Source: Hyphomicrobiales bacterium (GTDB taxonomy: Bacteria > Pseudomonadota > Alphaproteobacteria > Rhizobiales > Xanthobacteraceae). Taken from it: DNA of 64,000 nt. The notes below the pieces were generated by a model. It was not told where the DNA came from and made no database searches. It saw only the letters and a list, made by a program, of their open reading frames with translations. The number at the start of each line of letters is the position of its first letter. Within the stretch, counting starts at the first letter, position 1. The stretch is from positions 1 through 64,000 of the forward strand of contig WHTM01000024.1 in NCBI GenBank assembly GCA_009377755.1, read 5' to 3'. Below are positions 1-64,000 of the stretch, in pieces. A program made the translations under genes and the position numbers.

Positions 1-162
1 CGTCAATCAAAACGCTTGCCAAGACGGCGGCCAGCGTCAATCATCACCGCACACGGCTGCCTCGTCTCATCCAGATTGCCGCGCCGTTCTCATCCTGATT
101 GTCGCGCTATACCGGGTACCCCTGTCCCTTTTTCCGTTCCCCGAAAGGGGAATGGAGCGCCC

Positions 163-188
163 CCGATCTCGGGTCTACCCGAGATCGG
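163..188. repeat. Perfect palindrome, 12-bp arms
   Basis: CCGATCTCGGGT, a 2-base spacer, then ACCCGAGATCGG. It sits 13 bp from a second palindrome of the same design (202-227), which suggests both belong to one mobile or amplified intergenic repeat family. Confidence 0.8.
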
Positions 189-201
189 CACAATGAGAGT
201 G

Positions 202-227
202 CACAAGTCGGGTGAACCCGACTTGTG
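202..227. repeat. Perfect palindrome, 12-bp arms (AAGTCGGGT type)
   Basis: CACAAGTCGGGT, spacer GA, then ACCCGACTTGTG. The core AAGTCGG...CCGACTT reappears in two palindromes inside the repeat at 28810-29000, so this is a dispersed element and not a local operator. Confidence 0.8.
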
Positions 228-574
228 TTAGGCGCCAGGGGGTTTGCGAGACCCCCTTTGGGCGCCCCTTGCGATCGGGGTCGCCCACGCGCCGACGCGG
301 ATGGGTTTGCGAGGCCCATCCGGAGGCGCGCGAACCTGCAGCGGCAAGGTTGCGAGGCTTGCCGTCCGGTCCAGCGCCTCCCGGCGCTCCACCGCCGATC
401 CGGGCGAACCCGGGCATCGGCAGACGGCGGCAATATGTGGCCGCCGCTCCCACCCGCCGCTGACGCCGATCGGACGGCAGCGACGGGACGGGATGAGGTC
501 CTATGGCGCAGGATTGTGGTGGAAATAAGATAGTATTCCTAGATTTACCAATTCCGTTTTGTGGAGGCTTCCTG

Positions 575-634
575 ATGATCCGGTTCTTCGGAACGCGCGC
601 CGAGTACGATGCAATCGACGCGGAGACGGTATAG
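575..634 (+). pseudogene. Truncated HigB-type toxin, C-terminal remnant
   Basis: A 19-codon frame reads MIRFFGTRAEYDAIDAETV and stops with TAG. From family knowledge this matches the last strand and tail of HigB/RelE-type mRNA interferases (pattern I-R-F-x-G-T-x-x-E-Y-D-x-I-D-A-x-T). The rest of a roughly 95-residue toxin is missing: the sequence upstream does not continue the fold in any frame. It ends directly against the GTG that would start the antitoxin, which is the toxin-first order of higBA loci. I infer a dead toxin. A GGAGG at 562-566 might still drive translation of the 19-mer. Confidence 0.6.
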
Positions 635-1000
635 TGGACGCAACATTGATCGTGGTCGACAGCGACGCGGAGCTTGCCCGCGCGCTCAAGTCCCTTGAAT
701 CCATGATGAGCTCGGACGACCCGGCCACCATGCGCGGACCACGGCCCAGGCGCGCTTGATCGTCGCTTATGAGGAAGCAAATGGCCGCGCCGGACGCCAC
801 GTACGGCGGACATCATTCGCTACCTCATGGACCAGCACGGCTGACATGGTCCCGTGAGCGAGGTGTTGCGTGGCAAGAAGGGTTTGAGCATGACGATGGT
901 GCAGCGGCTGCGCGCGCTCTTCCGCGTGCCGGCGGATGTGCTGCTGCCGCCGGTAGGGACGGCGAAGCCGCGGCGGGTGGCGAAACGGAAGGCGGCGTGA
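635..1000 (+). pseudogene. Decayed HigA-type HTH antitoxin
   Basis: Starting at GTG 635 the frame reads VDATLIVVDSDAELARAL and continues through SDDPATMRG, then shifts. A second frame gives AQARLIVAYEEANGRAG, a third gives TADIIRYLMDQHG followed by TGA, and after a small deletion SEVLRGKKGLSMTMVQRL and FRVPADVLLPP run to the stop at 998-1000. The pieces are collinear with HigA-family antitoxins of about 120 residues. The segment LRGKKGLSMTMVQRL is the usual DNA-binding helix-turn-helix end. At least two frameshifts, an in-frame stop and a deletion within the HTH make a functional product very unlikely. No alternative intact antitoxin is present nearby. Confidence 0.75.
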
Positions 1001-1008
1001 AAAGAAAA

Positions 1009-1092
1009 GTAGGGTGGGTTGAGCGGAGCGAAACCCACCATGGGCGCATCGATTGTCGCGATGGGTTTCGCTTTACGCTCAACCCATCCTAC
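1009..1092. repeat. Imperfect inverted repeat (gtagggtgggttgagc type)
   Basis: The left end gtagggtgggttgagcggagcg is matched inverted by cgctcaacccatcctac at the right end, with further pairing of gcgaaacccac and gtgggtttcgc-like segments. The left-arm motif recurs at 1866, so this is a dispersed intergenic element. Confidence 0.7.
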
Positions 1093-1130
1093 AAAGTATG
1101 CTGCTCGGTGCTGACACGAGGGGGCGTCCA

Positions 1131-1850
1131 TTGGCCAATACTCCGACTTTCTCCGGAGGTCCGGTCGATGCCGGGCTGATCGAGGACCTGGTGGCCGCGA
1201 GCCGCATTCTGGCGCACTACGGCGTGCTCGATGCCTGGGGCCATGTGAGCATCCGGCATCCCGCAAATCCCGAACGCTATCTGCTGTCGCGTGCGCGGGC
1301 GCCCGCGCTGGTGTCGGCCGAGGACATCATGGAATTCGACCTGGATTCCAATCCGATCGATCAGCGCGACCGCCGCGTGTTTCTTGAGCGCTTCATCCAT
1401 GGTCAAGCCTACCGGGCAAGGCCGGACGTCAACGCCGTCGTGCACAGCCATTCGCCCACCATGATCCCGTTCAGCGTCACCGGCGAGCCGCTGAAGGCGC
1501 TCTCCCACATCGCCTCGTTTCTGGTGAAGGAAGTACCGGTGTGGGAAGTCCGCGATGCCGGCATCACGCAGGGGCTTCTGGTGACCAGCAACGTTCAGGG
1601 GCGCTCGCTGGCGGAAAAGCTCGGGGACGGGCCGGTCGCGCTGATGCGCGGGCACGGCAACGTCGTGGTCGCTCCCGATATCAAGCGCGTCGTGCATCGC
1701 GCCCTCTACACCGAGGTCAATGCCCAGCAGCTCGTCACGGCGCTGTCGTTCAAGCGCCCGATCACCTTCATCTCGCCGGACGAGGCGCAGGACCCGAAGC
1801 GGCTCGATGATTCCTGGGAGGTGTGGAAGGTCGAGGCGATGGGGGAGTAG
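1131..1850 (+). CDS. Class II aldolase/adducin family protein
   Basis: This 239-residue protein belongs to the L-fuculose-phosphate aldolase/adducin-head family, zinc-dependent enzymes that cleave or epimerise sugar phosphates or decarboxylate related acids. The motif GVLDAWGHVSIRHP near the N-terminus, AVVHSHSP with two metal-binding histidines, and MRGHGNVVV with a further histidine are the expected zinc-site motifs. I chose the TTG at 1131 because GAGGGGG precedes it at good spacing; an in-frame ATG at 1098 lacks a ribosome site and lies next to the repeat. It stands alone between two repeats with no sugar kinase beside it. Substrate is unknown; in Rhizobiales such proteins often occur in aromatic or ketone degradation regions. 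Confidence 0.85.
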   Translation: MANTPTFSGGPVDAGLIEDLVAASRILAHYGVLDAWGHVSIRHPANPERYLLSRARAPALVSAEDIMEFDLDSNPIDQRDRRVFLERFIHGQAYRARPDVNAVVHSHSPTMIPFSVTGEPLKALSHIASFLVKEVPVWEVRDAGITQGLLVTSNVQGRSLAEKLGDGPVALMRGHGNVVVAPDIKRVVHRALYTEVNAQQLVTALSFKRPITFISPDEAQDPKRLDDSWEVWKVEAMGE

Positions 1851-1865
1851 GTGGTGGGGACGGTC

Positions 1866-2020
1866 GTAGGGTGGGTTGAGCGAAGCGAACACCGACCTTG
1901 CTCGGCCTCATGCTGAGGAGCATCGCGAAGCGATGCGTCTCGAAGCATGGGCGGCGAACACGGTGGCCGCCTCAATCCTTCGAGACGCGCACTGCGTGCG
2001 CTCCTCAGGATGAGGCGGGG
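1866..2020. repeat. Composite intergenic repeat
   Basis: It begins with the gtagggtgggttgagcgaagcg motif seen at 1009 and is followed by cctcatgctgaggagcatcgcgaagcgatgcgtctcgaag, which pairs with cttcgagacgcgcactgcgtgcgctcctcaggatgagg in inverted orientation. This gives a long imperfect hairpin typical of Bradyrhizobium-type intergenic spacers. Confidence 0.7.
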
Positions 2021-2067
2021 AGAGGCCGGCGCCTGTTGCAATGCTCGGTCAGCGGAAAGGGATGGAC

Positions 2068-2295
2068 ATGAGCGAATCCGTTGAGGTTAAGCTCACAAGT
2101 GACGAAGCCTTGGTCTTATTCGAGTGGTTAGCCCAGCTCGATTCGGCGGTCGCTAGCTTGGATGCTAATTCTGCGGAGCAAAAGGTGCTTTGGAAGATTG
2201 AAGCGCAACTTGAGAGAACTTTGGTTGAACCACTCGCACCTAACTATGAGCTTCTTCTAAAGGAAGCCCGGCGGAGAATTTTGGGAGCAACGTAG
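2068..2295 (+). CDS. Small conserved-looking hypothetical protein
   Basis: The product has 75 residues, begins MSESVEVKLTSDEALVLFEW and is rich in Glu, Leu and Ala with a helical, soluble character. I do not recognise a functional family. The ATG at 2068 is favoured because GGAAAGG lies 7 bases upstream; the ATG at 2062 is too close to it. Codon use is visibly less GC-biased than the neighbours (ttg, agt, gct, aat are frequent), which could indicate transfer or weak expression. It is monocistronic, sits after a repeat and is convergent with pyrC. Confidence 0.65.
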   Translation: MSESVEVKLTSDEALVLFEWLAQLDSAVASLDANSAEQKVLWKIEAQLERTLVEPLAPNYELLLKEARRRILGAT

Positions 2296-2307
2296 AGGAC
2301 AGTTCAA

Positions 2308-3351
2308 TCAGGCGACCACCCCCCACGCCATCCTCTCCCCCCCGTGATGCACCAGGGCCCGCTCGTCCGGCCCCGGCACCACAATCTCCTCCGGCGCGGT
2401 CCACTCCTGCTTCTCCAGCGTGATCGTGCCTTCGTTTGGCAGCATGCCGTAGTGCATCGCGCCGTTGAGCGAGGCGAAGGCTTCGAGCTTGTCGAGCGCG
2501 CCTTCTTCCTCGAACACCTTGGCGTACACCGCCAGTGCCACCGGCGCGTTGAAGATGCCGGGGATGCCGTTGACCGACACTTTGCTTTTGAACGGATGTG
2601 GCGCAGAGTCCGTGCCGAGGAAGTAGCAGGCCTCGCCCGAGGTCGCCGCCTTGCGCAGCGCCTGGCGGTCAGCCTCGGTCTTGATCACCGGCATCACGTA
2701 CATGTAGGGCTTGAGGCCTGAGCCGAGCCAGTCGGTGCGCGTGAGCTCCAGGTGATACGGCGTGATCGTGCCGCCGACCTGCGGTGCGTGCGCGCGCACG
2801 AACTCGGCGCCCGTCTTCGACGACAGGTGCTCGAGGATGAACTTGAGCCCTGGGAACTGGCGCGTCCACGGCTTCAGCACGCGCTCGCAGAACACCACCT
2901 CGCGGTCGAAAATGTCGACGTCGGCGTCGGTCACCTCGCCGTGCATCAGGAAGCGCATGCCGATCTTCTCCATGCGCTCCAGCACGCGCACGATCTTGCG
3001 GAAATCGGTGACGCCGGCGGCGGAATTGGTGGTGGCGTTCGCCGGGTAGAGCTTCGCGCCGGTGAACACGCCCTCCTTGAAGCCGCGCTCGACATCGTCG
3101 GGATCGGTGTCGTCGGTGAGGTAGCAGGTGATGAGCGGCTGGAACGTCGAGCCTTGCGGCAGCGCGGTCATCACGCGCGCGCGATAAGCAATGCCGTCGG
3201 CGGTGGTGCGCACCGGCGGGATCAGGTTCGGCATCAGAATCGCGCGGCCGAAATGCGCGGCGGTGTAGGGCAGCACGGCCTTGAGCATCTCGCCGTCGCG
3301 CATGTGGCAGTGCCAGTCGTCGGGCTTGCGGATGGTGATGCGGGTGGTCAT
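2308..3351 (-). CDS. pyrC: Dihydroorotase (PyrC)
   Basis: The enzyme cyclises N-carbamoyl-L-aspartate to dihydroorotate in cytosolic pyrimidine synthesis. At 347 residues it has the size of the E. coli PyrC class. The binuclear zinc site is complete: H14 and H16 (DDWHCHMRDG), the carbamylated lysine K100 (TGAKLYPAN), H137 (LMHGE), H175 (ILEHLSS) and catalytic D248 (GTDSAPH). I placed the start at ATG 3351, which gives the usual MTTRITIRKPDDWH N-terminus; a longer frame to 3429 runs into the neighbouring repeat. It is not in an operon with other pyr genes here. Confidence 0.95.
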   Translation of the reverse strand: MTTRITIRKPDDWHCHMRDGEMLKAVLPYTAAHFGRAILMPNLIPPVRTTADGIAYRARVMTALPQGSTFQPLITCYLTDDTDPDDVERGFKEGVFTGAKLYPANATTNSAAGVTDFRKIVRVLERMEKIGMRFLMHGEVTDADVDIFDREVVFCERVLKPWTRQFPGLKFILEHLSSKTGAEFVRAHAPQVGGTITPYHLELTRTDWLGSGLKPYMYVMPVIKTEADRQALRKAATSGEACYFLGTDSAPHPFKSKVSVNGIPGIFNAPVALAVYAKVFEEEGALDKLEAFASLNGAMHYGMLPNEGTITLEKQEWTAPEEIVVPGPDERALVHHGGERMAWGVVA

Positions 3352-3396
3352 GGGCTGAGCTCGCTGGTTTTCTCCGAACGAACGGCAAACTCCGTT

Positions 3397-3544
3397 ACCC
3401 TCCCCTGGAGGGGGAGGGTCGGTGAGCATCGAGCTACGCGAGATGCGAACCGGGGTGGGGTGAACCTTGGTTCGCTTCGCGATTCACCCCACCCCGGCTC
3501 GCGACTTCGTCGCTTGCCGACCCTCCCCCTCCAGGGGAGGGTGG
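3397..3544. repeat. Long inverted repeat (ccctcccctggagggggaggg)
   Basis: Arms accctcccctggagggggagggtcgg and ccgaccctccccctccaggggagggt flank inner arms ccggggtggggtga / tcaccccaccccgg. The structure fills the spacer between the 3' end of the TcuA-like gene and the pyrC start. It is a common rhizobial intergenic element that could fold into a stable RNA hairpin on either strand. Confidence 0.85.
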
Positions 3545-3572
3545 GAGCAAGCGGCGCGTCTATTAGCTCAGC

Positions 3573-5063
3573 TCACGCATTCCCAGCTCTTGCCGCGCCG
3601 GCACCGGCGATGCGGCCGAAGACGGCGCCCGACATCAGCCCGGTGCCGCCGGGATAGTTGAAGTAGAAGATGCCGCCGACCAGTTCGCCCGCCGCGTACA
3701 GCCCCGGGATCGGGTTCATGTCGCCGTCGATCACCTGGCCGGTGTCCGGATCGATGCGCACGCCGCCGAAGGTGAAGGAGACCCCGCAGCCGACCTGATA
3801 GGCCTCGAACGGCGGCTCGTCGATGGTGTTCGCCCAGTTCGACTTGTTGATCGGCAGCCCCACCGTGCAGCGGCCATCCTTGACGTTGGGATTGAACTTG
3901 ACGTCCTGCTTCACGGCCACGTTGTATTTCTTGATCTCTTCCAGGAAGCCTTGCGGATCGACGCCTTCGAGCTTGTGCGCGAACTCCTCGAGCGTATTGG
4001 CGGACACCTTGCTCACGCGCTTGATGCGGTACTCGTCGCGTAGCATCGGTACAATCTTTCCGTCGAACACCTGCCAGGCGAAATTGTTCGGCTGGCGCAG
4101 CACCACGGCGCCGTATTTCGCATAGGTGTAGTTGCGGAAGTCGGCGCCCTCGTCGACGAAGCGCTTGCCCGTGGCGTTGACCATGATGCCCCAGGGATAC
4201 GAGTGCTTCTGGAAATTGTCGCCGACGGTGAGATCGCCGAACTCCGGCGCGTTGTAGTCCCACTGCACCGCGTGCGAGCCCGACCAGTTGCCATAGGACG
4301 AGGCGCCGATCGCGAGCGCCATGGTGATACCGTCGCCGGTGTTGTAGGAGGTGCCGCGCACCTTCGCGAGCTCCCAGCCGGGACCGAGATAGCGCGTGCG
4401 CATCTCCGCGTTCGACTCGAATCCGCCGCAGGCGATCACCACCGATTTGGCCTTGACCTCTTCGATCGCGCCGTGAGCCTTGACCTTGAGGCCGTGCACA
4501 ACATGGCCGTCGTAGATGAGCGACACCGCACGCACGCCGTAGCGGATCTCGATGCCGAGCTTCTCGCTAAGCTTGAGGTGCTGCTCGACCAGGCCCGGCC
4601 CGCCGCCGGTGGATTCGACCGTGAGCCCGCCCCAGAACTTGAACTTGCCGTCGATCAGATAGGCCTGCCTGCCCCAGATCGGGTTGAACCTCATGCCCTT
4701 GCCGTGCAGCCAGCGCATCGTGTCGCGCGAGCGGCCGACCAGCCGCTCGCACAGCTCGCCGTCGGTGCGGTAGTTGGTGACGCGGAACATGTCGTCGAAG
4801 AACTGGTCGGTGGTGTAGGTGCCGAAGTCCGAGCGGTCGATCTCGGCCTGCGTCATGTCCGGCATGATCGCCTTGAGGTCGTCGACGCCGTCGTAGACGC
4901 AGCGGAAGGCGCCGGCGGTGAAACGCGAATTACCGCCCATCAGTTCCTGCGGCGCCCGCTCCAGCATCAGCACCTTGGCGCCCTTTTCGCGCGCCGCCAG
5001 CGCCGCACAGAACGCCGCATTGCCGGCGCCGATCACCACCACGTCCCACACGCTCTCCGCCAC
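3573..5063 (-). CDS. FAD-dependent tricarballylate dehydrogenase TcuA-like
   Basis: This 496-residue flavoprotein belongs to the fumarate reductase/succinate dehydrogenase flavoprotein superfamily and most resembles TcuA, which oxidises tricarballylate to cis-aconitate. The N-terminus VWDVVVIGAGNAAFCAA is the dinucleotide-binding fold, followed by GGNSRFTAGAFR. The C-terminal FTFGGVRIDPDTGQV and PGLYAAGELVGGIFYFNYPGGTG segments are the conserved FAD/substrate elements of this family. No TcuB-type ferredoxin/cytochrome partner or TcuC transporter lies nearby, so the electron acceptor is unknown and the substrate may be a different dicarboxylate or steroid. It is divergent from the CoxG-like gene, with 156 bp between their start codons. 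Confidence 0.85.
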   Translation of the reverse strand: MAESVWDVVVIGAGNAAFCAALAAREKGAKVLMLERAPQELMGGNSRFTAGAFRCVYDGVDDLKAIMPDMTQAEIDRSDFGTYTTDQFFDDMFRVTNYRTDGELCERLVGRSRDTMRWLHGKGMRFNPIWGRQAYLIDGKFKFWGGLTVESTGGGPGLVEQHLKLSEKLGIEIRYGVRAVSLIYDGHVVHGLKVKAHGAIEEVKAKSVVIACGGFESNAEMRTRYLGPGWELAKVRGTSYNTGDGITMALAIGASSYGNWSGSHAVQWDYNAPEFGDLTVGDNFQKHSYPWGIMVNATGKRFVDEGADFRNYTYAKYGAVVLRQPNNFAWQVFDGKIVPMLRDEYRIKRVSKVSANTLEEFAHKLEGVDPQGFLEEIKKYNVAVKQDVKFNPNVKDGRCTVGLPINKSNWANTIDEPPFEAYQVGCGVSFTFGGVRIDPDTGQVIDGDMNPIPGLYAAGELVGGIFYFNYPGGTGLMSGAVFGRIAGAGAARAGNA

Positions 5064-5219
5064 CCTGCCGTCTCCCGCTGTTGCGCAATGCCGCTGCCCG
5101 CGGTGGTAGCGGAAACGGGGGCGGCGGTCCAGAAACGGGGTTGCGTGGATCGCGGCGTTCGGTCGATATCGGTCCGGTCAATGAGCGGCGAACGTGCCGC
5201 GGGCGCGAGGGTCTGGTTG

Positions 5220-5816
5220 ATGCAGTTTGACAATTCGTTCGACATTCCGCTGCCGCCCGCCGAGGCCTGGCCACTACTTATGGATATCGAGCGGATCGCG
5301 CCGTGCATGCCGGGGGCGGAACTGACCGGAGTGGTCGACAAGAACACCTACAAAGGCCAGATCTCGGTGCGGCTCGGCCCGGTGGCGCTCACCTTCGCAG
5401 GGCTGGTCGTGTTTGAGGCGATCAATGCGGACACCCATACGGCGCGGGTGCGGGCGCAGGGCACCGACGCCAAGGGCCGCGGCGGCGCGCAGGCGGCCAC
5501 CTCGTTCCGCCTGGAGCCCGCGCCGGCCGGGACGACGGTGATGGTGCATACCGACCTCACCTTATCGGGCTCGGTGGCGCAATATGGCCGCGGCGTCGGC
5601 GTGGTGCAGGCCACCGCCGCGCAGCTCATGACGCAGTTCGCGGACTCGCTGAAGGCGCAGCTTGCGTCGCGCGCCGGCGGTGCAATGGTTGATGAGGGGA
5701 GGGAGACGCCGCCTGCGCCCGCTGCCGCGAAGCCGATCTCCGGGTTCCCGCTGCTGATGCGGGTGATCTGGGCGTCGATCGTCAGGATGCTGCCGGGGCG
5801 GCCGCCGCGATCCTAA
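5220..5816 (+). CDS. CoxG/SRPBCC family protein (carbon monoxide dehydrogenase subunit G-like)
   Basis: The 198-residue product starts MQFDNSFDIPLPPAEAWPLLMD and contains CMPGAELTG, YKGQISVRLGPV and SVAQYGRGVG, which are hallmarks of the CoxG family within the START/SRPBCC fold. CoxG itself anchors CO dehydrogenase to the membrane. Here the last 40 residues carry a hydrophobic stretch (FPLLMRVIWASIVRML), compatible with membrane association. No coxMSL or other molybdenum hydroxylase genes occur in the window, so a direct CO-oxidation role is not supported. The gene overlaps the convergent tetR-type gene by 4 bp at its end. Confidence 0.8.
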   Translation: MQFDNSFDIPLPPAEAWPLLMDIERIAPCMPGAELTGVVDKNTYKGQISVRLGPVALTFAGLVVFEAINADTHTARVRAQGTDAKGRGGAQAATSFRLEPAPAGTTVMVHTDLTLSGSVAQYGRGVGVVQATAAQLMTQFADSLKAQLASRAGGAMVDEGRETPPAPAAAKPISGFPLLMRVIWASIVRMLPGRPPRS

Positions 5817-6505
5817 TGCCGGACGGTGCGGGCCGGTGTCCGGGGCCGGGCTGGAGGCTTCGTCGTTCCGACGGAGGTTGCGTGCGCCGCGAAGCCATGG
5901 AACGCGCCGGTGAGGAACGGCATGGCGCAGTCGTAGGCCCGCTCGAGGTCGCGGCTGGTGAACTTGCCGCCGGAGACGATGTCGAGCAGTTCGTTCGCCG
6001 CGAAAATCCCGACCATGACCGAGACCATGTGGACGTAGCCGCGCGCCGCCAGTTCGCGCGTCAGGCGCGGCTCGGCCTTGACCAGCGCATCGATGAAGCG
6101 GTTTGCGAGCTCGCCGAACTGGTTGGTGATCAGCGTGCACCAGCGGTGCGACTGGCCGGTCTCCGCGATCAACTTGCCGTAGCTGCGCCAGCCGGCACCG
6201 CCGCGCAGCGTCAGTTCGAGATAGGGGCGCAGAAACGCGCCGAGTACCGCCTCGACCGTCGCGGGCGACATCTTCCCGACCGCGGAAAGAGCTTCGCGCC
6301 GGCGCGCATTCAACTCTTCGGCGCGCCGGGCGATCACCGCCTCGAACAGCTTCTCCTTGGTTCCGAAGTGATAGTTGATCAGTCCCAGCGGAACGCCGGC
6401 GCCGTCGGCGACGTGGCGCATCGAGACCGTGTCGTAGCCCGCGTCGGCAAAGCGCGCTTCCGCCGCATCGAGAATTGTTTCTTTGGTGTACTCCGCTTTT
6501 CCCAT
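5813..6505 (-). CDS. TetR/AcrR family transcriptional regulator
   Basis: At 230 residues this is a typical TetR-family repressor. The N-terminal helix-turn-helix is visible in ILDAAEARFADAGYDTVSMR and VPLGLINYHFGTKEKLFEAV; the rest is the variable ligand-binding helical domain. The start at ATG 6505 gives the usual MGKAEYTKETI lead; a longer frame reaches back into the operator. It is divergent from the HyuA-like gene, with a clear palindromic operator in the shared spacer, so I infer autoregulation and control of the downstream catabolic operon. The inducer is unknown. Confidence 0.9.
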   Translation of the reverse strand: MGKAEYTKETILDAAEARFADAGYDTVSMRHVADGAGVPLGLINYHFGTKEKLFEAVIARRAEELNARRREALSAVGKMSPATVEAVLGAFLRPYLELTLRGGAGWRSYGKLIAETGQSHRWCTLITNQFGELANRFIDALVKAEPRLTRELAARGYVHMVSVMVGIFAANELLDIVSGGKFTSRDLERAYDCAMPFLTGAFHGFAAHATSVGTTKPPARPRTPARTVRH

Positions 6506-6517
6506 TCCTGACGGCCA

Positions 6518-6551
6518 TTGACAGAGAATTGAACAAGTGTTCAATTATACT
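6518..6551 (+). promoter_or_regulatory. Putative promoter of the hyuA-type operon
   Basis: A perfect TTGACA lies at 6518-6523. TTCAAT at 6540-6545 is 16 bases downstream and could be the -10; TATACT at 6546-6551 is a better hexamer but 22 bases away. The TetR operator at 6528-6545 covers the spacer and the first -10 candidate, so repressor binding would block polymerase. Confidence 0.45.
6528..6545. promoter_or_regulatory. Palindromic operator for the adjacent TetR regulator
   Basis: ATTGAACA, spacer AG, then TGTTCAAT: perfect 8-bp arms in an 18-bp site of the size usual for TetR-family repressors. It is centred in the 74-bp spacer between the two divergent start codons and overlaps both candidate promoters. 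Confidence 0.75.
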
Positions 6552-6572
6552 GAAGCTTGACGCCCAGGGCAA
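6544..6572 (-). promoter_or_regulatory. Putative promoter of the tetR-type gene
   Basis: On the minus strand TTGCCC (6567-6572) is followed after exactly 17 bases by a perfect TATAAT (6544-6549). The predicted start of transcription falls inside the operator at 6528-6545, consistent with autorepression. Confidence 0.55.
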
Positions 6573-6579
6573 CGGAATC

Positions 6580-8673
6580 ATGGGATTTTTCGTCGGGACC
6601 GACGTCGGCGGCACCTTCACGGACATTTGGGTCTCCGCCGACGACGGCAACACGCGCGTGTTCAAGTCGCCGACCACGGTGGATGTGCTGGGCGGGGTGA
6701 TCGACGCCATCCGCATGGCGGCGGAGTCGTACGGCCTCACGTTCGATGCGTTCTGCGCGGGCATCGAACGCTTCGGCCACGGCACGACCATCGGCCTCAA
6801 TGCACTGCTCACCGGCAATGCCGCCAAGACCGCGGTGCTGACCACGCGCGGCTTCGGCGACACGCTGGAGATCGGCCGCCTGCGGCGGCAGACCTCGGGC
6901 ATGAACGAGTTCGAGCGTACTGACGCCTATCTGCGCAACCGCATCCCGCCGCTGGTGCCGCGCAGCCGCATCGTGGAAATCGATGAGCGCATCGACGCCA
7001 ACGGCACGGTGATCGCGCCGCTTGACAAGGCGCAGGCGCGCGCCGAATTGCGCGCGCTGCAAAGGCGGGGGATCGAGGCGATCGCCGTCTGCACGCTGTG
7101 GGCGACGGTCAATCCCGTGCATGAGCGGCGTCTACGCGTGCTGATCGACGAAGAGTTGCCGGGAACGTTCGTCAGCCTGTCGCACGAGATTTCCCCCGGC
7201 GTCGGCGAGTATGCGCGCATGTCGACGACGGCGGCGAACGCCGCGCTCGGGCCGCTTGCCGGGCGCTACCTCGCAAGCCTGGAAGCGAGACTCCAGCAGG
7301 CTAGCATGCGCGTGCCGGTGCTGATGATGACCTGCGCCGGCGGCGTGCTGCCGACCAGCGTCCTCAACGACCGGCCCGCCTATGCGTTGTTCTCCGGGCC
7401 GGCCGGCGGCGTCATGGGCTCGCGCGCGACGGCTAAGCAGATCGGCCTCGACAATATCCTCACCATGGACGTAGGCGGCACGAGTTTCGACGTCGGCGTG
7501 ATCGTCAAGGGCAAGCCGATCATGCGCTCGGAGATTTCGGTCGCTGGCGCCGACATCCGCGTGCTGTCAATCGACGTCGAGTCGATCGGCGCCGGCGGCG
7601 GTAGCCTTGCGTCGGTGGAATTCGGCGAGTTGCGCGTCGGCCCGCGCAGCGCCGGGGCCAATCCCGGACCCGCCTGCTACGGGCGCGGCGGCACCGAGCC
7701 GACCGCGACCGACGCCGACCTGGTACTGGGCGTGCTCGACCCGGCGAACTTCCTCGGCGGCCGCATGCAGCTCGACACGGCGGCGGCGCAGCGGGCGATC
7801 GAGGAGAAGGTTGCCAAGCCGCTCGGCATGTCGCTCACCGAAGCCGCCTGGGGCATCCGGCAGATCCTCGACAGCAAGATGGCTGATCTCTTGCGGCGCA
7901 TGACCATCGCGCGCGGCTACGACCCGCGCGAGTTCACGCTGTTGGCAAACGGCGGCGCCGGCCCGTCGCATGCCTGGGTGCTGTGCGAGGAACTTGGACT
8001 CGACGGCTTCATCGTGCCGGCGGCAGCGACGGCGGAATCGGCCTACGGCACCGGCAACTCGGATGTCGGCCTCACGGCGGAGCGGCCGGCCTATGTGCGC
8101 GTCTCGCCGGGCGGAAAGCCGACGGCCGAACATTTGGCGCGCATCGCCGCGGCGCTGGACTCCGCCGCTGCGGAGGTGCGTTCCAATCTCGGCCTCGCCG
8201 CGCCGAAGGCGACGATGACCGGTGAGCGCTACGTCTCCATTCGTTTTCGCGGCCAGACCAACCACATCGACGTGCCGGTCGACGGCGGTGCTTTCGACCT
8301 TGCCGCCTTTGCCGACGTCACCCGCCGCTTCGAGACACAATACGAGACGCTGTTCGGGCGTGGCGCGGCATTCTCCAACGCCGGCTACGAAATCCTCTCG
8401 GTGCGGGTGATGGGTTCGGCCGCATTGGCGCCACCAGCGGCCGCCACCAAGGGCGAGCCACTCACGTCGCACAAATCGCGCAAGGTGGTATTCGGCGATC
8501 CGAAGACGCCGGTCGGCACCGCGATCTACCTGACGACCTTTCCGCAGGCCGGCGCCTCGGTCGAGGGCCCCGCGATCATCGAGTTCCCCGGGCAGAGCGT
8601 GGTGGTGCCGCCGGGCGCGACTGCGGCGGCGGACGCCTTCGGCAATCTTCATGTCACGCGGACCAAGCCATGA
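6580..8673 (+). CDS. Hydantoinase/oxoprolinase family protein, HyuA-type subunit
   Basis: The 697-residue protein has the domain order of HyuA / acetone carboxylase beta: an N-terminal ASKHA nucleotide-binding fold beginning GFFVGTDVGGTFTDIWV, a middle ATPase half with MDVGGTSFDVGVI and GAGGGSLA, the GGAGPSHA motif, and a C-terminal region ending PGQSVVVPPGATA. Enzymes of this family use ATP to activate a carbonyl or amide, for hydantoin or oxoproline hydrolysis or ketone carboxylation. ATG 6580 gives the canonical N-terminus; a longer frame passes through the operator. The HyuB-type partner follows after a 171-bp spacer filled by a repeat. It is the first gene of the inferred TetR-controlled operon. 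Confidence 0.9.
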   Translation: MGFFVGTDVGGTFTDIWVSADDGNTRVFKSPTTVDVLGGVIDAIRMAAESYGLTFDAFCAGIERFGHGTTIGLNALLTGNAAKTAVLTTRGFGDTLEIGRLRRQTSGMNEFERTDAYLRNRIPPLVPRSRIVEIDERIDANGTVIAPLDKAQARAELRALQRRGIEAIAVCTLWATVNPVHERRLRVLIDEELPGTFVSLSHEISPGVGEYARMSTTAANAALGPLAGRYLASLEARLQQASMRVPVLMMTCAGGVLPTSVLNDRPAYALFSGPAGGVMGSRATAKQIGLDNILTMDVGGTSFDVGVIVKGKPIMRSEISVAGADIRVLSIDVESIGAGGGSLASVEFGELRVGPRSAGANPGPACYGRGGTEPTATDADLVLGVLDPANFLGGRMQLDTAAAQRAIEEKVAKPLGMSLTEAAWGIRQILDSKMADLLRRMTIARGYDPREFTLLANGGAGPSHAWVLCEELGLDGFIVPAAATAESAYGTGNSDVGLTAERPAYVRVSPGGKPTAEHLARIAAALDSAAAEVRSNLGLAAPKATMTGERYVSIRFRGQTNHIDVPVDGGAFDLAAFADVTRRFETQYETLFGRGAAFSNAGYEILSVRVMGSAALAPPAAATKGEPLTSHKSRKVVFGDPKTPVGTAIYLTTFPQAGASVEGPAIIEFPGQSVVVPPGATAAADAFGNLHVTRTKP

Positions 8674-8696
8674 GCAAGTGTATGTCGACACACCCC

Positions 8697-8833
8697 GTGT
8701 CCCGGGCGCACTGCAGCGGGAAGTGCTGCTGTGCAGAACCGGGACCATCGCGAAGGGATTCTCTGGAACGGCCCAGGCTCTGCGATGCACCGTTCCGCGC
8801 TTCGCGCTCCACGCTGCATCGCGTCCGGGGCAC
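8697..8833. repeat. Dispersed ~125-bp repeat, copy 1
   Basis: It begins gtgtcccgggcgcactgcagcggg, contains gtgcagaaccgggaccatcg and gatgcaccgttccgcgcttcgc, and ends catcgcgtccggggcac. Terminal segments are inverted relative to one another. Four further copies occur at 10954, 14663, 20830 and 28810. It separates the HyuA- and HyuB-type genes. Confidence 0.85.
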
Positions 8834-8844
8834 CGGGGTCTGAT

Positions 8845-10983
8845 TTGAGCACGATCAACCCAATCATCTTCGAGGTGATCCGCAACCGGCTGATCGCCAT
8901 CACCGAGGAGATGCGCGTCGCGCTGCAAAGCGTGTCGGGTTCGCCGACCGTAACGGAAGCGTCCGACTTCTTCACCGGCCTGTTCACACCCGTCGGGGCG
9001 GTGGCGTCGATGGGATTCCAGGTGGCCTACCATGCGCCGGTATCGGGCGCCTTCATCCGCCACATCGGCAGCAAGCCGAGCATGACGGTCGCCGACGGCG
9101 ACATGTTCATCGGCAACGATCCCTACATCGCGGCGTTGCACCAGAACGATGTGCAGATGGTGGCGCCGATCTTCGCCGGGACTGAGATCATCGCCTGGGC
9201 CGGCGTCGAGGCGCACGAGACCGACGTCGGCGGCATGGATTTCGCGAGCTGGTCGCCGAAGGCGAAAGAAATCTGGCAGGAGGGTATGCGCATCCCCTGC
9301 GTCAAGCTGATCGACGGCGGCGAGATGCGCGACGACGTGCTGGAAATGATCGTCACCGCCTCGCGCCTGCCGGCGCTGCTCGGGCTCGACATCCGCGCCT
9401 TCATCGCCACGCTCAACGTGGCGCGCGACCGGGTCTCCGAGCTCGCCCGCCGCTACGGCGCCGACGTGGTGACCGAGGCGATGGGGATGGTGATCGCCTC
9501 ATCGGAAGCGCGCATGCGGGCGCGGCTCAAGGAATTGCCGGACGGCGAATTCCACGCCGCCGATTTCCTCGAGCATGACGGCCACGGCAACGTGCTCTAC
9601 ACTCTCGACTGCCGCATCGAGAAGCGCGGCGATGCGCTCACCCTCGACTACAGCGGGTCGAGCCGGCAGTCGCCGGGCTTCATCAACTGCACCCGCCCGG
9701 GACTGATGGGCGCAGTGTGCGGCTCGGTGCTGCCGACCTTCGCCTTCGATATGCCGTGGAACCAGGGCGCGCTGACGCCGTTTGAAGTGGTCGCGCCGGA
9801 CGGCCTGATCTGCACCGCCAAATTTCCGGCGCCGGTCGGATCCGCCACGGTGGAGACGGTGTGGGTCACGGCGAACGCGACCATGCTGGCGCTCAACAAG
9901 ATTCTCGCAGCCTCGCCGCATTACCGGCACCGCGCCCAGGGTCTGCATGCCGGCGCCATGGCGACCTTCAACCTCGGCGGCATCAACCAGTTCGGCGAGC
10001 CGTTCGGACTGCATCTGATGGATCCGATCGCGGCGGGCGGCGCCGCCTGGCCGGGCAAGGACGGCGTCGACGGGGGTGGACCGATCACCTCGCCGGTCTC
10101 GTGCATCGCCGACGTGGAAAAGAACGAGCAGGTCGTGCCGCTGTTCTACTTTCACCGTCGGCTTGCGCGCGACACCGGCGGCCCGGGAAAATTTCGCGGC
10201 GGCATGAGCGCGGAAGTGTCGCTCACGCTGGGCGGCATCGAGCAGGCGCACGCGTTGGTGATGACCCATGGGGTCGAGGTGCCGAACGGACACGGGTTCG
10301 CCGGCGGATGGCCAGGCGCCACGATCCGCCAGACCTGGGGGCGCAACGCCGCCAAGGATGGACGGCTGACTGACGGCGAATGGCAGGTGTTCCCGCCCAA
10401 GCCCGGCCTGATGCTGATGACCAACCGCGATGTGTTCGCCGTGTCATGGCAGGGCGGCGGGGGTTACGGCGATCCACTCGAACGCGAGCCGGAGGCGGTG
10501 GCCCGGGATGTGGCCGCGGGCGCGGTGTCGCCCGAGGCCGCCGAGATGGTCTATGGCGTCTGCCACAACGGCCTCGACCGGCCGGCGACCGAGGCGCGCC
10601 GCACCGCCATACGGCTCGATCGTCTGGGCAGGCCGTTCACCCGCGACCCAGAGAAGATGTTCCCGGGAGCACCCACGATGGCGCTGAGCGAGTCATTGTT
10701 CCTCGCGCACGACCGGCACGGCTGGCACGTAATCACCAGGGCCGGCTACATCCTCTGCACCGGCTCGACCCGCTGGCGCGCGGGTGCGGTCGCCAAAACG
10801 TGGGACAAGCTGCCGGATACGTTCATGATCCGCCTGCACGACGATCTCGCGGCGACGACATATTACTGTCCTGCGACCGGGACGCTGCTTGCGGTCGACT
10901 TCCACCGGCGGGATGAAGTGCCGGCGGACGACGTGGTGCTCGATCTGGATGCCGTGTCCCGGGCGCAGCGCAGTATGAAATGA
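8845..10983 (+). CDS. Hydantoinase B/oxoprolinase family protein with extra C-terminal domain
   Basis: Residues 1 to about 600 form a HyuB / acetone carboxylase alpha-type subunit, with INPIIFEVIRNRL at the start and the motif FIGNDPYIAALHQNDVQM. Family members average 500-600 residues, but this one has 712. Residues from about 612 add a separate domain, including GWHVITRAGYILC and YYCPATGTLLAVDF, that recalls the small gamma subunit of acetone/acetophenone carboxylases. I chose TTG 8845 because upstream codons lie in the repeat. The last residues (VSRAQRSMK) and the stop are encoded by repeat copy 2, so the native end was probably lost. With the HyuA-type partner it likely forms an ATP-dependent hydrolase or carboxylase; the substrate is unknown. 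Confidence 0.85.
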   Translation: MSTINPIIFEVIRNRLIAITEEMRVALQSVSGSPTVTEASDFFTGLFTPVGAVASMGFQVAYHAPVSGAFIRHIGSKPSMTVADGDMFIGNDPYIAALHQNDVQMVAPIFAGTEIIAWAGVEAHETDVGGMDFASWSPKAKEIWQEGMRIPCVKLIDGGEMRDDVLEMIVTASRLPALLGLDIRAFIATLNVARDRVSELARRYGADVVTEAMGMVIASSEARMRARLKELPDGEFHAADFLEHDGHGNVLYTLDCRIEKRGDALTLDYSGSSRQSPGFINCTRPGLMGAVCGSVLPTFAFDMPWNQGALTPFEVVAPDGLICTAKFPAPVGSATVETVWVTANATMLALNKILAASPHYRHRAQGLHAGAMATFNLGGINQFGEPFGLHLMDPIAAGGAAWPGKDGVDGGGPITSPVSCIADVEKNEQVVPLFYFHRRLARDTGGPGKFRGGMSAEVSLTLGGIEQAHALVMTHGVEVPNGHGFAGGWPGATIRQTWGRNAAKDGRLTDGEWQVFPPKPGLMLMTNRDVFAVSWQGGGGYGDPLEREPEAVARDVAAGAVSPEAAEMVYGVCHNGLDRPATEARRTAIRLDRLGRPFTRDPEKMFPGAPTMALSESLFLAHDRHGWHVITRAGYILCTGSTRWRAGAVAKTWDKLPDTFMIRLHDDLAATTYYCPATGTLLAVDFHRRDEVPADDVVLDLDAVSRAQRSMK

Positions 10984-11076
10984 TGCGCTGCAGACCCGGG
11001 ACCGTTGAGAAGGTGGTGTCTGGAACGGTGCCGGATCAGCGAAGCAGCACTTCGTGCTGCATCGCATCCGGAACAC
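10954..11076. repeat. Dispersed ~125-bp repeat, copy 2
   Basis: It runs from gtgtcccgggcgcagcgcag to gcatcgcatccggaacac. Its left 30 bases encode the final nine residues and stop codon of the HyuB-type gene. Same orientation as copies 1 and 3. Confidence 0.85.
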
Positions 11077-11088
11077 CCGCGGAGATGT

Positions 11089-12915
11089 ATGAGTGAGTTG
11101 ACCATGGCAAAGATCGTCCCGACACCCTTCCTTACCTCCACCGGCGATCAGCTTCCCACCGCCTACGATCGGCTGCCGACGCATGAGCGGATGGTCGAGG
11201 AGCGCGACACCTGGGTGACGATGCGCGACGGCGTCCGGCTATGCATCGACGTCTATCGCCCCGACGCTAGTGAGAAGGTGCCGGCGCTGCTGGCATTCGC
11301 CGTCTACAACAAGGACATGCAGGCGCCGGAGATCATGCGGGCGCTGACGCCGCAGCCGGCCTACGCGCCGTTGTGGACCGGCTGGCTGGAAGCCGGCGAC
11401 TCGCGCTTCTTCACAGCGCGCGGCTACGCGCATGTGATCGGTGCGCCGCGCGGCATCGGCAAGTCGGAAGGCGGGGGCTCGCGCGAGTTCGACAGCTACG
11501 ACCTGATCGAATGGATCGCGGCGCAGCCGTGGTGCGACGGCAACGTCGGCATGGTCGGCATATCCGGCTACGGCGCCGAACAGTTCCATGTCGCCAAGCA
11601 ACAGCCACCGCACCTCAAGGCGATCTTCCCGTTCGATCCGCGTGGCGCCTACGGCAACCTCGGATCGTTCCGCGAGGAATATCCCGGTGGCGTCATCCAT
11701 CTGTTCCGCTATCTGCTGAGCGGTACCGGCGCGGTGCCGATGCACCGGACGCAAGGTCCGCCCGGCGCGCTGCCGCCGGAGCGCGAGGCGTTGTGGCGCG
11801 AAGCGATGGCAAACCCCGACTACAGGATGTTTCCGCACGTCTACAACATCGTCACCCAGAAGGGGCAGCACATCCCGGCCATTTTCGACCTGCTGATCGA
11901 TCCGTTCGACAAGGAAGAGACGGTACGTCGCGCCGAGGCCGATTTCGCCAGGGTGAAAATCCCCGCCTACACCGGCTCCGGCTGGTACGGCTACACGTAC
12001 AAGACTCATCTCAACGGCGCCCAGAGCTGGTTTAGCAACATCGACGTGCCGAAGAAGCTCGCGCTCGGTGGCCCGGCGCATCTCGAACGGCCGTTCCACG
12101 CGATGCACCAGGAGATCCTGCGCTGGCACGACCATTGGCTCAAGGGCATCGACACCGGCATCATGGACGAGCCGCCGGTGAAATACTGGCTGATGGGCGC
12201 CAATGAGTGGCGCTACGCCGACGACTGGCCGCTGCCGGAGACGCAATGGACCAAGCTCTACCTCACGAGTTGGGGCCGGCTGCGGCCGGAGCCGTTCGTG
12301 CCGTCGAGCAACGACGGCGTGCGCACGCCCGATGCCTTCGTGCAGATGCCGCTGACGCAGACGGCCGAGGTGCAGAGGCTGCGCTACCTGAGCGAGCCGT
12401 TGCCGCACGACGTTCTGGTAGCCGGGCCGATGGCGCTGAATCTGTTCGCGTCGCTCGATCAGGACGATACTACCTGGATCGTGGTCGTCAGCGATGTCGG
12501 CCCGGACGTATCGGTGCGCACCGCCCGCGAAGGCGAGCGCGATGTTCCGAAGGACTTGCCGGAACGCGAGATCACCCGCGGCTGGCTGAAGGCGTCGAAC
12601 CGCGCGCTCGACCCGGAACGGTCTAAGCCGTGGAAGCTATGGCATAAGCTCACCCGCGAGGCGAGCCAACCGGTCAAGCCCGGCGAGGTCAACGAATACG
12701 CCATCGAGATTCTGTCGGCCGCCAATCTGTTCAAGGCGGACCACCGCATCTGCATTGACATCTGCGCCATGGATGTGCCGACCGGCGTCGGCGGCGCGAC
12801 CAATGTCGAGTACATCTCCTACCATCTGTGCGGCAGCAAGACCGTGCTGCACAAGGTCTATCATGACGATCGGCGTCCGTCGCACGTGCTGTTGCCGGTG
12901 ATTCCGCAGGATTGA
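11089..12915 (+). CDS. CocE/NonD family hydrolase (peptidase S15-like)
   Basis: The 608-residue protein is an alpha/beta-hydrolase of the CocE/X-Pro dipeptidyl-peptidase group, which cleaves esters or amides. TMRDGVRLCIDVYRP is the typical N-terminal strand; DGNVGMVGISGYGAEQ carries the nucleophile S159 in G-x-S-x-x-G; HLERPFH-type histidine and LKGIDTGIMDEPPVKYW follow; the C-terminal third is the jelly-roll domain (ITRGWLKASNRALD, VNEYAIEI). ATG 11089 follows GGAGATGT; the longer frame arises from the repeat upstream. It lies between the HyuAB-type genes and a Rieske oxygenase, suggesting hydrolysis of an ester or amide within one pathway. No signal peptide is evident, so it is probably cytosolic. 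Confidence 0.88.
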   Translation: MSELTMAKIVPTPFLTSTGDQLPTAYDRLPTHERMVEERDTWVTMRDGVRLCIDVYRPDASEKVPALLAFAVYNKDMQAPEIMRALTPQPAYAPLWTGWLEAGDSRFFTARGYAHVIGAPRGIGKSEGGGSREFDSYDLIEWIAAQPWCDGNVGMVGISGYGAEQFHVAKQQPPHLKAIFPFDPRGAYGNLGSFREEYPGGVIHLFRYLLSGTGAVPMHRTQGPPGALPPEREALWREAMANPDYRMFPHVYNIVTQKGQHIPAIFDLLIDPFDKEETVRRAEADFARVKIPAYTGSGWYGYTYKTHLNGAQSWFSNIDVPKKLALGGPAHLERPFHAMHQEILRWHDHWLKGIDTGIMDEPPVKYWLMGANEWRYADDWPLPETQWTKLYLTSWGRLRPEPFVPSSNDGVRTPDAFVQMPLTQTAEVQRLRYLSEPLPHDVLVAGPMALNLFASLDQDDTTWIVVVSDVGPDVSVRTAREGERDVPKDLPEREITRGWLKASNRALDPERSKPWKLWHKLTREASQPVKPGEVNEYAIEILSAANLFKADHRICIDICAMDVPTGVGGATNVEYISYHLCGSKTVLHKVYHDDRRPSHVLLPVIPQD

Positions 12916-12925
12916 CTCTCTCTTT

Positions 12926-13013
12926 GTCATGGCCGGGCTTGACCCGGCCATCCCGCTTAGGGAGGTTCGGTTGCCAGCCTAAGCGAGATCGCCGGGACAA
13001 GCCCGGCGATGAC
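12926..13013. repeat. Intergenic inverted repeat (gtcatggccggg type)
   Basis: gtcatggccgggcttgacccggccatccc at the left and gccgggacaagcccggcgatgac at the right form nested hairpins. The same element type is at 43230-43317, with a short relic at 62123-62149. Confidence 0.8.
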
Positions 13014-13033
13014 AGCGGCGAGGAGTAAATGCC

Positions 13034-13240
13034 GTGCCCCTGCATTTCCGCGTGGAGTTGATCTGGAAGGACACCGACCAGAGGGAGGCGGCCTCGATCT
13101 TCCTGACCTCCGACGGGCGGGTGATCCTGCAGGGCCGCCCTGTCTCGGCGCAGGAGCGTAAGGACCTGTCTTTGCCTGCGGAAGCAGATATGATCAGCAT
13201 CGACCGCAAGCTGATCCGCGCCATCAAGGACATGCTGTAG
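13034..13240 (+). CDS. Small hypothetical protein
   Basis: The 68-residue product (VPLHFRVELIWKDTDQREAA at the start, with GTG initiation) is a mixed alpha/beta soluble polypeptide that I do not recognise. GAGGAG lies at good distance upstream of GTG 13034. It ends 37 bp before the Rieske oxygenase gene and is probably co-transcribed with it. An accessory role to the oxygenase is only a guess from position. Confidence 0.55.
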   Translation: MPLHFRVELIWKDTDQREAASIFLTSDGRVILQGRPVSAQERKDLSLPAEADMISIDRKLIRAIKDML

Positions 13241-13277
13241 GCAGGCGTGAAGCGCCAGCCAAGGAAGGAGCAACGCG

Positions 13278-14324
13278 ATGTTTCTTCGCAATTTCTGGTA
13301 CGTCGCCGCCACCGACCAAGAGGTCCAGGCGAAGCCGTTCGGCCGAACCATCATGAACGAGCCGATCGTGTTCTTCCGCATGCCGGACGGCACGCCGGTG
13401 GCACTCGAGGACCGCTGCCCGCATCGACGGCTGCCGCTGTCCATGGGCAAGCTTGTCGGCGATGCGCTGCAATGCGGCTATCACGGCCTCCGCTTCGACA
13501 AGACCGGGCAGTGCGTACGGGTGCCGGGACAAGACCTGATCCCTCCGTCGGCGCGGGTGAAGAGCTATCCGGTGGTTGAGCGCTACAAGTGGTTGTGGAT
13601 CTGGATGGGCGATCCGGCGCTGGCCGATCCCGACAAGATCACCGACTTCCATTGGTTCGACGATCCCAATTGGGGCGCCAAGTCCGCCTATCTGCACGTG
13701 GAGGCGAATTGGCAACTCGTGGTCGACAACCTGCTCGACCTCACGCATCTCGCCTTCGTCCACGAGACGACCATCGGCAACATGGCGCTGGTCGAGCACG
13801 CGGCGGTGAAGGTGCAGCGCGGGCCCAACAACGTCCTGGTGACGCGCTGGACCATCGATCAGCCGGCGCCGCCCACGTTCGTCAAGGTCGGTGGGTTCAC
13901 CACCAACGTCGACCGCTGGCAGATCATCGACTACGCGCCGCCGGCGTTCCTGCGGCTCGATGTCGGCGCGACGCCGACCGGCACCGGCGCGCCGGAAGGC
14001 AAGCGCGTCGGCGGCATCAGCATGCGCAACCTCAACGCCATCACGCCGGAGACGGAGACCACGACGCATTACTTCTGGGGTCAGGCGCACGACTTCGAGC
14101 CCGGCAACCGGCAGATGACCGAGCGGGTGTTCGAGCAGATCCAGGCGGCGTTCTACGAGGATGTCGCGATCTTCCAGGCGCAGCAGCGCATGATCAGCCT
14201 CGATCCGGACTCGCCGACCGTCGACATCAACGCCGACTCGGGCGGCATCCAGGCGCGCCGCATCGTCGACCGGCTGTACGCCGAGGAGCAGGCGGCCTTG
14301 GCACAGCGCGCTGCGGCGGAATAG
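13278..14324 (+). CDS. Rieske non-heme iron oxygenase, alpha subunit (VanA-like)
   Basis: The 348-residue protein is a terminal oxygenase of the vanillate O-demethylase/phthalate dioxygenase group. The Rieske [2Fe-2S] site is C47-x-H49 and C66-x2-H69 (EDRCPHRRLPL, LQCGYHGLRF). The catalytic mononuclear iron motif is D154-x2-H157-x4-H162 in NLLDLTHLAFVHE. Members demethylate or hydroxylate aromatic or heteroaromatic acids using electrons from a reductase. Its start follows AAGGAGCAACGCG. A separate Rieske ferredoxin gene follows 11 bp downstream, but no FAD/NADH reductase is present in the window. The substrate cannot be read from sequence. Confidence 0.92.
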   Translation: MFLRNFWYVAATDQEVQAKPFGRTIMNEPIVFFRMPDGTPVALEDRCPHRRLPLSMGKLVGDALQCGYHGLRFDKTGQCVRVPGQDLIPPSARVKSYPVVERYKWLWIWMGDPALADPDKITDFHWFDDPNWGAKSAYLHVEANWQLVVDNLLDLTHLAFVHETTIGNMALVEHAAVKVQRGPNNVLVTRWTIDQPAPPTFVKVGGFTTNVDRWQIIDYAPPAFLRLDVGATPTGTGAPEGKRVGGISMRNLNAITPETETTTHYFWGQAHDFEPGNRQMTERVFEQIQAAFYEDVAIFQAQQRMISLDPDSPTVDINADSGGIQARRIVDRLYAEEQAALAQRAAAE

Positions 14325-14335
14325 CTGGCTGCGCG

Positions 14336-14656
14336 ATGGCGGAGACGTCCTGGCATCGCGTCGCTGCGTCGGTGGACGTGAGGGAGGGTGAGGCGATCGC
14401 CGTCAATGTCGGCGATTTGCAGATTGCGCTGTGCCGCGTCGGCGGCACGATTCACGCGTTCGAGAATATCTGCCCGCACGCCTATGCGCTGTTGTCGGAT
14501 GGCTTTGTCGAGGACAACGAAATCGAATGCCCGCTGCATGCGGCGCGCTTCGAGATCACCACCGGCCGTTGCCTCGCACCGCCCGCCGACCGCGACCTTG
14601 TCACGTATGCGGTGAAGGTCGAAGAGGATGAGGTGTTTGTTGCTGTACCGTCCTGA
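14336..14656 (+). CDS. Rieske-type [2Fe-2S] ferredoxin
   Basis: A 106-residue NirD/BphF-type ferredoxin. The cluster ligands are C46-x-H48 (NICPHAYALL) and C65-x2-H68 (ECPLHAARFE), embedded in the usual sandwich fold. It would deliver single electrons to the preceding oxygenase, making a three-component system whose reductase is encoded elsewhere. ATG 14336 lies 11 bp after the oxygenase stop, so the two are almost certainly co-expressed. Repeat copy 3 begins 6 bp after its stop. Confidence 0.9.
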   Translation: MAETSWHRVAASVDVREGEAIAVNVGDLQIALCRVGGTIHAFENICPHAYALLSDGFVEDNEIECPLHAARFEITTGRCLAPPADRDLVTYAVKVEEDEVFVAVPS

Positions 14657-14662
14657 GCGACG

Positions 14663-14785
14663 GTGTCCCGGGCGCAGCGCAGCGTGAAACGGTGCGCTGC
14701 AGACCCGGGATCGTTCCGCACGCGGCATGTGGAACGGCCCCAGCTCTGCGGTGCAATACTTCGCATTGCACCGCGTCCGGGGCAC
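14663..14785. repeat. Dispersed ~125-bp repeat, copy 3
   Basis: gtgtcccgggcgcagcgcag ... ccgcgtccggggcac, same orientation as copies 1 and 2. It lies between the convergent ends of the ferredoxin and DctM-type genes and may act as a bidirectional transcription barrier. Confidence 0.85.
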
Positions 14786-14796
14786 GAGCAGCAGCA

Positions 14797-16074
14797 TCAC
14801 CACAGCAGCCGCAACGGTGCAAGCGTGATCCACGGCACGTAGGTGATCAGTGCGAGTGCGACGAGGTAGATCGCAATAAACGGCAGCACGCCGCGGTAGA
14901 GCCGTCCGAGCGGAATGCCGAACAGGGCGTGCGTGGCGAACAGGTTGAGCCCGAACGGCGGGATGAACATCCCGACCGCGAGGTTTACCGTGAAGATGAT
15001 GCCGAAGTGAATCTGGTCGACGCCTGCCTGGGCGACGAGCGGCACCAGCAGCGGCGTCAGGATCAGGATCGCCGCGGGCGGCTCGAGCACGGTGCCGACG
15101 AACAGCAGCACCACGTTGATGATCAGGAGCAGTGCCCATTTGTCGAAGTGGAAGCCGGCGATCGTCTCGACCAGGAGGCTGGGAAAGCCGCTCGTCGTCA
15201 CCACCCACGAATAGGCGCCGGCCGCCGAGACGATCACCATGATCTGCGCGATGATCCGCGCGGAATCGATTGCGGTCCGCCACAGCTCGAGCCAGCTCAT
15301 CTCGCGGTAGACGAAACGGGCGATGCCGATGGCGTAGATGCAGGCAATGCCGGCGGCTTCGGTCGGCGTGAAGATGCCGCCGTAGATGCCGCCGAGGATC
15401 ACGACCGGCGCCACCAGCGACCACGCTGCGTCGCGCGTCGACTTGGCGATGTTGCTCCAGCGCATCGGGTCGGTCAGCGGCACCAGGTTGATGCGGGCAT
15501 AGGTCAGCAGATAGATGGAGACCAGGACGCCGATCAGGATGCCCGGCACGATGCCGGCGAGGAACAGCTTCGGCACCGACTGCTGCGCGGCGACGCCGTA
15601 GATGATCATGGTGATCGACGGCGGGATGATGGTGGCGATCGCGCCGCACGACGCGATCAGACTGCCGGAGAAGACCTGCGTGTAGCCGCGCCGCGTCAAC
15701 TCCGGGATCATCAGCCGGCCGATCGCGGCGACGCAGCCGACGCTCGATCCCGACATCGAGCCGAACAGCTCGGATGAAGCCAGCGTCGCCAGCGCTAGCG
15801 AGCCGCGTACGCCGCCGACCACCGCCAGCACCCATCCGACGAGCCGGCGCGCGATGCCGCCACGTCCCATGATCTCGCCTGCGAAAATGAACAGCGGCAC
15901 CGCCAGCAGCGGGAAATTGTCGAGGCTGCCGAACAGCGCAATGTGCACAGGGTCCATCGTGCCGATGTTCAGGGCGACGACGCCCACCGACGCGGCGGCG
16001 ATCAGCGCCACGAAGATCGGAACGCCGAAGAGCAGCAGGGTAATCGGCAGGACGATGAGGACGAGCACCGCCAT
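14797..16074 (-). CDS. TRAP transporter large permease subunit (DctM family)
   Basis: The 425-residue, highly hydrophobic protein has about 12 membrane segments and family motifs such as FPLLAVPLFIFAGEIMGRGG, GSMSGSSVGCVAAIG and IPPSITMIIYG. It is the sodium-coupled channel subunit that moves a carboxylate handed over by the periplasmic DctP-type protein. ATG 16074 yields the canonical MAVLVLIVLPITLLLFG start; the longer frame runs into the DctQ gene in another frame. The order on the minus strand is dctP, amidase, dctQ, dctM, indicating one operon. Confidence 0.92.
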   Translation of the reverse strand: MAVLVLIVLPITLLLFGVPIFVALIAAASVGVVALNIGTMDPVHIALFGSLDNFPLLAVPLFIFAGEIMGRGGIARRLVGWVLAVVGGVRGSLALATLASSELFGSMSGSSVGCVAAIGRLMIPELTRRGYTQVFSGSLIASCGAIATIIPPSITMIIYGVAAQQSVPKLFLAGIVPGILIGVLVSIYLLTYARINLVPLTDPMRWSNIAKSTRDAAWSLVAPVVILGGIYGGIFTPTEAAGIACIYAIGIARFVYREMSWLELWRTAIDSARIIAQIMVIVSAAGAYSWVVTTSGFPSLLVETIAGFHFDKWALLLIINVVLLFVGTVLEPPAAILILTPLLVPLVAQAGVDQIHFGIIFTVNLAVGMFIPPFGLNLFATHALFGIPLGRLYRGVLPFIAIYLVALALITYVPWITLAPLRLLW

Positions 16075-16085
16075 CGGATGCGTTC

Positions 16086-16631
16086 CTATCCGGCCACGTG
16101 GGGGTCTGGCCGGCCGCTGTCCGGCTCCGCCGGCGGCACAAAAATCCGAAGCAGCGACATGAGAACGATCAGCAACATCGCGGCGGGCACGACGCTCTGC
16201 GGAATCCACATCGGCAGATGCATGGCGTCGCTGCGCTGATCGAATTCGAACAGCATGCTGGTGACGCGATAACTCGCGAGCAGCACTGGAACCAGGATGA
16301 CGGCGAGCACGATCGTACCGGCAATGTCCAGCGCTCTGCGGTACGCCGGTGGCGCCAGATTCAAGAAGGCGTCGATACGGATATGCGCCTGATGCCAGGC
16401 GACCGAGATGGCTCCGGCATAGACGCCGAAGATCATCAGGAACAGCATCGCCTCCTCCGCCCAGGAGAATGCGGCGAAGAAGAAGTAGCGCAGCACGATG
16501 TTGACGCCGTTGAGCGCGACAATGGTCAGCAGCGCCGCGGCGGCGAGCCATAGGCCGATGAAAGCCGTCCGGGCTCCCAGCCAGTGGAGCGCGCCCTTCA
16601 GGCGGTGCGTTTGTACTTGCTGGGAGTCCAC
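16086..16631 (-). CDS. TRAP transporter small permease subunit (DctQ family)
   Basis: 181 residues with four membrane helices and the family segment YFFFAAFSWAEEAMLFLMIF followed by GAISVAWHQAHIRID. It pairs with DctM in the inner membrane. The start is a GTG at 16631 preceded by AAGGAA at 6 bases; the longer frame overlaps the amidase gene. It ends 11 bp before the DctM start. Confidence 0.88.
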   Translation of the reverse strand: MDSQQVQTHRLKGALHWLGARTAFIGLWLAAAALLTIVALNGVNIVLRYFFFAAFSWAEEAMLFLMIFGVYAGAISVAWHQAHIRIDAFLNLAPPAYRRALDIAGTIVLAVILVPVLLASYRVTSMLFEFDQRSDAMHLPMWIPQSVVPAAMLLIVLMSLLRIFVPPAEPDSGRPDPHVAG

Positions 16632-16663
16632 GGAATTCCTTGAGGCGCTGACGTGGATGCGCG

Positions 16664-18001
16664 TCAGTGATCGGAAGCGTAGTGGTGCCACACCCAATCG
16701 GCAATCGCCATCAATGCCGCATCCTGATCCGACCGGCCGATGATCTGCAGACCGAGCGGCATCCCTTCGTCGGACAGGAGCGGCAGCGAGATCGCCGGCG
16801 TGCCGAGCAGCGACGCCGGAACGTTGATCGCCGGATCGCCGGTCCACGACAGCCCGACCGGTGCCGCTCCGGTCGCACCGAGGAGGACGAACCCGTCGAA
16901 GCTTGTGGCGGCCTGCGCGTATTCGTCGCGGATTTCCTGGCGCCGCCGCAGCGCCCGGCGATAGTCGGCGGCTGTCATCGCCATGCCCGAAGCCAAACGC
17001 CGCCGCAGCGGCTCGCTCAGGCCGTCGCGCCTGGCGTAGCTGCCGAGCGGCCAGCGCCATTCCCAATCGCCGATCTGGAAGGTCACTGGCCCCGCCTCGG
17101 CGATGGTGCGCTCGAACGTCTCGATCGCAGGGCTGTCGCCCCGGCTAACGACCGTGATGCCGAGCTCGGCGAGGCGCTTGCGCGCGCCTGCCATGGCGGC
17201 ACGGGCCCCTTCGCTCGCTTTCGGCCAGCCGGCGGTTTCCAGGAACGCAAGCCGGCGCGGCGCGATGGCCGGCGGAATCGTCAACGGACCGTCGAGGCCG
17301 GGATATCCGGGATCGCCGCCGACCCGCGAGGCGATCGCCATGGCGACCGCCCAGGCATCGTCCGGCGTCGCCGCCAGCACGCCGACGCAACTCTGCGTCA
17401 GGTGATCGAACGAGCCGCCGCGGTTGAGCGCGCCGTAGGTCGGCTTGTAGCCGACGCAGCCGCAATAGCTCGCCGGCCGCAGCGTCGAGCCGACGACCTG
17501 CGATCCCAGCGCCGCCGGCAGGATACCGGCGCCCACGGCCGCCGCCGAACCGGCGCTCGATCCGCCGGCGGTGCGTGCCGGGTCATGCGGATTGCGCGCC
17601 GGCATCAGCGGCTCGCTCGCGGCGTACTCGGTCGTCACCGTCTTGCCGAGGATGATGCAGCCTGCGTCGCGCAGCGCCTGCACCGACGCGGAATCGCGCC
17701 TGGTCTCGAAGCCCGCCCACAGCGGCGAGCCCTGGCCGGTCGGCATGTCCTCGGTTTCGATGATGTCCTTGATGCCGATCGGCATCCCATCGATCGGCGA
17801 CAGCGGCTGCCCGCTGCACCAGCGCGCGTCCGACTCCGCCGCCGCCGCAATGGCCGCGTCGCGCGCGATATGCACGAACGCGCCGATGCGCGGCTCGACG
17901 GAATCGAGCCGCACCAGACGTTCCTTAAGCTCGGTGCTAGGCGCGGCGTCACCCGACGCAAACCGTGCGGCGAGCGACGCATACGAGGATGGATGAGGCA
18001 C
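16664..18001 (-). CDS. Amidase signature family enzyme
   Basis: A 445-residue amidase with the Ser-cisSer-Lys triad: K78 (GMPIGIKDI), the cis-serine in TAGGSSAGSAAAV (around S148) and the nucleophile S172 in GSQVVGSTLRPA. It hydrolyses an amide to acid and ammonia in the cytosol. It lies 4 bp after the dctP stop and 32 bp before the dctQ start, inside the TRAP operon, so the imported solute is plausibly its amide substrate or product. The conserved GSxxGGS glycine pattern is slightly relaxed (VVGS), but the catalytic residues are intact. Confidence 0.9.
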   Translation of the reverse strand: MPHPSSYASLAARFASGDAAPSTELKERLVRLDSVEPRIGAFVHIARDAAIAAAAESDARWCSGQPLSPIDGMPIGIKDIIETEDMPTGQGSPLWAGFETRRDSASVQALRDAGCIILGKTVTTEYAASEPLMPARNPHDPARTAGGSSAGSAAAVGAGILPAALGSQVVGSTLRPASYCGCVGYKPTYGALNRGGSFDHLTQSCVGVLAATPDDAWAVAMAIASRVGGDPGYPGLDGPLTIPPAIAPRRLAFLETAGWPKASEGARAAMAGARKRLAELGITVVSRGDSPAIETFERTIAEAGPVTFQIGDWEWRWPLGSYARRDGLSEPLRRRLASGMAMTAADYRRALRRRQEIRDEYAQAATSFDGFVLLGATGAAPVGLSWTGDPAINVPASLLGTPAISLPLLSDEGMPLGLQIIGRSDQDAALMAIADWVWHHYASDH

Positions 18002-18005
18002 TGGC

Positions 18006-19043
18006 TCAGTTCACCGTCGCGGCGCCGGCTTTGATCTTGCCGTAGAACTCCTTCAGCGGGGGGCTCTTGTCGAGAACCGGCTGAATGGCCGCCGTGACCC
18101 GCTTCTCCGCTTCCGTCTGCTCGGCAGCCGGCAGCGTGTAGATCTTTCCGCCTTTTTCCTTCCACGCGGCGGTGTCGGAGGCGATGCGCGCGATCTGCCA
18201 CTTGTCGATTTCCGGCCCGATCTTCGCGCCGACTTCGACCACGGCCTTCTGCAGATCCGGCGGAAGGCGATTGAACCAGACCTTGCTGACCAGAGTGATC
18301 GGCACCAGCGCCCATAGCTGCGTGTCGAGCAGGTGCGGTGCCGCATCATAGTACTTGAAGGCGACGAACACGCCCTTCACCGTGCTGACGCCGTCGATGG
18401 TGCCTTGCTGCAAGGCCGGCAGCACTTCCGGCAGCGACATGGGCACCGCCGACGCGCCCAAGGCGCGCACCTGCGCCTGCTCGCCTTCCGAGGCAAGGAC
18501 GCGGATGCGCTTGCCCGAGAGGTCGGCGATCTTGGTGATCGGCGTCTTCGCCACGAACCCCTGCAGGTCGTAGACACCGGCGTAGATGCCGACGAGATTC
18601 CGATCAGCGGCGACGTCGAAGATTGCCTTCTTGACCGACGGCACGTCGATGACACGGCGAGCATGGTCGGTGTCCTTGAACAGGCCGGCCATGGCGAGGC
18701 CCTGGAAGCGCGGATCGGCGCCGACGAACAATTCCGCCGGTCCGATGGCGGCTTCGATGGTACCGAGCCGAAGCCCTTCGGTCTGGCGCGGCGCCCCGCC
18801 GAGCTGGCCGGCCGGGAAGATGCCGACCTTGATGCGCCCGTTGGTGGCCTTCTCGATCTCCCGCTTATAGACCTTGATGTACTCGTGCTGCATGTCGTTC
18901 AGCGTCAGGGTGGCGAACTTCATGTTGAATTCCTGCGCCCACGACGGTCCGGCGGCGAGCGCCAGGCCGGCAGCGAGCGGAAGCGCGCCGAGCATGGCGG
19001 CGAGCCGCCTGCGCATTGCAGATCGATGATGGCGAAACGTCAT
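18006..19043 (-). CDS. TRAP transporter substrate-binding protein (DctP family)
   Basis: This 345-residue periplasmic receptor begins MTFRHHRSAMRRRLAAML and has a signal peptide ending near PSWAQEF. The mature part shows the DctP pattern (EIEKATNGRIKVGIFPAGQLG, LSGKRIRVLASE, LQQGTIDGVSTV). In this family an arginine in the KRIRV-type segment binds the substrate carboxylate, which predicts an organic acid ligand. ATG 19043 is preceded by GGGAG. It is the first gene of the dctP-amidase-dctQM operon and is divergent from the GMC oxidoreductase gene (153 bp between starts). Confidence 0.9.
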   Translation of the reverse strand: MTFRHHRSAMRRRLAAMLGALPLAAGLALAAGPSWAQEFNMKFATLTLNDMQHEYIKVYKREIEKATNGRIKVGIFPAGQLGGAPRQTEGLRLGTIEAAIGPAELFVGADPRFQGLAMAGLFKDTDHARRVIDVPSVKKAIFDVAADRNLVGIYAGVYDLQGFVAKTPITKIADLSGKRIRVLASEGEQAQVRALGASAVPMSLPEVLPALQQGTIDGVSTVKGVFVAFKYYDAAPHLLDTQLWALVPITLVSKVWFNRLPPDLQKAVVEVGAKIGPEIDKWQIARIASDTAAWKEKGGKIYTLPAAEQTEAEKRVTAAIQPVLDKSPPLKEFYGKIKAGAATVN

Positions 19044-19196
19044 GGAATCACTCCCTCGCTCCCGGACCAAGTTGACCCTACGAGGGATGCTAGTCGCTTC
19101 CGGCCCACCAGTTCAACCGGCCCCGCCGCGCGGGGGCGTTGCCAACCGCGGCATCGCACCGCAGACTGCGGAGCGGGGATGGAAAGGAGGGCAGTC

Positions 19197-20825
19197 ATGC
19201 AACCGCACGCCGCGACCGCGGGAGACTACGACTATATCATCGTGGGTGCCGGCTCGGCGGGATGCATCCTCGCCAACCGCCTGTCCGCCGATCCGCGCAA
19301 CCGCGTTCTGGTGCTGGAAGCGGGTGGTTGGGACAACTGGATCTGGTACCACGTCCCGGTCGGATACCTGTATTCCATCGGCAATCCGCGCTCCGACTGG
19401 ATGTACCGCACCGCGGTCGAGGCGGGATTGAACGGTCGCAGCATCCCTTACCCGCGCGGCAAGGTGATCGGCGGCTCGTCCGCCATCAATGCCATGATCT
19501 ACAACCGCGGCCAGGCGCGCGACTACGATCTTTGGCGCCAACTCGGGCTCACCGGCTGGGGCTGGGACGACGTGCTGCCGCTTTTCAAGATGCACGAGGA
19601 TTGTGCGCTTGGAGCAAACGATTCGCACGGAACCGGAGGCGAGTGCCGCGTCGAGGTGCAGCGCGTGCGCTGGGACATCCTCGACGCATTCCGCGCGGCG
19701 GCCGCGGCGGCCGGCATCAAGCCGATCGACGATCTCAACTGCGGCGACAACGAAGGCTCGGGCCCTTATCACGTGACCCAGACCAAGGGCCGGCGCTGGA
19801 CTGCCGCACGTGGTTTCCTCAAGCCGGTGCTGCACCGCGCCAACCTGCGCCTGGAAACCAGATGCCTGGTCGAAGGCGTCGACTTCGACAACCTGCGCGC
19901 CGCCGGCGTCCGCTGGCGGCAGGCCGGCGTCGCCCGCTCCGCCCGCTGCCGTGGCGAAGTGATTCTGTCGGCCGGATCGATCGGCTCGCCGCAGCTCATG
20001 ATGCTGTCCGGCGTCGGGCCGGCAGCGCAACTGCAGAGTCTCGGTGTTCCCATCGTTCTTGACCGGCCGGGAGTCGGCGAGAACTTGCAGGACCATCTGC
20101 AGGTACGGCTCGCCTTCAAGGTCACCGGCGTCAAGACGCTCAACCAGATGTATCACTCGATCCCGGGCCGGATCGGCATGTGCCTCGACTATGCCCTGTT
20201 CCGCCGTGGCCCATTGAGCATGGCGCCGGCGCAGCTCGGCCTCTACGCGCGCTCCGATCCGTCACGCGACCGCGCCAATCTCCAGTTCCTGGTGCAGGCG
20301 ATGTCGCTCGACCGGCTCGGAGCGCCACCGCATAAATTTCCGGCGTTCAGCGTCGGCGTCTGCAATGCGCAGCCGACCAGCACCGGGCACCTTCGCCTGA
20401 AGTCCGCGAATCCGGCCGACGCGCCGATCATCGCTCCGAACTATCTTTCCACTGACGACGACAAGCGCGTGATGGCGGATTCGATCCGCGCGGTGCGCCG
20501 GATCACGTCACAGCCGGCGCTGCGCCAGTATCAGCCGGTCGAGGTGATTCCAGGCGATCCGACCATCGACGACGATGCATCGCTGCTCAAGACAGCGGGC
20601 GACATAGGAACGACGGTCTTCCACCCCTGCGGGACCGCGAAGATGGGTCGGCACGAGGACCCGCGCGCGGTCGTCGACGAACGGCTGCGCGTCATTGGGC
20701 TTGATGGGCTGCGCGTGGTCGACGCCTCGATCATGCCGACGGTCACCTCCGGCAACACCGCCGCGCCGACCATGATGATCGCCGAAAAGGGCGCCCGGAT
20801 GATTTTGGAGGATGCGATCGGCTAG
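19197..20825 (+). CDS. GMC family oxidoreductase (choline dehydrogenase-like)
   Basis: A 542-residue FAD-dependent alcohol dehydrogenase. The FAD fold is YDYIIVGAGSAGCILANRLS (GAGSAG at 18-23). GMC signatures GKVIGGSSAINAM and SAGSIGSPQLMMLSGVGP follow. The active-site pair is H476 in HPCGTAKMG and N520 in TSGNTAAPTMMI. It oxidises a primary alcohol or polyol to the aldehyde. ATG 19197 has AAAGGAGG at ideal distance. It is monocistronic and divergent from the TRAP operon, so alcohol oxidation may be a step for the solute imported by that transporter. The physiological substrate is not deducible. Confidence 0.92.
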   Translation: MQPHAATAGDYDYIIVGAGSAGCILANRLSADPRNRVLVLEAGGWDNWIWYHVPVGYLYSIGNPRSDWMYRTAVEAGLNGRSIPYPRGKVIGGSSAINAMIYNRGQARDYDLWRQLGLTGWGWDDVLPLFKMHEDCALGANDSHGTGGECRVEVQRVRWDILDAFRAAAAAAGIKPIDDLNCGDNEGSGPYHVTQTKGRRWTAARGFLKPVLHRANLRLETRCLVEGVDFDNLRAAGVRWRQAGVARSARCRGEVILSAGSIGSPQLMMLSGVGPAAQLQSLGVPIVLDRPGVGENLQDHLQVRLAFKVTGVKTLNQMYHSIPGRIGMCLDYALFRRGPLSMAPAQLGLYARSDPSRDRANLQFLVQAMSLDRLGAPPHKFPAFSVGVCNAQPTSTGHLRLKSANPADAPIIAPNYLSTDDDKRVMADSIRAVRRITSQPALRQYQPVEVIPGDPTIDDDASLLKTAGDIGTTVFHPCGTAKMGRHEDPRAVVDERLRVIGLDGLRVVDASIMPTVTSGNTAAPTMMIAEKGARMILEDAIG

Positions 20826-20829
20826 CGAC

Positions 20830-20953
20830 GTGCCCCGGACGCAGTGCAGCATGTAATGCTGCACCGCTAAGCCGGGGCCGTTCCGGATGCTGAGTGTGGG
20901 ATGGGTCCCGGTTCTGCAGCGCACCGTTGCATGCTGCGCTGCGCCCGGGACAC
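20830..20953. repeat. Dispersed ~125-bp repeat, copy 4 (inverted)
   Basis: gtgccccggacgcagtgcag ... ctgcgctgcgcccgggacac. It is in the opposite orientation to copies 1-3 and 5. It lies between two convergent genes. Confidence 0.82.
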
Positions 20954-20959
20954 ACGCGG

Positions 20960-21160
20960 CTACGCCTTCGCCATCCAATACCGCCCAAACTCGTCGCGCT
21001 CGAGCGTAAGGCGGGTGCGGATGTCGCTCCAGGCGAGCAGCACCGCTCGATAGCGGTAATCCTTGGTTGCATCGACGATGTCGCGGAAGTAGACCGGCTT
21101 TCGCAGGCAATCCTCGATCGCCTTCACCAGCTTCGGATCGGCATGCGTGGCGGCGCTCAC
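20960..21160 (-). CDS. Small protein translationally coupled to UbiD
   Basis: A 66-residue, lysine- and arginine-rich soluble protein ending RDEFGRYWMAKA. Its GTG start overlaps the TGA of the upstream UbiD gene (GTGA at 21157-21160), so it is made by translational coupling. I do not recognise the family; it is not similar to the zinc-binding YclD/BsdD small subunit of hydroxyarylic acid decarboxylases. Genetic fusion to UbiD suggests a helper or subunit of that decarboxylase, but this is inference from position. Confidence 0.7.
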   Translation of the reverse strand: MSAATHADPKLVKAIEDCLRKPVYFRDIVDATKDYRYRAVLLAWSDIRTRLTLERDEFGRYWMAKA

Positions 21161-22524
21161 AGGTAATCCTCCAGCCGGACCTCGTCCTTGAAGGCGGGCA
21201 CGATGCGCTCGTAGCGGAAGGCGGGAATGCCTTCCGGGATCGTCGCGTCGATGCCGAACTTAGAGGTCGTCGGCAGTTCACCTGGCTTGAGGTCCCAGGG
21301 CCGCACGCTCGGATCGACGTGCTTGCCCTTCATGCCGCTGAGGATGACGATGTCCTTGTCGGCCTGACAGCGGAACGTGACCGCCCATTCGACCTCGTTC
21401 GGGTCGTAGATGTTGATGTCGTCGTCGGTCACGATCGCCTGCTTGACCACAGGCAGCGTCAGCAGCGCCGTCAGCGCGTTCTTGCCCTCTCCGGCGCGCT
21501 TTTTGATCGCCGCCACCACCGACCAGCCGCAGCAGCCGCCCTCGGTCGCGCGAACGGCCGTCACGTGGATGCCGGCGAGCCCGAGCACGCGCATGCAAGC
21601 CGCTTCGGTCGCCGCGCCATTGAGCCAGTCGTTTTCCCACGGCATCTGCAGCGCGTAGAAGATCGGGTTGCGCCGGTGCGTGATGGCGTTCACACGGAAC
21701 AGCGGATTGTGCTTGAGGTCGCCCTGCATGCCGGCGAACTCGCCGAACGGGCCTTCGTCGGCGGTCCAGCCGTTGGGCAGCAATTCGCCTTCCAGCACGA
21801 TCTCGGCATGCGCCGGCACGGGGATGTCGACGGTCTTGCCGCGCACGAGTTGCGCCGGCTCGCCGCGCAATCCACCGGCGATTTCCATCTCGTTGACGCC
21901 GGCCGGCGCCTTGAACGCCGCTGCCATGTGCTCGTAGGCGTGAACGCCGATCGCGACCGCGACGGGCAGCGGCCGGTTGCGTTCGTAGGTGCGCGTGTAA
22001 TAACGCCGTAGGTCCGACGCTGTGAACAGGTCCATGGCCATCTCGCGCCGGGTGCGAAACATCATCCGGTAGCAGCCGGCATTGAGCCCGAACTCGGTAT
22101 CCTCGGCGAAGGCGACACCGGCCGAGATATACGGGCCGCCGTCCTTTTCGTGCATGAACGGAATCGGCAGTGTGGTGAGATCGACGTCATCGCCCGTCAT
22201 CATCACCTCCTGGCACGGTGCATCGGAGATGGTGACCGGCGGCAGCGGCCGGGCCGCGGCCTTGGCAAATCGGACGCCAAGCTCGCCTTCGGGCCAGCCG
22301 AGGGCGGATGCGGTGCGCGAGCGCGTCCAGAAAATCCCGCCGACGACCGGGGTGTCGTAATCCTCCACCGATTCACACAGCAGGGCCGCAGATGCCTGGC
22401 TGCACAGCGCGGAAATGTGGCGCGGGTGGACGGAGCGCGTCACGCGGCGCAACTGGCCCTCGCGCTCCATGCGCGACAGCATGCCGCGGAAGTCCTCCTG
22501 CCGGTTGCTCTGAATGGTGGCCAT
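21157..22524 (-). CDS. UbiD family decarboxylase (first of a divergent pair)
   Basis: At 455 residues this is a UbiD-type reversible decarboxylase that uses prenylated FMN to remove or add a carboxyl group on unsaturated or aromatic acids. Conserved elements include DEGPFGEFAGMQGD, with the catalytic glutamate region, NPIFYALQMPWEND and ITVTDDDINIYDP-like IVTDDDINIYDPNEV. The prenyl-FMN synthase UbiX is not in the window. It is divergent from a second UbiD (468 residues) across a 190-bp spacer and overlaps the small coupled gene downstream. Protein similarity between the two UbiDs is only partial, so they are not a recent duplication. Confidence 0.9.
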   Translation of the reverse strand: MATIQSNRQEDFRGMLSRMEREGQLRRVTRSVHPRHISALCSQASAALLCESVEDYDTPVVGGIFWTRSRTASALGWPEGELGVRFAKAAARPLPPVTISDAPCQEVMMTGDDVDLTTLPIPFMHEKDGGPYISAGVAFAEDTEFGLNAGCYRMMFRTRREMAMDLFTASDLRRYYTRTYERNRPLPVAVAIGVHAYEHMAAAFKAPAGVNEMEIAGGLRGEPAQLVRGKTVDIPVPAHAEIVLEGELLPNGWTADEGPFGEFAGMQGDLKHNPLFRVNAITHRRNPIFYALQMPWENDWLNGAATEAACMRVLGLAGIHVTAVRATEGGCCGWSVVAAIKKRAGEGKNALTALLTLPVVKQAIVTDDDINIYDPNEVEWAVTFRCQADKDIVILSGMKGKHVDPSVRPWDLKPGELPTTSKFGIDATIPEGIPAFRYERIVPAFKDEVRLEDYL

Positions 22525-22599
22525 GCACGCCCCGGTGTTGCAGCGACTGAGCCGCTCATCTCATGATTGGAATGTTGAAACAATCATCGCATGCGAGCA

Positions 22600-22642
22600 A
22601 GGCAATTATGCCTGGTATGCCTACACGGTCGGCATTTTGCCT
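22600..22642. promoter_or_regulatory. Cluster of TGCCT half-sites between divergent ubiD genes
   Basis: AGGCA-ATTA-TGCCT is an inverted repeat at 22600-22613. ATGCCT recurs at 22617-22622, and GGCA-TTT-TGCC forms another inverted repeat at 22631-22641. The whole spacer (22525-22714) is markedly less GC-rich than the genes. I infer an operator array for a regulator encoded elsewhere; no regulator gene is adjacent. Confidence 0.45.
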
Positions 22643-22714
22643 GAAATTCGACTGTTGCCCTCGTTCTCCGCTTAATCATACTATCATCTAGCACATCGCT
22701 TCAGCGGGGACTCC

Positions 22715-24121
22715 ATGCTCGGACGCGCCGACAACGTCGACAACCAGAGTCTGCGCGGGTTCCTGCGGATGGTGGAGACGAACTATCCGGATGAGCTGGT
22801 TCGCATCCGCGAGCCGGTCAATCCCCGCTTCGACATGACGGCGCTGGTGTTCGAACTGGAACGCTCCGGCAAGAATCCCGTCGTGTTGCTGGAGAGCGTC
22901 GCCGGCTACGACATGCCGGTGGTCACCAACGTGGCAGCCAACCGCCGCCTGCTGGCGGCGTGTCTCGGTGTCGACGTCCGCGACCTGCCAACCGCGTTCC
23001 GCGAGCGCTGCCAGAAATACATTCCCTGTGAGTTGGTGGCGGAGGCCGCCTGGAACGAGGTCGTGATCGAGGGCAACGACGTCGATCTCAACAAGCTGCC
23101 GATCCCGCTGCAGTTCTCGGTCGACGGCGCGCCCTACATCACCGCGGGGCAGATTTCCGCGCGTGATCCGGTCAGCGGCGTCGACACCACGGGCTTTCAC
23201 CGGCTGATGCTCAAGGGCAAGAACCGCCTCGGCGTATCGCTGCATTCGCGCCGGCGCATGTTCGAGTTTCACCGGCGCGCGGAAGAGCGGGGCAAGTCGC
23301 TGCCGGCGGTGATCACCATCGGCACGCATCCGCTGCACTACATGGGCTCGATGGTCTACGCCTATCCGCCGAACGTGCGGAAGTTCGAGATCATCGGCGG
23401 CCTGTTCGGCGAGCCGTATCGGCTGGCGCGCTGCGGCATCGAGGACCTGGAAGTGCCGGCCGGCGCCGAGATCATCATCGAAGGCGAAATCCTCGCCGGC
23501 GTGCGCGAACCGGAAGGGCCGTTCGGCGAGTTCACCGGCTATGCGTCATACCGCAGCACGCAAAACGTGTTCGTCGCCCATCGCATCCGCATGTGCGGCG
23601 ACGCCATGTACCATGCCGTCACGTCGGGTATGTCCAAGGACCACATCCTGGTGTCCTGCATCACCCGCGAGGGCGAGATCCTAAATGCGTTGCGGCGCAA
23701 CCTGCCGAACGTGCGCAATGTGCACGTGCCGCATACGACCTGCGGCGCCTTCGTGGCGTTCATCTCGATGAAGAAGACCGCCGACGGCGAGCCGCAGATG
23801 GCGATCATGGCGACGCTCGGCACCGAGCTCTACACCAAGTACGTTATCGTCGTGGACGACGACGTCGATATCTTCGATCTCAACGACGTGATGTGGGCGG
23901 TCGCGACCCGCGTGCGCGCCGAGAAGGACATCTTCTTCATTCCCGGCGCGAAGGCGGCGATCCTCGATCCCACCTCCGATCCGGAAAACTTTACGGTGAC
24001 GAAAATGGGCGTGGATGCCACGCGCCCGGCGGGCCGCGACTTCGCGGAACGTCTCGTCATCTCCGACGAGCAGCGTGCACGGGCGCGCTCGATCCTGGAG
24101 GCGGCCGGCGTGAAGCTGTAG
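22715..24121 (+). CDS. UbiD family decarboxylase (second of a divergent pair)
   Basis: A 468-residue UbiD enzyme. It carries PVVLLESVAGYDMPVVTN near the N-terminus, PEGPFGEFTGYASY around the catalytic glutamate, and a long VVDDDVDIFDLNDVMWAVATR segment that is characteristic of the family. The reaction is prenyl-FMN-dependent decarboxylation or carboxylation. ATG 22715 follows AGCGGGGA. The TAXI-type TRAP binding protein starts 58 bp downstream on the same strand, so uptake of the acid and its decarboxylation are probably co-expressed. Confidence 0.92.
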   Translation: MLGRADNVDNQSLRGFLRMVETNYPDELVRIREPVNPRFDMTALVFELERSGKNPVVLLESVAGYDMPVVTNVAANRRLLAACLGVDVRDLPTAFRERCQKYIPCELVAEAAWNEVVIEGNDVDLNKLPIPLQFSVDGAPYITAGQISARDPVSGVDTTGFHRLMLKGKNRLGVSLHSRRRMFEFHRRAEERGKSLPAVITIGTHPLHYMGSMVYAYPPNVRKFEIIGGLFGEPYRLARCGIEDLEVPAGAEIIIEGEILAGVREPEGPFGEFTGYASYRSTQNVFVAHRIRMCGDAMYHAVTSGMSKDHILVSCITREGEILNALRRNLPNVRNVHVPHTTCGAFVAFISMKKTADGEPQMAIMATLGTELYTKYVIVVDDDVDIFDLNDVMWAVATRVRAEKDIFFIPGAKAAILDPTSDPENFTVTKMGVDATRPAGRDFAERLVISDEQRARARSILEAAGVKL

Positions 24122-24179
24122 TGCGTCGCCGGCGCCGCCTCTTTCGTCAGAGAGTGCAGAGAGATTTGGAGGATAGACG

Positions 24180-25169
24180 ATGAGGTATGTGGTTTCGACG
24201 GTCTTGGCCGCGGGCGCGGCATGTATCGCCGCCATTCCGGTGGCCGCACAGGAGAAGGTAAGCCTTCGGTTCGGCACCGTCGGTGTCGGTTCGTCCTGGT
24301 ACAATTACGGGGCCGGCATGGCGGACCTGGTCAAGCCGAAGTTGCCGGCCGGCTCTTCCATCGACGTGCTGCCGCGCGCCGGCGGCATCGGCAATCTCCG
24401 GCTGATCCAGTCCGGTGAGATCGAGCTCGGCATCACCTTCTCGGTGTCGACGGCGGAAGCCTGCGGCGGCTTCGGAGTCTTCAAGCAGAAGATGGACAAG
24501 GTCCGCGGCGTCATCGGCGGGCTCGACACCTACTATTTCGGAACGTTCGTGACCAAGCAGTCAGGCATTACGTCCTGGGACGACATCGTCGCCGCCAAGA
24601 ATAAGTTTCATCTGCTGACCACCAGCCCCGGCGGCACCGGCGAGCAGGCTGTGCGCGAGGTGGTCGGCCTGCTCGGGTCGAACAAGGACGAGATCGCCAA
24701 GAAGGGCGGCATGATCGAAGCGACGGCGCGGTCGGGTACGGCCGAGACGATTCGCGACGGTCAGGCGGGGGGCTGGGCGCACGTCGTCACCAAGGGACAT
24801 CCGGCGGCCACGCAGATCGTGACGGTCAACGACATGATCATGCTGCCGCTGCCCGATAAGGTGATCACCGGCATGGTTGCCAAGGGGTGGATCCCGGCAA
24901 CGATTCCCGCCAACCTCTACAAGGGGCAAACCGAGCCGATCAAGACGGTGAAGACCGCGTCGAACATCGTCGCCGGCGCCGGCGTGCCGGACTCGGCCGT
25001 CTACACGTTCACCAAGACGATCATGGAGAACGCAGCAAGGCTGCCGAAAATCCATGCCGCGCTCGGCGAATTCGATCCCAAGGAAGCAGCCAATGCGGGC
25101 CTCAACGGCAATTGTCCGCTGCATCCCGGCGCAGCGAAGTACTACAAGGAGGCAGGGCTCATCAAATAG
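24180..25169 (+). CDS. TAXI family TRAP transporter solute-binding protein
   Basis: 329 residues with a signal peptide (MRYVVSTVLAAGAACIAA, cleavage near VAAQE). The TAXI family is recognised from LRFGTVGVGSSWYNYGAGMADL, IGNLRLIQSGEIELGIT, and LLTTSPGGTGEQAVREV. It captures a solute, often an aromatic or dicarboxylic acid, in the periplasm for the fused permease downstream. GGAGGAT precedes the ATG. It sits between UbiD and the permease gene; a palindromic repeat lies between this gene and the permease. Confidence 0.9.
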   Translation: MRYVVSTVLAAGAACIAAIPVAAQEKVSLRFGTVGVGSSWYNYGAGMADLVKPKLPAGSSIDVLPRAGGIGNLRLIQSGEIELGITFSVSTAEACGGFGVFKQKMDKVRGVIGGLDTYYFGTFVTKQSGITSWDDIVAAKNKFHLLTTSPGGTGEQAVREVVGLLGSNKDEIAKKGGMIEATARSGTAETIRDGQAGGWAHVVTKGHPAATQIVTVNDMIMLPLPDKVITGMVAKGWIPATIPANLYKGQTEPIKTVKTASNIVAGAGVPDSAVYTFTKTIMENAARLPKIHAALGEFDPKEAANAGLNGNCPLHPGAAKYYKEAGLIK

Positions 25170-25212
25170 CAACAATGGCGGCTGGCGCCGATCCATGATT
25201 CGTCACCTTATC

Positions 25213-25305
25213 CGTCATTGCGAGGAGGCGCAGCCGACGAAGCAATCCAGGGGCGTCTTGCCTGAAAGGCTGGATTGCGTCGTCGCTTCGCTCCTCGCAA
25301 TGACG
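25213..25305. repeat. Intergenic inverted repeat (cgtcattgcgagga type)
   Basis: cgtcattgcgaggaggcg and cgctcctcgcaatgacg form the outer arms, with inner arms gacgaagcaatcca / tggattgcgtcgtc. It separates the TAXI binding-protein gene from the permease gene and could protect the upstream mRNA end, giving more receptor than permease. Confidence 0.85.
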
Positions 25306-25370
25306 CCTGCTCCAAGGCGCGAGCAAAGTGTACCCCGAAAAGCGACGGTCATCGCTCGGTACGTGGTGCT

Positions 25371-27302
25371 ATGAGCATGTTGCCGGCGCTCGCCGCTCGC
25401 GTATTCGTGGGAATCGTCGCGATCGTCCTCACGTTCGTCGAGTTCCTGCCGCTGATCCGGGGAAGGTCGCTCTATGAATTGACCTTCCTCGGGACCCATC
25501 TGGGCGCAGCCCTGGCCATTACTTTCGTCATGTTCGGACCGCGGCAGCGGCGCGACGAGAACGCCGCGGTGCCGTTGCTCGATTTCGTGCTCGCGCTGTT
25601 GGCGCTGGTCTGCGCCGGCTATTTCGTCACGCAAGGACTGCGCGTATCGGAGCGCATCGAAGGGGTCGACGAGGTCTACACCGCCGACATCGTCTTCGGC
25701 GTCGGGCTGATCGTTCTCCTGTTGGAGGCCTGCCGGCGTGCCACCGGCATCGTGCTGGCCGGGGTCGCGGTGGCGTTCATCGCCTTCATTTTCCTCGGCC
25801 CCTACCTGCCGGAGCCGCTGACGCATCGCGGCATGCCGCTTGACCGTTTCATCGATCTGCAGGTGCTCTCGACGGAGGCGATCTTCGGTACGCCGATCTC
25901 GGCGTCTGCGCACATGGTGTTCTACTTCATCGTCGTCGGCGCCTTTCTCGAACGATCCGGCGCCGGCAAGCTGTTCGTCGATCTCGCCTATTGCCTCACC
26001 GGCCGCGCCTGGGGCGGCGCCGGTAAGGCGTCGGTGATCTCGTCGGGGCTGTTCGGCACCGTGTCGGGCAGCGCGGTAGCGAACGTGCTGATCACCGGCA
26101 TCGTGACCATCCCCCTGATGAAGCGGACCGGCTTCAAGCCGACCATGGCCGGGGCGATTGAGGCGACGGCGTCGACCGGTGGGCAACTCGCGCCGCCGGT
26201 GATGGGCGCCGCGGCCTTCATCCTCGCCGACATCGTCGGGATCAGCTACGCGGACGTGGTCTATGCCGCGGTCGTCCCGGCGCTGCTCTACTACTTCTCG
26301 ATCTTCCTCGTCGTCGACGCCTATGCCCGCCGCTCGGGGTTGAGGCCGGACCCGTTGTTGCCGGTGGCCGAGTCCTTGGCGGGGCTGCGGGAGCGCTGGC
26401 ACCTGCTCCTGCCGCTGTTCTTCATGATCTACCTGCTGATGTCGCAATACTCGCTGCGCCTGACCGGCGCGGTCACGACACTGGTGATCATCGCCATCAG
26501 CTGGCTGCGTCCGTCGACGCGGATGTGGATCGTCGCGATCTATGAAGCGATCGTGCGCGCGGTGCGCGCGACGGTGGAGGTCGCCATTCCGTCGGCGGTC
26601 GCCGGCATTATCGTCGGAACGCTGGTGCAGACCGGAATGGCACTCAAGCTGCAGCGCTGGCTGCTCGACGTCGCCGGCGGATCGCTGGCACTGTCGCTGA
26701 TCGGCGCCATGATTCTGACCATCATTCTCGGCATGGGCATGCCGACCGCGGCCGCCTACCTCGTTGCGGCAATCCTGGTCGCGCCGGCACTGCAGGAGCT
26801 TGGTGTGCCGGCGCTCGCCGCGCACCTGTTCATCTTCTATTTCGCCATTCTCTCGATGGTCACGCCACCGGTCGCGCTGGCGTCATATGCGGCCGCGGGG
26901 CTGAGCGGCGCGAATCTCTGGAATTCCGGGCTGGTGGCGTTCGCCTTGGCGATTCCCGGCTTCCTGATTCCCTACGCGTTCACGATCGACCAAGGCATTC
27001 TGCTGCAAGGCGGCGCGCTGCATATTGTGCATGTCATCGGCACCGTGGCGATCGGGGTAGCGGCGATGTCGATGGCGACCGGAGGCTACGCGTTGGGCCC
27101 ATTAACCTGGCCGTGGCGCGTGCCGCTGTTCTGCTCGGCGCCGCTGCTGATCGCTCCGGAGCCGGTGACCGACCTGATCGGCGTGGCCGGCGTGGTCATC
27201 GTGCTCGGATACCAGGCGTGGCGCTACAAGATGCGCCGGCCCACGTCCGCGGATGAGGTTCGCCCCGGCGCCGCGCCTGTCGGACCGGCAGCATCCCAGT
27301 GA
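25371..27302 (+). CDS. TRAP transporter fused permease (DctQM-type, TAXI system)
   Basis: 643 residues with many hydrophobic helices; the N-terminal 4-helix region corresponds to DctQ and the remainder to DctM. Family motifs include GLFGTVSGSAVANVLITG, EATASTGGQLAPPVMGAAAF and GMGMPTAAAYLVAAIL. It forms the membrane part of the TAXI-TRAP system with the upstream binding protein. ATG 25371 avoids the repeat-derived extension of the longer frame. The amidohydrolase gene starts 7 bp after its stop, so the three genes form one unit. Confidence 0.9.
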   Translation: MSMLPALAARVFVGIVAIVLTFVEFLPLIRGRSLYELTFLGTHLGAALAITFVMFGPRQRRDENAAVPLLDFVLALLALVCAGYFVTQGLRVSERIEGVDEVYTADIVFGVGLIVLLLEACRRATGIVLAGVAVAFIAFIFLGPYLPEPLTHRGMPLDRFIDLQVLSTEAIFGTPISASAHMVFYFIVVGAFLERSGAGKLFVDLAYCLTGRAWGGAGKASVISSGLFGTVSGSAVANVLITGIVTIPLMKRTGFKPTMAGAIEATASTGGQLAPPVMGAAAFILADIVGISYADVVYAAVVPALLYYFSIFLVVDAYARRSGLRPDPLLPVAESLAGLRERWHLLLPLFFMIYLLMSQYSLRLTGAVTTLVIIAISWLRPSTRMWIVAIYEAIVRAVRATVEVAIPSAVAGIIVGTLVQTGMALKLQRWLLDVAGGSLALSLIGAMILTIILGMGMPTAAAYLVAAILVAPALQELGVPALAAHLFIFYFAILSMVTPPVALASYAAAGLSGANLWNSGLVAFALAIPGFLIPYAFTIDQGILLQGGALHIVHVIGTVAIGVAAMSMATGGYALGPLTWPWRVPLFCSAPLLIAPEPVTDLIGVAGVVIVLGYQAWRYKMRRPTSADEVRPGAAPVGPAASQ

Positions 27303-27309
27303 GGAATGA

Positions 27310-28797
27310 ATGCGAACGCTGATCTCGGCCACCTGGATCGTTGGCCATGAGAATGGCCGCCACCGCCTGATCCGCGACGGTGTGGTCGTCTACGAAGGCA
27401 ACACGATCGTGCACGTCGGCAAGAGCTTCGAGGGGCAGGTCGACAAGACCATTGATGCCAAGGGCAAGCTGGTCGCGCCGGGATTCATCGATACCCATGT
27501 CCACACCGGACACCGCGCCACGCACCGGCTGATCACCGACACCGGCCGGCCGATGTATTACGGCCAGCCGTTCCTGGAAATCAGCGTGCCCAAGGAAGGC
27601 GCGGTGGTGAAGGGCGATCCGCGCTACCTCAAACATGGCGATGCCGGCTCGGAAGCGGCGTTTGCGCTCAACGCCACCTTCACGGTCGCCGAGTTGCTGC
27701 GCGCCGGCGTCACCACCTTCGTCGAGTTCGGCAGCCAGCTTCGCGTGCAGGACTCGTTGTTGGCGGAGGTGAAGCGGCTCGGCACGCGCGCCTACCTCGC
27801 GCCGGGATACGACTGCGGCCGCTGGGTCGGCGACGACAAGGGCCGGCTCAAGCGGGTGCGCAACAACCAGCTCGGGCTCGACGGGCTGACGACGGCGCTC
27901 GACTGGATCGAGAAGAACGACGGTGCGCTCGGCGGCCGCGTGCGCGGCATCCTGGTGCCGCGCGAGGTGGAGACCTCAAGCGTCGAGCTGTTGCGCCGTA
28001 CCCGCGAGGCGGCCGACGCCAACAAGCTGCCGATGGCGACCCATGCCGCTTACAGCGTGCTCGAGTTCCACGACGTGGTCGCCGAGCACATGATGACACC
28101 GATCGAACTGCTCGACGATCTCGGCATGCTGCGGCCGACCATGAACATCGGCCACGGCAATTTCATCGCCGACAATCCGAACCTCAACTACTCCAAGGCG
28201 CGCGACCTCGAACTGATGGGGCAGGCCGGCGTCTCGATCTCCCACTGCCCGATCAACATCATCCGCCGCGCCCGCGTCCTCGACAACTGGAAGTGCTACC
28301 AGGAAGCCGGCATCAACATCTCGATCGGCTCCGACACCTATCCGCGCGACATGATCATGAACATGCGCATCGCCTCCTACATGGGCAAGGTGATGGGCCA
28401 CACTTACTTTGCTGCAACCGCCGGCGAGGTGTTCGAAGCGGCGACCCTCGGCGGCGCCATCTCGGTCGGGCGCGACGATCTCGGACGCTTGGCGCCCGGC
28501 GCGCTCGCCGACATCGTCATCATTGATCTTTCCGGCGGCAACACGCTGCGCTACGGTCCGGTGCGCGATCCGGTGCGCGGCGTGGTCGAGTGCGGGATCG
28601 GCGACGATGTCGAGACCGTCATCGTCGACGGCAACATCTGCATGGAGAACCGCGTCATCCCGGGCGTCGACTTCCGTGCGTTGCGCGACCAGGCCCAGAT
28701 CGCCGGCGAGGCGATCTGGGCGACGCTGCCGGAATGGGACCCGCTGGAACGAACGGCGGAAGAGGCGTGCCCGTATTGCTATCCGGATATTGGGTGA
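27310..28797 (+). CDS. Amidohydrolase family protein
   Basis: A 495-residue metal-dependent hydrolase of the TrzN/AtzA/SsnA (cytosine deaminase-like) group. Metal ligands are visible in GFIDTHVHTGH (H-x-H), ATHAAYSVLEF, NIGHGNFI and the catalytic aspartate in IGSDTYPRDM. These enzymes remove amino, chloro or alkoxy groups from heterocycles or hydrolyse cyclic amides. RBS GAGGAATG lies just before the ATG. It is the last gene of the TAXI-TRAP unit, so its substrate is probably related to the imported solute. Confidence 0.88.
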   Translation: MRTLISATWIVGHENGRHRLIRDGVVVYEGNTIVHVGKSFEGQVDKTIDAKGKLVAPGFIDTHVHTGHRATHRLITDTGRPMYYGQPFLEISVPKEGAVVKGDPRYLKHGDAGSEAAFALNATFTVAELLRAGVTTFVEFGSQLRVQDSLLAEVKRLGTRAYLAPGYDCGRWVGDDKGRLKRVRNNQLGLDGLTTALDWIEKNDGALGGRVRGILVPREVETSSVELLRRTREAADANKLPMATHAAYSVLEFHDVVAEHMMTPIELLDDLGMLRPTMNIGHGNFIADNPNLNYSKARDLELMGQAGVSISHCPINIIRRARVLDNWKCYQEAGINISIGSDTYPRDMIMNMRIASYMGKVMGHTYFAATAGEVFEAATLGGAISVGRDDLGRLAPGALADIVIIDLSGGNTLRYGPVRDPVRGVVECGIGDDVETVIVDGNICMENRVIPGVDFRALRDQAQIAGEAIWATLPEWDPLERTAEEACPYCYPDIG

Positions 28798-28809
28798 TAT
28801 CCGCCGTGC

Positions 28810-29000
28810 GTGTCCCGGGCGCTGCGCAGCACATCGGAAGTCGGGTATACCGACTTCCGGCATACGGTTGAGTGTCGCAAGTCGGAAACATCCGACTTGC
28901 GAAGTGGTGCGCTGCAGACCCGGGACCGTTCCACGCGCCGAATTTGTAACGATCCCGGATCAGCGAAGCAGCACTGCGTGCTGCATCGCATCCGGGACAC
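28810..29000. repeat. Dispersed repeat, copy 5, with nested palindromes
   Basis: The ends match copies 1-3 (gtgtcccgggcgctgcgcag ... gcatccgggacac), but the copy is about 65 bp longer. The extra piece contains two palindromes: CGGAAGTCGG-GTATA-CCGACTTCCG (28835-28859) and CGCAAGTCGGA-AACA-TCCGACTTGCG (28876-28901), related to the palindrome at 202-227. This looks like one element inserted into another. Confidence 0.82.
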
Positions 29001-29012
29001 GCAGTCCCCAAC

Positions 29013-31961
29013 CTACTCCGCCGCCGTATCGTATTCCTCGACCGGCGGGCATGTGCAGACCAGGTGGCGGTCGCCGTAGACGTTGTCGATGCGGTTGACC
29101 GGGCACCAGTACTTGTCGGTCAACAGCGATGTGACGGGGAAGCATGCCTCCTGGCGGCGATAGGGCCGGCGCCAGTCGTCCTCCATCAGGTCGAAGGCCG
29201 TGTGCGGCGCATTGCGCAGCGGATTGTTCTTCGCGCCCATCCTCCCTTCCTCGATGGCGCGGATTTCCGCCCGGATGGCAATCATCGCGTCGCAGAACCG
29301 GTCGAGTTCGGCCTTCGATTCCGACTCGGTTGGCTCGATCATCAGCGTGCCGGCGACCGGAAAGCTCATGGTCGGCGCGTGGAAGCCGTAGTCGATCAGC
29401 CGCTTGGCGATGTCCTCGACCGACACGCCGGCCGAGTCCTTGAACGGCCGCGTATCGATGATGCATTCGTGGGCGATGCGTCCGTGCGGTCCTTTGTAGA
29501 GCAGCGCGAAGTGACCTTCGAGCCGCTTGGCGATGTAATTGGCGTTCAGGATCGCGGCGCAGGTCGCGGCCGTGAGGCCGTCGCTGCCCATCATGGCGAT
29601 GTACATCCAGGAGATCGGCAGGATCGACGCCGAGCCGAACGGCGCAGCCGATACCGGTCCCACCGCCGCCGCCTCGCCGGTGCGCCCGGGATGTCCGGGC
29701 AGGAACGGGATAAGATGCGCCTTTACCCCGATCGGCCCCATGCCGGGACCGCCGCCGCCGTGCGGAATGCAGAAGGTCTTGTGCAGATTGATATGGCTGA
29801 CGTCGGCGCCGAATTCGCCGGGCCGTGCTAGGCCGACCATGGCGTTGAGATTGGCGCCGTCGAGATAGACCTGTCCGCCATGCGTATGCACGACGTCGCA
29901 GATCTCCCGGATCGCGGCCTCGAACACGCCGTGCGTGGACGGATAGGTGACCATGATCGCCGCGAGCCGCGCGGCGTGACGTTCCGCCTTCGCGCGGAGA
30001 TCGGCGAGATCGACGTTGCCGTCCTGGTCGCAACCAACCACGACCACGTCCATGCCCGCCATGTGCGCGGAGGCGGGATTGGTTCCATGCGCCGACGACG
30101 GGACGAGGCAGATGTTGCGCTCCAGATCGCCGCGGCTGCGATGATAGGCGCGGATCGCCAGCAGTCCGGCGTATTCGCCCTGCGCGCCGGAATTCGGCTG
30201 CAGCGAGACAGCATCGTACCCGGTGATCGCGCAGAGCTTGGCCGCAAGGTCGCCGAGCAGCCCGGCATAGCCCTTGGCCTGATCGGCGGGGGCGAAGGGA
30301 TGCAGGTCGGAAAACTCCGGCCAGGTCACCGGCAGCATCTCGGCGGTAGCGTTGAGCTTCATGGTGCAGGAGCCGAGCGGGATCATCGAACGGTCGAGCG
30401 CGAGATCGCGGTCGGCCAGGCGCCGCATGTAGCGCAGCATTTCGGTCTCCGAGCGATGCTGGTGGAACACCGGATGCATCATGAAGGCGCTGCGGCGGGA
30501 GAGGGCGGCCGGAATCGCGCTCGCCGATTGGCGTGCGACATTGGTGTAGCTGAGTTCAGTGGAGCGTTCGGCCGATGCCGAGCCGCCAGGCCTGTGACCG
30601 AACGAGCGCCAGACCGCTTCGATCGTCTCCGGCGTCGTCGTCTCATCGCAACTGACGCCGATCTGGTTCGATCCCGCAATCCTCCACAGATTGACTCCAC
30701 TGGCGGCGGCGCGTTGCACGATCTCGGCCTGATGGTCTCCCGCTTCGATCGTGATCGTGTCGAAGAAGGCCGTCTGTTGCACGCGCCATCCGAGCGCCTT
30801 CAGTCCGTCCGCCAGGGCGGCTGTCCGCGTGTGCACCTGGCCCGCGATCTGCCGCAGGCCGTCGGGCCCATGATAGACGCCGTACATCGACGCTATGACT
30901 GCGAGCAGCACCTGCGCGGTGCAGATGTTGGACGTCGCCTTCTCGCGGCGGATGTGCTGCTCGCGCGTCTGCAAGGCGAGGCGGTAGGCGCGCCGCCCGC
31001 GGGTATCGACGGAGACGCCGACAAGACGGCCGGGCAGGGCGCGCTTGTGCTTATCCCTGGTGGCGATATAGGCGGCGTGCGGACCGCCGTATCCCATCGG
31101 CACGCCGAATCGCTGCGCCGAGCCGACGGCGATATCGGCGCCCAATTCGCCGGGGGGCGTCAGCAGTGTCAGCGCCAGCGGGTCGGCGGCGATGACGGCG
31201 AGCGCGCCGGCGGCATGCAGCGCCGCGATGGCCGGGCGGAAGTCACGAATCTCGCCGGAGCTTCCCGGATATTGCAGCAGTGCGCCAAACACCGCGGTGG
31301 CATCGAGATTGGTCAGTGGATCGCCGACGACGATCTGCCGGCCGAGCGGCTCGGCGCGCGTCCGCACCACCGCGATCGTCTGCGGATGGCAATCGGCATC
31401 GACGAAGAAGGCCGTCACCTTCGACATGGCGACGCGCTGCGCCATCGCCATGGCTTCGGCGGCGGCAGTTGCCTCGTCCAGCAGGGAGGCATTGGCGATG
31501 TCCAGGCCTGTGAGATCGGCGATCATAGTCTGGAAGTTGAGCAAGGCTTCCAGCCGGCCCTGGCTGATCTCGGGCTGATACGGCGTATAGGCCGTGTACC
31601 AGGCCGGATTCTCCAGGATGTTGCGCTGGATCACCGGCGGCAGGATGGTGCCGTAGTAGCCTTGCCCGATCATCGAGGTGAGAACCGCGTTCTTGGCGGC
31701 GATCGTGCGCAGCGCGGCGATGGCTTCGGTCTCGGACAGGGCGGACCCGACATCGAGCGTCTGCCGCTGACGAATCGTTTGCGGGACTGCCTGCGCCATG
31801 AGTTCTGCCATGTCGGCAACGCCGACGGTCTTGAGCATCGCCGACATGTCGTCGGCCGACGGGCCGATGTGGCGGTGAGCAAAGACGACGGGATCGAATG
31901 CGCCCGGACGCAAAGTGGCGGACATGTGCTTGCTTTCAAGGTTGGTCATTCGCGATGCCAT
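29013..31961 (-). CDS. gcvP: Glycine dehydrogenase (decarboxylating), single-chain P-protein
   Basis: This is the PLP-dependent P-protein, which decarboxylates glycine and passes aminomethyl to the lipoylated H-protein. The chain is about 980 residues, the full-length fused form. [15 protein letters not shown] opens the N-terminal half. The C-terminal half has [14 protein letters not shown] and the PLP lysine in [19 protein letters not shown] (near residue 727). Starts at 31949 (MTNLE) or 31925 (MSATLRPG) are also possible; I kept 31961, which begins 12 bp after the gcvH stop. It is the third gene of gcvT-gcvH-gcvP. Confidence 0.95.
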
Positions 31962-31973
31962 CGTGGTTCCGAT

Positions 31974-32336
31974 TCAGCCGATCATCTGCTGGTAGGCGGC
32001 TTCGTCCATCAGGCCGACGATCTGCGACGTATCGGCGATCTTCAGTTTGAAGAACCAGCCCTTCCCCATGGGATCGGCATTGACCACGCCGGGCTCGTCG
32101 ACGATCGCCTGGTTGATTTCGAGTACCGTGCCGCTGATCGGGGCGTAGACGTCGGATGCGGCCTTGACCGATTCGACCACCGCGGCGGCGTTGCCTTGCT
32201 GGAACGTCATTCCGGGAGCCGGTAATTCGACGAAGACCAGGTCGCCAAGCTGTTCCTGGGCGTGGCCGGTAATGCCCACGGTGGCGACGTTGCCGTCGAC
32301 GCGCAGCCATTCATGATCCTGAGTGAACTTGAGCAT
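31974..32336 (-). CDS. gcvH: Glycine cleavage system H protein
   Basis: A 120-residue lipoyl carrier that shuttles the aminomethyl group between P, T and L proteins. The lipoylation site is K58 in [30 protein letters not shown] is the typical N-terminus. The L-protein (dihydrolipoyl dehydrogenase) is not in the operon and is normally shared with other complexes. ATG 32336 is chosen because upstream residues have no family similarity. Confidence 0.95.
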
Positions 32337-32361
32337 CGGCGATGATCTCCGGCAGGTTGCG

Positions 32362-33534
32362 CTAGGCGCGTTTGTAACGGTGGAGAACGAATGGCATGTC
32401 GCAGGTTTCGACCGGCATGCGCTTGCCGCGGACATCGGCGAACAGCCGCGTGCCAAGCGATGCGCATGGCTGCGCGACGTAACCCATGGCGACGGCCGCC
32501 TGTGCGCTCGGCCCGAACCCTCCCGATGTCACGGCGCCGATCGGCGTCGGATCGGTATCGTCGCGATAGAGCTGGACGCCGCCGCGGACGGGCGCCCGTT
32601 CGATCGGACGCAGGCCCACGCGCCTGCGCGGCGTGCCGTGCGCCAACTGTTCAAGGATGACGTCGGAGCCGGGAAATCCGCCTTGCCGCTCGCCGCCGGC
32701 GCGCCGGCACTTCTGCATCGCCCACGCGAGACCGGCCTCGACCGGCGTCGTTCCGGTATCGATGTCGGAGCCATACAGGCAGAGACCGGCTTCCAGCCGC
32801 AGACTGTCGCGCGCGCCGAGCCCGATGGGGGCGACGAGGGGGTTCTGAAGCAGCGCCCGGGCGAGGTCCTCGGCGCGGGATGCCGGAACGGAAATCTCGA
32901 ATCCGTCCTCGCCGGTATAGCCAGAGCGGGACACCTCGCAGTCGATGCCCGCGATCGGCAGCGTCCGGACGTCCATGAATCGCATTGCCGATGCCGCCGG
33001 CGCAAGTTGCGCCAGCACGGCCTCCGCCTCGGGACCTTGCAGCGCAAGCAGCGCGCGATCCCGCAACGGTTCAATCAGGCAGGTTGCCGACAGCCGCTCG
33101 CGCAGGTGCATCTCGTCGGCAGCCTTGCACGCCGCGTTGACGATGAGGTGCAGATGGTCGCCGCGGTTCGCGACCATCAGGTCGTCGAGGATGCCCCCGC
33201 TTTTGTTGGTGAAGAATGCGTAGCGTTGCCGCCCCTCGGCGAGCCCAAGGACGTCGATCGGAACCAAGGATTCCAGCGCGCGCGCCGCGTCCCGCCGGCT
33301 GCCGGAGCGCGGGCGCAGCGCAATCTGCCCCATGTGCGAGACGTCGAACAGACCGGCCGCCGACCGGGTATGGAGGTGCTCCTTGAGAATGCCGGGCGGG
33401 TATTGCACCGGCATCTCGTAGCCGGCAAACGGCACCATGCGCGCGCCCAGCCTGACGTGCAGCGCGAATAACGGAGTTCGTTGCAGGGCGGCAGGCTTGT
33501 GATCGGCAGTGTCGGGACTCGAAATAGACGACAT
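32362..33534 (-). CDS. gcvT: Glycine cleavage system aminomethyltransferase T protein
   Basis: A 390-residue folate-dependent T-protein that releases ammonia and makes 5,10-methylene-tetrahydrofolate. Characteristic segments are [43 protein letters not shown] and [17 protein letters not shown] 33534 has AAGAGGTG at good spacing; the ORF extends three codons further without support. It is the first gene of the operon behind a tandem glycine riboswitch. Confidence 0.95.
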
Positions 33535-33552
33535 GAGTGGCACCTCTTGCGT

Positions 33553-33566
33553 CGGTCCTGAGACCG
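33553..33566 (-). promoter_or_regulatory. Hairpin between glycine riboswitch and gcvT ribosome site
   Basis: CGGTC-TCAG-GACCG on the minus strand, without a U-run. It lies between the second aptamer and the ribosome site of gcvT and could belong to the expression platform, pointing to translational rather than termination control. Confidence 0.4.
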
Positions 33567-33575
33567 ATCGTCACG

Positions 33576-33731
33576 GTGCCCCCTCTGTCGGTTTGCCTGA
33601 GAACGTTATCCCGTCGGCGGGCGCACTAGGCGCCTCTCTCCAGAGTTTGTTACGCATCGCGGTCCCTGCTGCCTGAGAGTTTCCGGGGCGGTTGCTCCTT
33701 CGGCGTCGGTTACCCGATCTCTCCCGCGATG
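33576..33731 (-). promoter_or_regulatory. Tandem glycine riboswitch
   Basis: Read on the minus strand, the leader contains two copies of the glycine aptamer pattern. Aptamer 1 has GCGGGAGAGA, GCCGAAGGAGCAA and GAAACTCTCAGGCA followed by AGGACCGC. Aptamer 2 has CTCTGGAGAGA and ACGTTCTCAGGCAAA followed by GACAGAGGGG. Known behaviour is cooperative glycine binding that turns on gcv expression. Position directly ahead of gcvT confirms the assignment. Confidence 0.9.
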
Positions 33732-33800
33732 CGGCAGTCCGTGTCTCGTGCTGTCTCGTACTCCGAGCTTTGTTGCCTGCGTTCGAATCCAATGATCCTA

Positions 33801-33806
33801 ATTATA
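33801..33806 (-). promoter_or_regulatory. Putative -10 element of the gcv operon
   Basis: A perfect TATAAT on the minus strand (ATTATA on the plus strand) about 70 bp upstream of the first aptamer, in a locally AT-richer patch. A good -35 hexamer is not obvious, so this is tentative. Confidence 0.4.
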
Positions 33807-33924
33807 GCATCATTACGGTCGAGGCGCCAGCGGCAACACGCAAGGCCGGATTTGCGACGAATTTCCGACGCGACTGCGTTCGCGGCCGCACAGCAAAGAT
33901 GCTGGGCATGCCCAGAAAGCGTGC

Positions 33925-33963
33925 TTGTCGAGCCGTGCCGGAGCGGGATAGTATGGTCATACT
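33925..33963 (+). promoter_or_regulatory. Putative promoter with overlapping palindromic operator
   Basis: TTGTCG (33925-33930), an 18-base spacer and TAGTAT (33949-33954) form a plausible promoter for the ABC transporter operon downstream. AGTATG-GT-CATACT (33950-33963) is a perfect inverted repeat overlapping the -10. No regulator gene is adjacent, so the binding protein is unknown. Confidence 0.5.
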
Positions 33964-34090
33964 AAAAATAGGACCATGTTATGCATGCCGTGCATGGTCG
34001 CTGGAACGGAAGATCGGGCGCCTCCTAGTCCGCCGGGGAGGACGGGCGCACGTCTACATCGAACGGTCGGTCAAAGGACTGGAGGGAGTC

Positions 34091-35299
34091 ATGGTCATAA
34101 CGCTCGACAAACTATCTCGACTGATGGTCGCCACCGGGTTCGTGGCGATCGGCTTTGCTGCGTCACCTGGGAATGCTCAAGACACGATCAAGATCGGCGC
34201 CCCGCTCGCGCTCACGGGCGGGCTGGCGGACGAAGGCCATAAGCAGGTCGTCGTATGGGATATGTGGCTTGCGAAGGTCAATGGCGCGGGCGGTATCAAC
34301 GTCGGCGGCAAGAAGATGAAGGTCGAGATCGTCAAGTACGACTATCAGACCAACGGCACCCGCGCCGGCCAACTCGCCGAGAAGCTGGTTACCGACGACA
34401 AGGTCAATTTTGTGCTGGCCCCGTTTGGCTCGGGCCATACCAAGATCGTCGCCGCGGTCGCTGAACGCTACCAGGTTCCGTTGCTCGCCTGCGCTTCGTC
34501 ATCGGAGTCGGTGTTCAACCAGGGACTAAAATACCTGTTCGGAACGCTGTCCCCGAACGGTGGCGTGACCACCGCCGTGGTCAAGTACTTCAAGGTGCAG
34601 GTGCCGACGCTCAAGCGGGTCGCCGTGCTCGGGCGCGACGACGTGTTCCCGAAGTCGATGGCGCAAGGCATCTCGGAGGCGGCGAAGGCCCAAGGCCTCG
34701 ATGTGGTCTATGACCAATACTACGCGGTCGGCACCATGGACCATTCCGCGTCCGTGTCCGCCATCAAAGCGGCGCGGCCCGACTGGATCTACGTCACCGG
34801 CTACACCCAGGACCTGATCCTGGTCCGCAAGCAGATGGCCGATCTCGGCGTGAAGGCGCCGATCGTCTCCATGATGACCGGCCCAGCCTACAAGGAATTC
34901 ACCGACGGTCTCGGCAACCTCGCCAACGGCGTGACCAGCTCCAACTGGTGGCACCATGCGACGACCTACAAGGGTGTCGGCGTGTGGCCGTCGACTCAGG
35001 ACTTCTACAAGGAGTTCGTCGCCAAGAATAAGCATGACCCGGACTACGTGCATGCTTCGTGCGCAGCCGCGACGGTGGTATTGCAAGATGCGATCGAGCG
35101 CGCGGGTACGCTCGACAAGGCCAAAGTGCGCGACGCCCTCGCCAAGACCGACATCACCACGTTCTACGGGCCGGTGAAGTTCAGCCCCAACGGCATGAAT
35201 CAGGAGCGTGACCTGCCGATCATCCAGGTGCAGGACAAGACCATCAAGGTGCTCAATCCGCCGGAAATCAAGAGCGCCGATTTCCAAGTGATGAAGTAG
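34091..35299 (+). CDS. ABC transporter substrate-binding protein, branched-chain amino acid type (LivK-like)
   Basis: 402-residue periplasmic binding protein with a signal peptide ending near GNAQD. IKIGAPLALTGGLADEGHKQ, KMKVEIVKYDYQTNGTRAGQLAEKL (spread over residues about 75-100) and FVLAPFGSGHTKIVAAVAE are the type I periplasmic fold of the Leu/Ile/Val family. ATG 34091 follows GGAGGGAGTC; the longer frame crosses the promoter region. The transporter may carry aromatic acids, amides or amino acids; family membership does not fix the ligand. It heads the set SBP-LivH-LivM-LivG-LivF. Confidence 0.9.
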   Translation: MVITLDKLSRLMVATGFVAIGFAASPGNAQDTIKIGAPLALTGGLADEGHKQVVVWDMWLAKVNGAGGINVGGKKMKVEIVKYDYQTNGTRAGQLAEKLVTDDKVNFVLAPFGSGHTKIVAAVAERYQVPLLACASSSESVFNQGLKYLFGTLSPNGGVTTAVVKYFKVQVPTLKRVAVLGRDDVFPKSMAQGISEAAKAQGLDVVYDQYYAVGTMDHSASVSAIKAARPDWIYVTGYTQDLILVRKQMADLGVKAPIVSMMTGPAYKEFTDGLGNLANGVTSSNWWHHATTYKGVGVWPSTQDFYKEFVAKNKHDPDYVHASCAAATVVLQDAIERAGTLDKAKVRDALAKTDITTFYGPVKFSPNGMNQERDLPIIQVQDKTIKVLNPPEIKSADFQVMK

Positions 35300-35313
35300 C
35301 CTCAACCGCATTG

Positions 35314-35354
35314 CATCGCCCGGGGCGTGGAGTTGCCCCGGGCGATGTTGTTTT
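35314..35354 (+). terminator. Rho-independent-type terminator/attenuator after the SBP gene
   Basis: CATCGCCCGGGGC, 8-base loop, GCCCCGGGCGATG, then TTGTTTT. It follows the binding-protein stop by 14 bp and precedes the permease genes, so partial read-through would give a high receptor-to-permease ratio. Confidence 0.75.
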
Positions 35355-35537
35355 GGCGGTCTGGCCGGGCGGCAGGTCGGGGAACCGGGCCGGGCAGGCG
35401 GCGTGAACTTGGTTGGCCGACTACGAATGAAGTCACCTTGCCGGCGTTCATGCGTAGAGTGATGTCCAGTGGGTGCGTTGCAATTGCTTGAGATGAGCGA
35501 TTAGGGAACCCGCCGACCGGCGGCGACGGGGAAAGGG

Positions 35538-36398
35538 ATGCAGTACCTGCAGGTCCTGGCGAACGGGATCGTACTTGGCGCGCTTTACGCGTGCCTTGCC
35601 GTTGGGTTCTCGCTGGTGTGGGGCGTGTTGAATGTCATTAACATGCTGCACGGCTCTTTCATCATTCTCGGCGGTTACCTCACGTTCTTCGCCTGGCAGA
35701 ATTTCGGCATTCATCCGCTGCTGGCGCTACCCTTCGTTGCCGCCATCCTTTACGGCATCGGCTATGTGACGCAGCTCCTGGTCATCAATCGCGTGGTGTC
35801 CCAGCCGGTACTCACCACGCTGACGCTGACATTCGGGCTCGATCTCATCCTCTACAACTACATGACGGTGTTCTACACCGCGACACCGCGGCGCGTGACG
35901 CTCGATCTCGGCCATGTCGAGCTCGGCGGCATTTTCATGCCGGTCGATCGGCTGTTCGGCATGGTGCTGGCGCTGGCGCTGACCGGCATGCTCTACGTCC
36001 TGCTGCGCGGTTCGCGCATCGGACGCGCGATCGTGGCGGTGCGCATGGACGGCGCCGCGGCGGCGCTGATGGGCATCCGCATCAACCGCATCTACGCGAT
36101 CACCTTCGGCATCGGCGCGCTGATGGCGGGCGCCGCCGGCGCTATCTTTTCCATGGTCTTTCCGATTACCTCCAATCTCACGGGCGACTTCCTCGGCAAG
36201 GCCTTCGTGGTCTGCGTGATCGGCGGTCTGGGCAGCGTGCCGGGCGCGCTGGTCGGCGGATTGGCGCTCGGCATCATCGAGAGTTTCGCCGGGCAATTCT
36301 TCGGACCGCAGCATGCACTCACCGTCGGATTCCTGCTGATGCTGGTACTGTTGGTGGTCAAGCCGACCGGGCTGACCGGCATCAAAGGCTACGAGTGA
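35538..36398 (+). CDS. Branched-chain amino acid-type ABC permease (LivH family)
   Basis: 286 residues with about eight membrane helices; NGIVLGALYACLAVGFSLVWG and VLNVINMLHGSFIILGGY are classic LivH segments. It builds half of the transmembrane channel. AAAGGG precedes the ATG. Its stop overlaps the start of the LivM-type gene (TGATG). Confidence 0.92.
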   Translation: MQYLQVLANGIVLGALYACLAVGFSLVWGVLNVINMLHGSFIILGGYLTFFAWQNFGIHPLLALPFVAAILYGIGYVTQLLVINRVVSQPVLTTLTLTFGLDLILYNYMTVFYTATPRRVTLDLGHVELGGIFMPVDRLFGMVLALALTGMLYVLLRGSRIGRAIVAVRMDGAAAALMGIRINRIYAITFGIGALMAGAAGAIFSMVFPITSNLTGDFLGKAFVVCVIGGLGSVPGALVGGLALGIIESFAGQFFGPQHALTVGFLLMLVLLVVKPTGLTGIKGYE

Positions 36399-37360
36399 TG
36401 ACGCCGACGACCCGTTATCTCATCTTCGCGCTGTGGGTGATCGTGCTCGCCTCGACACCGCTCTGGGCCGGCAACTACTTCGTGCGCATGGCGATCACGA
36501 TCGCAATGTTCTCGGCGCTGACGCTGTCATGGAACCTGATCGGCGGCTTCACCGGCTACCCGTCGCTGTCGACCGCGGCCTTCTTCGGGCTCGGCTGCTA
36601 TGTGGGGGCCCTGTCGCAGCGGGCTGGCGTGCCGATGATCCTCGCCTGGGTGGCCGCGACCGTGTTCGTCGCCGTGCTGGCCGCCGTGTTCGGCGCGATC
36701 ATTTTGCGGCTGCGCGGCCACTATTTCGCGATCGGCTCGATCGGCCTCGTCGAGGTCTTGCGCCTGGTGACTTCCTCCTGGGGCAGCCTGACCGGCGGTG
36801 GCGACGGTCTCAACGTCCCGCTGGTGCAAGGCGGGCCGAACGTGGTGGCGCAAACGTTCCTCGCCGCCATGGTTACCATCATGGTCATCGTGTTCGTCGT
36901 CACCGTTCTGGTTGATCGTGGCCGGCTCGGCTTCGGGCTGCGCTGCATCCAGCAGAACGAAGATGCCGCCGACATGGTCGGCGTCGACACCACGCGCTAC
37001 AAGGTGATCGCCTACACGCTCTCGGCGATGTTCTGCGGGACGGTCGGTGCGGCTTATGCGTCCTGGACCGGTTACATCGATCCGACCGACACTTTTTCGA
37101 TCCTCATGACCATCAAGGTGCCGGTGATGTGCCTGCTCGGAGGCGCCGGGACGGTCCTCGGCCCGGTAGTCGGCACCGGCGTCTACATGATCCTCGAAGA
37201 GATCCTCTGGGCGAATTTCCTCGACTACAACCGGGCCATCCTCGGCGCCGTCACCGTGCTGCTGATCCTGTTCCTGCCCGGCGGCCTCTTGCGGATTTCC
37301 TACAAGACCGTGCTGGCGCAGCTTGCTGCGCGGTTCAATCGATTGGGCGCCGCCGCATGA
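36398..37360 (+). CDS. Branched-chain amino acid-type ABC permease (LivM family)
   Basis: 320 residues, multispanning; SWNLIGGFTGYPSLSTAAFFGLGCYV and RLGFGLRCIQQNEDAADMVGVD (given in parts) are LivM hallmarks. It pairs with LivH. Start ATG 36398 overlaps the LivH stop by one base, and its stop overlaps the LivG start (ATGA), indicating tight coupling. Confidence 0.92.
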   Translation: MTPTTRYLIFALWVIVLASTPLWAGNYFVRMAITIAMFSALTLSWNLIGGFTGYPSLSTAAFFGLGCYVGALSQRAGVPMILAWVAATVFVAVLAAVFGAIILRLRGHYFAIGSIGLVEVLRLVTSSWGSLTGGGDGLNVPLVQGGPNVVAQTFLAAMVTIMVIVFVVTVLVDRGRLGFGLRCIQQNEDAADMVGVDTTRYKVIAYTLSAMFCGTVGAAYASWTGYIDPTDTFSILMTIKVPVMCLLGGAGTVLGPVVGTGVYMILEEILWANFLDYNRAILGAVTVLLILFLPGGLLRISYKTVLAQLAARFNRLGAAA

Positions 37361-38107
37361 GCGACAAAATCCTCGAGCTCGATCAGGTCAGCAAGAATTT
37401 CGGCGGCAATCATGCCGTCAGCGCCGTGAGCTTTGCCCTCAAGGAGGGCGAGATCGTCGGCCTGATCGGTCCGAACGGCGCCGGCAAGACCACGCTGGTC
37501 AACGTGATCACCGGCGTGCAGCGCGCCTCCGCGGGCCGCATCCACTTCGACGGGCTCGACGTCACCGACCAACGGCCCTTCCAGGCGGCTCGGCGCGGCC
37601 TCGCTCGCACCTTCCAGATCGTACAGCCTTTCCCGGCGATGACCGTGCTGGAGAACGTTGCCGCCGGCGCGCTGTTCGGCGGCGCGCAGGCGAGCCGCGC
37701 CGAAGCGACGGCGGCGGCGCGAACGCATCTCGAATTCGTCGGGTTGGCTGCCTTCGCCGATCGGCCCGCGTCGGCCTTGACGCTCTCCGGCCGCAAGCGG
37801 CTTGAGTTGGCCAAGAGCTTGGCGATGAAACCCAAACTCCTGATGCTCGACGAGGTGAACGCTGGACTCAACACCAGCGAGATCGACGGGGCGCTGACAT
37901 TGATCCGCAAGATCGCCGACCGCGGCGTAACCATCCTGGTGATCGAACATCTGATGAAGGTGGTGATGTCGCTGGCGCAGCGGCTGCTGGTGCTGCACCA
38001 CGGACAACTCATCGCCGATGGCGTGCCGCGCGAGATCGTCGACGATCCGCGCGTCATCGAGGCTTATCTCGGCGGAAAATTTGCCAAGCGCGTCAAGGAG
38101 ATGCAGC

Positions 38108-38115
<8 letters not shown>
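37357..38115 (+). CDS. ABC transporter ATP-binding protein (LivG family, variant signature)
   Basis: 252 residues. Walker A is GPNGAGKTT in IVGLIGPNGAGKTTLVN and the Q-loop is in RTFQIVQPFPAMTV. The signature region reads LTLSGRKRLELAKSLA instead of the usual LSGGQ/LSYGQQ pattern, and Walker B is LLMLDEVNAGLN instead of LLLDEPxxGL. The catalytic glutamate and the switch histidine (IEHLMKVVM) are kept, so it should be active. Related variants are known in rhizobial transporters. It overlaps both neighbours. Confidence 0.9.
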
Positions 38116-38824
<709 letters not shown>

Positions 38825-38937
38825 ATGTGAGGCTGCGTTGTTAGGGCTGGAGGCCGGATCACGCGCTCGGCGCCTCTTCTCCCTCTCGCCGATGGGGGAG
38901 GGAGTTCTGCCGTGCCCCAGGCGATGCTGAACATTCT

Positions 38938-40008
38938 ATGATCACCGACACTTTGATCCGCATTCCCGCCAACACCATCCGCGGCTTTATCGCCGAATGC
39001 CTCGGCCTCGTTGGGCTGCTGCCAGCCGACGCCGCAAAGGTTGCGGAGCTGATGACGGAGGCCGACCTCACTGGCGCCGACGCGCACGGAGTGTTCCGCC
39101 TGCCGCAATACGTGCAGCGCACCCAGGCCGGCGGACTCAATCCGTGGCCGAACATCACCGTGACAAAGACCGCGCCGGCGACCGCGCTGATCGACGGCGA
39201 CAACGCTATGGGCCACCTGGTGCTGGCGCGCGCCGCCGAGACGGCGATCGCGCAGGCGCGCGAGACCGGCGTCGCCTGGGTCGGCGTGCGCAACTCCAAT
39301 CACGCGGGTGCCGCCGGCGTCTACGCGGCGATGCCCCTCGCGCACGGCATGATCGGCATCTATTCGGCGGTCGCCAACGCCAACCACATGGCGGCGTGGG
39401 GCGGCACCGATCTCCTGCTCGGCACCAATCCGCTGGCGGTGGCGATTCCCGCAGGCGAGGAGGCGCCCGTGGTGCTCGACATCGCCACCTCGATCGTCTC
39501 CTACGGCACGATCAAGAACTACAAGCTGCAGAACAAGCCGCTGCCGGAAGGCTGGCTGATCGATGCCGCCAGCGGCGAACCGATCACCGACGCGGCGAAC
39601 AGCGACGAAGGCCTGCTGCTGCCGATGGGCGGCTACAAGGGCAGCGGGCTCGCGATCGTGCTCGGTCTGCTCGCCGGTACGCTCAACGGCGCCGCCTTCG
39701 GCCGCGACGTGATCGACTTCAACGCCGACGACGAGACCACGACCAACACGGGGCAGTTCATCCTCGCACTCGACGTCGGGCGCTTCATGCCGCTCGATGC
39801 CTTCAAGGCGGAGGTCGACCGCCACGTGCGCGAGCTGCGGACGTCAAAGTTGTTACCCGGCTTCGATGCCATCCGTCTGCCGGGCGAGCAGCGGCGTCGA
39901 CGGCGCGCGGACCGCGTGAAGAATGGAATACCGATCAGTGCCGAGTTGATGGCGAAGCTGGATGCGCTGGCGAGTGAGATGAAGATGAAGCCGTTGCGCG
40001 AGCGATAG
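38938..40008 (+). CDS. Ldh family oxidoreductase (malate/L-lactate dehydrogenase type 2)
   Basis: 356 residues of the YlbC/ureidoglycolate/sulfolactate dehydrogenase family, NAD(P)-dependent enzymes for 2-hydroxy acids. Markers are TGADAHGVFRLPQYV with the catalytic histidine, VRNSNHAGAAGVYA, LGTNPLAVAIP and PMGGYKGSGLAIVLG. It follows the ABC transporter operon on the same strand after 113 bp, so it may process the imported solute. Substrate not deducible. Confidence 0.88.
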   Translation: MITDTLIRIPANTIRGFIAECLGLVGLLPADAAKVAELMTEADLTGADAHGVFRLPQYVQRTQAGGLNPWPNITVTKTAPATALIDGDNAMGHLVLARAAETAIAQARETGVAWVGVRNSNHAGAAGVYAAMPLAHGMIGIYSAVANANHMAAWGGTDLLLGTNPLAVAIPAGEEAPVVLDIATSIVSYGTIKNYKLQNKPLPEGWLIDAASGEPITDAANSDEGLLLPMGGYKGSGLAIVLGLLAGTLNGAAFGRDVIDFNADDETTTNTGQFILALDVGRFMPLDAFKAEVDRHVRELRTSKLLPGFDAIRLPGEQRRRRRADRVKNGIPISAELMAKLDALASEMKMKPLRER

Positions 40009-40032
40009 GGGTGCACGCACCGTCTCTCCACT

Positions 40033-40073
40033 GTCATCCCGGCCGAGCGCTACGCTCACTCGGCTGGGATGAC
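40033..40073. repeat. Short inverted repeat (gtcatcccggccgagcg)
   Basis: gtcatcccggccgagcg / cactcggctgggatgac around tacgct. It lies between convergent genes and may serve as a bidirectional transcription end. Same type as 46914 and 52979. Confidence 0.75.
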
Positions 40074-40099
40074 AATCGCTGGACCCGTGCTTGACGACA

Positions 40100-41215
40100 C
40101 TACGCCGCGCGTTTCTCCTCGTCCGGGTCGAGCGGCAGCGTCACCGGCTGTTTGCGCTTGGCGGAGAGATCGAGCGCCTTGGTCAACATCAGGTTGCGGT
40201 GCGCCTCGGCCGCCGTTGCGGCCTGCGTGGGCAGGTCGAGCGCGACGCGGTTGAGCCACGACACCGTCTCCTCCGCCATCGGCCCGCGCAACTCGCCGAA
40301 CGCCATGTCGCCCGGTGGATAGCTGCCCATGAAGTCGACCAGACGGCTCTTGTCCGGGTTGTAGCCCTCCGACTGCGGCTGCGACACCGCGAGCACGATG
40401 TCGCGATGCGTGTCGTCGATGGTCAGGACGCCCGTGGTGCCCACGATGCCCACTTCGAGGCTGTAGACCGCGCCCGGCCAAGTCACCGGCAGCGCCCAGT
40501 TGATGTTGAGGTGGTAGACGGTGCCGTCCGAGAACATGATCATGCCGGCGGTCGCGTCGATGCCCTGGTAGAGCGGGCCCAGGACCTTGTCGATCGAGCG
40601 GGCGTAGATTTCGACCGGGGTCTTCGCCTCCAGACACCACATGCAGATGTCGAGCGCGTGCGTTCCCGAGATCACCATCGGCGAGATGGTCGAGGGATCG
40701 TCGGTGCGCTTGTAATTGTCGATCGCCACCAGCCGGTTCATGAACGCGCGCGAGGTGACCAGCGTCACGTCACCCAGTGCATTGGTCCGCACCTTCTCCT
40801 TGGCGGCGAGCCAGCGGCGGCGGAAGCGCTGCGTGTAGCCCACCACGGCATCGAGCTTGGACTCCTCGATCGCCTTGAGCACCCGCGCCGAGTCGGCGAG
40901 CGTCGTCGCCAGCGGCTTCTCGATCAGCATTGGCACGCCGCGTTCCACCGCCGCCATGATCGGATCGACATGCAGGTGCTCGTCGGTGGCGATGATCGCC
41001 GCCGTCACCTCCGGGCGCCGGAGCAGCTCACGGTGATCGGTGGTGATGAAATCGGCGCCGATGGTCGCGCCGACATCGCCGCCGCGATTGGCGCTCTTCT
41101 CGGCGATGCCGATCCATTCGACGGCGGGATGCCGTGCCGCCACCGCGCCGCGGAACAGCCCGACACGCCCGGCGCCGACGATGGCGAGTCCGATTTTCTT
41201 AGCCGACCGCTGCAT
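40100..41215 (-). CDS. Gfo/Idh/MocA family oxidoreductase (second of pair)
   Basis: 371 residues. The Rossmann motif is GLAIVGAGRVGLFRG, the catalytic signature MLIEKPLATTL carries the E-K-P lysine, and the C-terminal dimer domain has ISGTHALDICMW with the conserved histidine. It oxidises or reduces a hydroxyl of a sugar-like or cyclitol substrate with NAD(P). Its start overlaps the end of the upstream Gfo/Idh/MocA gene by 17 bp. Confidence 0.9.
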   Translation of the reverse strand: MQRSAKKIGLAIVGAGRVGLFRGAVAARHPAVEWIGIAEKSANRGGDVGATIGADFITTDHRELLRRPEVTAAIIATDEHLHVDPIMAAVERGVPMLIEKPLATTLADSARVLKAIEESKLDAVVGYTQRFRRRWLAAKEKVRTNALGDVTLVTSRAFMNRLVAIDNYKRTDDPSTISPMVISGTHALDICMWCLEAKTPVEIYARSIDKVLGPLYQGIDATAGMIMFSDGTVYHLNINWALPVTWPGAVYSLEVGIVGTTGVLTIDDTHRDIVLAVSQPQSEGYNPDKSRLVDFMGSYPPGDMAFGELRGPMAEETVSWLNRVALDLPTQAATAAEAHRNLMLTKALDLSAKRKQPVTLPLDPDEEKRAA

Positions 41216-42287
41216 GTCGTACTCCTGTCATTGCCGTGACGGCCGACAGCGTCTCGTTCGTCAGCGGCAGATCGATCGGCTCGTTGCGCTCGGCCGACAG
41301 GTCCGCGGCCAGGTAACTCTCCATCACCATGCGGGCATGCTCCGGCCTTACCATCACGGGCCGGTCGAGGATGCAGGACTCGAGAAAGTGGATCGTCTCC
41401 GGCCCCATCTGCCCGGCAAAGACATGATCGACCTGCTCGCCCGGCATGGTCGACATCGGGAAGCGCGTGCCTTCCGACACGGTGTTGAGCCAGTTGTCGC
41501 GCTGTGTGTCGTCGAGGAATAGCGAGCCCTCGGTGCCGGTGATCTCGATCCAGGTGGCGCAGTAGTTCGGATAGCTGGGCGGCAGGTTCCAGCCGCCGCC
41601 GATCGAGACCAGCACGCCGTTGTCCATCGTGACGATCGACCACATCACGTCATAGGAGCCGTTGATCGGCTGCATGAAGCCGTAGGCGCCCTGCGAATAG
41701 ACCCGCACCGGCTTGGCCGGCTCCAGCAGCCAGAACACGAAGTCGAGGTCATGCGTGGATTCCATCGCCGCCGGGGAGAGCTTTACACGCGTGCCGATCT
41801 TTTTCCCAAGGCTGCGCGAGATGTGCCGGCTGACCATCACGTTGACGACCTTGCCGAGCGTGCCGTCGGCGATCGCTTTCTTGGCGTAGGCGATCTTCGG
41901 GTTGAAGCGTTGCGAATAGCCGATGGTGAATTTCACGTCGCCGCGCCTGGCGAGCGTGATCAGCTCGTCCGCCTCCCACAGCTCCATCGCGATCGGCTTT
42001 TCCAGCAGCACATGCTTGCCGGCCTTGAGGCAATCGCGGGTGATCGGGAAGTGGGTCTGCTCCGGCGTGGTGCAGATGTAGACGACCGAGATGTTGGGGT
42101 TCTTGACGATGTTCTGATAATCGAGCGTCGCGGTCGCCGGATTGGTCAACGCCTTGACCTCGGCCAACTGGTCGGCGCGGATTTCGCAGATGTGCAGCTT
42201 GTCGACCAGCGCCGTCCGCGACAGCGTCTCCGCGCGGATGCCGCCGCACCATCCGGTTCCGATCACCGCGGCTTCGATCTGCTTCAC
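41199..42287 (-). CDS. Gfo/Idh/MocA family oxidoreductase (first of pair)
   Basis: 362 residues with AAVIGTGWCGGIRAE as the nucleotide-binding loop, VLLEKPIAMELWEAD as the E-K-P signature and ESTHDLDFVFW as the conserved histidine region. Its sequence differs clearly from its neighbour outside these motifs, so the pair likely catalyses two steps or forms a hetero-oligomer. The two are translationally coupled. Confidence 0.9.
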   Translation of the reverse strand: MKQIEAAVIGTGWCGGIRAETLSRTALVDKLHICEIRADQLAEVKALTNPATATLDYQNIVKNPNISVVYICTTPEQTHFPITRDCLKAGKHVLLEKPIAMELWEADELITLARRGDVKFTIGYSQRFNPKIAYAKKAIADGTLGKVVNVMVSRHISRSLGKKIGTRVKLSPAAMESTHDLDFVFWLLEPAKPVRVYSQGAYGFMQPINGSYDVMWSIVTMDNGVLVSIGGGWNLPPSYPNYCATWIEITGTEGSLFLDDTQRDNWLNTVSEGTRFPMSTMPGEQVDHVFAGQMGPETIHFLESCILDRPVMVRPEHARMVMESYLAADLSAERNEPIDLPLTNETLSAVTAMTGVRHAAVG

Positions 42288-42374
42288 CGGGCATTCCCCC
42301 TGCTTGTGACGTTGCTGGCGGCTTCATAGCCGGTCCAACCGAGCTTTGTCATCTTTGCCGCGAACCCTCCACCA

Positions 42375-42483
42375 GTCGTCCCCGCGAAAGCGGGGACCCA
42401 TAACCACCGCAGGATCGATGAGGCACCACCTGCGTGCGATCGACAGGTCAGGGGCTATGGGTCCCCGCTTTCGCGGGGACGAC
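42375..42483. repeat. Long inverted repeat (gtcgtccccgcgaaagcgggg)
   Basis: gtcgtccccgcgaaagcggggacccata and tatgggtccccgctttcgcggggacgac are near-perfect 28-bp arms around a 50-bp centre. Its right arm encodes the last residues and stop of the CoA-transferase beta subunit. Confidence 0.9.
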
Positions 42484-43234
42484 CGAGTGGAAAGACCCGT
42501 GCCGTAAATTGCGGGTAGACCTCGGCCAGCTGCGGCGCCACGACTTCGCGCATCAGGCGCAGCGTCTCGGGAGAGGGCGCCGGCGTCGGCGGTACGTCGG
42601 CGGGCCGGTCGAACTCGAATCCTGTGTGTTCGACCACCTCCTCGATGGAATGGCCGGGGTGCACGCTGGCGAGCGCGAACCGTCCGCGCGCGGCATCGAA
42701 GCTGAACAGACAGCGGTTGGTGACCAGCGCAACCGGTCCGCCGGTGCGATGCACATTCGGCGGGCTCACGCCCGGCGCGCTGATGAAATCGACCTTGGGC
42801 ACCAGGGTACGGCGCGAGTGCTCGGTGCGGAACAGGATCACCTTCGGCACGACGTAGTAAAGATATGACGATCCGAACGAGCCTGGAAACCGGGCCTTCG
42901 GTTGGTCGTAGTCGCCGATACTGACAAGATTGACGTTGCCATGACCATCGATCTGCCCGCCGGAGAGAAAAAATACATCGATGCGGCCCTGGCCGGCGCA
43001 GTCGAACAGTTCACGCGCGCCGTCGGTCCAGAAATTGTGCTTGCGGCTTTGCAGCAGCGATACGTGGGGCCGGCTCAAGCCTTCTAACCTGCCGCGCTCG
43101 CGCGCCAGAAGCGCCGCTGTGGCCGGAATCGGCGAGGCGTTGCCGACCGCGACGTGGCGGACATCGCCGATCAGGTCGGCGATGACGGAGGCGAGCAGTT
43201 CCTCATCCTGAAACCCAAACTCCTCTTTCGTCAT
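42455..43234 (-). CDS. CoA transferase, beta subunit
   Basis: About 259 residues, resembling the beta subunit of class I 3-oxoacid/glutaconate-type CoA transferases (IpdB/GctB group). AVGNASPIPATAALLA, FFLSGGQIDGHGNVNLVSIG and KVDFISAPG are family segments. Both ends meet repeats: the ATG at 43234 touches the repeat at 43230 and the tail GRPRESGDP is encoded by the repeat at 42375. The alpha subunit lies upstream with 96 bp between. The pair would activate an organic acid by CoA exchange. Confidence 0.82.
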   Translation of the reverse strand: MTKEEFGFQDEELLASVIADLIGDVRHVAVGNASPIPATAALLARERGRLEGLSRPHVSLLQSRKHNFWTDGARELFDCAGQGRIDVFFLSGGQIDGHGNVNLVSIGDYDQPKARFPGSFGSSYLYYVVPKVILFRTEHSRRTLVPKVDFISAPGVSPPNVHRTGGPVALVTNRCLFSFDAARGRFALASVHPGHSIEEVVEHTGFEFDRPADVPPTPAPSPETLRLMREVVAPQLAEVYPQFTARVFPLGRPRESGDP

Positions 43235-43317
43235 GGCCGGGTTTGTCCCGGCCATCCACGTTCTTCGAGGTGCATCGCGGCAAAGACGTGGATGCCCGCG
43301 ACAAGCGCGGGCATGAC
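43230..43317. repeat. Intergenic inverted repeat (gtcatggccggg type)
   Basis: gtcatggccgggtttgtcccggccatccacg and cgtggatgcccgcgacaagcgcgggcatgac. It separates the two CoA-transferase genes, unusual for subunits that are normally coupled, and overlaps the beta-subunit start codon. Confidence 0.85.
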
Positions 43318-43330
43318 GGTGGACGGGTTG

Positions 43331-44149
43331 TCACGCGGCGCGACGTTCATGCACGTAGCGCTCCAGATAAGTCGCAAAGCCCTCCGGCGTGGCGGCGAAG
43401 CGGACGTATTCGGCAAGATGCGCGTCGTCGGCGGGATAGTGATCCGGCAGCGACAGCGGCCAGCCGCCACGCGGCGTAACGGCAATGGAGTCGACATAGA
43501 AGCCGGGCAGGGTGCCGGCGCGCAGCACGGGATCGGCGAGCAGATCATCGTCGACGATCTTCTCGACCGTCACCACCGTCTTCGCGGCAGCATGCGCCAT
43601 CGTGAGCAACTCACCTTGCGCGCCAATCCAGACATTGCCGCTGCGGTCCGCCATCGGCGCATGGAACAAGGCAATGTCCGGCCTGATCGCCGGCAGCAGC
43701 ACGATCGGATCATCATCGCCGAACGGATTGCCGATCACGTGCCAGTCGGGCCGGTGTGCCAGCACATCCGAGCCGATCAGCCCGCGCAGCGGCATGAACG
43801 GCACGCCTTTCTCCGACGCCTGCAAGGCGGCGTGCAGCGCCGGACAGGTGGCGTCCTTCATGCTGATCGTGTTGCTGAGGATCGCGGCAGTGAAGCGCGG
43901 CGCCGGACCGAACTCGCCCATGTTGACGGCGGAGGTTTCCAGCGTCCCGATGCAGCCGGCGCCGATCAGCAAATCCGCTTGCAGGCTCGAGGTCGGCAAC
44001 GCCACCAGATGCAGCCGCTTGATGCCGCGCCGGATCAGCGCCCGCGTCGCCTCCATCGGTACGCCGGAGACCTCGCGCGGCACCACCAGCATGCAGCCGT
44101 CGGTGATGCAGGCGAGCGCCTCGTCGAGGGTGGGGGCGAGTCGCGGCAT
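43331..44149 (-). CDS. CoA transferase, alpha subunit
   Basis: 272 residues of the class I CoA transferase alpha family: LDEALACITDGCMLVV, TSSLQADLLIGAGCIGTLE, and ADRSGNVWIGAQGELLTMA. It forms a hetero-oligomer with the beta subunit downstream. The start codon is 2 bp after the stop of the gamma-glutamyltransferase-like gene, so both are in one operon. Confidence 0.85.
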   Translation of the reverse strand: MPRLAPTLDEALACITDGCMLVVPREVSGVPMEATRALIRRGIKRLHLVALPTSSLQADLLIGAGCIGTLETSAVNMGEFGPAPRFTAAILSNTISMKDATCPALHAALQASEKGVPFMPLRGLIGSDVLAHRPDWHVIGNPFGDDDPIVLLPAIRPDIALFHAPMADRSGNVWIGAQGELLTMAHAAAKTVVTVEKIVDDDLLADPVLRAGTLPGFYVDSIAVTPRGGWPLSLPDHYPADDAHLAEYVRFAATPEGFATYLERYVHERRAA

Positions 44150-44151
44150 AG

Positions 44152-46017
44152 TTACCGCCCCGCGGCGTAGCCTTGCATGCCGCGCGCATTGGCGGCGGCT
44201 TTACGGCGGCGGCCTTCTCGGGACGCGGCGGTGAGCCGGCCCTCCGACCAGTCCGGACCTATCTCGACGATGTGGCCGCGGCGCCGCAGTTCCTCGACGG
44301 TCGCCTTCGGCACTCGGCCTTCCACGACCAGTACGCCGGGTCGCGCCTCGCGCGGCCAGAACGAGGAGTGGAAGTGCTCCGAGTGCCAAGCCGGCGCGTC
44401 GATGGCCTCCTGCAGATTGTGCCCGGCATGCACGTGGCGCAGGAAGAACTGCGCGATCCACTGGTCCTGCTGGTCGCCGCCGGGCGAGCCCCAGGCGAGG
44501 TAGGGCTCGCCATCGCGCAGCGCTATGCTCGGCGTCAGCGTCGTGCGTGGGCGCTTGCCGGGCTTGAGCCCCGCCGGATGCCTCTCATCCAGCCAGAACA
44601 TCTGCGCGCGCGTGCCCAGACAGAAGCCGAGCTCGGGGATCACCGGCGAGGATTGCAGCCAACCGCCTGATGGCGTGGACGACACCATGTTGCCGGCCTT
44701 GTCGACGATGTCGAAATGCACGGTATCGCCGCGCGTCTGTCCCATGCGGCCGACGGTCGGCTCGCCCACGCCCAACAGGCTTGGGTCATCCTCGTCGTCG
44801 TGGGTCCAAACCGTTCCGACGGTCGGCTCGCCGGCGCCCGCACCCTGCGGCACCAGCCGGTCGCCCTGGCGGCGGAACGGCACGACGGCGCCGAATCCCG
44901 CGACCGAGCCGGGGCGCAGCTCCATCGACGCGTGGTCGGTCACGAGCTTGCGCCGCTCGGCGTTGTAGCTGTTGGAGAGCAGCGTTGCCATCGGGACCTC
45001 GACGAAGTCGGGATCGCCGTAGAACGTATCGCGGTCGGCGAAGGCGAGCTTGGTGCATTCCACCTGCAGGTGGATGAAGTCGGGCCCTGCCGGATCGAGC
45101 CCGTCGAGATTGAAGCCCTTGAGCAGCGCGAGCTGTTGCAGCACCACCGGACCCTGGCCCCACGGGCCGGTCTTGCAGACGGTGTAGTTGCGATAGTCGT
45201 AGGTAGCGGGCGCTTCGATGGTCGGGTGCCAGCGCGCCATGTCCTCGCCGGTGAGCACACCGGGATTGCGGCGGCCGCTGACGTCCATCACCTCCTGGGT
45301 GCGACAGAAGCGATCGATTGCCTCGGCGACGAAGCCTTGCGACCACATCTTGCGGGCATGCTCGATCTGCCGCTCGCGGCCGGCACCGACGCCCTCGGCC
45401 TCGCGCAGGATATGCGTGTAGGTGCCGGCGAGCGCCTTGTTGGTGAACATGGCGCCGGGCTTCGGGACGTTGCCGTTCGGCAGATAGACCGCCGCGGAGG
45501 TCGGCCAGTGCCTGCGGAACAGATCGGCCACCGTGCCGATGGTGAAGCTCGCGCGCTCAAGCAGCGGCTGCCCTTCGCCGGAATAGAAGATCGCAGGCGC
45601 CAGTACGTCGGCAAGCCGCATGGTGCCATAGTCGCGCAACAGCAGCACCCAGGTCTCGAACGTGCCAGGTACGCAGGCGGCAAGCAGGCCGGTGCCCGGA
45701 ATGATGTCGAGGCCGAAGCCGCGGTAGCGGTCGATGGTGGCAGCAGCCGGCGCCGGGCCCTGGCCGCAGATCACCTCCACGTTGCGCTTCCTGGTGTCGT
45801 AGAGGATCACCGGTACGTCGCCGCCTGGCCCATTGAGATGCGGCTCGACCACCTGCAACGTGAACGCTGTGGCGACCGCAGCATCAAACGCGTTGCCACC
45901 GCGCTCCAGGATTCCCATACCAACTGCGGTCGCGATCCAGTGGGTCGAGGTAACGACGCCGAACGTGCCGTCGATCACGGGCCGGGTAGTGAACGGATTG
46001 GGCGAAATATTGGTCAT
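44152..46017 (-). CDS. Gamma-glutamyltransferase family protein
   Basis: A 621-residue N-terminal-nucleophile amidohydrolase-like protein. Family segments include GILERGGNAFDAAVATAF, LNGPGGDVPVILYD and VPGTFETWVLLL. The autoprocessing nucleophile is expected at the Thr near residue 430 in TRGDTVHFDIVDKAG. No signal peptide is visible, unlike secreted glutathione-degrading GGTs, which suggests a cytosolic acyltransferase or lactamase role. It is upstream of, and nearly fused to, the CoA-transferase genes, so it may open a gamma-glutamyl or lactam substrate feeding that step. Confidence 0.88.
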   Translation of the reverse strand: MTNISPNPFTTRPVIDGTFGVVTSTHWIATAVGMGILERGGNAFDAAVATAFTLQVVEPHLNGPGGDVPVILYDTRKRNVEVICGQGPAPAAATIDRYRGFGLDIIPGTGLLAACVPGTFETWVLLLRDYGTMRLADVLAPAIFYSGEGQPLLERASFTIGTVADLFRRHWPTSAAVYLPNGNVPKPGAMFTNKALAGTYTHILREAEGVGAGRERQIEHARKMWSQGFVAEAIDRFCRTQEVMDVSGRRNPGVLTGEDMARWHPTIEAPATYDYRNYTVCKTGPWGQGPVVLQQLALLKGFNLDGLDPAGPDFIHLQVECTKLAFADRDTFYGDPDFVEVPMATLLSNSYNAERRKLVTDHASMELRPGSVAGFGAVVPFRRQGDRLVPQGAGAGEPTVGTVWTHDDEDDPSLLGVGEPTVGRMGQTRGDTVHFDIVDKAGNMVSSTPSGGWLQSSPVIPELGFCLGTRAQMFWLDERHPAGLKPGKRPRTTLTPSIALRDGEPYLAWGSPGGDQQDQWIAQFFLRHVHAGHNLQEAIDAPAWHSEHFHSSFWPREARPGVLVVEGRVPKATVEELRRRGHIVEIGPDWSEGRLTAASREGRRRKAAANARGMQGYAAGR

Positions 46018-46082
46018 GGGGACTCCCGTCCTGGCAGGCCGATGACCTTATCAGCCGGTCGCGCTGCCAGCCAGCACGCGTA

Positions 46083-46883
46083 TCAGGCGTGCTGGCCTGC
46101 GGCCAGCACCTGGCGCAGTTCGGTGGTGCGCCGGGTCGCCTCCATCATCAGGAACGCGATGTCGGTCTGGGTGGTGACGAAGCGGATGCCCTGCTTGATG
46201 AAGCGGGCCTGCCGCACCGGATCGCGGTCGCCGCCGAGGCCGGAAAACTTGCCGTGCGCCTTGCAGGCGGCGATCTCGCGCTCAATGATGGCGATGATCT
46301 CGGGACTGCCGAACGCGCCGGGATTGCCCATGTCGACCAGGAGATCGTTGCAGCCGAGGTGGATCACGTCCACGCCCTCGACCGCGGCGATCGCCTCCAT
46401 GTTCTTCACGCCCTCGACGGTCTCGATCATGCAGACCAGGAGCGTGTTGTCGTTGAGCACCGGCAGCATGTCCTTGAGCGGCATCGAGCGGAAATCGAAC
46501 ATCGGATAGGCGCCGGACACGCTGCGCTTGCCGATCGGCTTGAACTTGCAGGCGTCCACCGCGCGCTTGGCATCGTCGGCGGTGTTCACGTCGGGCACGA
46601 CGATGCCGGTGAAGCCGGCGTCGAGCAATAGCGGCATGACCGGGTCCGACGAACTCTGCACCCGCGCCATGGCGGTGACGCCGCAGCCGAGCGCCGTCTG
46701 CGCGACATGGCCGAGTGTCTCTTTATCGTAGAGCGCGTGTTGGAGGTCGAGGAAGATGAAATCATGCCCGGTGGTCTTGGCGATGCGGGCGATGTCGGCG
46801 GAGCGGGCGAGCCGCACCACCATGCCGAGCGCGACGTCGCCGCCGCGCATGCGGGCGAGGGCGGGATTGGGGAGGGTGATCAA
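46083..46883 (-). CDS. HpcH/HpaI aldolase/citrate lyase family protein
   Basis: 266 residues of the class II metal-dependent aldolase family that splits or forms 4-hydroxy-2-oxoacids. HDFIFLDLQHALYDKE, GIVVPDVNTADDAKRAV and CMIETVEGVKNMEAIA show the TIM-barrel and metal site (E in MIETVEG, D in VVPDV). I favour TTG 46883, preceded by AAAGGA; a GTG at 46901 is possible, and the longer frame enters a repeat. It follows the second Liv-type transporter on the same strand and precedes the GGT-family gene by 65 bp. Confidence 0.85.
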   Translation of the reverse strand: MITLPNPALARMRGGDVALGMVVRLARSADIARIAKTTGHDFIFLDLQHALYDKETLGHVAQTALGCGVTAMARVQSSSDPVMPLLLDAGFTGIVVPDVNTADDAKRAVDACKFKPIGKRSVSGAYPMFDFRSMPLKDMLPVLNDNTLLVCMIETVEGVKNMEAIAAVEGVDVIHLGCNDLLVDMGNPGAFGSPEIIAIIEREIAACKAHGKFSGLGGDRDPVRQARFIKQGIRFVTTQTDIAFLMMEATRRTTELRQVLAAGQHA

Positions 46884-46913
46884 TGTTGCATTCCTTTGCA
46901 CGACCTCACGGCT

Positions 46914-47053
46914 GTCATCCCGGACGGCGCGCAGCGCCGATCCGGGACCCACGTATCCCAGCGCTGCAAATTTGCAAGGGGTCGGCGGATGGAGCCAAAC
47001 CGAATCGCCGGGCTACATGGGTCCCGGCTCTCGCTTCGCTCGGCCGGGATGAC
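46914..47053. repeat. Intergenic inverted repeat (gtcatcccggacggcgcg type)
   Basis: gtcatcccggacggcgcgcagcgccgatccgggacccacgta pairs with the right-hand tacatgggtcccggctctcgcttcgctcggccgggatgac. It lies between the LivF-type and HpcH/HpaI-type genes. Confidence 0.85.
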
Positions 47054-47093
47054 AGCCGAGAGGACCGGCCGGGGATGTTAGCCGAGAGCCTAA

Positions 47094-47801
47094 TCACCCG
47101 CCGCCAAGGTAGGCGGTCTGCACCTTTTCGTCCTTGGACAAGGCCTCCGCCGTATCAGAGCCGACGATGTGGCCGTTGTCGAGGAGATAGCCTCGGTCAG
47201 CGATCGCCAGGCTCTGCTTGGCGTTCTGCTCGACCAGGAAGATGCCGACGCCTGTATCCTTGATGCGCCTTAGCGTGCGGAACAGCTCACCGCACAAGAG
47301 CGGCGACAGGCCGAGCGACGGTTCGTCGAGCAACAGAATCGACGGAGCCGACATCATCGCCCTGCCTACCGCCACCATCTGCCGCTCGCCGCCGCTCATG
47401 GTCCGCACCAATTGCTTGCGGCGCTCCGCCAACCTCGGAAACAGAGTCAGAACGCGCTCCAGGTTCGCGGCCTCGTGCGGTCGAGCGCGCCTTGGATGCG
47501 CCCCCAGCGTCAGATTCTCATGCACGGTCAATTCGGCGAACACGCCGCGATCTTCCGGCACTGTCGCGATGCCGGCCTCGACGATCTCGTGCGGCGGATG
47601 GTGGGTGATCTCGGCGCCGTCCATCAGCACGGTGCCCCCCTGCGACGGAGTCTGGCCGGCGATGGCGCGCAGGAACGTGCTCTTTCCCGCGCCGTTGGCG
47701 CCGAGCATCACCACGATCTCGCTGGCTGACACGGTTATCGACACGTTCTCCACCGCCCTGTGCCGGCCGTAGAAGACGGACAGATTCCGGCTCTCAAGCA
47801 T
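47094..47801 (-). CDS. ABC transporter ATP-binding protein (LivF family), second system
   Basis: 235 residues. Walker A GANGAGKST, signature MSGGERQMVAVGRAMM, Walker B ILLLDEPSLGLSP, switch FLVEQNAKQSL. All motifs are canonical. It overlaps the LivG-type gene by 8 bp and closes the second Liv-type transporter. Confidence 0.93.
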   Translation of the reverse strand: MLESRNLSVFYGRHRAVENVSITVSASEIVVMLGANGAGKSTFLRAIAGQTPSQGGTVLMDGAEITHHPPHEIVEAGIATVPEDRGVFAELTVHENLTLGAHPRRARPHEAANLERVLTLFPRLAERRKQLVRTMSGGERQMVAVGRAMMSAPSILLLDEPSLGLSPLLCGELFRTLRRIKDTGVGIFLVEQNAKQSLAIADRGYLLDNGHIVGSDTAEALSKDEKVQTAYLGGG

Positions 47802-48540
47802 CGGCGTCTCCGAGATAGGCGCGGATCACCTCGCTGTCGGCGAGCACCTCCTGCGGCGTGCCTTCGGCGATCTTGGCACCACTGTTCATCACGACGCACC
47901 GGTCGCAGAGGCTGCGAATGGCGTCCATCACGTGCTCGACGATGATGATCGTACGCCCTTCCGCGCGCAACCGCTCGATCAGCGCGATCCCGGTCTTCAA
48001 CTCGGTGGGGTTGAGACCGGCCAGCCATTCGTCGAGCAACAGGACTTTCGGGTCGGACGCGAGTGCCCGGGCGAGTTCGACCCGCTTCTGATCAATGTAG
48101 GTGAGCGAGGTGACCGGAACGTCGTCGACGTTCTCAAGGCCGACCCGCCGCAGCAGGCCGTGGGCGTGGTCATGGAGTTCGGCGCCCCAGCGCTTTTGAT
48201 GGCCGAAGACGCCGCCGGCAGCGACGTTTTCGATCACCGTCAGCGACGGCAGCATGCGGACGATCTGAAACGTGCGCGCGACGCCCTTCTGGGCAATCTC
48301 GTTGGCCGGCGCTCCGGAGATCTTGTCGCCGTAAAGTTGGATACGGCCGGAACTGGGCTTCAGTGCCCCGGAAATCAAATTCATCATCGTCGTCTTGCCG
48401 GACCCGTTCGGTCCGATCAGCCCAAGCACCTCGTTCTCCGCCAGCGCGAACGACATGCCGTCGACGGCCACCAGCCCGCCGAAGCGCTTGAAGACCTCGG
48501 TCACGGTCAACGCCACATCGGCTGACGAGGGGCTAGGCAT
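47794..48540 (-). CDS. ABC transporter ATP-binding protein (LivG family, variant signature), second system
   Basis: 248 residues. Walker A GPNGSGKTT is canonical. The signature region reads TSLTYIDQKRVELARAL and Walker B is VLLLDEWLAGLNP with tryptophan after the catalytic glutamate. As in the first system's LivG, the helical signature departs from LSGGQ, while the switch histidine (IVEHVMDAI) is intact. It overlaps both neighbouring genes by 8 bp. Confidence 0.9.
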   Translation of the reverse strand: MPSPSSADVALTVTEVFKRFGGLVAVDGMSFALAENEVLGLIGPNGSGKTTMMNLISGALKPSSGRIQLYGDKISGAPANEIAQKGVARTFQIVRMLPSLTVIENVAAGGVFGHQKRWGAELHDHAHGLLRRVGLENVDDVPVTSLTYIDQKRVELARALASDPKVLLLDEWLAGLNPTELKTGIALIERLRAEGRTIIIVEHVMDAIRSLCDRCVVMNSGAKIAEGTPQEVLADSEVIRAYLGDADA

Positions 48541-49504
48541 TGCCGCTCTTCCAACGCTGCAGCGTACTCACGACTGATCCGAGCATGCCGTGACGATGGC
48601 GGATCATGTCTTCGATGAGGCCGATCACGCCGTGCGGAATGAAATAGACGATCAGCAGGAACGCGACGCCCAGCAGCAGCGTGGTCTGGGCAGGAAAATT
48701 CGCCGAAATCAGCTCCCACAGAAGCGTGAAGGGTATCACGCCAAGAAGCGGTCCCCAGAGCCGATGCACGCCGCCGAGCAGCGCCATGATGACCACCTGG
48801 AACGACAGGAACGGACTGAACGCGATGGTCGGCTCGACATAGCTCCAGCGCGGGGCCACCAGCGCACCGGTGAGCGACGCGAAGGCGCTCGAGATGATGA
48901 ACAGGACAACCTTGGCGCGAGCCGTGCTGATGCCGCTGTGCTCGGCGACGACCTCGTCATTGCCGATGATGCGCAGGGCGAAACCGAGCCGCGACCGGCC
49001 GATCCACCAGCCGACCAGGAACACAATCGCCGAAAGGCCGAGCAGCAGCCAGTAGAGGATCGGATCGGTCATGGAGATCAGCACATAGAGGCCGCTGCTC
49101 GTGCCCATGACATGCTGCATCCAGGCCACGATCTGCCGCACCAGCTCGGCAAGGCCGAGGGTGAAGATCACGAAATAGACGCCGGCAATCCGCAGCGTCG
49201 CCAGTCCGATGACCGCCGCGAACAAGGCGCCGACAATGCCGGCGATCAGCACCAGAACCGGATAGGGCGCCCAATCCAGGAAGGCGGCGACGATATACAT
49301 GCCGATGCCGAAGAACGCGGCCGTCGAGAGCGCAATGTAATTCGTCGGGCCGGAGAATAGCGTCCATGATGTCGCCAGCACCGTGTACATGGCGACCGAC
49401 ACGCCGATGGACAGCCAATAGCCGTTGTTCACCAGCGGCAGCAGGGCGGCGACCAGGAAGACGAGGACCGAGATGATCAGATTGCGCTTCTCGCCTCCGG
49501 TCAC
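48533..49504 (-). CDS. Branched-chain amino acid-type ABC permease (LivM family), second system
   Basis: 323 residues, multispanning; SWTLFSGPTNYIALSTAAFFGIG and RLGFALRIIGNDEVVAEHSG are LivM elements. The GTG start at 49504 overlaps the LivH stop (GTGA), giving translational coupling; the longer frame is antisense-free but overlaps LivH in another frame and is not real. Confidence 0.9.
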   Translation of the reverse strand: MTGGEKRNLIISVLVFLVAALLPLVNNGYWLSIGVSVAMYTVLATSWTLFSGPTNYIALSTAAFFGIGMYIVAAFLDWAPYPVLVLIAGIVGALFAAVIGLATLRIAGVYFVIFTLGLAELVRQIVAWMQHVMGTSSGLYVLISMTDPILYWLLLGLSAIVFLVGWWIGRSRLGFALRIIGNDEVVAEHSGISTARAKVVLFIISSAFASLTGALVAPRWSYVEPTIAFSPFLSFQVVIMALLGGVHRLWGPLLGVIPFTLLWELISANFPAQTTLLLGVAFLLIVYFIPHGVIGLIEDMIRHRHGMLGSVVSTLQRWKSGNA

Positions 49505-50367
49505 GTCGAGCGCCTCCCGAACAGGCCCTCCGGGCGCACCAGCAGGATGGCTATGAACAGCACATAGGCGGCGGCAAGCGTCAGGCCGGGATCGACCAGC
49601 GTTGCGACGGCGGTCTCGGTCAATCCGAGAATGAATGCGGCAAGGATTGCGCCGCGGACATCGCTGACACCTCCCATGATCACGATGACCAGGGCCTTGA
49701 GCGTAAAGATGACGCCGAGCGAGGCATCGAACGTCAGGAACATACTGAGCAGCACGCCGCCCGCCGCTGTCACCGCTCCGCCGAGTGCGAAGGCCAGCGC
49801 TGAGGCGCGCGGGACGTTGATGCTGACCAGTCCCGCCGCCGCCGGATTGACCGCGATCGCCCGTAACGTGAGGCCGGCCCGGGTCCAGTGCAGCCAGACA
49901 TAGAGGCCGGCGCAGAGTGCCACCGAACCCAGGAAAGCGGCGATCCGATTGAGCGCGTAAGGCTCGCCAAAGATCAAGAACGGCGTTGCAAGATAGGAAT
50001 AGGTCAGGAATTCGCCGCCGAACACGGCCAGCAGAATTCCGATGAAGATGAAGCTCAAGCCGAAGGTCGCCAGGATGCTGTCGACCTCCAGCTGCCCCTG
50101 ATTTTTGGCGCGCTTGACCAGCGGCAGCATCATCACCTGGTAGATGGCCCAGTTCACCACGAACGCGATCGGCACCACGAAGATCAGCGCATAGATCGGG
50201 CTCATCTTGGAGGCAGTAAAGAACCAAATCGCTCCGAATGCCCCGCAGACGAGAATCTCGCCGTTGGCAAGGTTCATGATGCGGGCGACGCCGTACTGAA
50301 GCTGCAGCCCCATCGCCATCAGGGCATACGTGCCGCCGAGCAGCAGGCCAATGATGATGATGTCCAT
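49501..50367 (-). CDS. Branched-chain amino acid-type ABC permease (LivH family), second system
   Basis: 288 residues beginning MDIIIIGLLLGGTYALMAMG, which matches the usual LivH N-terminus, so I prefer ATG 50367 over a TTG at 50403. NLANGEILVCGAF replaces the common NLAHGxF segment. It forms the channel with LivM. A strong hairpin lies between this gene and the upstream binding-protein gene. Confidence 0.87.
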   Translation of the reverse strand: MDIIIIGLLLGGTYALMAMGLQLQYGVARIMNLANGEILVCGAFGAIWFFTASKMSPIYALIFVVPIAFVVNWAIYQVMMLPLVKRAKNQGQLEVDSILATFGLSFIFIGILLAVFGGEFLTYSYLATPFLIFGEPYALNRIAAFLGSVALCAGLYVWLHWTRAGLTLRAIAVNPAAAGLVSINVPRASALAFALGGAVTAAGGVLLSMFLTFDASLGVIFTLKALVIVIMGGVSDVRGAILAAFILGLTETAVATLVDPGLTLAAAYVLFIAILLVRPEGLFGRRST

Positions 50368-50413
50368 GACGAAGAAGGCGATCGATCGAGAAAAGCCGCC
50401 CAATGAGTCGCTG

Positions 50414-50482
50414 GTGTCCCTTGGAATCCGAAGTTCGCTAAGAAGCTGCGACGAGGTCAGGCGAACTTCGGATTCGGGACAC
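50414..50482. repeat. Strong hairpin between SBP and permease genes
   Basis: GTGTCCC-x3-GAATCCGAAGTTCGC pairs with GCGAACTTCGGATTC-GGGACAC across a 22-base loop. On the minus strand it follows the binding-protein stop by 17 bp and precedes the LivH start. Without a clear U-run it is more likely a transcript-stabilising or processing hairpin than a terminator. Confidence 0.75.
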
Positions 50483-50498
50483 TAGCACTTGAAGAGGC

Positions 50499-51695
50499 TC
50501 ACCAGCCAGTCTTCAACTTGACCGGCTTGTATTCGGAGAAGCCCACCCCGGCGACCGCATGGAAGAACCCATCCTGCCACTGGCCGACGGTCCAATACTT
50601 GTCGAGCCTTTGGTTGCGGATGTCGATCTCGCCGATGATGGTCTTGAACTTGTTCTTCTTGAGGTAGGCGGTGATAGCCTTGCGATCCATCGAGCCGACG
50701 CCCTCGAACGCCTGTTGCAGCACCTGCAGGAACGAATAGTAGATCGGGCTGCCCCAGTAGTCGGCATCTACGCCCGTCACCTCTTTGTGCCGCTTGTAGT
50801 AGTCGCGAATAGCCGGGCTATCCTGGATGCCTCCGGCACCCAGCACGTTTTCCGCCGCCTTGCCGTATTTCCCAAGGAACGCGGGGAATGCAACGGCGAC
50901 GGCGCTGTAATAGGCCTTGACGTTCAAGCCTTCGATCTTTGCCTGTTCCAGCAGTCCGAACGTGTCGGGCGGATACGACCAGGCGACGAACGCGTCAGGA
51001 TTTGCGGCCTTGGCCGCCTTGATGACCGGCGCGTAGTCCTGGGTGCCGAGCGGATAAGACTTGTCATAGACGATCTCGAAGCCGGCCTGCTTGAAGAGCG
51101 GTCGCCCGGCATTGGCCAGTTCGATCCCGAAGGCGTCGGCTACGTTGACGACCGCCACGCGGTTGCCGATCTTGCCTTCGTCCTTCAAATTCTTCAGCAC
51201 ATTGATGGCCGAGGTGGCGAAGGATGTGGTTGAACCCTGAACGAAGAACAAGGTCGGATAACGCTTGGTCAGCGCGTCGATCTGGTCGGTGACCGCTGCC
51301 TGCGTCACCTGCGGGTAGCCATATTTCGCGAAAATCGGCGCCACGGCCAAATTATAGCCGGTGCCATAGACCGGCATGATGAAGTCGACCTTGTCCTGGG
51401 CGGCAAGGCGCTCCACCGCCTTGATGGTCTCGCCCGGCATGCTGCGGTCATCGTATTCGATCAGCTCTACCTTCTTTTGCCCGGCTTTCAGCTTCAGCCC
51501 GCCACGCGCATTGATCTCGTGCGCCCAGAGCTTGAAGCCCGGCCAGTGCGTAACCGCAGCGCCGCTTGCCATCACGCCGGTCCGTGGTCCGACCACGCTG
51601 ATCTTGACGGTGTCCTGAGCGTTTGCCGCTCCGAGACCAAGCAATCCCGCCACGGCGGCCGCCGCGGTGAACGTCAGCAGTACGCGCTTTTGCAT
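50499..51695 (-). CDS. ABC transporter substrate-binding protein, branched-chain amino acid type, second system
   Basis: 398 residues with a signal peptide (MQKRVLLTFTAAAAVAGLLG, cleavage near AANAQD). VKISVVGPRTGVMASG, AQDKVDFIMPVYGTGYNLAV and KAANPDAFVAWSYPP are type I periplasmic binding-protein elements. ATG 51695 has GGGAGGAATCC upstream; the longer frame has no support. Ligand unknown. Confidence 0.9.
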   Translation of the reverse strand: MQKRVLLTFTAAAAVAGLLGLGAANAQDTVKISVVGPRTGVMASGAAVTHWPGFKLWAHEINARGGLKLKAGQKKVELIEYDDRSMPGETIKAVERLAAQDKVDFIMPVYGTGYNLAVAPIFAKYGYPQVTQAAVTDQIDALTKRYPTLFFVQGSTTSFATSAINVLKNLKDEGKIGNRVAVVNVADAFGIELANAGRPLFKQAGFEIVYDKSYPLGTQDYAPVIKAAKAANPDAFVAWSYPPDTFGLLEQAKIEGLNVKAYYSAVAVAFPAFLGKYGKAAENVLGAGGIQDSPAIRDYYKRHKEVTGVDADYWGSPIYYSFLQVLQQAFEGVGSMDRKAITAYLKKNKFKTIIGEIDIRNQRLDKYWTVGQWQDGFFHAVAGVGFSEYKPVKLKTGW

Positions 51696-51912
51696 GGATT
51701 CCTCCCATCCAACTGTCTTGCAATCGATCTTTATTGTTCTTGGCGCGGCACTGGCGCCTGCGATTGGGCGTTTGCCCAACTCGTCATGCCACCGGCGGAC
51801 GCTAGCCCGCGGGTAGCGATACACCGGCCGGTCGGAGCGAGTCTACAGGTTCTTCGCCGCTCCTTTGCGGAAAAGTTTGCTATCCAACCATATTGCAAAC
51901 GTTACCAAGCCG

Positions 51913-52950
51913 CTATGCGGCGAGCGCCCGCACCGCCGCGAACAAGTCGCGCACCGCCTGCTCCGGAACGTTGCGCGTAATGAAGACCACGCGGGTCGCG
52001 CGATCGGCATCCGGCCAGGTCTGCAATTCGACCGGCGGGTGCATCAGGTGCTGTACCCCCTGCACGACCACCGGGCCGGCACAACCTTCGACGTTGACAA
52101 AGCCCTTGACGCGCAGGAGGTCGGGGCCGCGCAACGCGGTCAAGGTCTCCATCGTGCGGACGTACAGGTCCCAGGCGATCGGCGCCGTCTCGGTCCAGAC
52201 AAAGCTCCCGATGCCATCACTGTGCGCTGCCTCGGCGACGAAGGTGTTGCGCTCCTCCGCGACGCCTTCCCCGTTGCGGTCCGCGAAAAGCCGGCGCGGG
52301 TCGATCACGCCGTTGACGGCGGTCTCGATCGCCGCATGTCGGTTGAGGTCCGTCAGCCGATCTTTCAGCAGTTCGATTTTCGGAAGAGAAGCGAGATCGG
52401 TCTTGGTGACGACGAGCCGGTCGGCGAGGATCACCTGCTTGCGCGCCTCGACCGACCAGTGGAGCGTTTCCTGCGCGGATACCGAGTCGACCAGCGTGAT
52501 CGCGGCTTCGACATGAAACTCGCCGCCAAGGGCGCGATCGGAGACGAAGGTCTGCAGGATCGGTCCCGGATCGGCGAGACCACTGGTCTCGATGACGATG
52601 CGCTGAAAATGCGGAATTGCTCCGCGCTCGCGGTCCGCGACCAGCCCGCGCAGGGCGACTTGCAAATCGGAGCGGGTATTGCAGCAGACGCAACCGTTGC
52701 CCAGGAGCACCGTCTCGTCGGCGCTGGCGCGTACCAGCGCATCGTCAATGCCGACCGTGCCGAATTCGTTGACCACCATCGCGGTGCCATGGCCCTCCGG
52801 CGTGTTGAGGAATTCTCGCACCAGCGTGGTCTTGCCGGCCCCGAGAAAGCCGGTGACGACGTAGACCGGGATGCGCGTCCCCCGCGGACGTTTCAGCCGC
52901 CGCCCGAACTGGCCGGCTTCGCGTGAGGGGAAGAGGTCGAGCGTGGACAT
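51913..52950 (-). CDS. CobW/COG0523 family GTP-binding metallochaperone
   Basis: 345 residues of the G3E GTPase family that delivers cobalt, zinc or iron to target enzymes (CobW, nitrile hydratase activators, YeiR/ZNG1). Walker A GFLGAGKTT at 34-42, the metal-binding GCVCC at 86-90 (C87, C89, C90), and the guanine motif TKTD at 182-185 are intact; ETSGLADPGP is the switch II segment. The short C-terminal CobW-C domain is present. ATG 52950 is chosen over an upstream frame entering a repeat. It stands between two transport systems; no obvious metal enzyme or zur-type site is adjacent. Confidence 0.9.
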   Translation of the reverse strand: MSTLDLFPSREAGQFGRRLKRPRGTRIPVYVVTGFLGAGKTTLVREFLNTPEGHGTAMVVNEFGTVGIDDALVRASADETVLLGNGCVCCNTRSDLQVALRGLVADRERGAIPHFQRIVIETSGLADPGPILQTFVSDRALGGEFHVEAAITLVDSVSAQETLHWSVEARKQVILADRLVVTKTDLASLPKIELLKDRLTDLNRHAAIETAVNGVIDPRRLFADRNGEGVAEERNTFVAEAAHSDGIGSFVWTETAPIAWDLYVRTMETLTALRGPDLLRVKGFVNVEGCAGPVVVQGVQHLMHPPVELQTWPDADRATRVVFITRNVPEQAVRDLFAAVRALAA

Positions 52951-52978
52951 AGTAAACCCAGCACGAACACCAAGTATT

Positions 52979-53140
52979 GTCATCCCGGCCGAGCGAGCAA
53001 AGCGAGCGAGAGCAGGGATCCACGTATCCCTATCTCGCCATTTAAGTCATCGATGCCGGGATACGTGGGTCCCGGATCGGCGCCCGCAGCCAAGTTTACG
53101 CGGGCTGCGTAAACTTGCCTGCGTTGCCGTCCGGGATGAC
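52979..53140. repeat. Intergenic inverted repeat with nested palindrome
   Basis: Outer arms gtcatcccggccgagcg... and ...gtccgggatgac; a nested hairpin AAGTTTACGC-GGGCT-GCGTAAACTT lies at 53092-53116. Same family as 46914 but with the extra palindrome inserted. Confidence 0.82.
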
Positions 53141-53158
53141 ATCCCATGAATCCTCAAC

Positions 53159-54385
53159 TCAAAAATCCATCTCCAAAATGTACAGCCCGCCGGAGAACCG
53201 GTCGACGGTGTAAACAACGGCGCGCTCGTCGATGAACACGTCGTTGAGCTGGATCGCGCCGGCCGGCGAACCGCGCGGCGCCTCCGGAACGAACACGGCC
53301 GCTTCCTTGGGCTGATACGGATTGGAAATGTCGTAGGCACGCAAGCCCCCGTTGAAGAAGGTCCCGACGATGACCTGGTCGGAGAACCAGGCGTGCGGCG
53401 AGGGCGTGTTCTCGAAGATGTTGTGAGCGCCGAAGCGTCCGCCGCGATGCGCATAGGTCTCGTGCGGCGGCAGCGGACAGGTGGCGATCGGCACCGGATT
53501 GGTTTCGTCACGTCCGTCGAGAACCCAAATCAGCTTCGGCCAGTCCTTGGCCTCGTCCGCGGTGGATTCGTCGGTCATGATCAGGAGATTGCGCTCGAAC
53601 AGCGGAACGAGCGTGTGCGTGAATCCGGTGTATGGCGGGGAATTGTCCCAACGCGCGATCGGCTTCGGATTGGCCTTGTCGCTGATGTCCATGATGAACA
53701 TGCCGGCGTCGATATAGGCAAGGTAGAGCCGGTCCGGCCGCTGCTTGTAGACGTTGGTGTTGTGCGCGCGGTTGCCGCGGTCGAGCGCCGGGGCTTTGTG
53801 GCGCGCCGGCGGCGGCGTGTTGTCGCCCTCGCGCGTGCCCGGCAGCCACCAGCGGCCCACCTCGACCGGCTTCGACGGGTTGCGCACGTCGACGCAGCGG
53901 TAGAACTGGTCGTCCTGCGGATGCGTCGGTTTGAAATCGGGGGCGCCGGCGCCCATGTGCACATATTCACCGTCGCAGAACCAGAGCTGATGTACGCCGC
54001 GCGAGTTAGGGCCTGAGCAGTCGAAGAACGCAATCGACTTCGGCTTCTCTGGCACGGAAACGTCGAACAGTTCGAACCCCGCTGGCTTCTGCCCGACCTT
54101 CTGGCATTGATAGGCGACGGCGAGAATATCGCCGGTGAGCTCGAGCGAGTTCGACCGCATGAAGCTCTGCGGCAGGTCGGTCTGCACCACCATCTTCGGA
54201 CTGCACGGATCGCTGACGTCGACCGCGGTGAAGTTCTTCGGCGCGCTTTCGTGCGCCAGCCAGATGATGCGGCGGCCGTCCTTGGCGACCTGCACCGCCA
54301 TGCCTTCGCCCATGCCGCCAAAGCCGCCAAGCTCGTGATGGGCGAGCAGCTTGAAGTTGGAACAGATCGCTTCCGATGCGGGCAT
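53159..54385 (-). CDS. LVIVD-repeat beta-propeller-like protein
   Basis: A 408-residue protein of repeated beta-strand modules, such as FTAVDVSDPCSPKMV, FELFDVSVPEKPKSIA, YRCVDVRNPSKPVEVG, MFIMDISDKANPKPIA and LRAYDISNPYQPKEA. These are LVIVD repeats expected to close into a beta-propeller. The repeats read as (V/I)-D-(V/I)-S/R-(D/N)-P-x2-P-K/V. No enzymatic motif is apparent; there is no signal peptide, though several histidine- and acid-rich loops (AHNIFENTPSPHA, HETYAHRGG) could bind metal. ATG 54385 has GGAGAG at 6 bases. It is downstream of the NitT-type binding-protein gene, from which a repeat separates it. Confidence 0.8.
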   Translation of the reverse strand: MPASEAICSNFKLLAHHELGGFGGMGEGMAVQVAKDGRRIIWLAHESAPKNFTAVDVSDPCSPKMVVQTDLPQSFMRSNSLELTGDILAVAYQCQKVGQKPAGFELFDVSVPEKPKSIAFFDCSGPNSRGVHQLWFCDGEYVHMGAGAPDFKPTHPQDDQFYRCVDVRNPSKPVEVGRWWLPGTREGDNTPPPARHKAPALDRGNRAHNTNVYKQRPDRLYLAYIDAGMFIMDISDKANPKPIARWDNSPPYTGFTHTLVPLFERNLLIMTDESTADEAKDWPKLIWVLDGRDETNPVPIATCPLPPHETYAHRGGRFGAHNIFENTPSPHAWFSDQVIVGTFFNGGLRAYDISNPYQPKEAAVFVPEAPRGSPAGAIQLNDVFIDERAVVYTVDRFSGGLYILEMDF

Positions 54386-54465
54386 GGACATCTCTCCAGG
54401 GGATTCTGTGGCAGGGTACATCTCGCGTACCGCGACTTGCCGTCGCAGGCAAGACGCTCGCGGTC

Positions 54466-54563
54466 GTCATTCCGGGCGCGCAAAGCGCGAGCCCGGAATC
54501 CATACCCATCGACTGGGGTTATAGATTCCAGGCTTCCTCGCTTCGCTCGGGCCCCGGAATGAC
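54466..54563. repeat. Intergenic inverted repeat (gtcattccgggcgcgc type)
   Basis: gtcattccgggcgcgcaaagcgcgagcccggaat / ...cttcgctcgggccccggaatgac with inner arms. It separates the NitT-type SBP gene from the LVIVD gene. Confidence 0.82.
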
Positions 54564-54575
54564 AGTCGCTAAGGG

Positions 54576-55565
54576 CTAGGACATCGCCTTCTGGAAGAAG
54601 TCCATGCGCAACGCCTTGTTCCAGTCCGGGACGGCTTTGATCTTCTTCTCCTTCAGGAGAACCTCGGCGTGGTGCTGCATGTAGGGCTTGAGGTCGGAGG
54701 GCCACCCCGGCGCCACCTCCACCCGCGCGAGGGCCTTCGCGAAGGTGTCCTTCGACATCTTGTAGCCCTTCGAGGTGTAGAAGGAATAGATCGTGTCGGC
54801 GACCTTGCCTGGGTCGCTCTTGAAGGCCTTGTCGACGTCGATCCAGGCCTTCAGGTAGGAGACGATCGCGTCGCCATTCTTCTCCACGAATTCCGGCGTG
54901 GCGGCCATGAACACCGGCAGCTTGTCGAAGCTGTAGAAGTCGACCAGCGTCACGGCGAGACCGTCGGCTTCGGCGATCGCGTTGTAGGGCTCGACGCAGA
55001 CCATGGCGTCGACCGTCTTGGCGGCCATGGCGGCGACCATGTCGTTGACGTTCATCCGGACCTCTTGGTAGTCGCCCTTTTTGAGGCCCGCGCCCGTGGC
55101 AATCTGGTCCACGAAGATGTTGCCGGTCGAAGAACCGGTCTGGTTGGCGACCTTCTTGCCGCGGAGCTGTTCGACCTTGCTGATGCCGAGGTCCTTGCGG
55201 GCCATCACGCGCGCTGTCTTGCCGACGTTGTTGACGACGGCGATCGCGATCAGGCCGCCTTTGTCGTGGCCGATGATGAACGACGGGCCGGCATAGGTGC
55301 CCATGTCGACCTGACGCGCCACCATCTGCTGCATGGTGAGGTTGCCCGACGGCACGGCGAATTCCTGGATATTGATACCGCGCTTCTCGAGCAGGCCGGA
55401 CTTCAACAGATAGTAGGTGGGCATGCCCCACATGTTGGTCTGGTAGCCTTGACGGATCGTCGTCGCGGCCGCGGCTAATCCAACGCCACCGAGGCCGGCC
55501 GCCACCGCGGCGCTCGTTCCCACAAGGTATTGCCGACGTGTCAGTCCAGTGTGCCGTATCGTCAT
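54576..55565 (-). CDS. NitT/SsuA family ABC transporter substrate-binding protein (Tat signal)
   Basis: 329 residues with a twin-arginine signal: LTRRQYLVGTSAAVAAGL. IRQGYQTNMWGMPTYYLLKSG, GKKVANQTGSSTGNIFVDQI and MVAAMAAKTVDAMVCVEPYN are the type II binding fold of the nitrate/taurine/sulfonate/pyrimidine-precursor group. The ATPase gene lies just upstream (60 bp) and the permeases are 3.5 kb away beyond a regulator cluster. Ligand unknown. Confidence 0.88.
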   Translation of the reverse strand: MTIRHTGLTRRQYLVGTSAAVAAGLGGVGLAAAATTIRQGYQTNMWGMPTYYLLKSGLLEKRGINIQEFAVPSGNLTMQQMVARQVDMGTYAGPSFIIGHDKGGLIAIAVVNNVGKTARVMARKDLGISKVEQLRGKKVANQTGSSTGNIFVDQIATGAGLKKGDYQEVRMNVNDMVAAMAAKTVDAMVCVEPYNAIAEADGLAVTLVDFYSFDKLPVFMAATPEFVEKNGDAIVSYLKAWIDVDKAFKSDPGKVADTIYSFYTSKGYKMSKDTFAKALARVEVAPGWPSDLKPYMQHHAEVLLKEKKIKAVPDWNKALRMDFFQKAMS

Positions 55566-55624
55566 TGCTCACTCCCTTTGGTGATGACTGCTTGCGTTTC
55601 CATGTCTGTAGCCCCTGGTTTCGG

Positions 55625-56386
55625 TCAGGCCTGGGGTGTTTCTTGGCCTAGTTGGCGCAGGAGCTGCTTTTGATAGTCCAGAAAATCGACACTGAGCGGA
55701 TCGCGCGGCCGCGCCAGGCTGACCGGCACCTCGATCTTCACGGTGCCGGGATGCGGGGTCATGACCACGACCCGGTCAGCCAGGTACACCGCTTCGGCAA
55801 CGTTGTGCGTCACGTAGATCACCGTCTTGCGGGTTTCCCGCCACACGTCCGCCAGAAGCCGCTGCATGTCGTCGCGGGTGAGCGCGTCGAGCGCGGCGAA
55901 CGGCTCGTCCATCAATAGCACGGCTGGATTGTAGGCGAGAGCGCGAGCAATGGCGACCCGCTGCTGCATGCCGCCCGACAGGTGATGCGGGTAGGACCGG
56001 ACGAATTTCTCGAGCTTGACTAACTTAAGCTGTTCCAGCGCGATTTCCTCGCGCTCCGCTTTGCCGATACCCTTCATTTCCAGGCCGAATTCGACGTTTC
56101 CGAGTGCGGTTCGCCACGGGAACAGCTGGGCGAAATCCTGGAAAACCACCCCACGGTCCATGCCGTGCCCGGTTACCACCTTGCCGCCGATGCGGATCTC
56201 GCCGCCGGTCGGCGCCAGGAACCCGGCGATGATGTTGAGTAGCGTCGACTTGCCACATCCGCTTGGGCCCACCAGACACAAGAACTCCGACTCCTCCATG
56301 TTGAAGTTCGCGTCCTGGACGCCGGTGACCCGGCCGGCGGGCGTGTCGTAGACAAGACTAACGTCGCGAACTTCGATATGGGACAT
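55625..56386 (-). CDS. NitT/SsuB family ABC transporter ATP-binding protein
   Basis: 253 residues. Walker A GPSGCGKST, signature LSGGMQQRVAIARALAY, Walker B VLLMDEPFAALD, switch YVTHNVAEAV: all canonical. ATG 56386 is 6 bases from GAGGAA. It is divergent from the Spy/CpxP-type gene; the 173-bp spacer holds the CpxR-type box. Confidence 0.92.
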   Translation of the reverse strand: MSHIEVRDVSLVYDTPAGRVTGVQDANFNMEESEFLCLVGPSGCGKSTLLNIIAGFLAPTGGEIRIGGKVVTGHGMDRGVVFQDFAQLFPWRTALGNVEFGLEMKGIGKAEREEIALEQLKLVKLEKFVRSYPHHLSGGMQQRVAIARALAYNPAVLLMDEPFAALDALTRDDMQRLLADVWRETRKTVIYVTHNVAEAVYLADRVVVMTPHPGTVKIEVPVSLARPRDPLSVDFLDYQKQLLRQLGQETPQA

Positions 56387-56458
56387 CGGCATTTCCTCGA
56401 GCGCGGCTTCTTACATGGCAAAGCCGCCTTTTTCCATTCATCGGACGGGCCAAACGGC

Positions 56459-56473
56459 TTTACAAAACTTTAC
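56459..56473 (-). promoter_or_regulatory. CpxR-type response-regulator box
   Basis: TTTAC-AAAAC-TTTAC on the plus strand is GTAAA-GTTTT-GTAAA on the minus strand, an exact match to the enterobacterial CpxR consensus GTAAA-N5-GTAAA. It lies 87 bp upstream of the Spy/CpxP-type gene, which is followed by an OmpR-family regulator and a histidine kinase. Confidence 0.6.
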
Positions 56474-56559
56474 ACCAGAGAGAAGCGCCGGAAACGGGCG
56501 TCTTCCAGATTGCTGACCCAGGGCGCATCGCCCCGCGATGACACTCGAAGGAGAACCAG

Positions 56560-57150
56560 ATGACCAATCATGAGACGCCGTCGAATCCGGCTGCAAGTTC
56601 CGTCCCCGGAGCGCAATCGCCCCCGCGCCGCGTCCGGCGCTACCTGGCGATTGCGGCCATCGTCGTGGCCGCCGGCCTCGCTGGCGCGGTCGCTTCCCAG
56701 GCATTCAGCGAGCAAGGCTTCGGCCGCGGCCATTGGCATGGGCCCGGCATGATGGGCGGCCCCATGGGGCGGACATTCGATCCGGCCCGGGCCGAGGACC
56801 GCGCCGACCGCATGGTGCGGCATATGGCGATCGAAATCGACGCCACGACCGAGCAGCAGGAAAAGCTGCGGGCGATCGTCAAAGCTGCGGTCAAGGACCT
56901 GGTTCCGTTGCGCAAAACGGCGCAAGCCGCGCGCCAGCGGGCGCATCAGCTCCTGACCCAGCCGACCATTGATCGTACCGCGATCGAGACGTTCCGCGCC
57001 GAGCAGATCGCGCAAGCCGATGCGGTCAGCAAGCGCCTTGCCCAGGCGCTGGGGGACGCGGCCGAAGTCCTCACGCAAGAGCAGCGCCAGAAGATCAACG
57101 ATCACATGATGCGCCGCCGGGGCTACTGGCGGGGCTGGCAACGCGGTTAG
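56560..57150 (+). CDS. Spy/CpxP-like periplasmic (heavy-metal sensor) protein
   Basis: 196 residues: a short cytosolic tail, one membrane anchor (about residues 27-47), then a His/Met/Gly-rich linker (GFGRGHWHGPGMMGG) and a helical domain with RADRMVRHMAIEIDATTEQQ and LTQEQRQKINDHMMRRRG. This is the LTxxQ-type architecture of the Spy/CpxP/CnrX group. It should act in the periplasm as a metal- or stress-responsive chaperone/sensor that restrains the kinase encoded two genes downstream. AAGGAGAA precedes the ATG. The response regulator GTG begins 9 bp after its stop. Confidence 0.85.
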   Translation: MTNHETPSNPAASSVPGAQSPPRRVRRYLAIAAIVVAAGLAGAVASQAFSEQGFGRGHWHGPGMMGGPMGRTFDPARAEDRADRMVRHMAIEIDATTEQQEKLRAIVKAAVKDLVPLRKTAQAARQRAHQLLTQPTIDRTAIETFRAEQIAQADAVSKRLAQALGDAAEVLTQEQRQKINDHMMRRRGYWRGWQRG

Positions 57151-57158
57151 AATGGTCC

Positions 57159-57845
57159 GTGCCAGACCGGATCCTGCTGATCGAAGACGACCGGCGCCTC
57201 GCCGAGATGGTCAAGAACTATCTCGGCGGGGCCGGTTTTGATGTTGCGGTGGCGCCGAAGGGAGCGACCGGCATCGCATTGCAAGGCCGCGAGGCCTTCG
57301 ATGCGGTCATTCTCGATCTGATGTTGCCTGACTTGGATGGCCTCGAAGTCTGCCGCCGCATCCGCGCGCAGACGAATGTACCGATCCTGATGCTCACGGC
57401 ACGCGGCGACGCCATGGACCGCGTCGTTGGGCTCGAACTGGGTGCCGATGACTATCTCCCGAAGCCGTTCGAGCCGCGCGAACTGCTGGCGCGGTTGAGG
57501 GCGATCCTGCGCCGCGCCAAGGGCGAGCGGAAGTCCGACGTGCTGCGGTTTGGGCGGCTCGAGGTCGACGTCGATGCGCGCCAGGTCCGCCTTGATGGCG
57601 ACGTGCGTGCGCTGACCAGCTATCAGTTCGCGCTGCTGCTGACGCTGGCCCGCAACGCCGGCCGCGTGTTGTCGCGCGATACGATCATGGATCACCTGAA
57701 GAACGAGCGGCTGGAAGCGTTCGACCGTTCGATCGACGTCCACATATCCCGCATCCGCGCCGCCATCGAAGATGAACCGAAGACGCCGCGTCGTGTCATC
57801 ACCGTCCGCGGTGCCGGCTACGTGTTCGCCAAGGCGCAGGATTAG
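57159..57845 (+). CDS. OmpR/PhoB family response regulator (CpxR-like)
   Basis: 228 residues. Receiver domain with acidic D10/D11, phospho-acceptor D53 (VILDLMLPD), T80 and K102 (LPKPFEP); the C-terminal winged helix has LTSYQFALLLTLARNAGRV and VRGAGYVFAKA. The start is GTG 57159, as the ATG at 57152 is out of frame. The operon Spy-like, regulator, kinase and the GTAAA-N5-GTAAA box upstream point to a CpxRA-type autoregulated circuit. Confidence 0.93.
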   Translation: MPDRILLIEDDRRLAEMVKNYLGGAGFDVAVAPKGATGIALQGREAFDAVILDLMLPDLDGLEVCRRIRAQTNVPILMLTARGDAMDRVVGLELGADDYLPKPFEPRELLARLRAILRRAKGERKSDVLRFGRLEVDVDARQVRLDGDVRALTSYQFALLLTLARNAGRVLSRDTIMDHLKNERLEAFDRSIDVHISRIRAAIEDEPKTPRRVITVRGAGYVFAKAQD

Positions 57846-57853
57846 AAGCGCTA

Positions 57854-59095
57854 ATGCGGCGGCTCTATCAGAAAATCTATCTCACGATCATCGCTAGCCT
57901 GGTCGTGGTCGTGCTTGTCGCCGGTGCCATCTGGCGGTTCGGGTCCAGCACGTCGCCCGCCGCTTTGTCGTTCGAGATCGCGGCGGAGTTTGCCGCGGCG
58001 GCTCTGCCGCCGGCAAGTGCGCCGCGGTCCGCTCTGAAGGAGGCCGTCAACCGGCTGGCCGGCCGCCTTGATGCGGACGTCGGCGTCTTCGACCGCAAGC
58101 TCGGGCTGATCGCCACGGCCGGCTGGCCGCTGCCGCCGCCGCGCCAAGTCGGTCCGGACTGGTCGTTCGGTCGGCAGGGCGCGACATGGACTTTCCCTTT
58201 GCCGGACGAGCGTTGGCTGGTCGTCCGCCCGCATGTGCCGCGCAGGCATCCGGCGCTGCATTTGGTGCTATTCCTCGGTGTCATCGCGCTCGGCGTAGCA
58301 CTGTGCGCATTTCCGGTGGTGCGCGGACTGACGCGGCGAATCGAGCGGCTGCAGACCGGCGTCGAGACCCTCGGCGCCGGCAATCTCTCCGCCCGGGTCA
58401 AGGTCGAAGGCCGCGACGAGGTCGCGCGGCTGGCAGAAAGCTTCAATCGCGCGGCTGCCCGTATCGAGGATCTGGTCGGGGCCCATCGTATGTTGCTTGC
58501 CAATGCCTCGCATGAACTGCGCACGCCGCTGTCGCGCATCCGGCTCGGGCTTGAATTGTTCCAGCAGAACAGCGATCCGAAGTACAAGACCGAGGTCGAA
58601 CGCGACATTGCAGAGCTTGATCTCCTGATCGATGAGATCCTGCTGACGAGCCGTCTCGATGCGATCGGCGTGCCACAGACCGTCGAGGACGTCGACCTGC
58701 TGGCGCTGGCAGCGGAGGAATGCGCGCGCTACGGCTGTGCGGCGGAAGGCCAGTCGGCCCCGGTCGGCGGCGATCCGCGCCTACTGCGGCGCCTGATCCG
58801 CAATCTGCTGGAGAACGCCAAACGGCACGGCAAGCCGCCGATGCGGGCGGAGGTGCGGAGTGAGAACGGCACGGCCGTCCTCGATGTGCTGGACGCCGGC
58901 GCAGGCGTTCCCGAGGCTGAGCGCGAACAGGTGTTCGCGCCGTTTCATCAGCTCGGCAGCGATGCCAAGGGCGTCGGTCTCGGACTCTCGCTGGTGCGGC
59001 GGATCGCGCGGCTGCACGGCGGCGATGCGGTGGTGGTGCCGCGGCCGGACAACCCGAGCTGTTTCCGCGTGACGCTGCCGCTGGTCCGAGCGTGA
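57854..59095 (+). CDS. Sensor histidine kinase (CpxA-like)
   Basis: 413 residues: TM1 at about 9-26, a roughly 105-residue periplasmic domain, TM2 at about 134-156, HAMP, then the dimerisation domain with H220 in NASHELRTPLSRIR and an ATPase domain with LIRNLLENAKRHG (N box) and GVGLGLSLVRRIARLHGG (G2). The small periplasmic domain is the place for contact with the Spy-like protein. It starts 8 bp after the regulator stop and is convergent with a permease gene (15 bp). Confidence 0.93.
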   Translation: MRRLYQKIYLTIIASLVVVVLVAGAIWRFGSSTSPAALSFEIAAEFAAAALPPASAPRSALKEAVNRLAGRLDADVGVFDRKLGLIATAGWPLPPPRQVGPDWSFGRQGATWTFPLPDERWLVVRPHVPRRHPALHLVLFLGVIALGVALCAFPVVRGLTRRIERLQTGVETLGAGNLSARVKVEGRDEVARLAESFNRAAARIEDLVGAHRMLLANASHELRTPLSRIRLGLELFQQNSDPKYKTEVERDIAELDLLIDEILLTSRLDAIGVPQTVEDVDLLALAAEECARYGCAAEGQSAPVGGDPRLLRRLIRNLLENAKRHGKPPMRAEVRSENGTAVLDVLDAGAGVPEAEREQVFAPFHQLGSDAKGVGLGLSLVRRIARLHGGDAVVVPRPDNPSCFRVTLPLVRA

Positions 59096-59110
59096 TGCCC
59101 GTGTTCGGTC

Positions 59111-59908
59111 CTATCCCTTCGCCGTGCGCACCATGCCCCAGCGCAGCACGGTGGCGCGCTCCAGCGAGCCGAAGGCGATCCGCTCGAAGAGGTAGCCGAT
59201 CGCCCCGATGACCGCCAAAGAGGCCAGCATCAATTCGGTGTTGAGGAATTCCTTGGCGTCGAAGATCACCCAGCCGAGCCCAAAATCCGACGCGGCGATC
59301 ATCTCGGCGCCGACAACGGCGATCCACGCGCGCAGAAACGCCTGCCGCAGCCCGGTAATGATGAACGGCGACGCGCCTGGAATAATCACCTTCCAGAACA
59401 GGGCATTCTCGTTGGCACCCATGGCGCCGGCCGCCCGCAGCCACAATGGATTGACCGAGCGCACGCCCGACCACGTATTGAGCAGCATCGGGAACGTGGC
59501 CGCGTAGAACACGATCAGGATCGAGACCGTGTTGCCTAGTCCGAACCAGAGGATGAACACCGGCACCCAAGCCAGCGACGGGATCGGCATCAATGCGCTC
59601 GCCAGCGGCAGGAAGAAGTTCTCCACCGGCTTGTAGCGCGCCATCAGGATACCAAGCGGGAGACCTACGATGATCGCGAGCGAGAAGCCAAACATCACCC
59701 GGTACATGGTGCCGAGCGCATGTTGCAGCATGCTGCCGTCCAGTAGTGTCGTCACCAACGTGCTGAGGATACTCGACAGCGGCGGCATCAGGGCTGCCGG
59801 GAAGTAGCCGGTACGGGCCACGATTTCATAGAGCGCCGCCACGGTGATGATCGAGATCGCGGCGCGGCGATAAGAGCGGGTGCGGTCGTTGACGGCGGTT
59901 GCGCTCAC
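59111..59908 (-). CDS. NitT/SsuC family ABC permease (second)
   Basis: 265 residues with about six membrane helices and the EAA loop (GAMGANENALFWKVIIPGAS). It forms the channel with the upstream permease. GTG 59908 follows GGAGG at 8 bases and is one base after the TGA of the upstream permease, so translation is coupled. The ATPase and SBP genes lie beyond the regulator cluster. Confidence 0.9.
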   Translation of the reverse strand: MSATAVNDRTRSYRRAAISIITVAALYEIVARTGYFPAALMPPLSSILSTLVTTLLDGSMLQHALGTMYRVMFGFSLAIIVGLPLGILMARYKPVENFFLPLASALMPIPSLAWVPVFILWFGLGNTVSILIVFYAATFPMLLNTWSGVRSVNPLWLRAAGAMGANENALFWKVIIPGASPFIITGLRQAFLRAWIAVVGAEMIAASDFGLGWVIFDAKEFLNTELMLASLAVIGAIGYLFERIAFGSLERATVLRWGMVRTAKG

Positions 59909-59909
59909 G

Positions 59910-60758
59910 TCACGATCCTCCACTCGTCATCATGCCCCAGCGGACTACGGTATGGTTCTCGAGTCGCTGGAACACGAACTTCTCCAAGGCGAGGCCGAGA
60001 ATGGCGATGACTGCAACGCCGGACAGCATGACGTCGGTGTTGAGGAACTCACGGGCGCCGAAGATCATCCAGCCGAGGCCCCAGGGCACCGCGGCGAGCA
60101 TTTCCACACCAACCAGGATGCGCCACGCCTGCGCCAGTCCGAGCCGCAGTCCGGTGAGAATGTAGGGCAAGGCGCCGGGCAGGATCACATGCCGGAACAG
60201 CCGGCGACTGTCCGCGCCCATTGCTTGGGCGGAGCGCACCCAGATTTCCTTCACCGCTTTCACACCGGTCCAGGTGTTGAAGATGATCGGGAACCCGGCG
60301 ACGAAGCCGACCAGCAGCACAGCCGGTACATTGCCCAGGCCGAACCACAGCAGGAACAGCGGGGCGTAGGCGATTCCGGGAATCGGCGCCATGATGCTCA
60401 CCAGCGGCAGGAGGATGTCCTCCATCCGTCGCGAGCGCCCCATCAGGATGCCGAGCCCGACTCCGACGATTGCCGCCAGCGCGAAGCCACCTATGAGCCG
60501 GATCACCGTCTGTACGGCATGGTGCAGCAGGATACCGTTGGCAGTGAGCTGGACGAATGCGGAGACGACCTCTTCCACCGTCGGAAACAGCCGCGGGTGA
60601 AAGATGCCGAGATGGGCGACGATCTCCCAAAGCCCCAGCACCACGGCGAACGGGAAGGCGGTCCGCAGGACGGCCCGAAGTCGGTCGTTCCAGACCAGCG
60701 CGGCCGCCGGCGCCGATGGAAGCGCGGGATTGGCCGATTGACCATCGTGCACGGTCAT
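59910..60758 (-). CDS. NitT/SsuC family ABC permease (first)
   Basis: 282 residues with six helices; the EAA loop is AQAMGADSRRLFRHVILPGALPY in parts. Similar to but distinct from its neighbour, so the channel is a heterodimer. ATG 60758 is preceded by AGGGAAG at about 9 bases; the longer frame lacks support. It lies 166 bp after the MetE-C-like gene on the same strand. Confidence 0.9.
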   Translation of the reverse strand: MTVHDGQSANPALPSAPAAALVWNDRLRAVLRTAFPFAVVLGLWEIVAHLGIFHPRLFPTVEEVVSAFVQLTANGILLHHAVQTVIRLIGGFALAAIVGVGLGILMGRSRRMEDILLPLVSIMAPIPGIAYAPLFLLWFGLGNVPAVLLVGFVAGFPIIFNTWTGVKAVKEIWVRSAQAMGADSRRLFRHVILPGALPYILTGLRLGLAQAWRILVGVEMLAAVPWGLGWMIFGAREFLNTDVMLSGVAVIAILGLALEKFVFQRLENHTVVRWGMMTSGGS

Positions 60759-60924
60759 TGGACGAATCTTCCCTGGCGGTCGCGTATTCCCGAACGGCCT
60801 GATTCCACGGCGGCCAAATTTCAGCAACCGGACGTTGCCCCAAGGATAGTGCGATCAATGGCGGCCGGACAAGCGGCCGAACGCCGCGCGGGGCGTCCAT
60901 CGGCGTTCTTTGTGTCCAAGGTTG

Positions 60925-62088
60925 TTATGCCGCGGACTTGCCCCACAGGCGGGCCGAGGCGATATCCGCCCCTGCGCGCAAGGCTTCAAGCTTTTTCCAC
61001 ACCACCGATCCGACCACGTATTCGCGGCCCGCAAAGGTGCCGAAGCCGCAATCGATTGAGGCGATGACCCGCTCACGGTCACCGACTGCCGCCACCGCCT
61101 CCTCGATGCGGCGCGCCACCAGTTCGGGATGCTCCACGTAGTTGCTGGTGGATTCGATCACACCGGGGACCAAAACCAGGTCCTTGGGCAGCGGAATGCG
61201 TTTGAGCACGTCGTGCTCATGCGCATGGCGCGGGTTGGCGAATTCGATACTGAGCGCGCCGACGCGCGCCTGCAACAACACCGGCAGCACTTGCTCCAGC
61301 GCGATGTCGAACAGGTGCGGTCCATCCCAGTTGCCCCAGCAAACATGCAGCCGCACCCGGTCGCGCGGGATGCCCTCAATGCCGGAATTGATCGCTGCGA
61401 CGTGGCGCTCGCAAATTTTCACAAACTCGGAATCCGACTTGTCCTGGAAATTGATGGTGCGCGCCATCGCCAGGTCGGGTGCATCGATCTGCAAAATCAG
61501 CCCGCCCTCGTGGATCGCCCGATATTCGGTGCGCATCTCGCGCGCGAGGGCCGTCAGGTAGTCGTCGTCCGATGCGTAGTGGGCGTTGATCAGCGTCGTG
61601 GCGACGATTCCCGGCGAGGCCGCGGTCATGAAGCTCTCGGCGAACCTTCCCTCCGCGAATTGCTTCAGGCGAGCGATGTCATCCTGGACCGGGCCGGTGT
61701 CGACGTAGCGTACCTCTCCGACCGCCGCCGGCGCATTCCCACTGCGGCCACGGCTTGGGAAGCGTAGCCGCTGCATCTCGACCAGCTCCGGAAACTCGAC
61801 GAGATCGCGGTTGCGCGGACGCCGCGATTCCCCGCCGAAGCCGGTCATGCGCTGCGGCACATAGGTCTGGAAGCCGACGCGCGGCTGTTCGCCGTCGTTG
61901 CCGATATCGATGCCGGCCGCGGCTTGGCGGGCGACCACATCTTGCACGGCCTTGTCGACCTCAGCCGCGAGCCCGGCCTCGTCGACCGCATCGCCGGCTT
62001 CGCGGCGGATGAGGAGATCGCTGAGGAGATTGCTGCGCGGCAGGCTGCCTACATGCGTGGTCAGGATTCGGTCGCGGCTCAGAAGCAT
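60925..62088 (-). CDS. Cobalamin-independent methionine synthase MetE C-terminal-domain-like protein
   Basis: 387 residues corresponding only to the catalytic MetE C-terminal barrel; full MetE has about 750. The zinc ligands H248, C250 (LHVCWGNWD), E282 (SIEFAN) and C347 (IDCGFGTF) are all present, so it should bind zinc and a thiol or selenol. ILTTHVGSLPR is the UROD/MetE-like start. Lacking the N-terminal folate-binding barrel, it may transfer methyl or other alkyl groups from a non-folate donor. It is upstream of the ABC permeases and downstream of the Bug-type protein gene. Confidence 0.85.
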   Translation of the reverse strand: MLLSRDRILTTHVGSLPRSNLLSDLLIRREAGDAVDEAGLAAEVDKAVQDVVARQAAAGIDIGNDGEQPRVGFQTYVPQRMTGFGGESRRPRNRDLVEFPELVEMQRLRFPSRGRSGNAPAAVGEVRYVDTGPVQDDIARLKQFAEGRFAESFMTAASPGIVATTLINAHYASDDDYLTALAREMRTEYRAIHEGGLILQIDAPDLAMARTINFQDKSDSEFVKICERHVAAINSGIEGIPRDRVRLHVCWGNWDGPHLFDIALEQVLPVLLQARVGALSIEFANPRHAHEHDVLKRIPLPKDLVLVPGVIESTSNYVEHPELVARRIEEAVAAVGDRERVIASIDCGFGTFAGREYVVGSVVWKKLEALRAGADIASARLWGKSAA

Positions 62089-62122
62089 GCGTTTTCACGT
62101 CCACTCAGAATTTTCAATCTCG

Positions 62123-62149
62123 CCATGGCCGGGTCTTGTCCTGGCCATG
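62123..62149. repeat. Short gccatggccggg-type repeat relic
   Basis: ccatggccgggtcttgtcctggccatg: a 27-bp relic of the repeat at 12926 and 43230, between the MetE-C-like and Bug-type genes. Confidence 0.65.
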
Positions 62150-62175
62150 ACGCTGTGCATGTTGCGCTTCATCCG

Positions 62176-63159
62176 TCATCTGACTTGGATGTTCCGATCC
62201 TTGATGACCTTGCCCCAGAGCGCCCATTCCTTGGCGAGCTTGTCGCCGAAGGCTTTCACCGGCATCGGGGCCGGCGACATGGACGCCGCCTCACCCGTCG
62301 CCTTGATGTTCGGGATGTTCACAATCTCGGTGATCTCCTTGTTGAGCCGGGCGATGACGGCCGGCGGCGTGCCGGCCGGCGCGACCATGCCCATCCAGAA
62401 ATCCGTCGCCAGCGCGGGATCGAGCGTTTCCGACAGGAGCGGCACGTCCGGATACAGCGGCGAACGCTGATCGCCGACCTGCGCGATGACGCGCGCCTTT
62501 CCGGATTCGACATGCGCGCGCACGCTCACCAGATCGAAGATTACGACCTGCACCTGGCCGGACAGAAAGCCGACCGTCAACGGTCCGCCGCCGCTAAAGG
62601 GAATATGCACCATGTCGGTGCCGGTGATGCCCTTGAACATCTCCGTGCTGACATGCGTAAAGGAGCCGGCCCCATGCGATCCATAGTTCAGCTTGCCGGG
62701 ATTGGCTTTGGCATAGGCGATGAGTTCCTTCACATCCTTGATCGGCAATTTCGGATCGACGACCAGCACCGACGGACCGGAGAAGGTCAGCGTGATCGGC
62801 GTGAAGTCTTTCGGCGTGTTGTATGGCTGCGGGTTGCGCAACTGCGGCGAAATGATCAGCCCGCTCAAATTTCCATGAAACAGCGTGTGGCCGTCCGCGT
62901 TCGCCTTGGCCGCGGCGGCCCCTCCCACGACCTGACCGCCGCCTGGGCGATTCTCGACGATCACGGGTTTGCCGAGGCGGGTTGAGAGCTGATCGGCGAT
63001 CAGCCGCGCGAACATGTCCGCCTGGCTTCCCGGGCTGACCGACACAATGATCGTGACGTTGCGTGACGGATAGTCGGATTGGCCCCAGGCCGGCGCGGTT
63101 GCTACCGCTGCGAGCAGTGCGCCCGCGAAGGCCTGCGCACGGATGTTGCAGCAAGACAT
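62176..63159 (-). CDS. Bug family tripartite tricarboxylate transporter substrate-binding protein
   Basis: 327 residues with a signal peptide cleaved near PAWGQSD. YPSRNVTIIVSVSPGSQADM, GKPVIVENRPGGGQVVGGAA and KLNYGSHGAGSFTHVSTEMF are classic Bug/TctC elements. The small and large membrane subunits (TctBA) are absent, as for many orphan Bug receptors, so it may serve a remote permease or sensing. Divergent from the Rieske oxygenase gene at the window end (263 bp between starts), suggesting joint regulation. Confidence 0.9.
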   Translation of the reverse strand: MSCCNIRAQAFAGALLAAVATAPAWGQSDYPSRNVTIIVSVSPGSQADMFARLIADQLSTRLGKPVIVENRPGGGQVVGGAAAAKANADGHTLFHGNLSGLIISPQLRNPQPYNTPKDFTPITLTFSGPSVLVVDPKLPIKDVKELIAYAKANPGKLNYGSHGAGSFTHVSTEMFKGITGTDMVHIPFSGGGPLTVGFLSGQVQVVIFDLVSVRAHVESGKARVIAQVGDQRSPLYPDVPLLSETLDPALATDFWMGMVAPAGTPPAVIARLNKEITEIVNIPNIKATGEAASMSPAPMPVKAFGDKLAKEWALWGKVIKDRNIQVR

Positions 63160-63340
63160 GATGTTCCTCCCCCGTCCTTATGGCGTTACCGACGACGATA
63201 TTCCTTTCGGTCGGCGTTGGACAGGGATGGGCAACGGCGGGCCGCAGCCCATGCTTTCGGTCTTGCCTTGGCCGCGCGTTCTTCACGCAATGCCCGATGA
63301 CGGATGCGGAGTACCCATCCAAACCCACGCGCGAGCTTTG

Positions 63341-63369
63341 TTGTAGCCGCCGGGCGGCGTGTGCATAAT
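63341..63369 (+). promoter_or_regulatory. Putative promoter of the right-edge Rieske oxygenase
   Basis: TTGTAG (63341-63346), 17-base spacer, CATAAT (63364-63369), about 54 bp upstream of the TTG start. A good -10 and modest -35. Confidence 0.4.
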
Positions 63370-63422
63370 GGACACGGGCAGGCCCGCGAAGCGGGCTCAC
63401 GAGAAAGTTGGGAGACGGACGC

Positions 63423-64000
63423 TTGCTTACCGCCACCAAGAACGAACTGCTCACCCGTGTCGACCCGGGAACGCCCATGGGCGAATTGCTGCGGCGCTAC
63501 TGGCAGCCGATCGGCGGCGCCAGCCAGCTCGACGGCAACCCGATCAAGGCGATTCGCCTGTTCGGCGAGGATCTCGTCGTCTACAAAGACCTGACGGGCC
63601 GCTACGGCCTGATCGACCGGCATTGCCCGCATCGCCGCGCCGACATGTCCTACGGCTGGGTGGAGGAGAAGGGCGTCCGCTGCAGCTATCACGGCTGGCT
63701 CGTTGACGAGAAGGGCCACACCCTCGAGCAGCCGTACGAGGACACCACGCTGCCGCGTACCAGCGCCCGCGAGGGCTGCAACGTCCGCGCCTATCCGGTG
63801 AAGGAATGCGCCGGCATGCTGTGGGCCTACATGGGACCGCTACCGGCGCCGGAGCTACCGGTATGGGAGCCGTTTACCTGGGACAACGGCTTCCGCGAGA
63901 TCGTACTCGCCGAGGTGCCATGCAACTGGTTCCAATGCCAGGAGAACTCCATCGATCCGGTGCATTTCGAATGGATGCACGACAACTGGTCGAGGCGCTT
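63423..64000 (+). CDS. Rieske non-heme iron oxygenase alpha subunit, cut by window end
   Basis: The frame is open to the right edge, so at least 192 residues are seen. It resembles phthalate 4,5-dioxygenase-type alpha subunits. Rieske ligands are C68-x-H70 (DRHCPHRRAD) and C87-x2-H90 (RCSYHGW); the mononuclear iron motif D178-x2-H181-x4-H186 is in NSIDPVHFEWMH. TTG 63423 follows GGGAG at 8 bases; the first in-frame ATG (63474) would cut family-conserved residues. It is divergent from the Bug-type gene. The remainder of the protein and any reductase lie beyond the window. Confidence 0.9.
   Translation, partial: MLTATKNELLTRVDPGTPMGELLRRYWQPIGGASQLDGNPIKAIRLFGEDLVVYKDLTGRYGLIDRHCPHRRADMSYGWVEEKGVRCSYHGWLVDEKGHTLEQPYEDTTLPRTSAREGCNVRAYPVKECAGMLWAYMGPLPAPELPVWEPFTWDNGFREIVLAEVPCNWFQCQENSIDPVHFEWMHDNWSRR

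Follow-up and report, generated by a model that had tools for sequence, protein, structure and literature searches.

Does an exact CpxR box in front of a Spy/CpxP-like gene, a response regulator gene and a kinase gene identify a Cpx system in an alphaproteobacterium, or another circuit that uses the same operator? We addressed this question for a locus in a 64,000-nucleotide stretch of Hyphomicrobiales DNA (the window). A motif scan of the window places GTAAAGTTTTGTAAA on the minus strand at 56,459–56,473 with 0 mismatches to the CpxR consensus, in agreement with the first-pass annotation, which had read the site as GTAAA-GTTTT-GTAAA. The site is a direct repeat with a 10-bp period, and the gene strand reads TTTAC-N5-TTTAC. 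It is followed on the plus strand, in the order originally described, by the genes for a Spy/CpxP/ZraP-like periplasmic protein of 196 amino acids (56,560–57,150), an OmpR-family response regulator of 228 amino acids with a GTG start (57,159–57,845), and a sensor histidine kinase of 413 amino acids whose profile matches define a HAMP-HisKA-HATPase arrangement (57,854–59,095). The upstream position of the box stands, with a distance to the Spy ATG of 86 bp in place of the 87 bp first given. The spacer to the divergent ATPase gene had been described as 173 bp, a value that holds from the second ATG of that gene and becomes 167 bp from its first ATG.

A single exact site would not by itself be compelling. 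GTAAA-N5-GTAAA occurs once in the window and once in the 5.2-Mb assembly, and the 7 window matches with up to two mismatches (3.98 expected) are reached by 12 of 100 shuffles. Motif enrichment was rejected as support: near-matches are rarer than reversed controls in each comparison (18 versus 56, 6 versus 12 and 22 versus 68), the last being the count for the whole 5.2-Mb assembly at up to one mismatch. The genome scan proposed in the first-pass annotation thus gave no genome-wide enrichment, while the conservation check proposed alongside it did find the box in orthologous spacers. With one exact site in the genome and near-matches that are not enriched, the data do not show a regulon larger than the operon; the reading frames adjoining the near-matches L156–L160 were listed, and no target is claimed among them. 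The lack of enrichment is what would be expected if the box were a chance match, a reading to which we assign next to no probability given its conservation and the fixed −10-like pair described below. Conservation in orthologous spacers, co-occurrence with the kinase orthologue and this downstream element together raise the site above chance.

Among 59 related operons, the exact site is present in 40 and a site with at most one mismatch in 49, compared with 0 and 0.1 in shuffled sequences (40 shuffles per locus, none with an exact site). In 48 of these 49 loci operator and operon are on opposite strands, the exception being L080. Where tblastn finds no Spy gene, the site stands directly before the regulator gene and is exact in 7 of 14 loci. 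The best site carries at least two mismatches in 10 of the 59, several Comamonadaceae among them. These counts are not independent, since the loci are related by descent. They leave out L049 and L050, whose contigs are those of G008 and G021; L152/L046, where a regulator was not found; the incomplete L039 and L041; and L048, with a 34% kinase; L020–L045 were replaced by the longer L129–L151, with L044 kept. Also left out were 45 loci of L082–L128 (all but L084 and L124), with regulators at most 53% identical; TGTAA-N5-TGTAA occurs somewhere in 11 of these.

At the family level, the exact extended site GTAAAGTTNNGTAAAG is found in 23 of 149 genomes (28 sites; 1 for the reversed control). It is present in 23 of the 29 genomes with a kinase orthologue, defined as a match of at least 49% identity, versus none of the 120 without (Fisher 8e-22). 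The operon follows 22 of the 28 sites, one of these, in G142, judged by position only. Extra sites in a relative adjoin genes for DsbB, cytochrome b561 and ydhR. A class-wide scan found the exact extended site in 16 of 385 genomes, versus 5 control sites. Outside the genome studied here this gave 15 loci: four (L286 and L292–L294) have Spy and regulator matches, L285 has a 45% regulator match and a weak kinase match, and the other 10 may be chance matches.

The same data bear on whether the box serves another OmpR-family regulator, be it RstA-, RpaB- or OmpR-like or a second one in the genome. The sites of RstA and RpaB are likewise direct repeats (TGTAA/TTACA) of this period, and RstB is the best NCBIfam model for the kinase. 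We nevertheless consider this very improbable: the site tracks the kinase orthologue (23/29 versus 0/120), and the base before GTAAA varies across loci (T, C, G or A) while GTAAA itself is mostly constant, which fits a CpxR-type site better than the RstA type. An RstA-type reading of the box was set aside as less fitting because the T preceding GTAAA varies.

Downstream of the operator, CAGATT (56,506–56,511, plus strand) is a putative −10 element, with A-11 and T-7 at positions +48 and +52 from the operator start. This pair occurs in 48 of 49 loci versus 2.5 expected, counted over 48 of the 49 loci with at most one mismatch (not L080) plus the Sinorhizobium meliloti locus L195, and the loci on which the offset was noticed are for the most part those on which it was counted. 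Of the 49, 22 are not from the family group. Among sites that did not define the offset, the pair is present in both of two further autoregulatory loci tested from the family and in 3 of 4 class-level ones; at other, non-autoregulatory family sites it is found in 3 of 6. The −10 would place transcription initiation near 56,518 on the plus strand. No recognisable −35 element was found upstream of CAGATT. A conserved GAAAC element (56,491–56,495, plus strand) lies between operator and −10, too near the latter to be a −35, and that assignment was therefore ruled out; GAAAC, GAAAT or GACAT is also present at 6 non-autoregulatory sites. In E. coli, the candidate −10 of cpxP, TAAACT, misses the conserved offset by 1 bp.

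Given the conservation of the site, its co-occurrence with the kinase, the fixed −10-like pair and the layout shared with E. coli cpxP, the operator is very probably real, and the operon is very probably activated by the regulator that it encodes, in a Cpx-like manner, as judged from sequence. In the circuit we hypothesize, the regulator, once phosphorylated, would bind to the TTTAC-N5-TTTAC direct repeat, the centre of which lies some 52 bp before the transcription start. It would thereby switch on a promoter with a −10 and no recognisable −35, and the operon would be under positive autoregulation. The Spy-like protein, presumably made from the same transcript, would act as a periplasmic chaperone and probably damps the kinase, by analogy with CpxP. 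The signal may be envelope stress. Overall, we regard it as likely that the regulator encoded just downstream uses the box as its operator, within a positively autoregulated spy–regulator–kinase operon with such feedback.

The Spy-like protein belongs to the Spy/CpxP/ZraP superfamily, reaching the cut-offs of both the Metal_resist (PF13801, 50.1 bits; cut-off 29.2) and the LTXXQ profile (PF07813, 32.8 bits; cut-off 24.3), so that an LTXXQ-family periplasmic gene, one of the marks of a Cpx locus, is present. Its N-terminus is a signal or anchor. It has one good LTXXQ motif (LTQEQ, 171–175), the first being degenerate in the alignment (ATTEQ, 95–99). These features also allow for a circuit that senses metals and not misfolded envelope proteins, with the Spy-like protein as a metal-binding sensor akin to ZraP or CnrX. 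Metal_resist outscores LTXXQ here, the reverse of E. coli CpxP; the all-helical AlphaFold model has ZraP at the top of its Foldseek matches; and the protein contains a His/Met-rich stretch, HWHGPGMMGGPMG. CnrX is of this fold class as well, and the Spy-like protein is matched to the class at a best Foldseek E of 0.1. Against metal sensing, the His/Met-rich stretch varies among orthologues, and the fold matches are weak (probability high for ZraP, CpxP and Spy, at 0.98–1.0, yet no E at or below 0.001), with CpxP and Spy directly after ZraP. The corresponding S. meliloti operon is also induced by loss of TolC, according to the accessible text of PMC2912261. Metal sensing is thus possible, though on the unlikely side, and we retain envelope stress as the presumed signal.

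Whether the system is Cpx proper depends on the regulator and the kinase. The regulator combines a receiver (PF00072) with a Trans_reg_C winged helix (PF00486), as OmpR/PhoB family members do. Its recognition helix, FDRSIDVHISRIR, has FDR-ID-HIS in common with E. coli CpxR; the His is found in 61 of 61 clade members and is Gln in E. coli OmpR. It is also the best match in its genome to the CpxR model NF008199, at about 179 bits (178.8–179.5; next 171.2). Together with the operator before a cpxP-type gene, the LTXXQ protein, the gene content and the statement in available portions of PMC12802237 that alpha-, beta- and gammaproteobacteria all have homologues of Cpx, this speaks for orthology of the regulator to E. 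coli CpxR and of the kinase to CpxA. However, the regulator falls far short of the CpxR cut-off of 341, which no protein of this genome reaches and which is reached in 1 of 14 control genomes. It also scores below the OmpR (227.6 versus 331) and RstA (176.3 versus 330) equivalog cut-offs, and is slightly more similar to E. coli OmpR (44% identity) than to CpxR (41%). In the tree it lies outside both the E. coli CpxR group and the OmpR group, with support of 99/89 for the window clade and 92/72 (not starred) for the CpxR group; deep branches of this tree are only partly settled, and P. aeruginosa CpxR was left out. The tree's 'core' label needs 4 changes because L213, L219 and L220, duplicates of L066, L061 and L058, are unlabelled.

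The kinase departs from CpxA as well. Its periplasmic domain of about 105 residues is predicted to be PAS-like and has no match to CpxA_peri (PF16527) at E ≤ 0.1, whereas E. coli CpxA matches at 3.7e-11. The kinase stays below the equivalog cut-offs for CpxA (103.1 versus 486), RstB (168.7 versus 478) and EnvZ (131.7 versus 415).

Rhizobium mongolense carries both a regulator of the present type (L219, 44%) and a second one nearer E. coli CpxR (L207, 49%). R. etli has a homologue of L207 on a plasmid of 251 kb, where its location agrees with the one described for RetPC57 (PMC7769827). RetPC57/RetPC58 is likewise an alphaproteobacterial OmpR-family pair that was compared with CpxR; it differs in being nearer E. 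coli CpxR (48.7%) and in that no cpxP homologue was found, as far as the available text of PMC7769827 states. For L207 itself, the stretch that begins 700 bp before the gene and ends 50 bp inside it contains no exact box with an N5 or N6 spacer (boxes before regulators L204–L223 were taken from plus-strand matches only). Considering the tree position, the missed cut-off, the slightly greater proximity to OmpR and a kinase without CpxA_peri, orthology of the regulator to CpxR is improbable, as far as its sequence indicates, and a true Cpx system is distinctly unlikely.

A CpxP-CpxR-CpxA-like autoregulated circuit, as proposed in the first-pass annotation, is still the best reading of the locus, because the box is conserved in the operon and the layout resembles that of E. 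coli cpxP; the part of the proposal that gives way is the identity of the regulator. In E. coli, the exact operator also precedes cpxP on the same strand, 79 bp from the ATG compared with 86 bp here, and the LTXXQ protein and a similar recognition helix are shared. There, however, cpxP is divergent from cpxRA, the kinase has CpxA_peri and the regulator groups elsewhere in the tree. In Pseudomonas aeruginosa (CpxR-CpxP-CpxS), a box lies before cpxP and the promoter is activated by CpxR, which needs D52 (PMC5063474, PMC12802237, both in part), in a different gene arrangement.

The closest precedent is in S. meliloti, where this operon type and its box were reported in 2010, so the kind of circuit is not new. 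According to the consulted sections of PMC2912261, SMb21562-SMb21561-SMb21560 has the same gene order, an LTXXQ protein and an upstream GTAAAN5GTAAA, and rises 69-, 27- and 14-fold in a tolC mutant. A pSymB protein of strain AK57 is 64% identical to the regulator; its gene comes after a Spy/CpxP gene, and the strand of the box is the same. That this protein is SMb21561 we infer because gene order, plasmid and box agree, and not by way of a locus tag. The S. meliloti operon belongs to another family and lies in another neighbourhood. In a literature search with known blind spots, a box before such an alphaproteobacterial operon appeared only in the available text of PMC2912261, and the fixed operator-to-−10 spacing was not found in the texts covered.

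The operon described here is flanked by the halves of an ABC transporter cluster, as seen from profiles and comparison with relatives: the divergent ATPase gene (55,625–56,392, minus strand), probably outside the circuit, and a permease gene (59,111–59,923, minus strand) at the boundary of the inserted operon. Of the 11 relatives in which all four transporter genes were found, 9 have the cluster uninterrupted. Given this split, and as no other of 58 operon loci has an ATPase gene as immediate neighbour of the operon, the suggestion that the divergent transporter may belong to the regulon lacks support. The box could still control the ATPase and substrate-binding genes if insertion of the operon deprived these of a promoter of their own. 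Since the operon splits the cluster, a promoter is probably required for the ATPase half, and CpxR acts whatever the orientation of its site (PMC5063474 in an accessible passage, citing earlier work). Yet the conserved −10 was sought towards the operon and lies there, and comparison lends such capture no support, since no other of the 58 loci has an adjoining ATPase; we consider it unlikely.

These findings suggest that the presence of a textbook CpxR box does not prove that CpxR is the regulator, as another clade of regulators has this operator too, in promoters of conserved geometry. Annotation based on the box finds the circuit type and can misname the regulator for this reason. Tentatively, and with somewhat less than even confidence, we propose that one type of feedback module, made up of operator and LTXXQ protein, is run by two separate lineages of the OmpR family, namely CpxR proper and the clade to which this regulator belongs; that this module, with its rigid operator/−10 spacing across alpha- and betaproteobacteria and one gammaproteobacterial and one myxobacterial locus, moves as a unit; and that here it landed in a transporter cluster, where it may have captured the ATPase half. 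With the fixed spacing, the promoter model can be tested directly and members can be recognised more cleanly; in rhizobia that possess this system alongside a nearer relative of CpxR, one could ask whether the two have common targets.

The CpxR-type operator GTAAAGTTTTGTAAA lies on the minus strand at 56459–56473, an exact GTAAA-N5-GTAAA match 86 bp from the ATG of a Spy/CpxP-like gene (196 aa; 56560–57150). This gene is followed on the plus strand by those for an OmpR-family regulator (57159–57845) and a HAMP-HisKA-HATPase kinase (57854–59095), an arrangement that bears out the first-pass annotation. The genome scan proposed there gave no excess. The operator is the only exact occurrence in the 5.2-Mb assembly, matches with at most one mismatch numbered 22 versus 68 for the reversed-pattern control, other forms of the motif were likewise not enriched (18 versus 56 and 6 versus 12 for controls), and no second target was found in this genome. 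The genome scan by itself therefore provides no support for the operator.

To assess conservation, we gathered related operons via the kinase, across 149 Xanthobacteraceae genomes (the family), and via the regulator (80 loci), and scored the best spacer site in the 59 loci whose regulator shares about 59% identity or more. The operator is kept in orthologous spacers: it is exact in 40 of the 59 loci and has at most one mismatch in 49, while 40 dinucleotide shuffles per locus yielded no exact site and a mean of 0.125 loci at one mismatch. Read on its own strand, the site is usually GTAAAGTTNNGTAAAG, preceded by a variable base, and this strand is opposite to the operon in 48 of 49 loci, L080 being the exception. 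Loci with no Spy gene by tblastn have an exact site directly before the regulator in 7 of 14 cases, mostly Burkholderiales. The majority of loci are alpha- or betaproteobacterial; the site also occurs in the gammaproteobacterium Rudaea (L055, one mismatch) and in a MAG named Myxococcales (L072, exact), and is absent from the spacers of the gammaproteobacterial loci L056 and L063. Among more distant regulator loci, TGTAA-N5-TGTAA occurs somewhere in the fetched stretch of L087, L088, L090, L093, L100, L105, L109, L116, L121, L123 and L127.

Aligning the loci on the operator revealed a second conserved block downstream. A at +48 and T at +52 from the operator start (A48/T52) are present in 48 of 49 loci, with 2.5 expected and L065 the only miss, and no other offset between +15 and +65 reaches 8 of these loci. 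These are the positions expected of the A-11/T-7 pair in a -10 element, suggesting CAGATT (56506–56511) as the -10 in the window. Transcription would then start near 56518, placing the operator centre near -52; no -35 match was seen in the window promoter. Between operator and -10, GAAAC (56491–56495) is conserved in family promoters. Outside the loci that defined the offset, A48/T52 recurs at both further family loci tested with the site before the operon's own genes (L164, L170) and at 3 of 4 such class-level loci. In E. coli, the exact site of the cpxP spacer stands 79 bp upstream of the ATG, likewise on the same strand; the candidate -10 there lies 1 bp nearer.

Within the family, exact GTAAAGTTNNGTAAAG is found at 28 sites in 23 of 149 genomes (reversed control, 1). 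All 23 belong to the 29 genomes whose best kinase match reaches at least 49% identity, the next best being below 40%; the other 120 genomes have none (Fisher 8e-22). The remaining six of the 29 kinase-bearing genomes carry variants of the extended site in place of the exact form. Twenty-two sites precede the operon (that of genome G142 judged from position only). The remaining six (position about 1501) lie elsewhere in genomes that also carry the operon; they adjoin ydhR (L183), two DsbB genes (L187), OsmC (L184), a MacB-type permease (L173) and cytochrome b561 (L175), with the sixth in L179. A GAAAC-like element is present at all six and A48/T52 at three. Cytochrome b561 (PA3575) is also among the P. 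aeruginosa CpxR targets listed in PMC12802237.

The regulator is its own genome's best match to the CpxR model, yet falls far below the cut-off. It shares 44% identity with E. coli OmpR, 41% with CpxR, 37% with RstA and 64% with an S. meliloti pSymB protein. In an 86-row tree, which leaves part of the deep branching open and flags long branches, the regulator groups with the S. meliloti protein and with sequences from Burkholderiales, Methylobacterium and others; this clade is supported (99/89) and separate from the E. coli CpxR group (92/72). The regulator's recognition helix, FDRSIDVHISRIR, resembles that of CpxR, FDRAIDMHISNLR: at a position held by Gln in E. coli OmpR, 61 of 61 clade members have His. 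This likeness may explain the common box. Rhizobium mongolense (G157) encodes a regulator of the window type and a second (L207) nearer E. coli CpxR (49%); the exact box is missing from the upstream stretch of L207. The homologue of L207 on a 251-kb R. etli plasmid appears to be RetPC57, with whose given position it agrees (PMC7769827); RetPC57 is reported there without cpxP.

Profiles PF13801 and PF07813 both hit the Spy-like protein, and the best recognisable fold matches of its model (mean pLDDT 77) are ZraP, CpxP and Spy, none at E ≤ 0.001. The kinase N-terminus is predicted to be PAS-like (model pTM 0.46): its three fold matches at E ≤ 0.001 are all integrative models of other sensors, and 3cwf (E 0.05) comes first among solved sensor PAS domains. 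By profile comparison the kinase has no CpxA_peri match, whereas E. coli CpxA has one.

The operon sits within an Ssu/Tau-like ABC cluster (54576–60827), between the ATPase and binding-protein genes (54576–56392) and the permeases (59111–60827). Twenty regions were fetched from 20 of the 30 relatives having the substrate-binding gene. All four transporter genes were found in 11, contiguous in 9 and separated by other sequence in 2; the permease was not found in the fetched stretch of the other 9, and none of the 20 regions contained the operon (E ≤ 1e-20). An ATPase gene stands directly beside the operon in none of the 58 other operon loci, with 2 kb or more ahead of the regulator available in 54 of the 59; weaker or more distant ATPase matches occur in L051, L053 and L065 (downstream) and L080 (35%, upstream). 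Because the cluster is contiguous in 9 of those 11 relatives and no other locus has an ATPase gene directly beside the operon, the most likely reading is that the operon split this cluster and that the transporter is a bystander. The ATPase half may now borrow the operon's promoter. In relatives L250, L253, L257 and L259–L263, about 1 to 3 kb separates genes of this cluster, which therefore seems prone to insertions.

The circuit type is already known from S. meliloti: a 2010 paper describes GTAAAN5GTAAA ahead of the CpxP-CpxR-CpxA-like operon SMb21562-60 and inductions of 69-, 27- and 14-fold when tolC is mutated (PMC2912261). Cpx homologues are described throughout alpha-, beta- and gammaproteobacteria (PMC12802237), and in P. 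aeruginosa CpxR activates cpxP (PMC5063474; PMC10648845). In light of these reports, the window operon is a further case of a known circuit, to which it adds a regulator clade apparently distinct from CpxR proper and a fixed promoter geometry.
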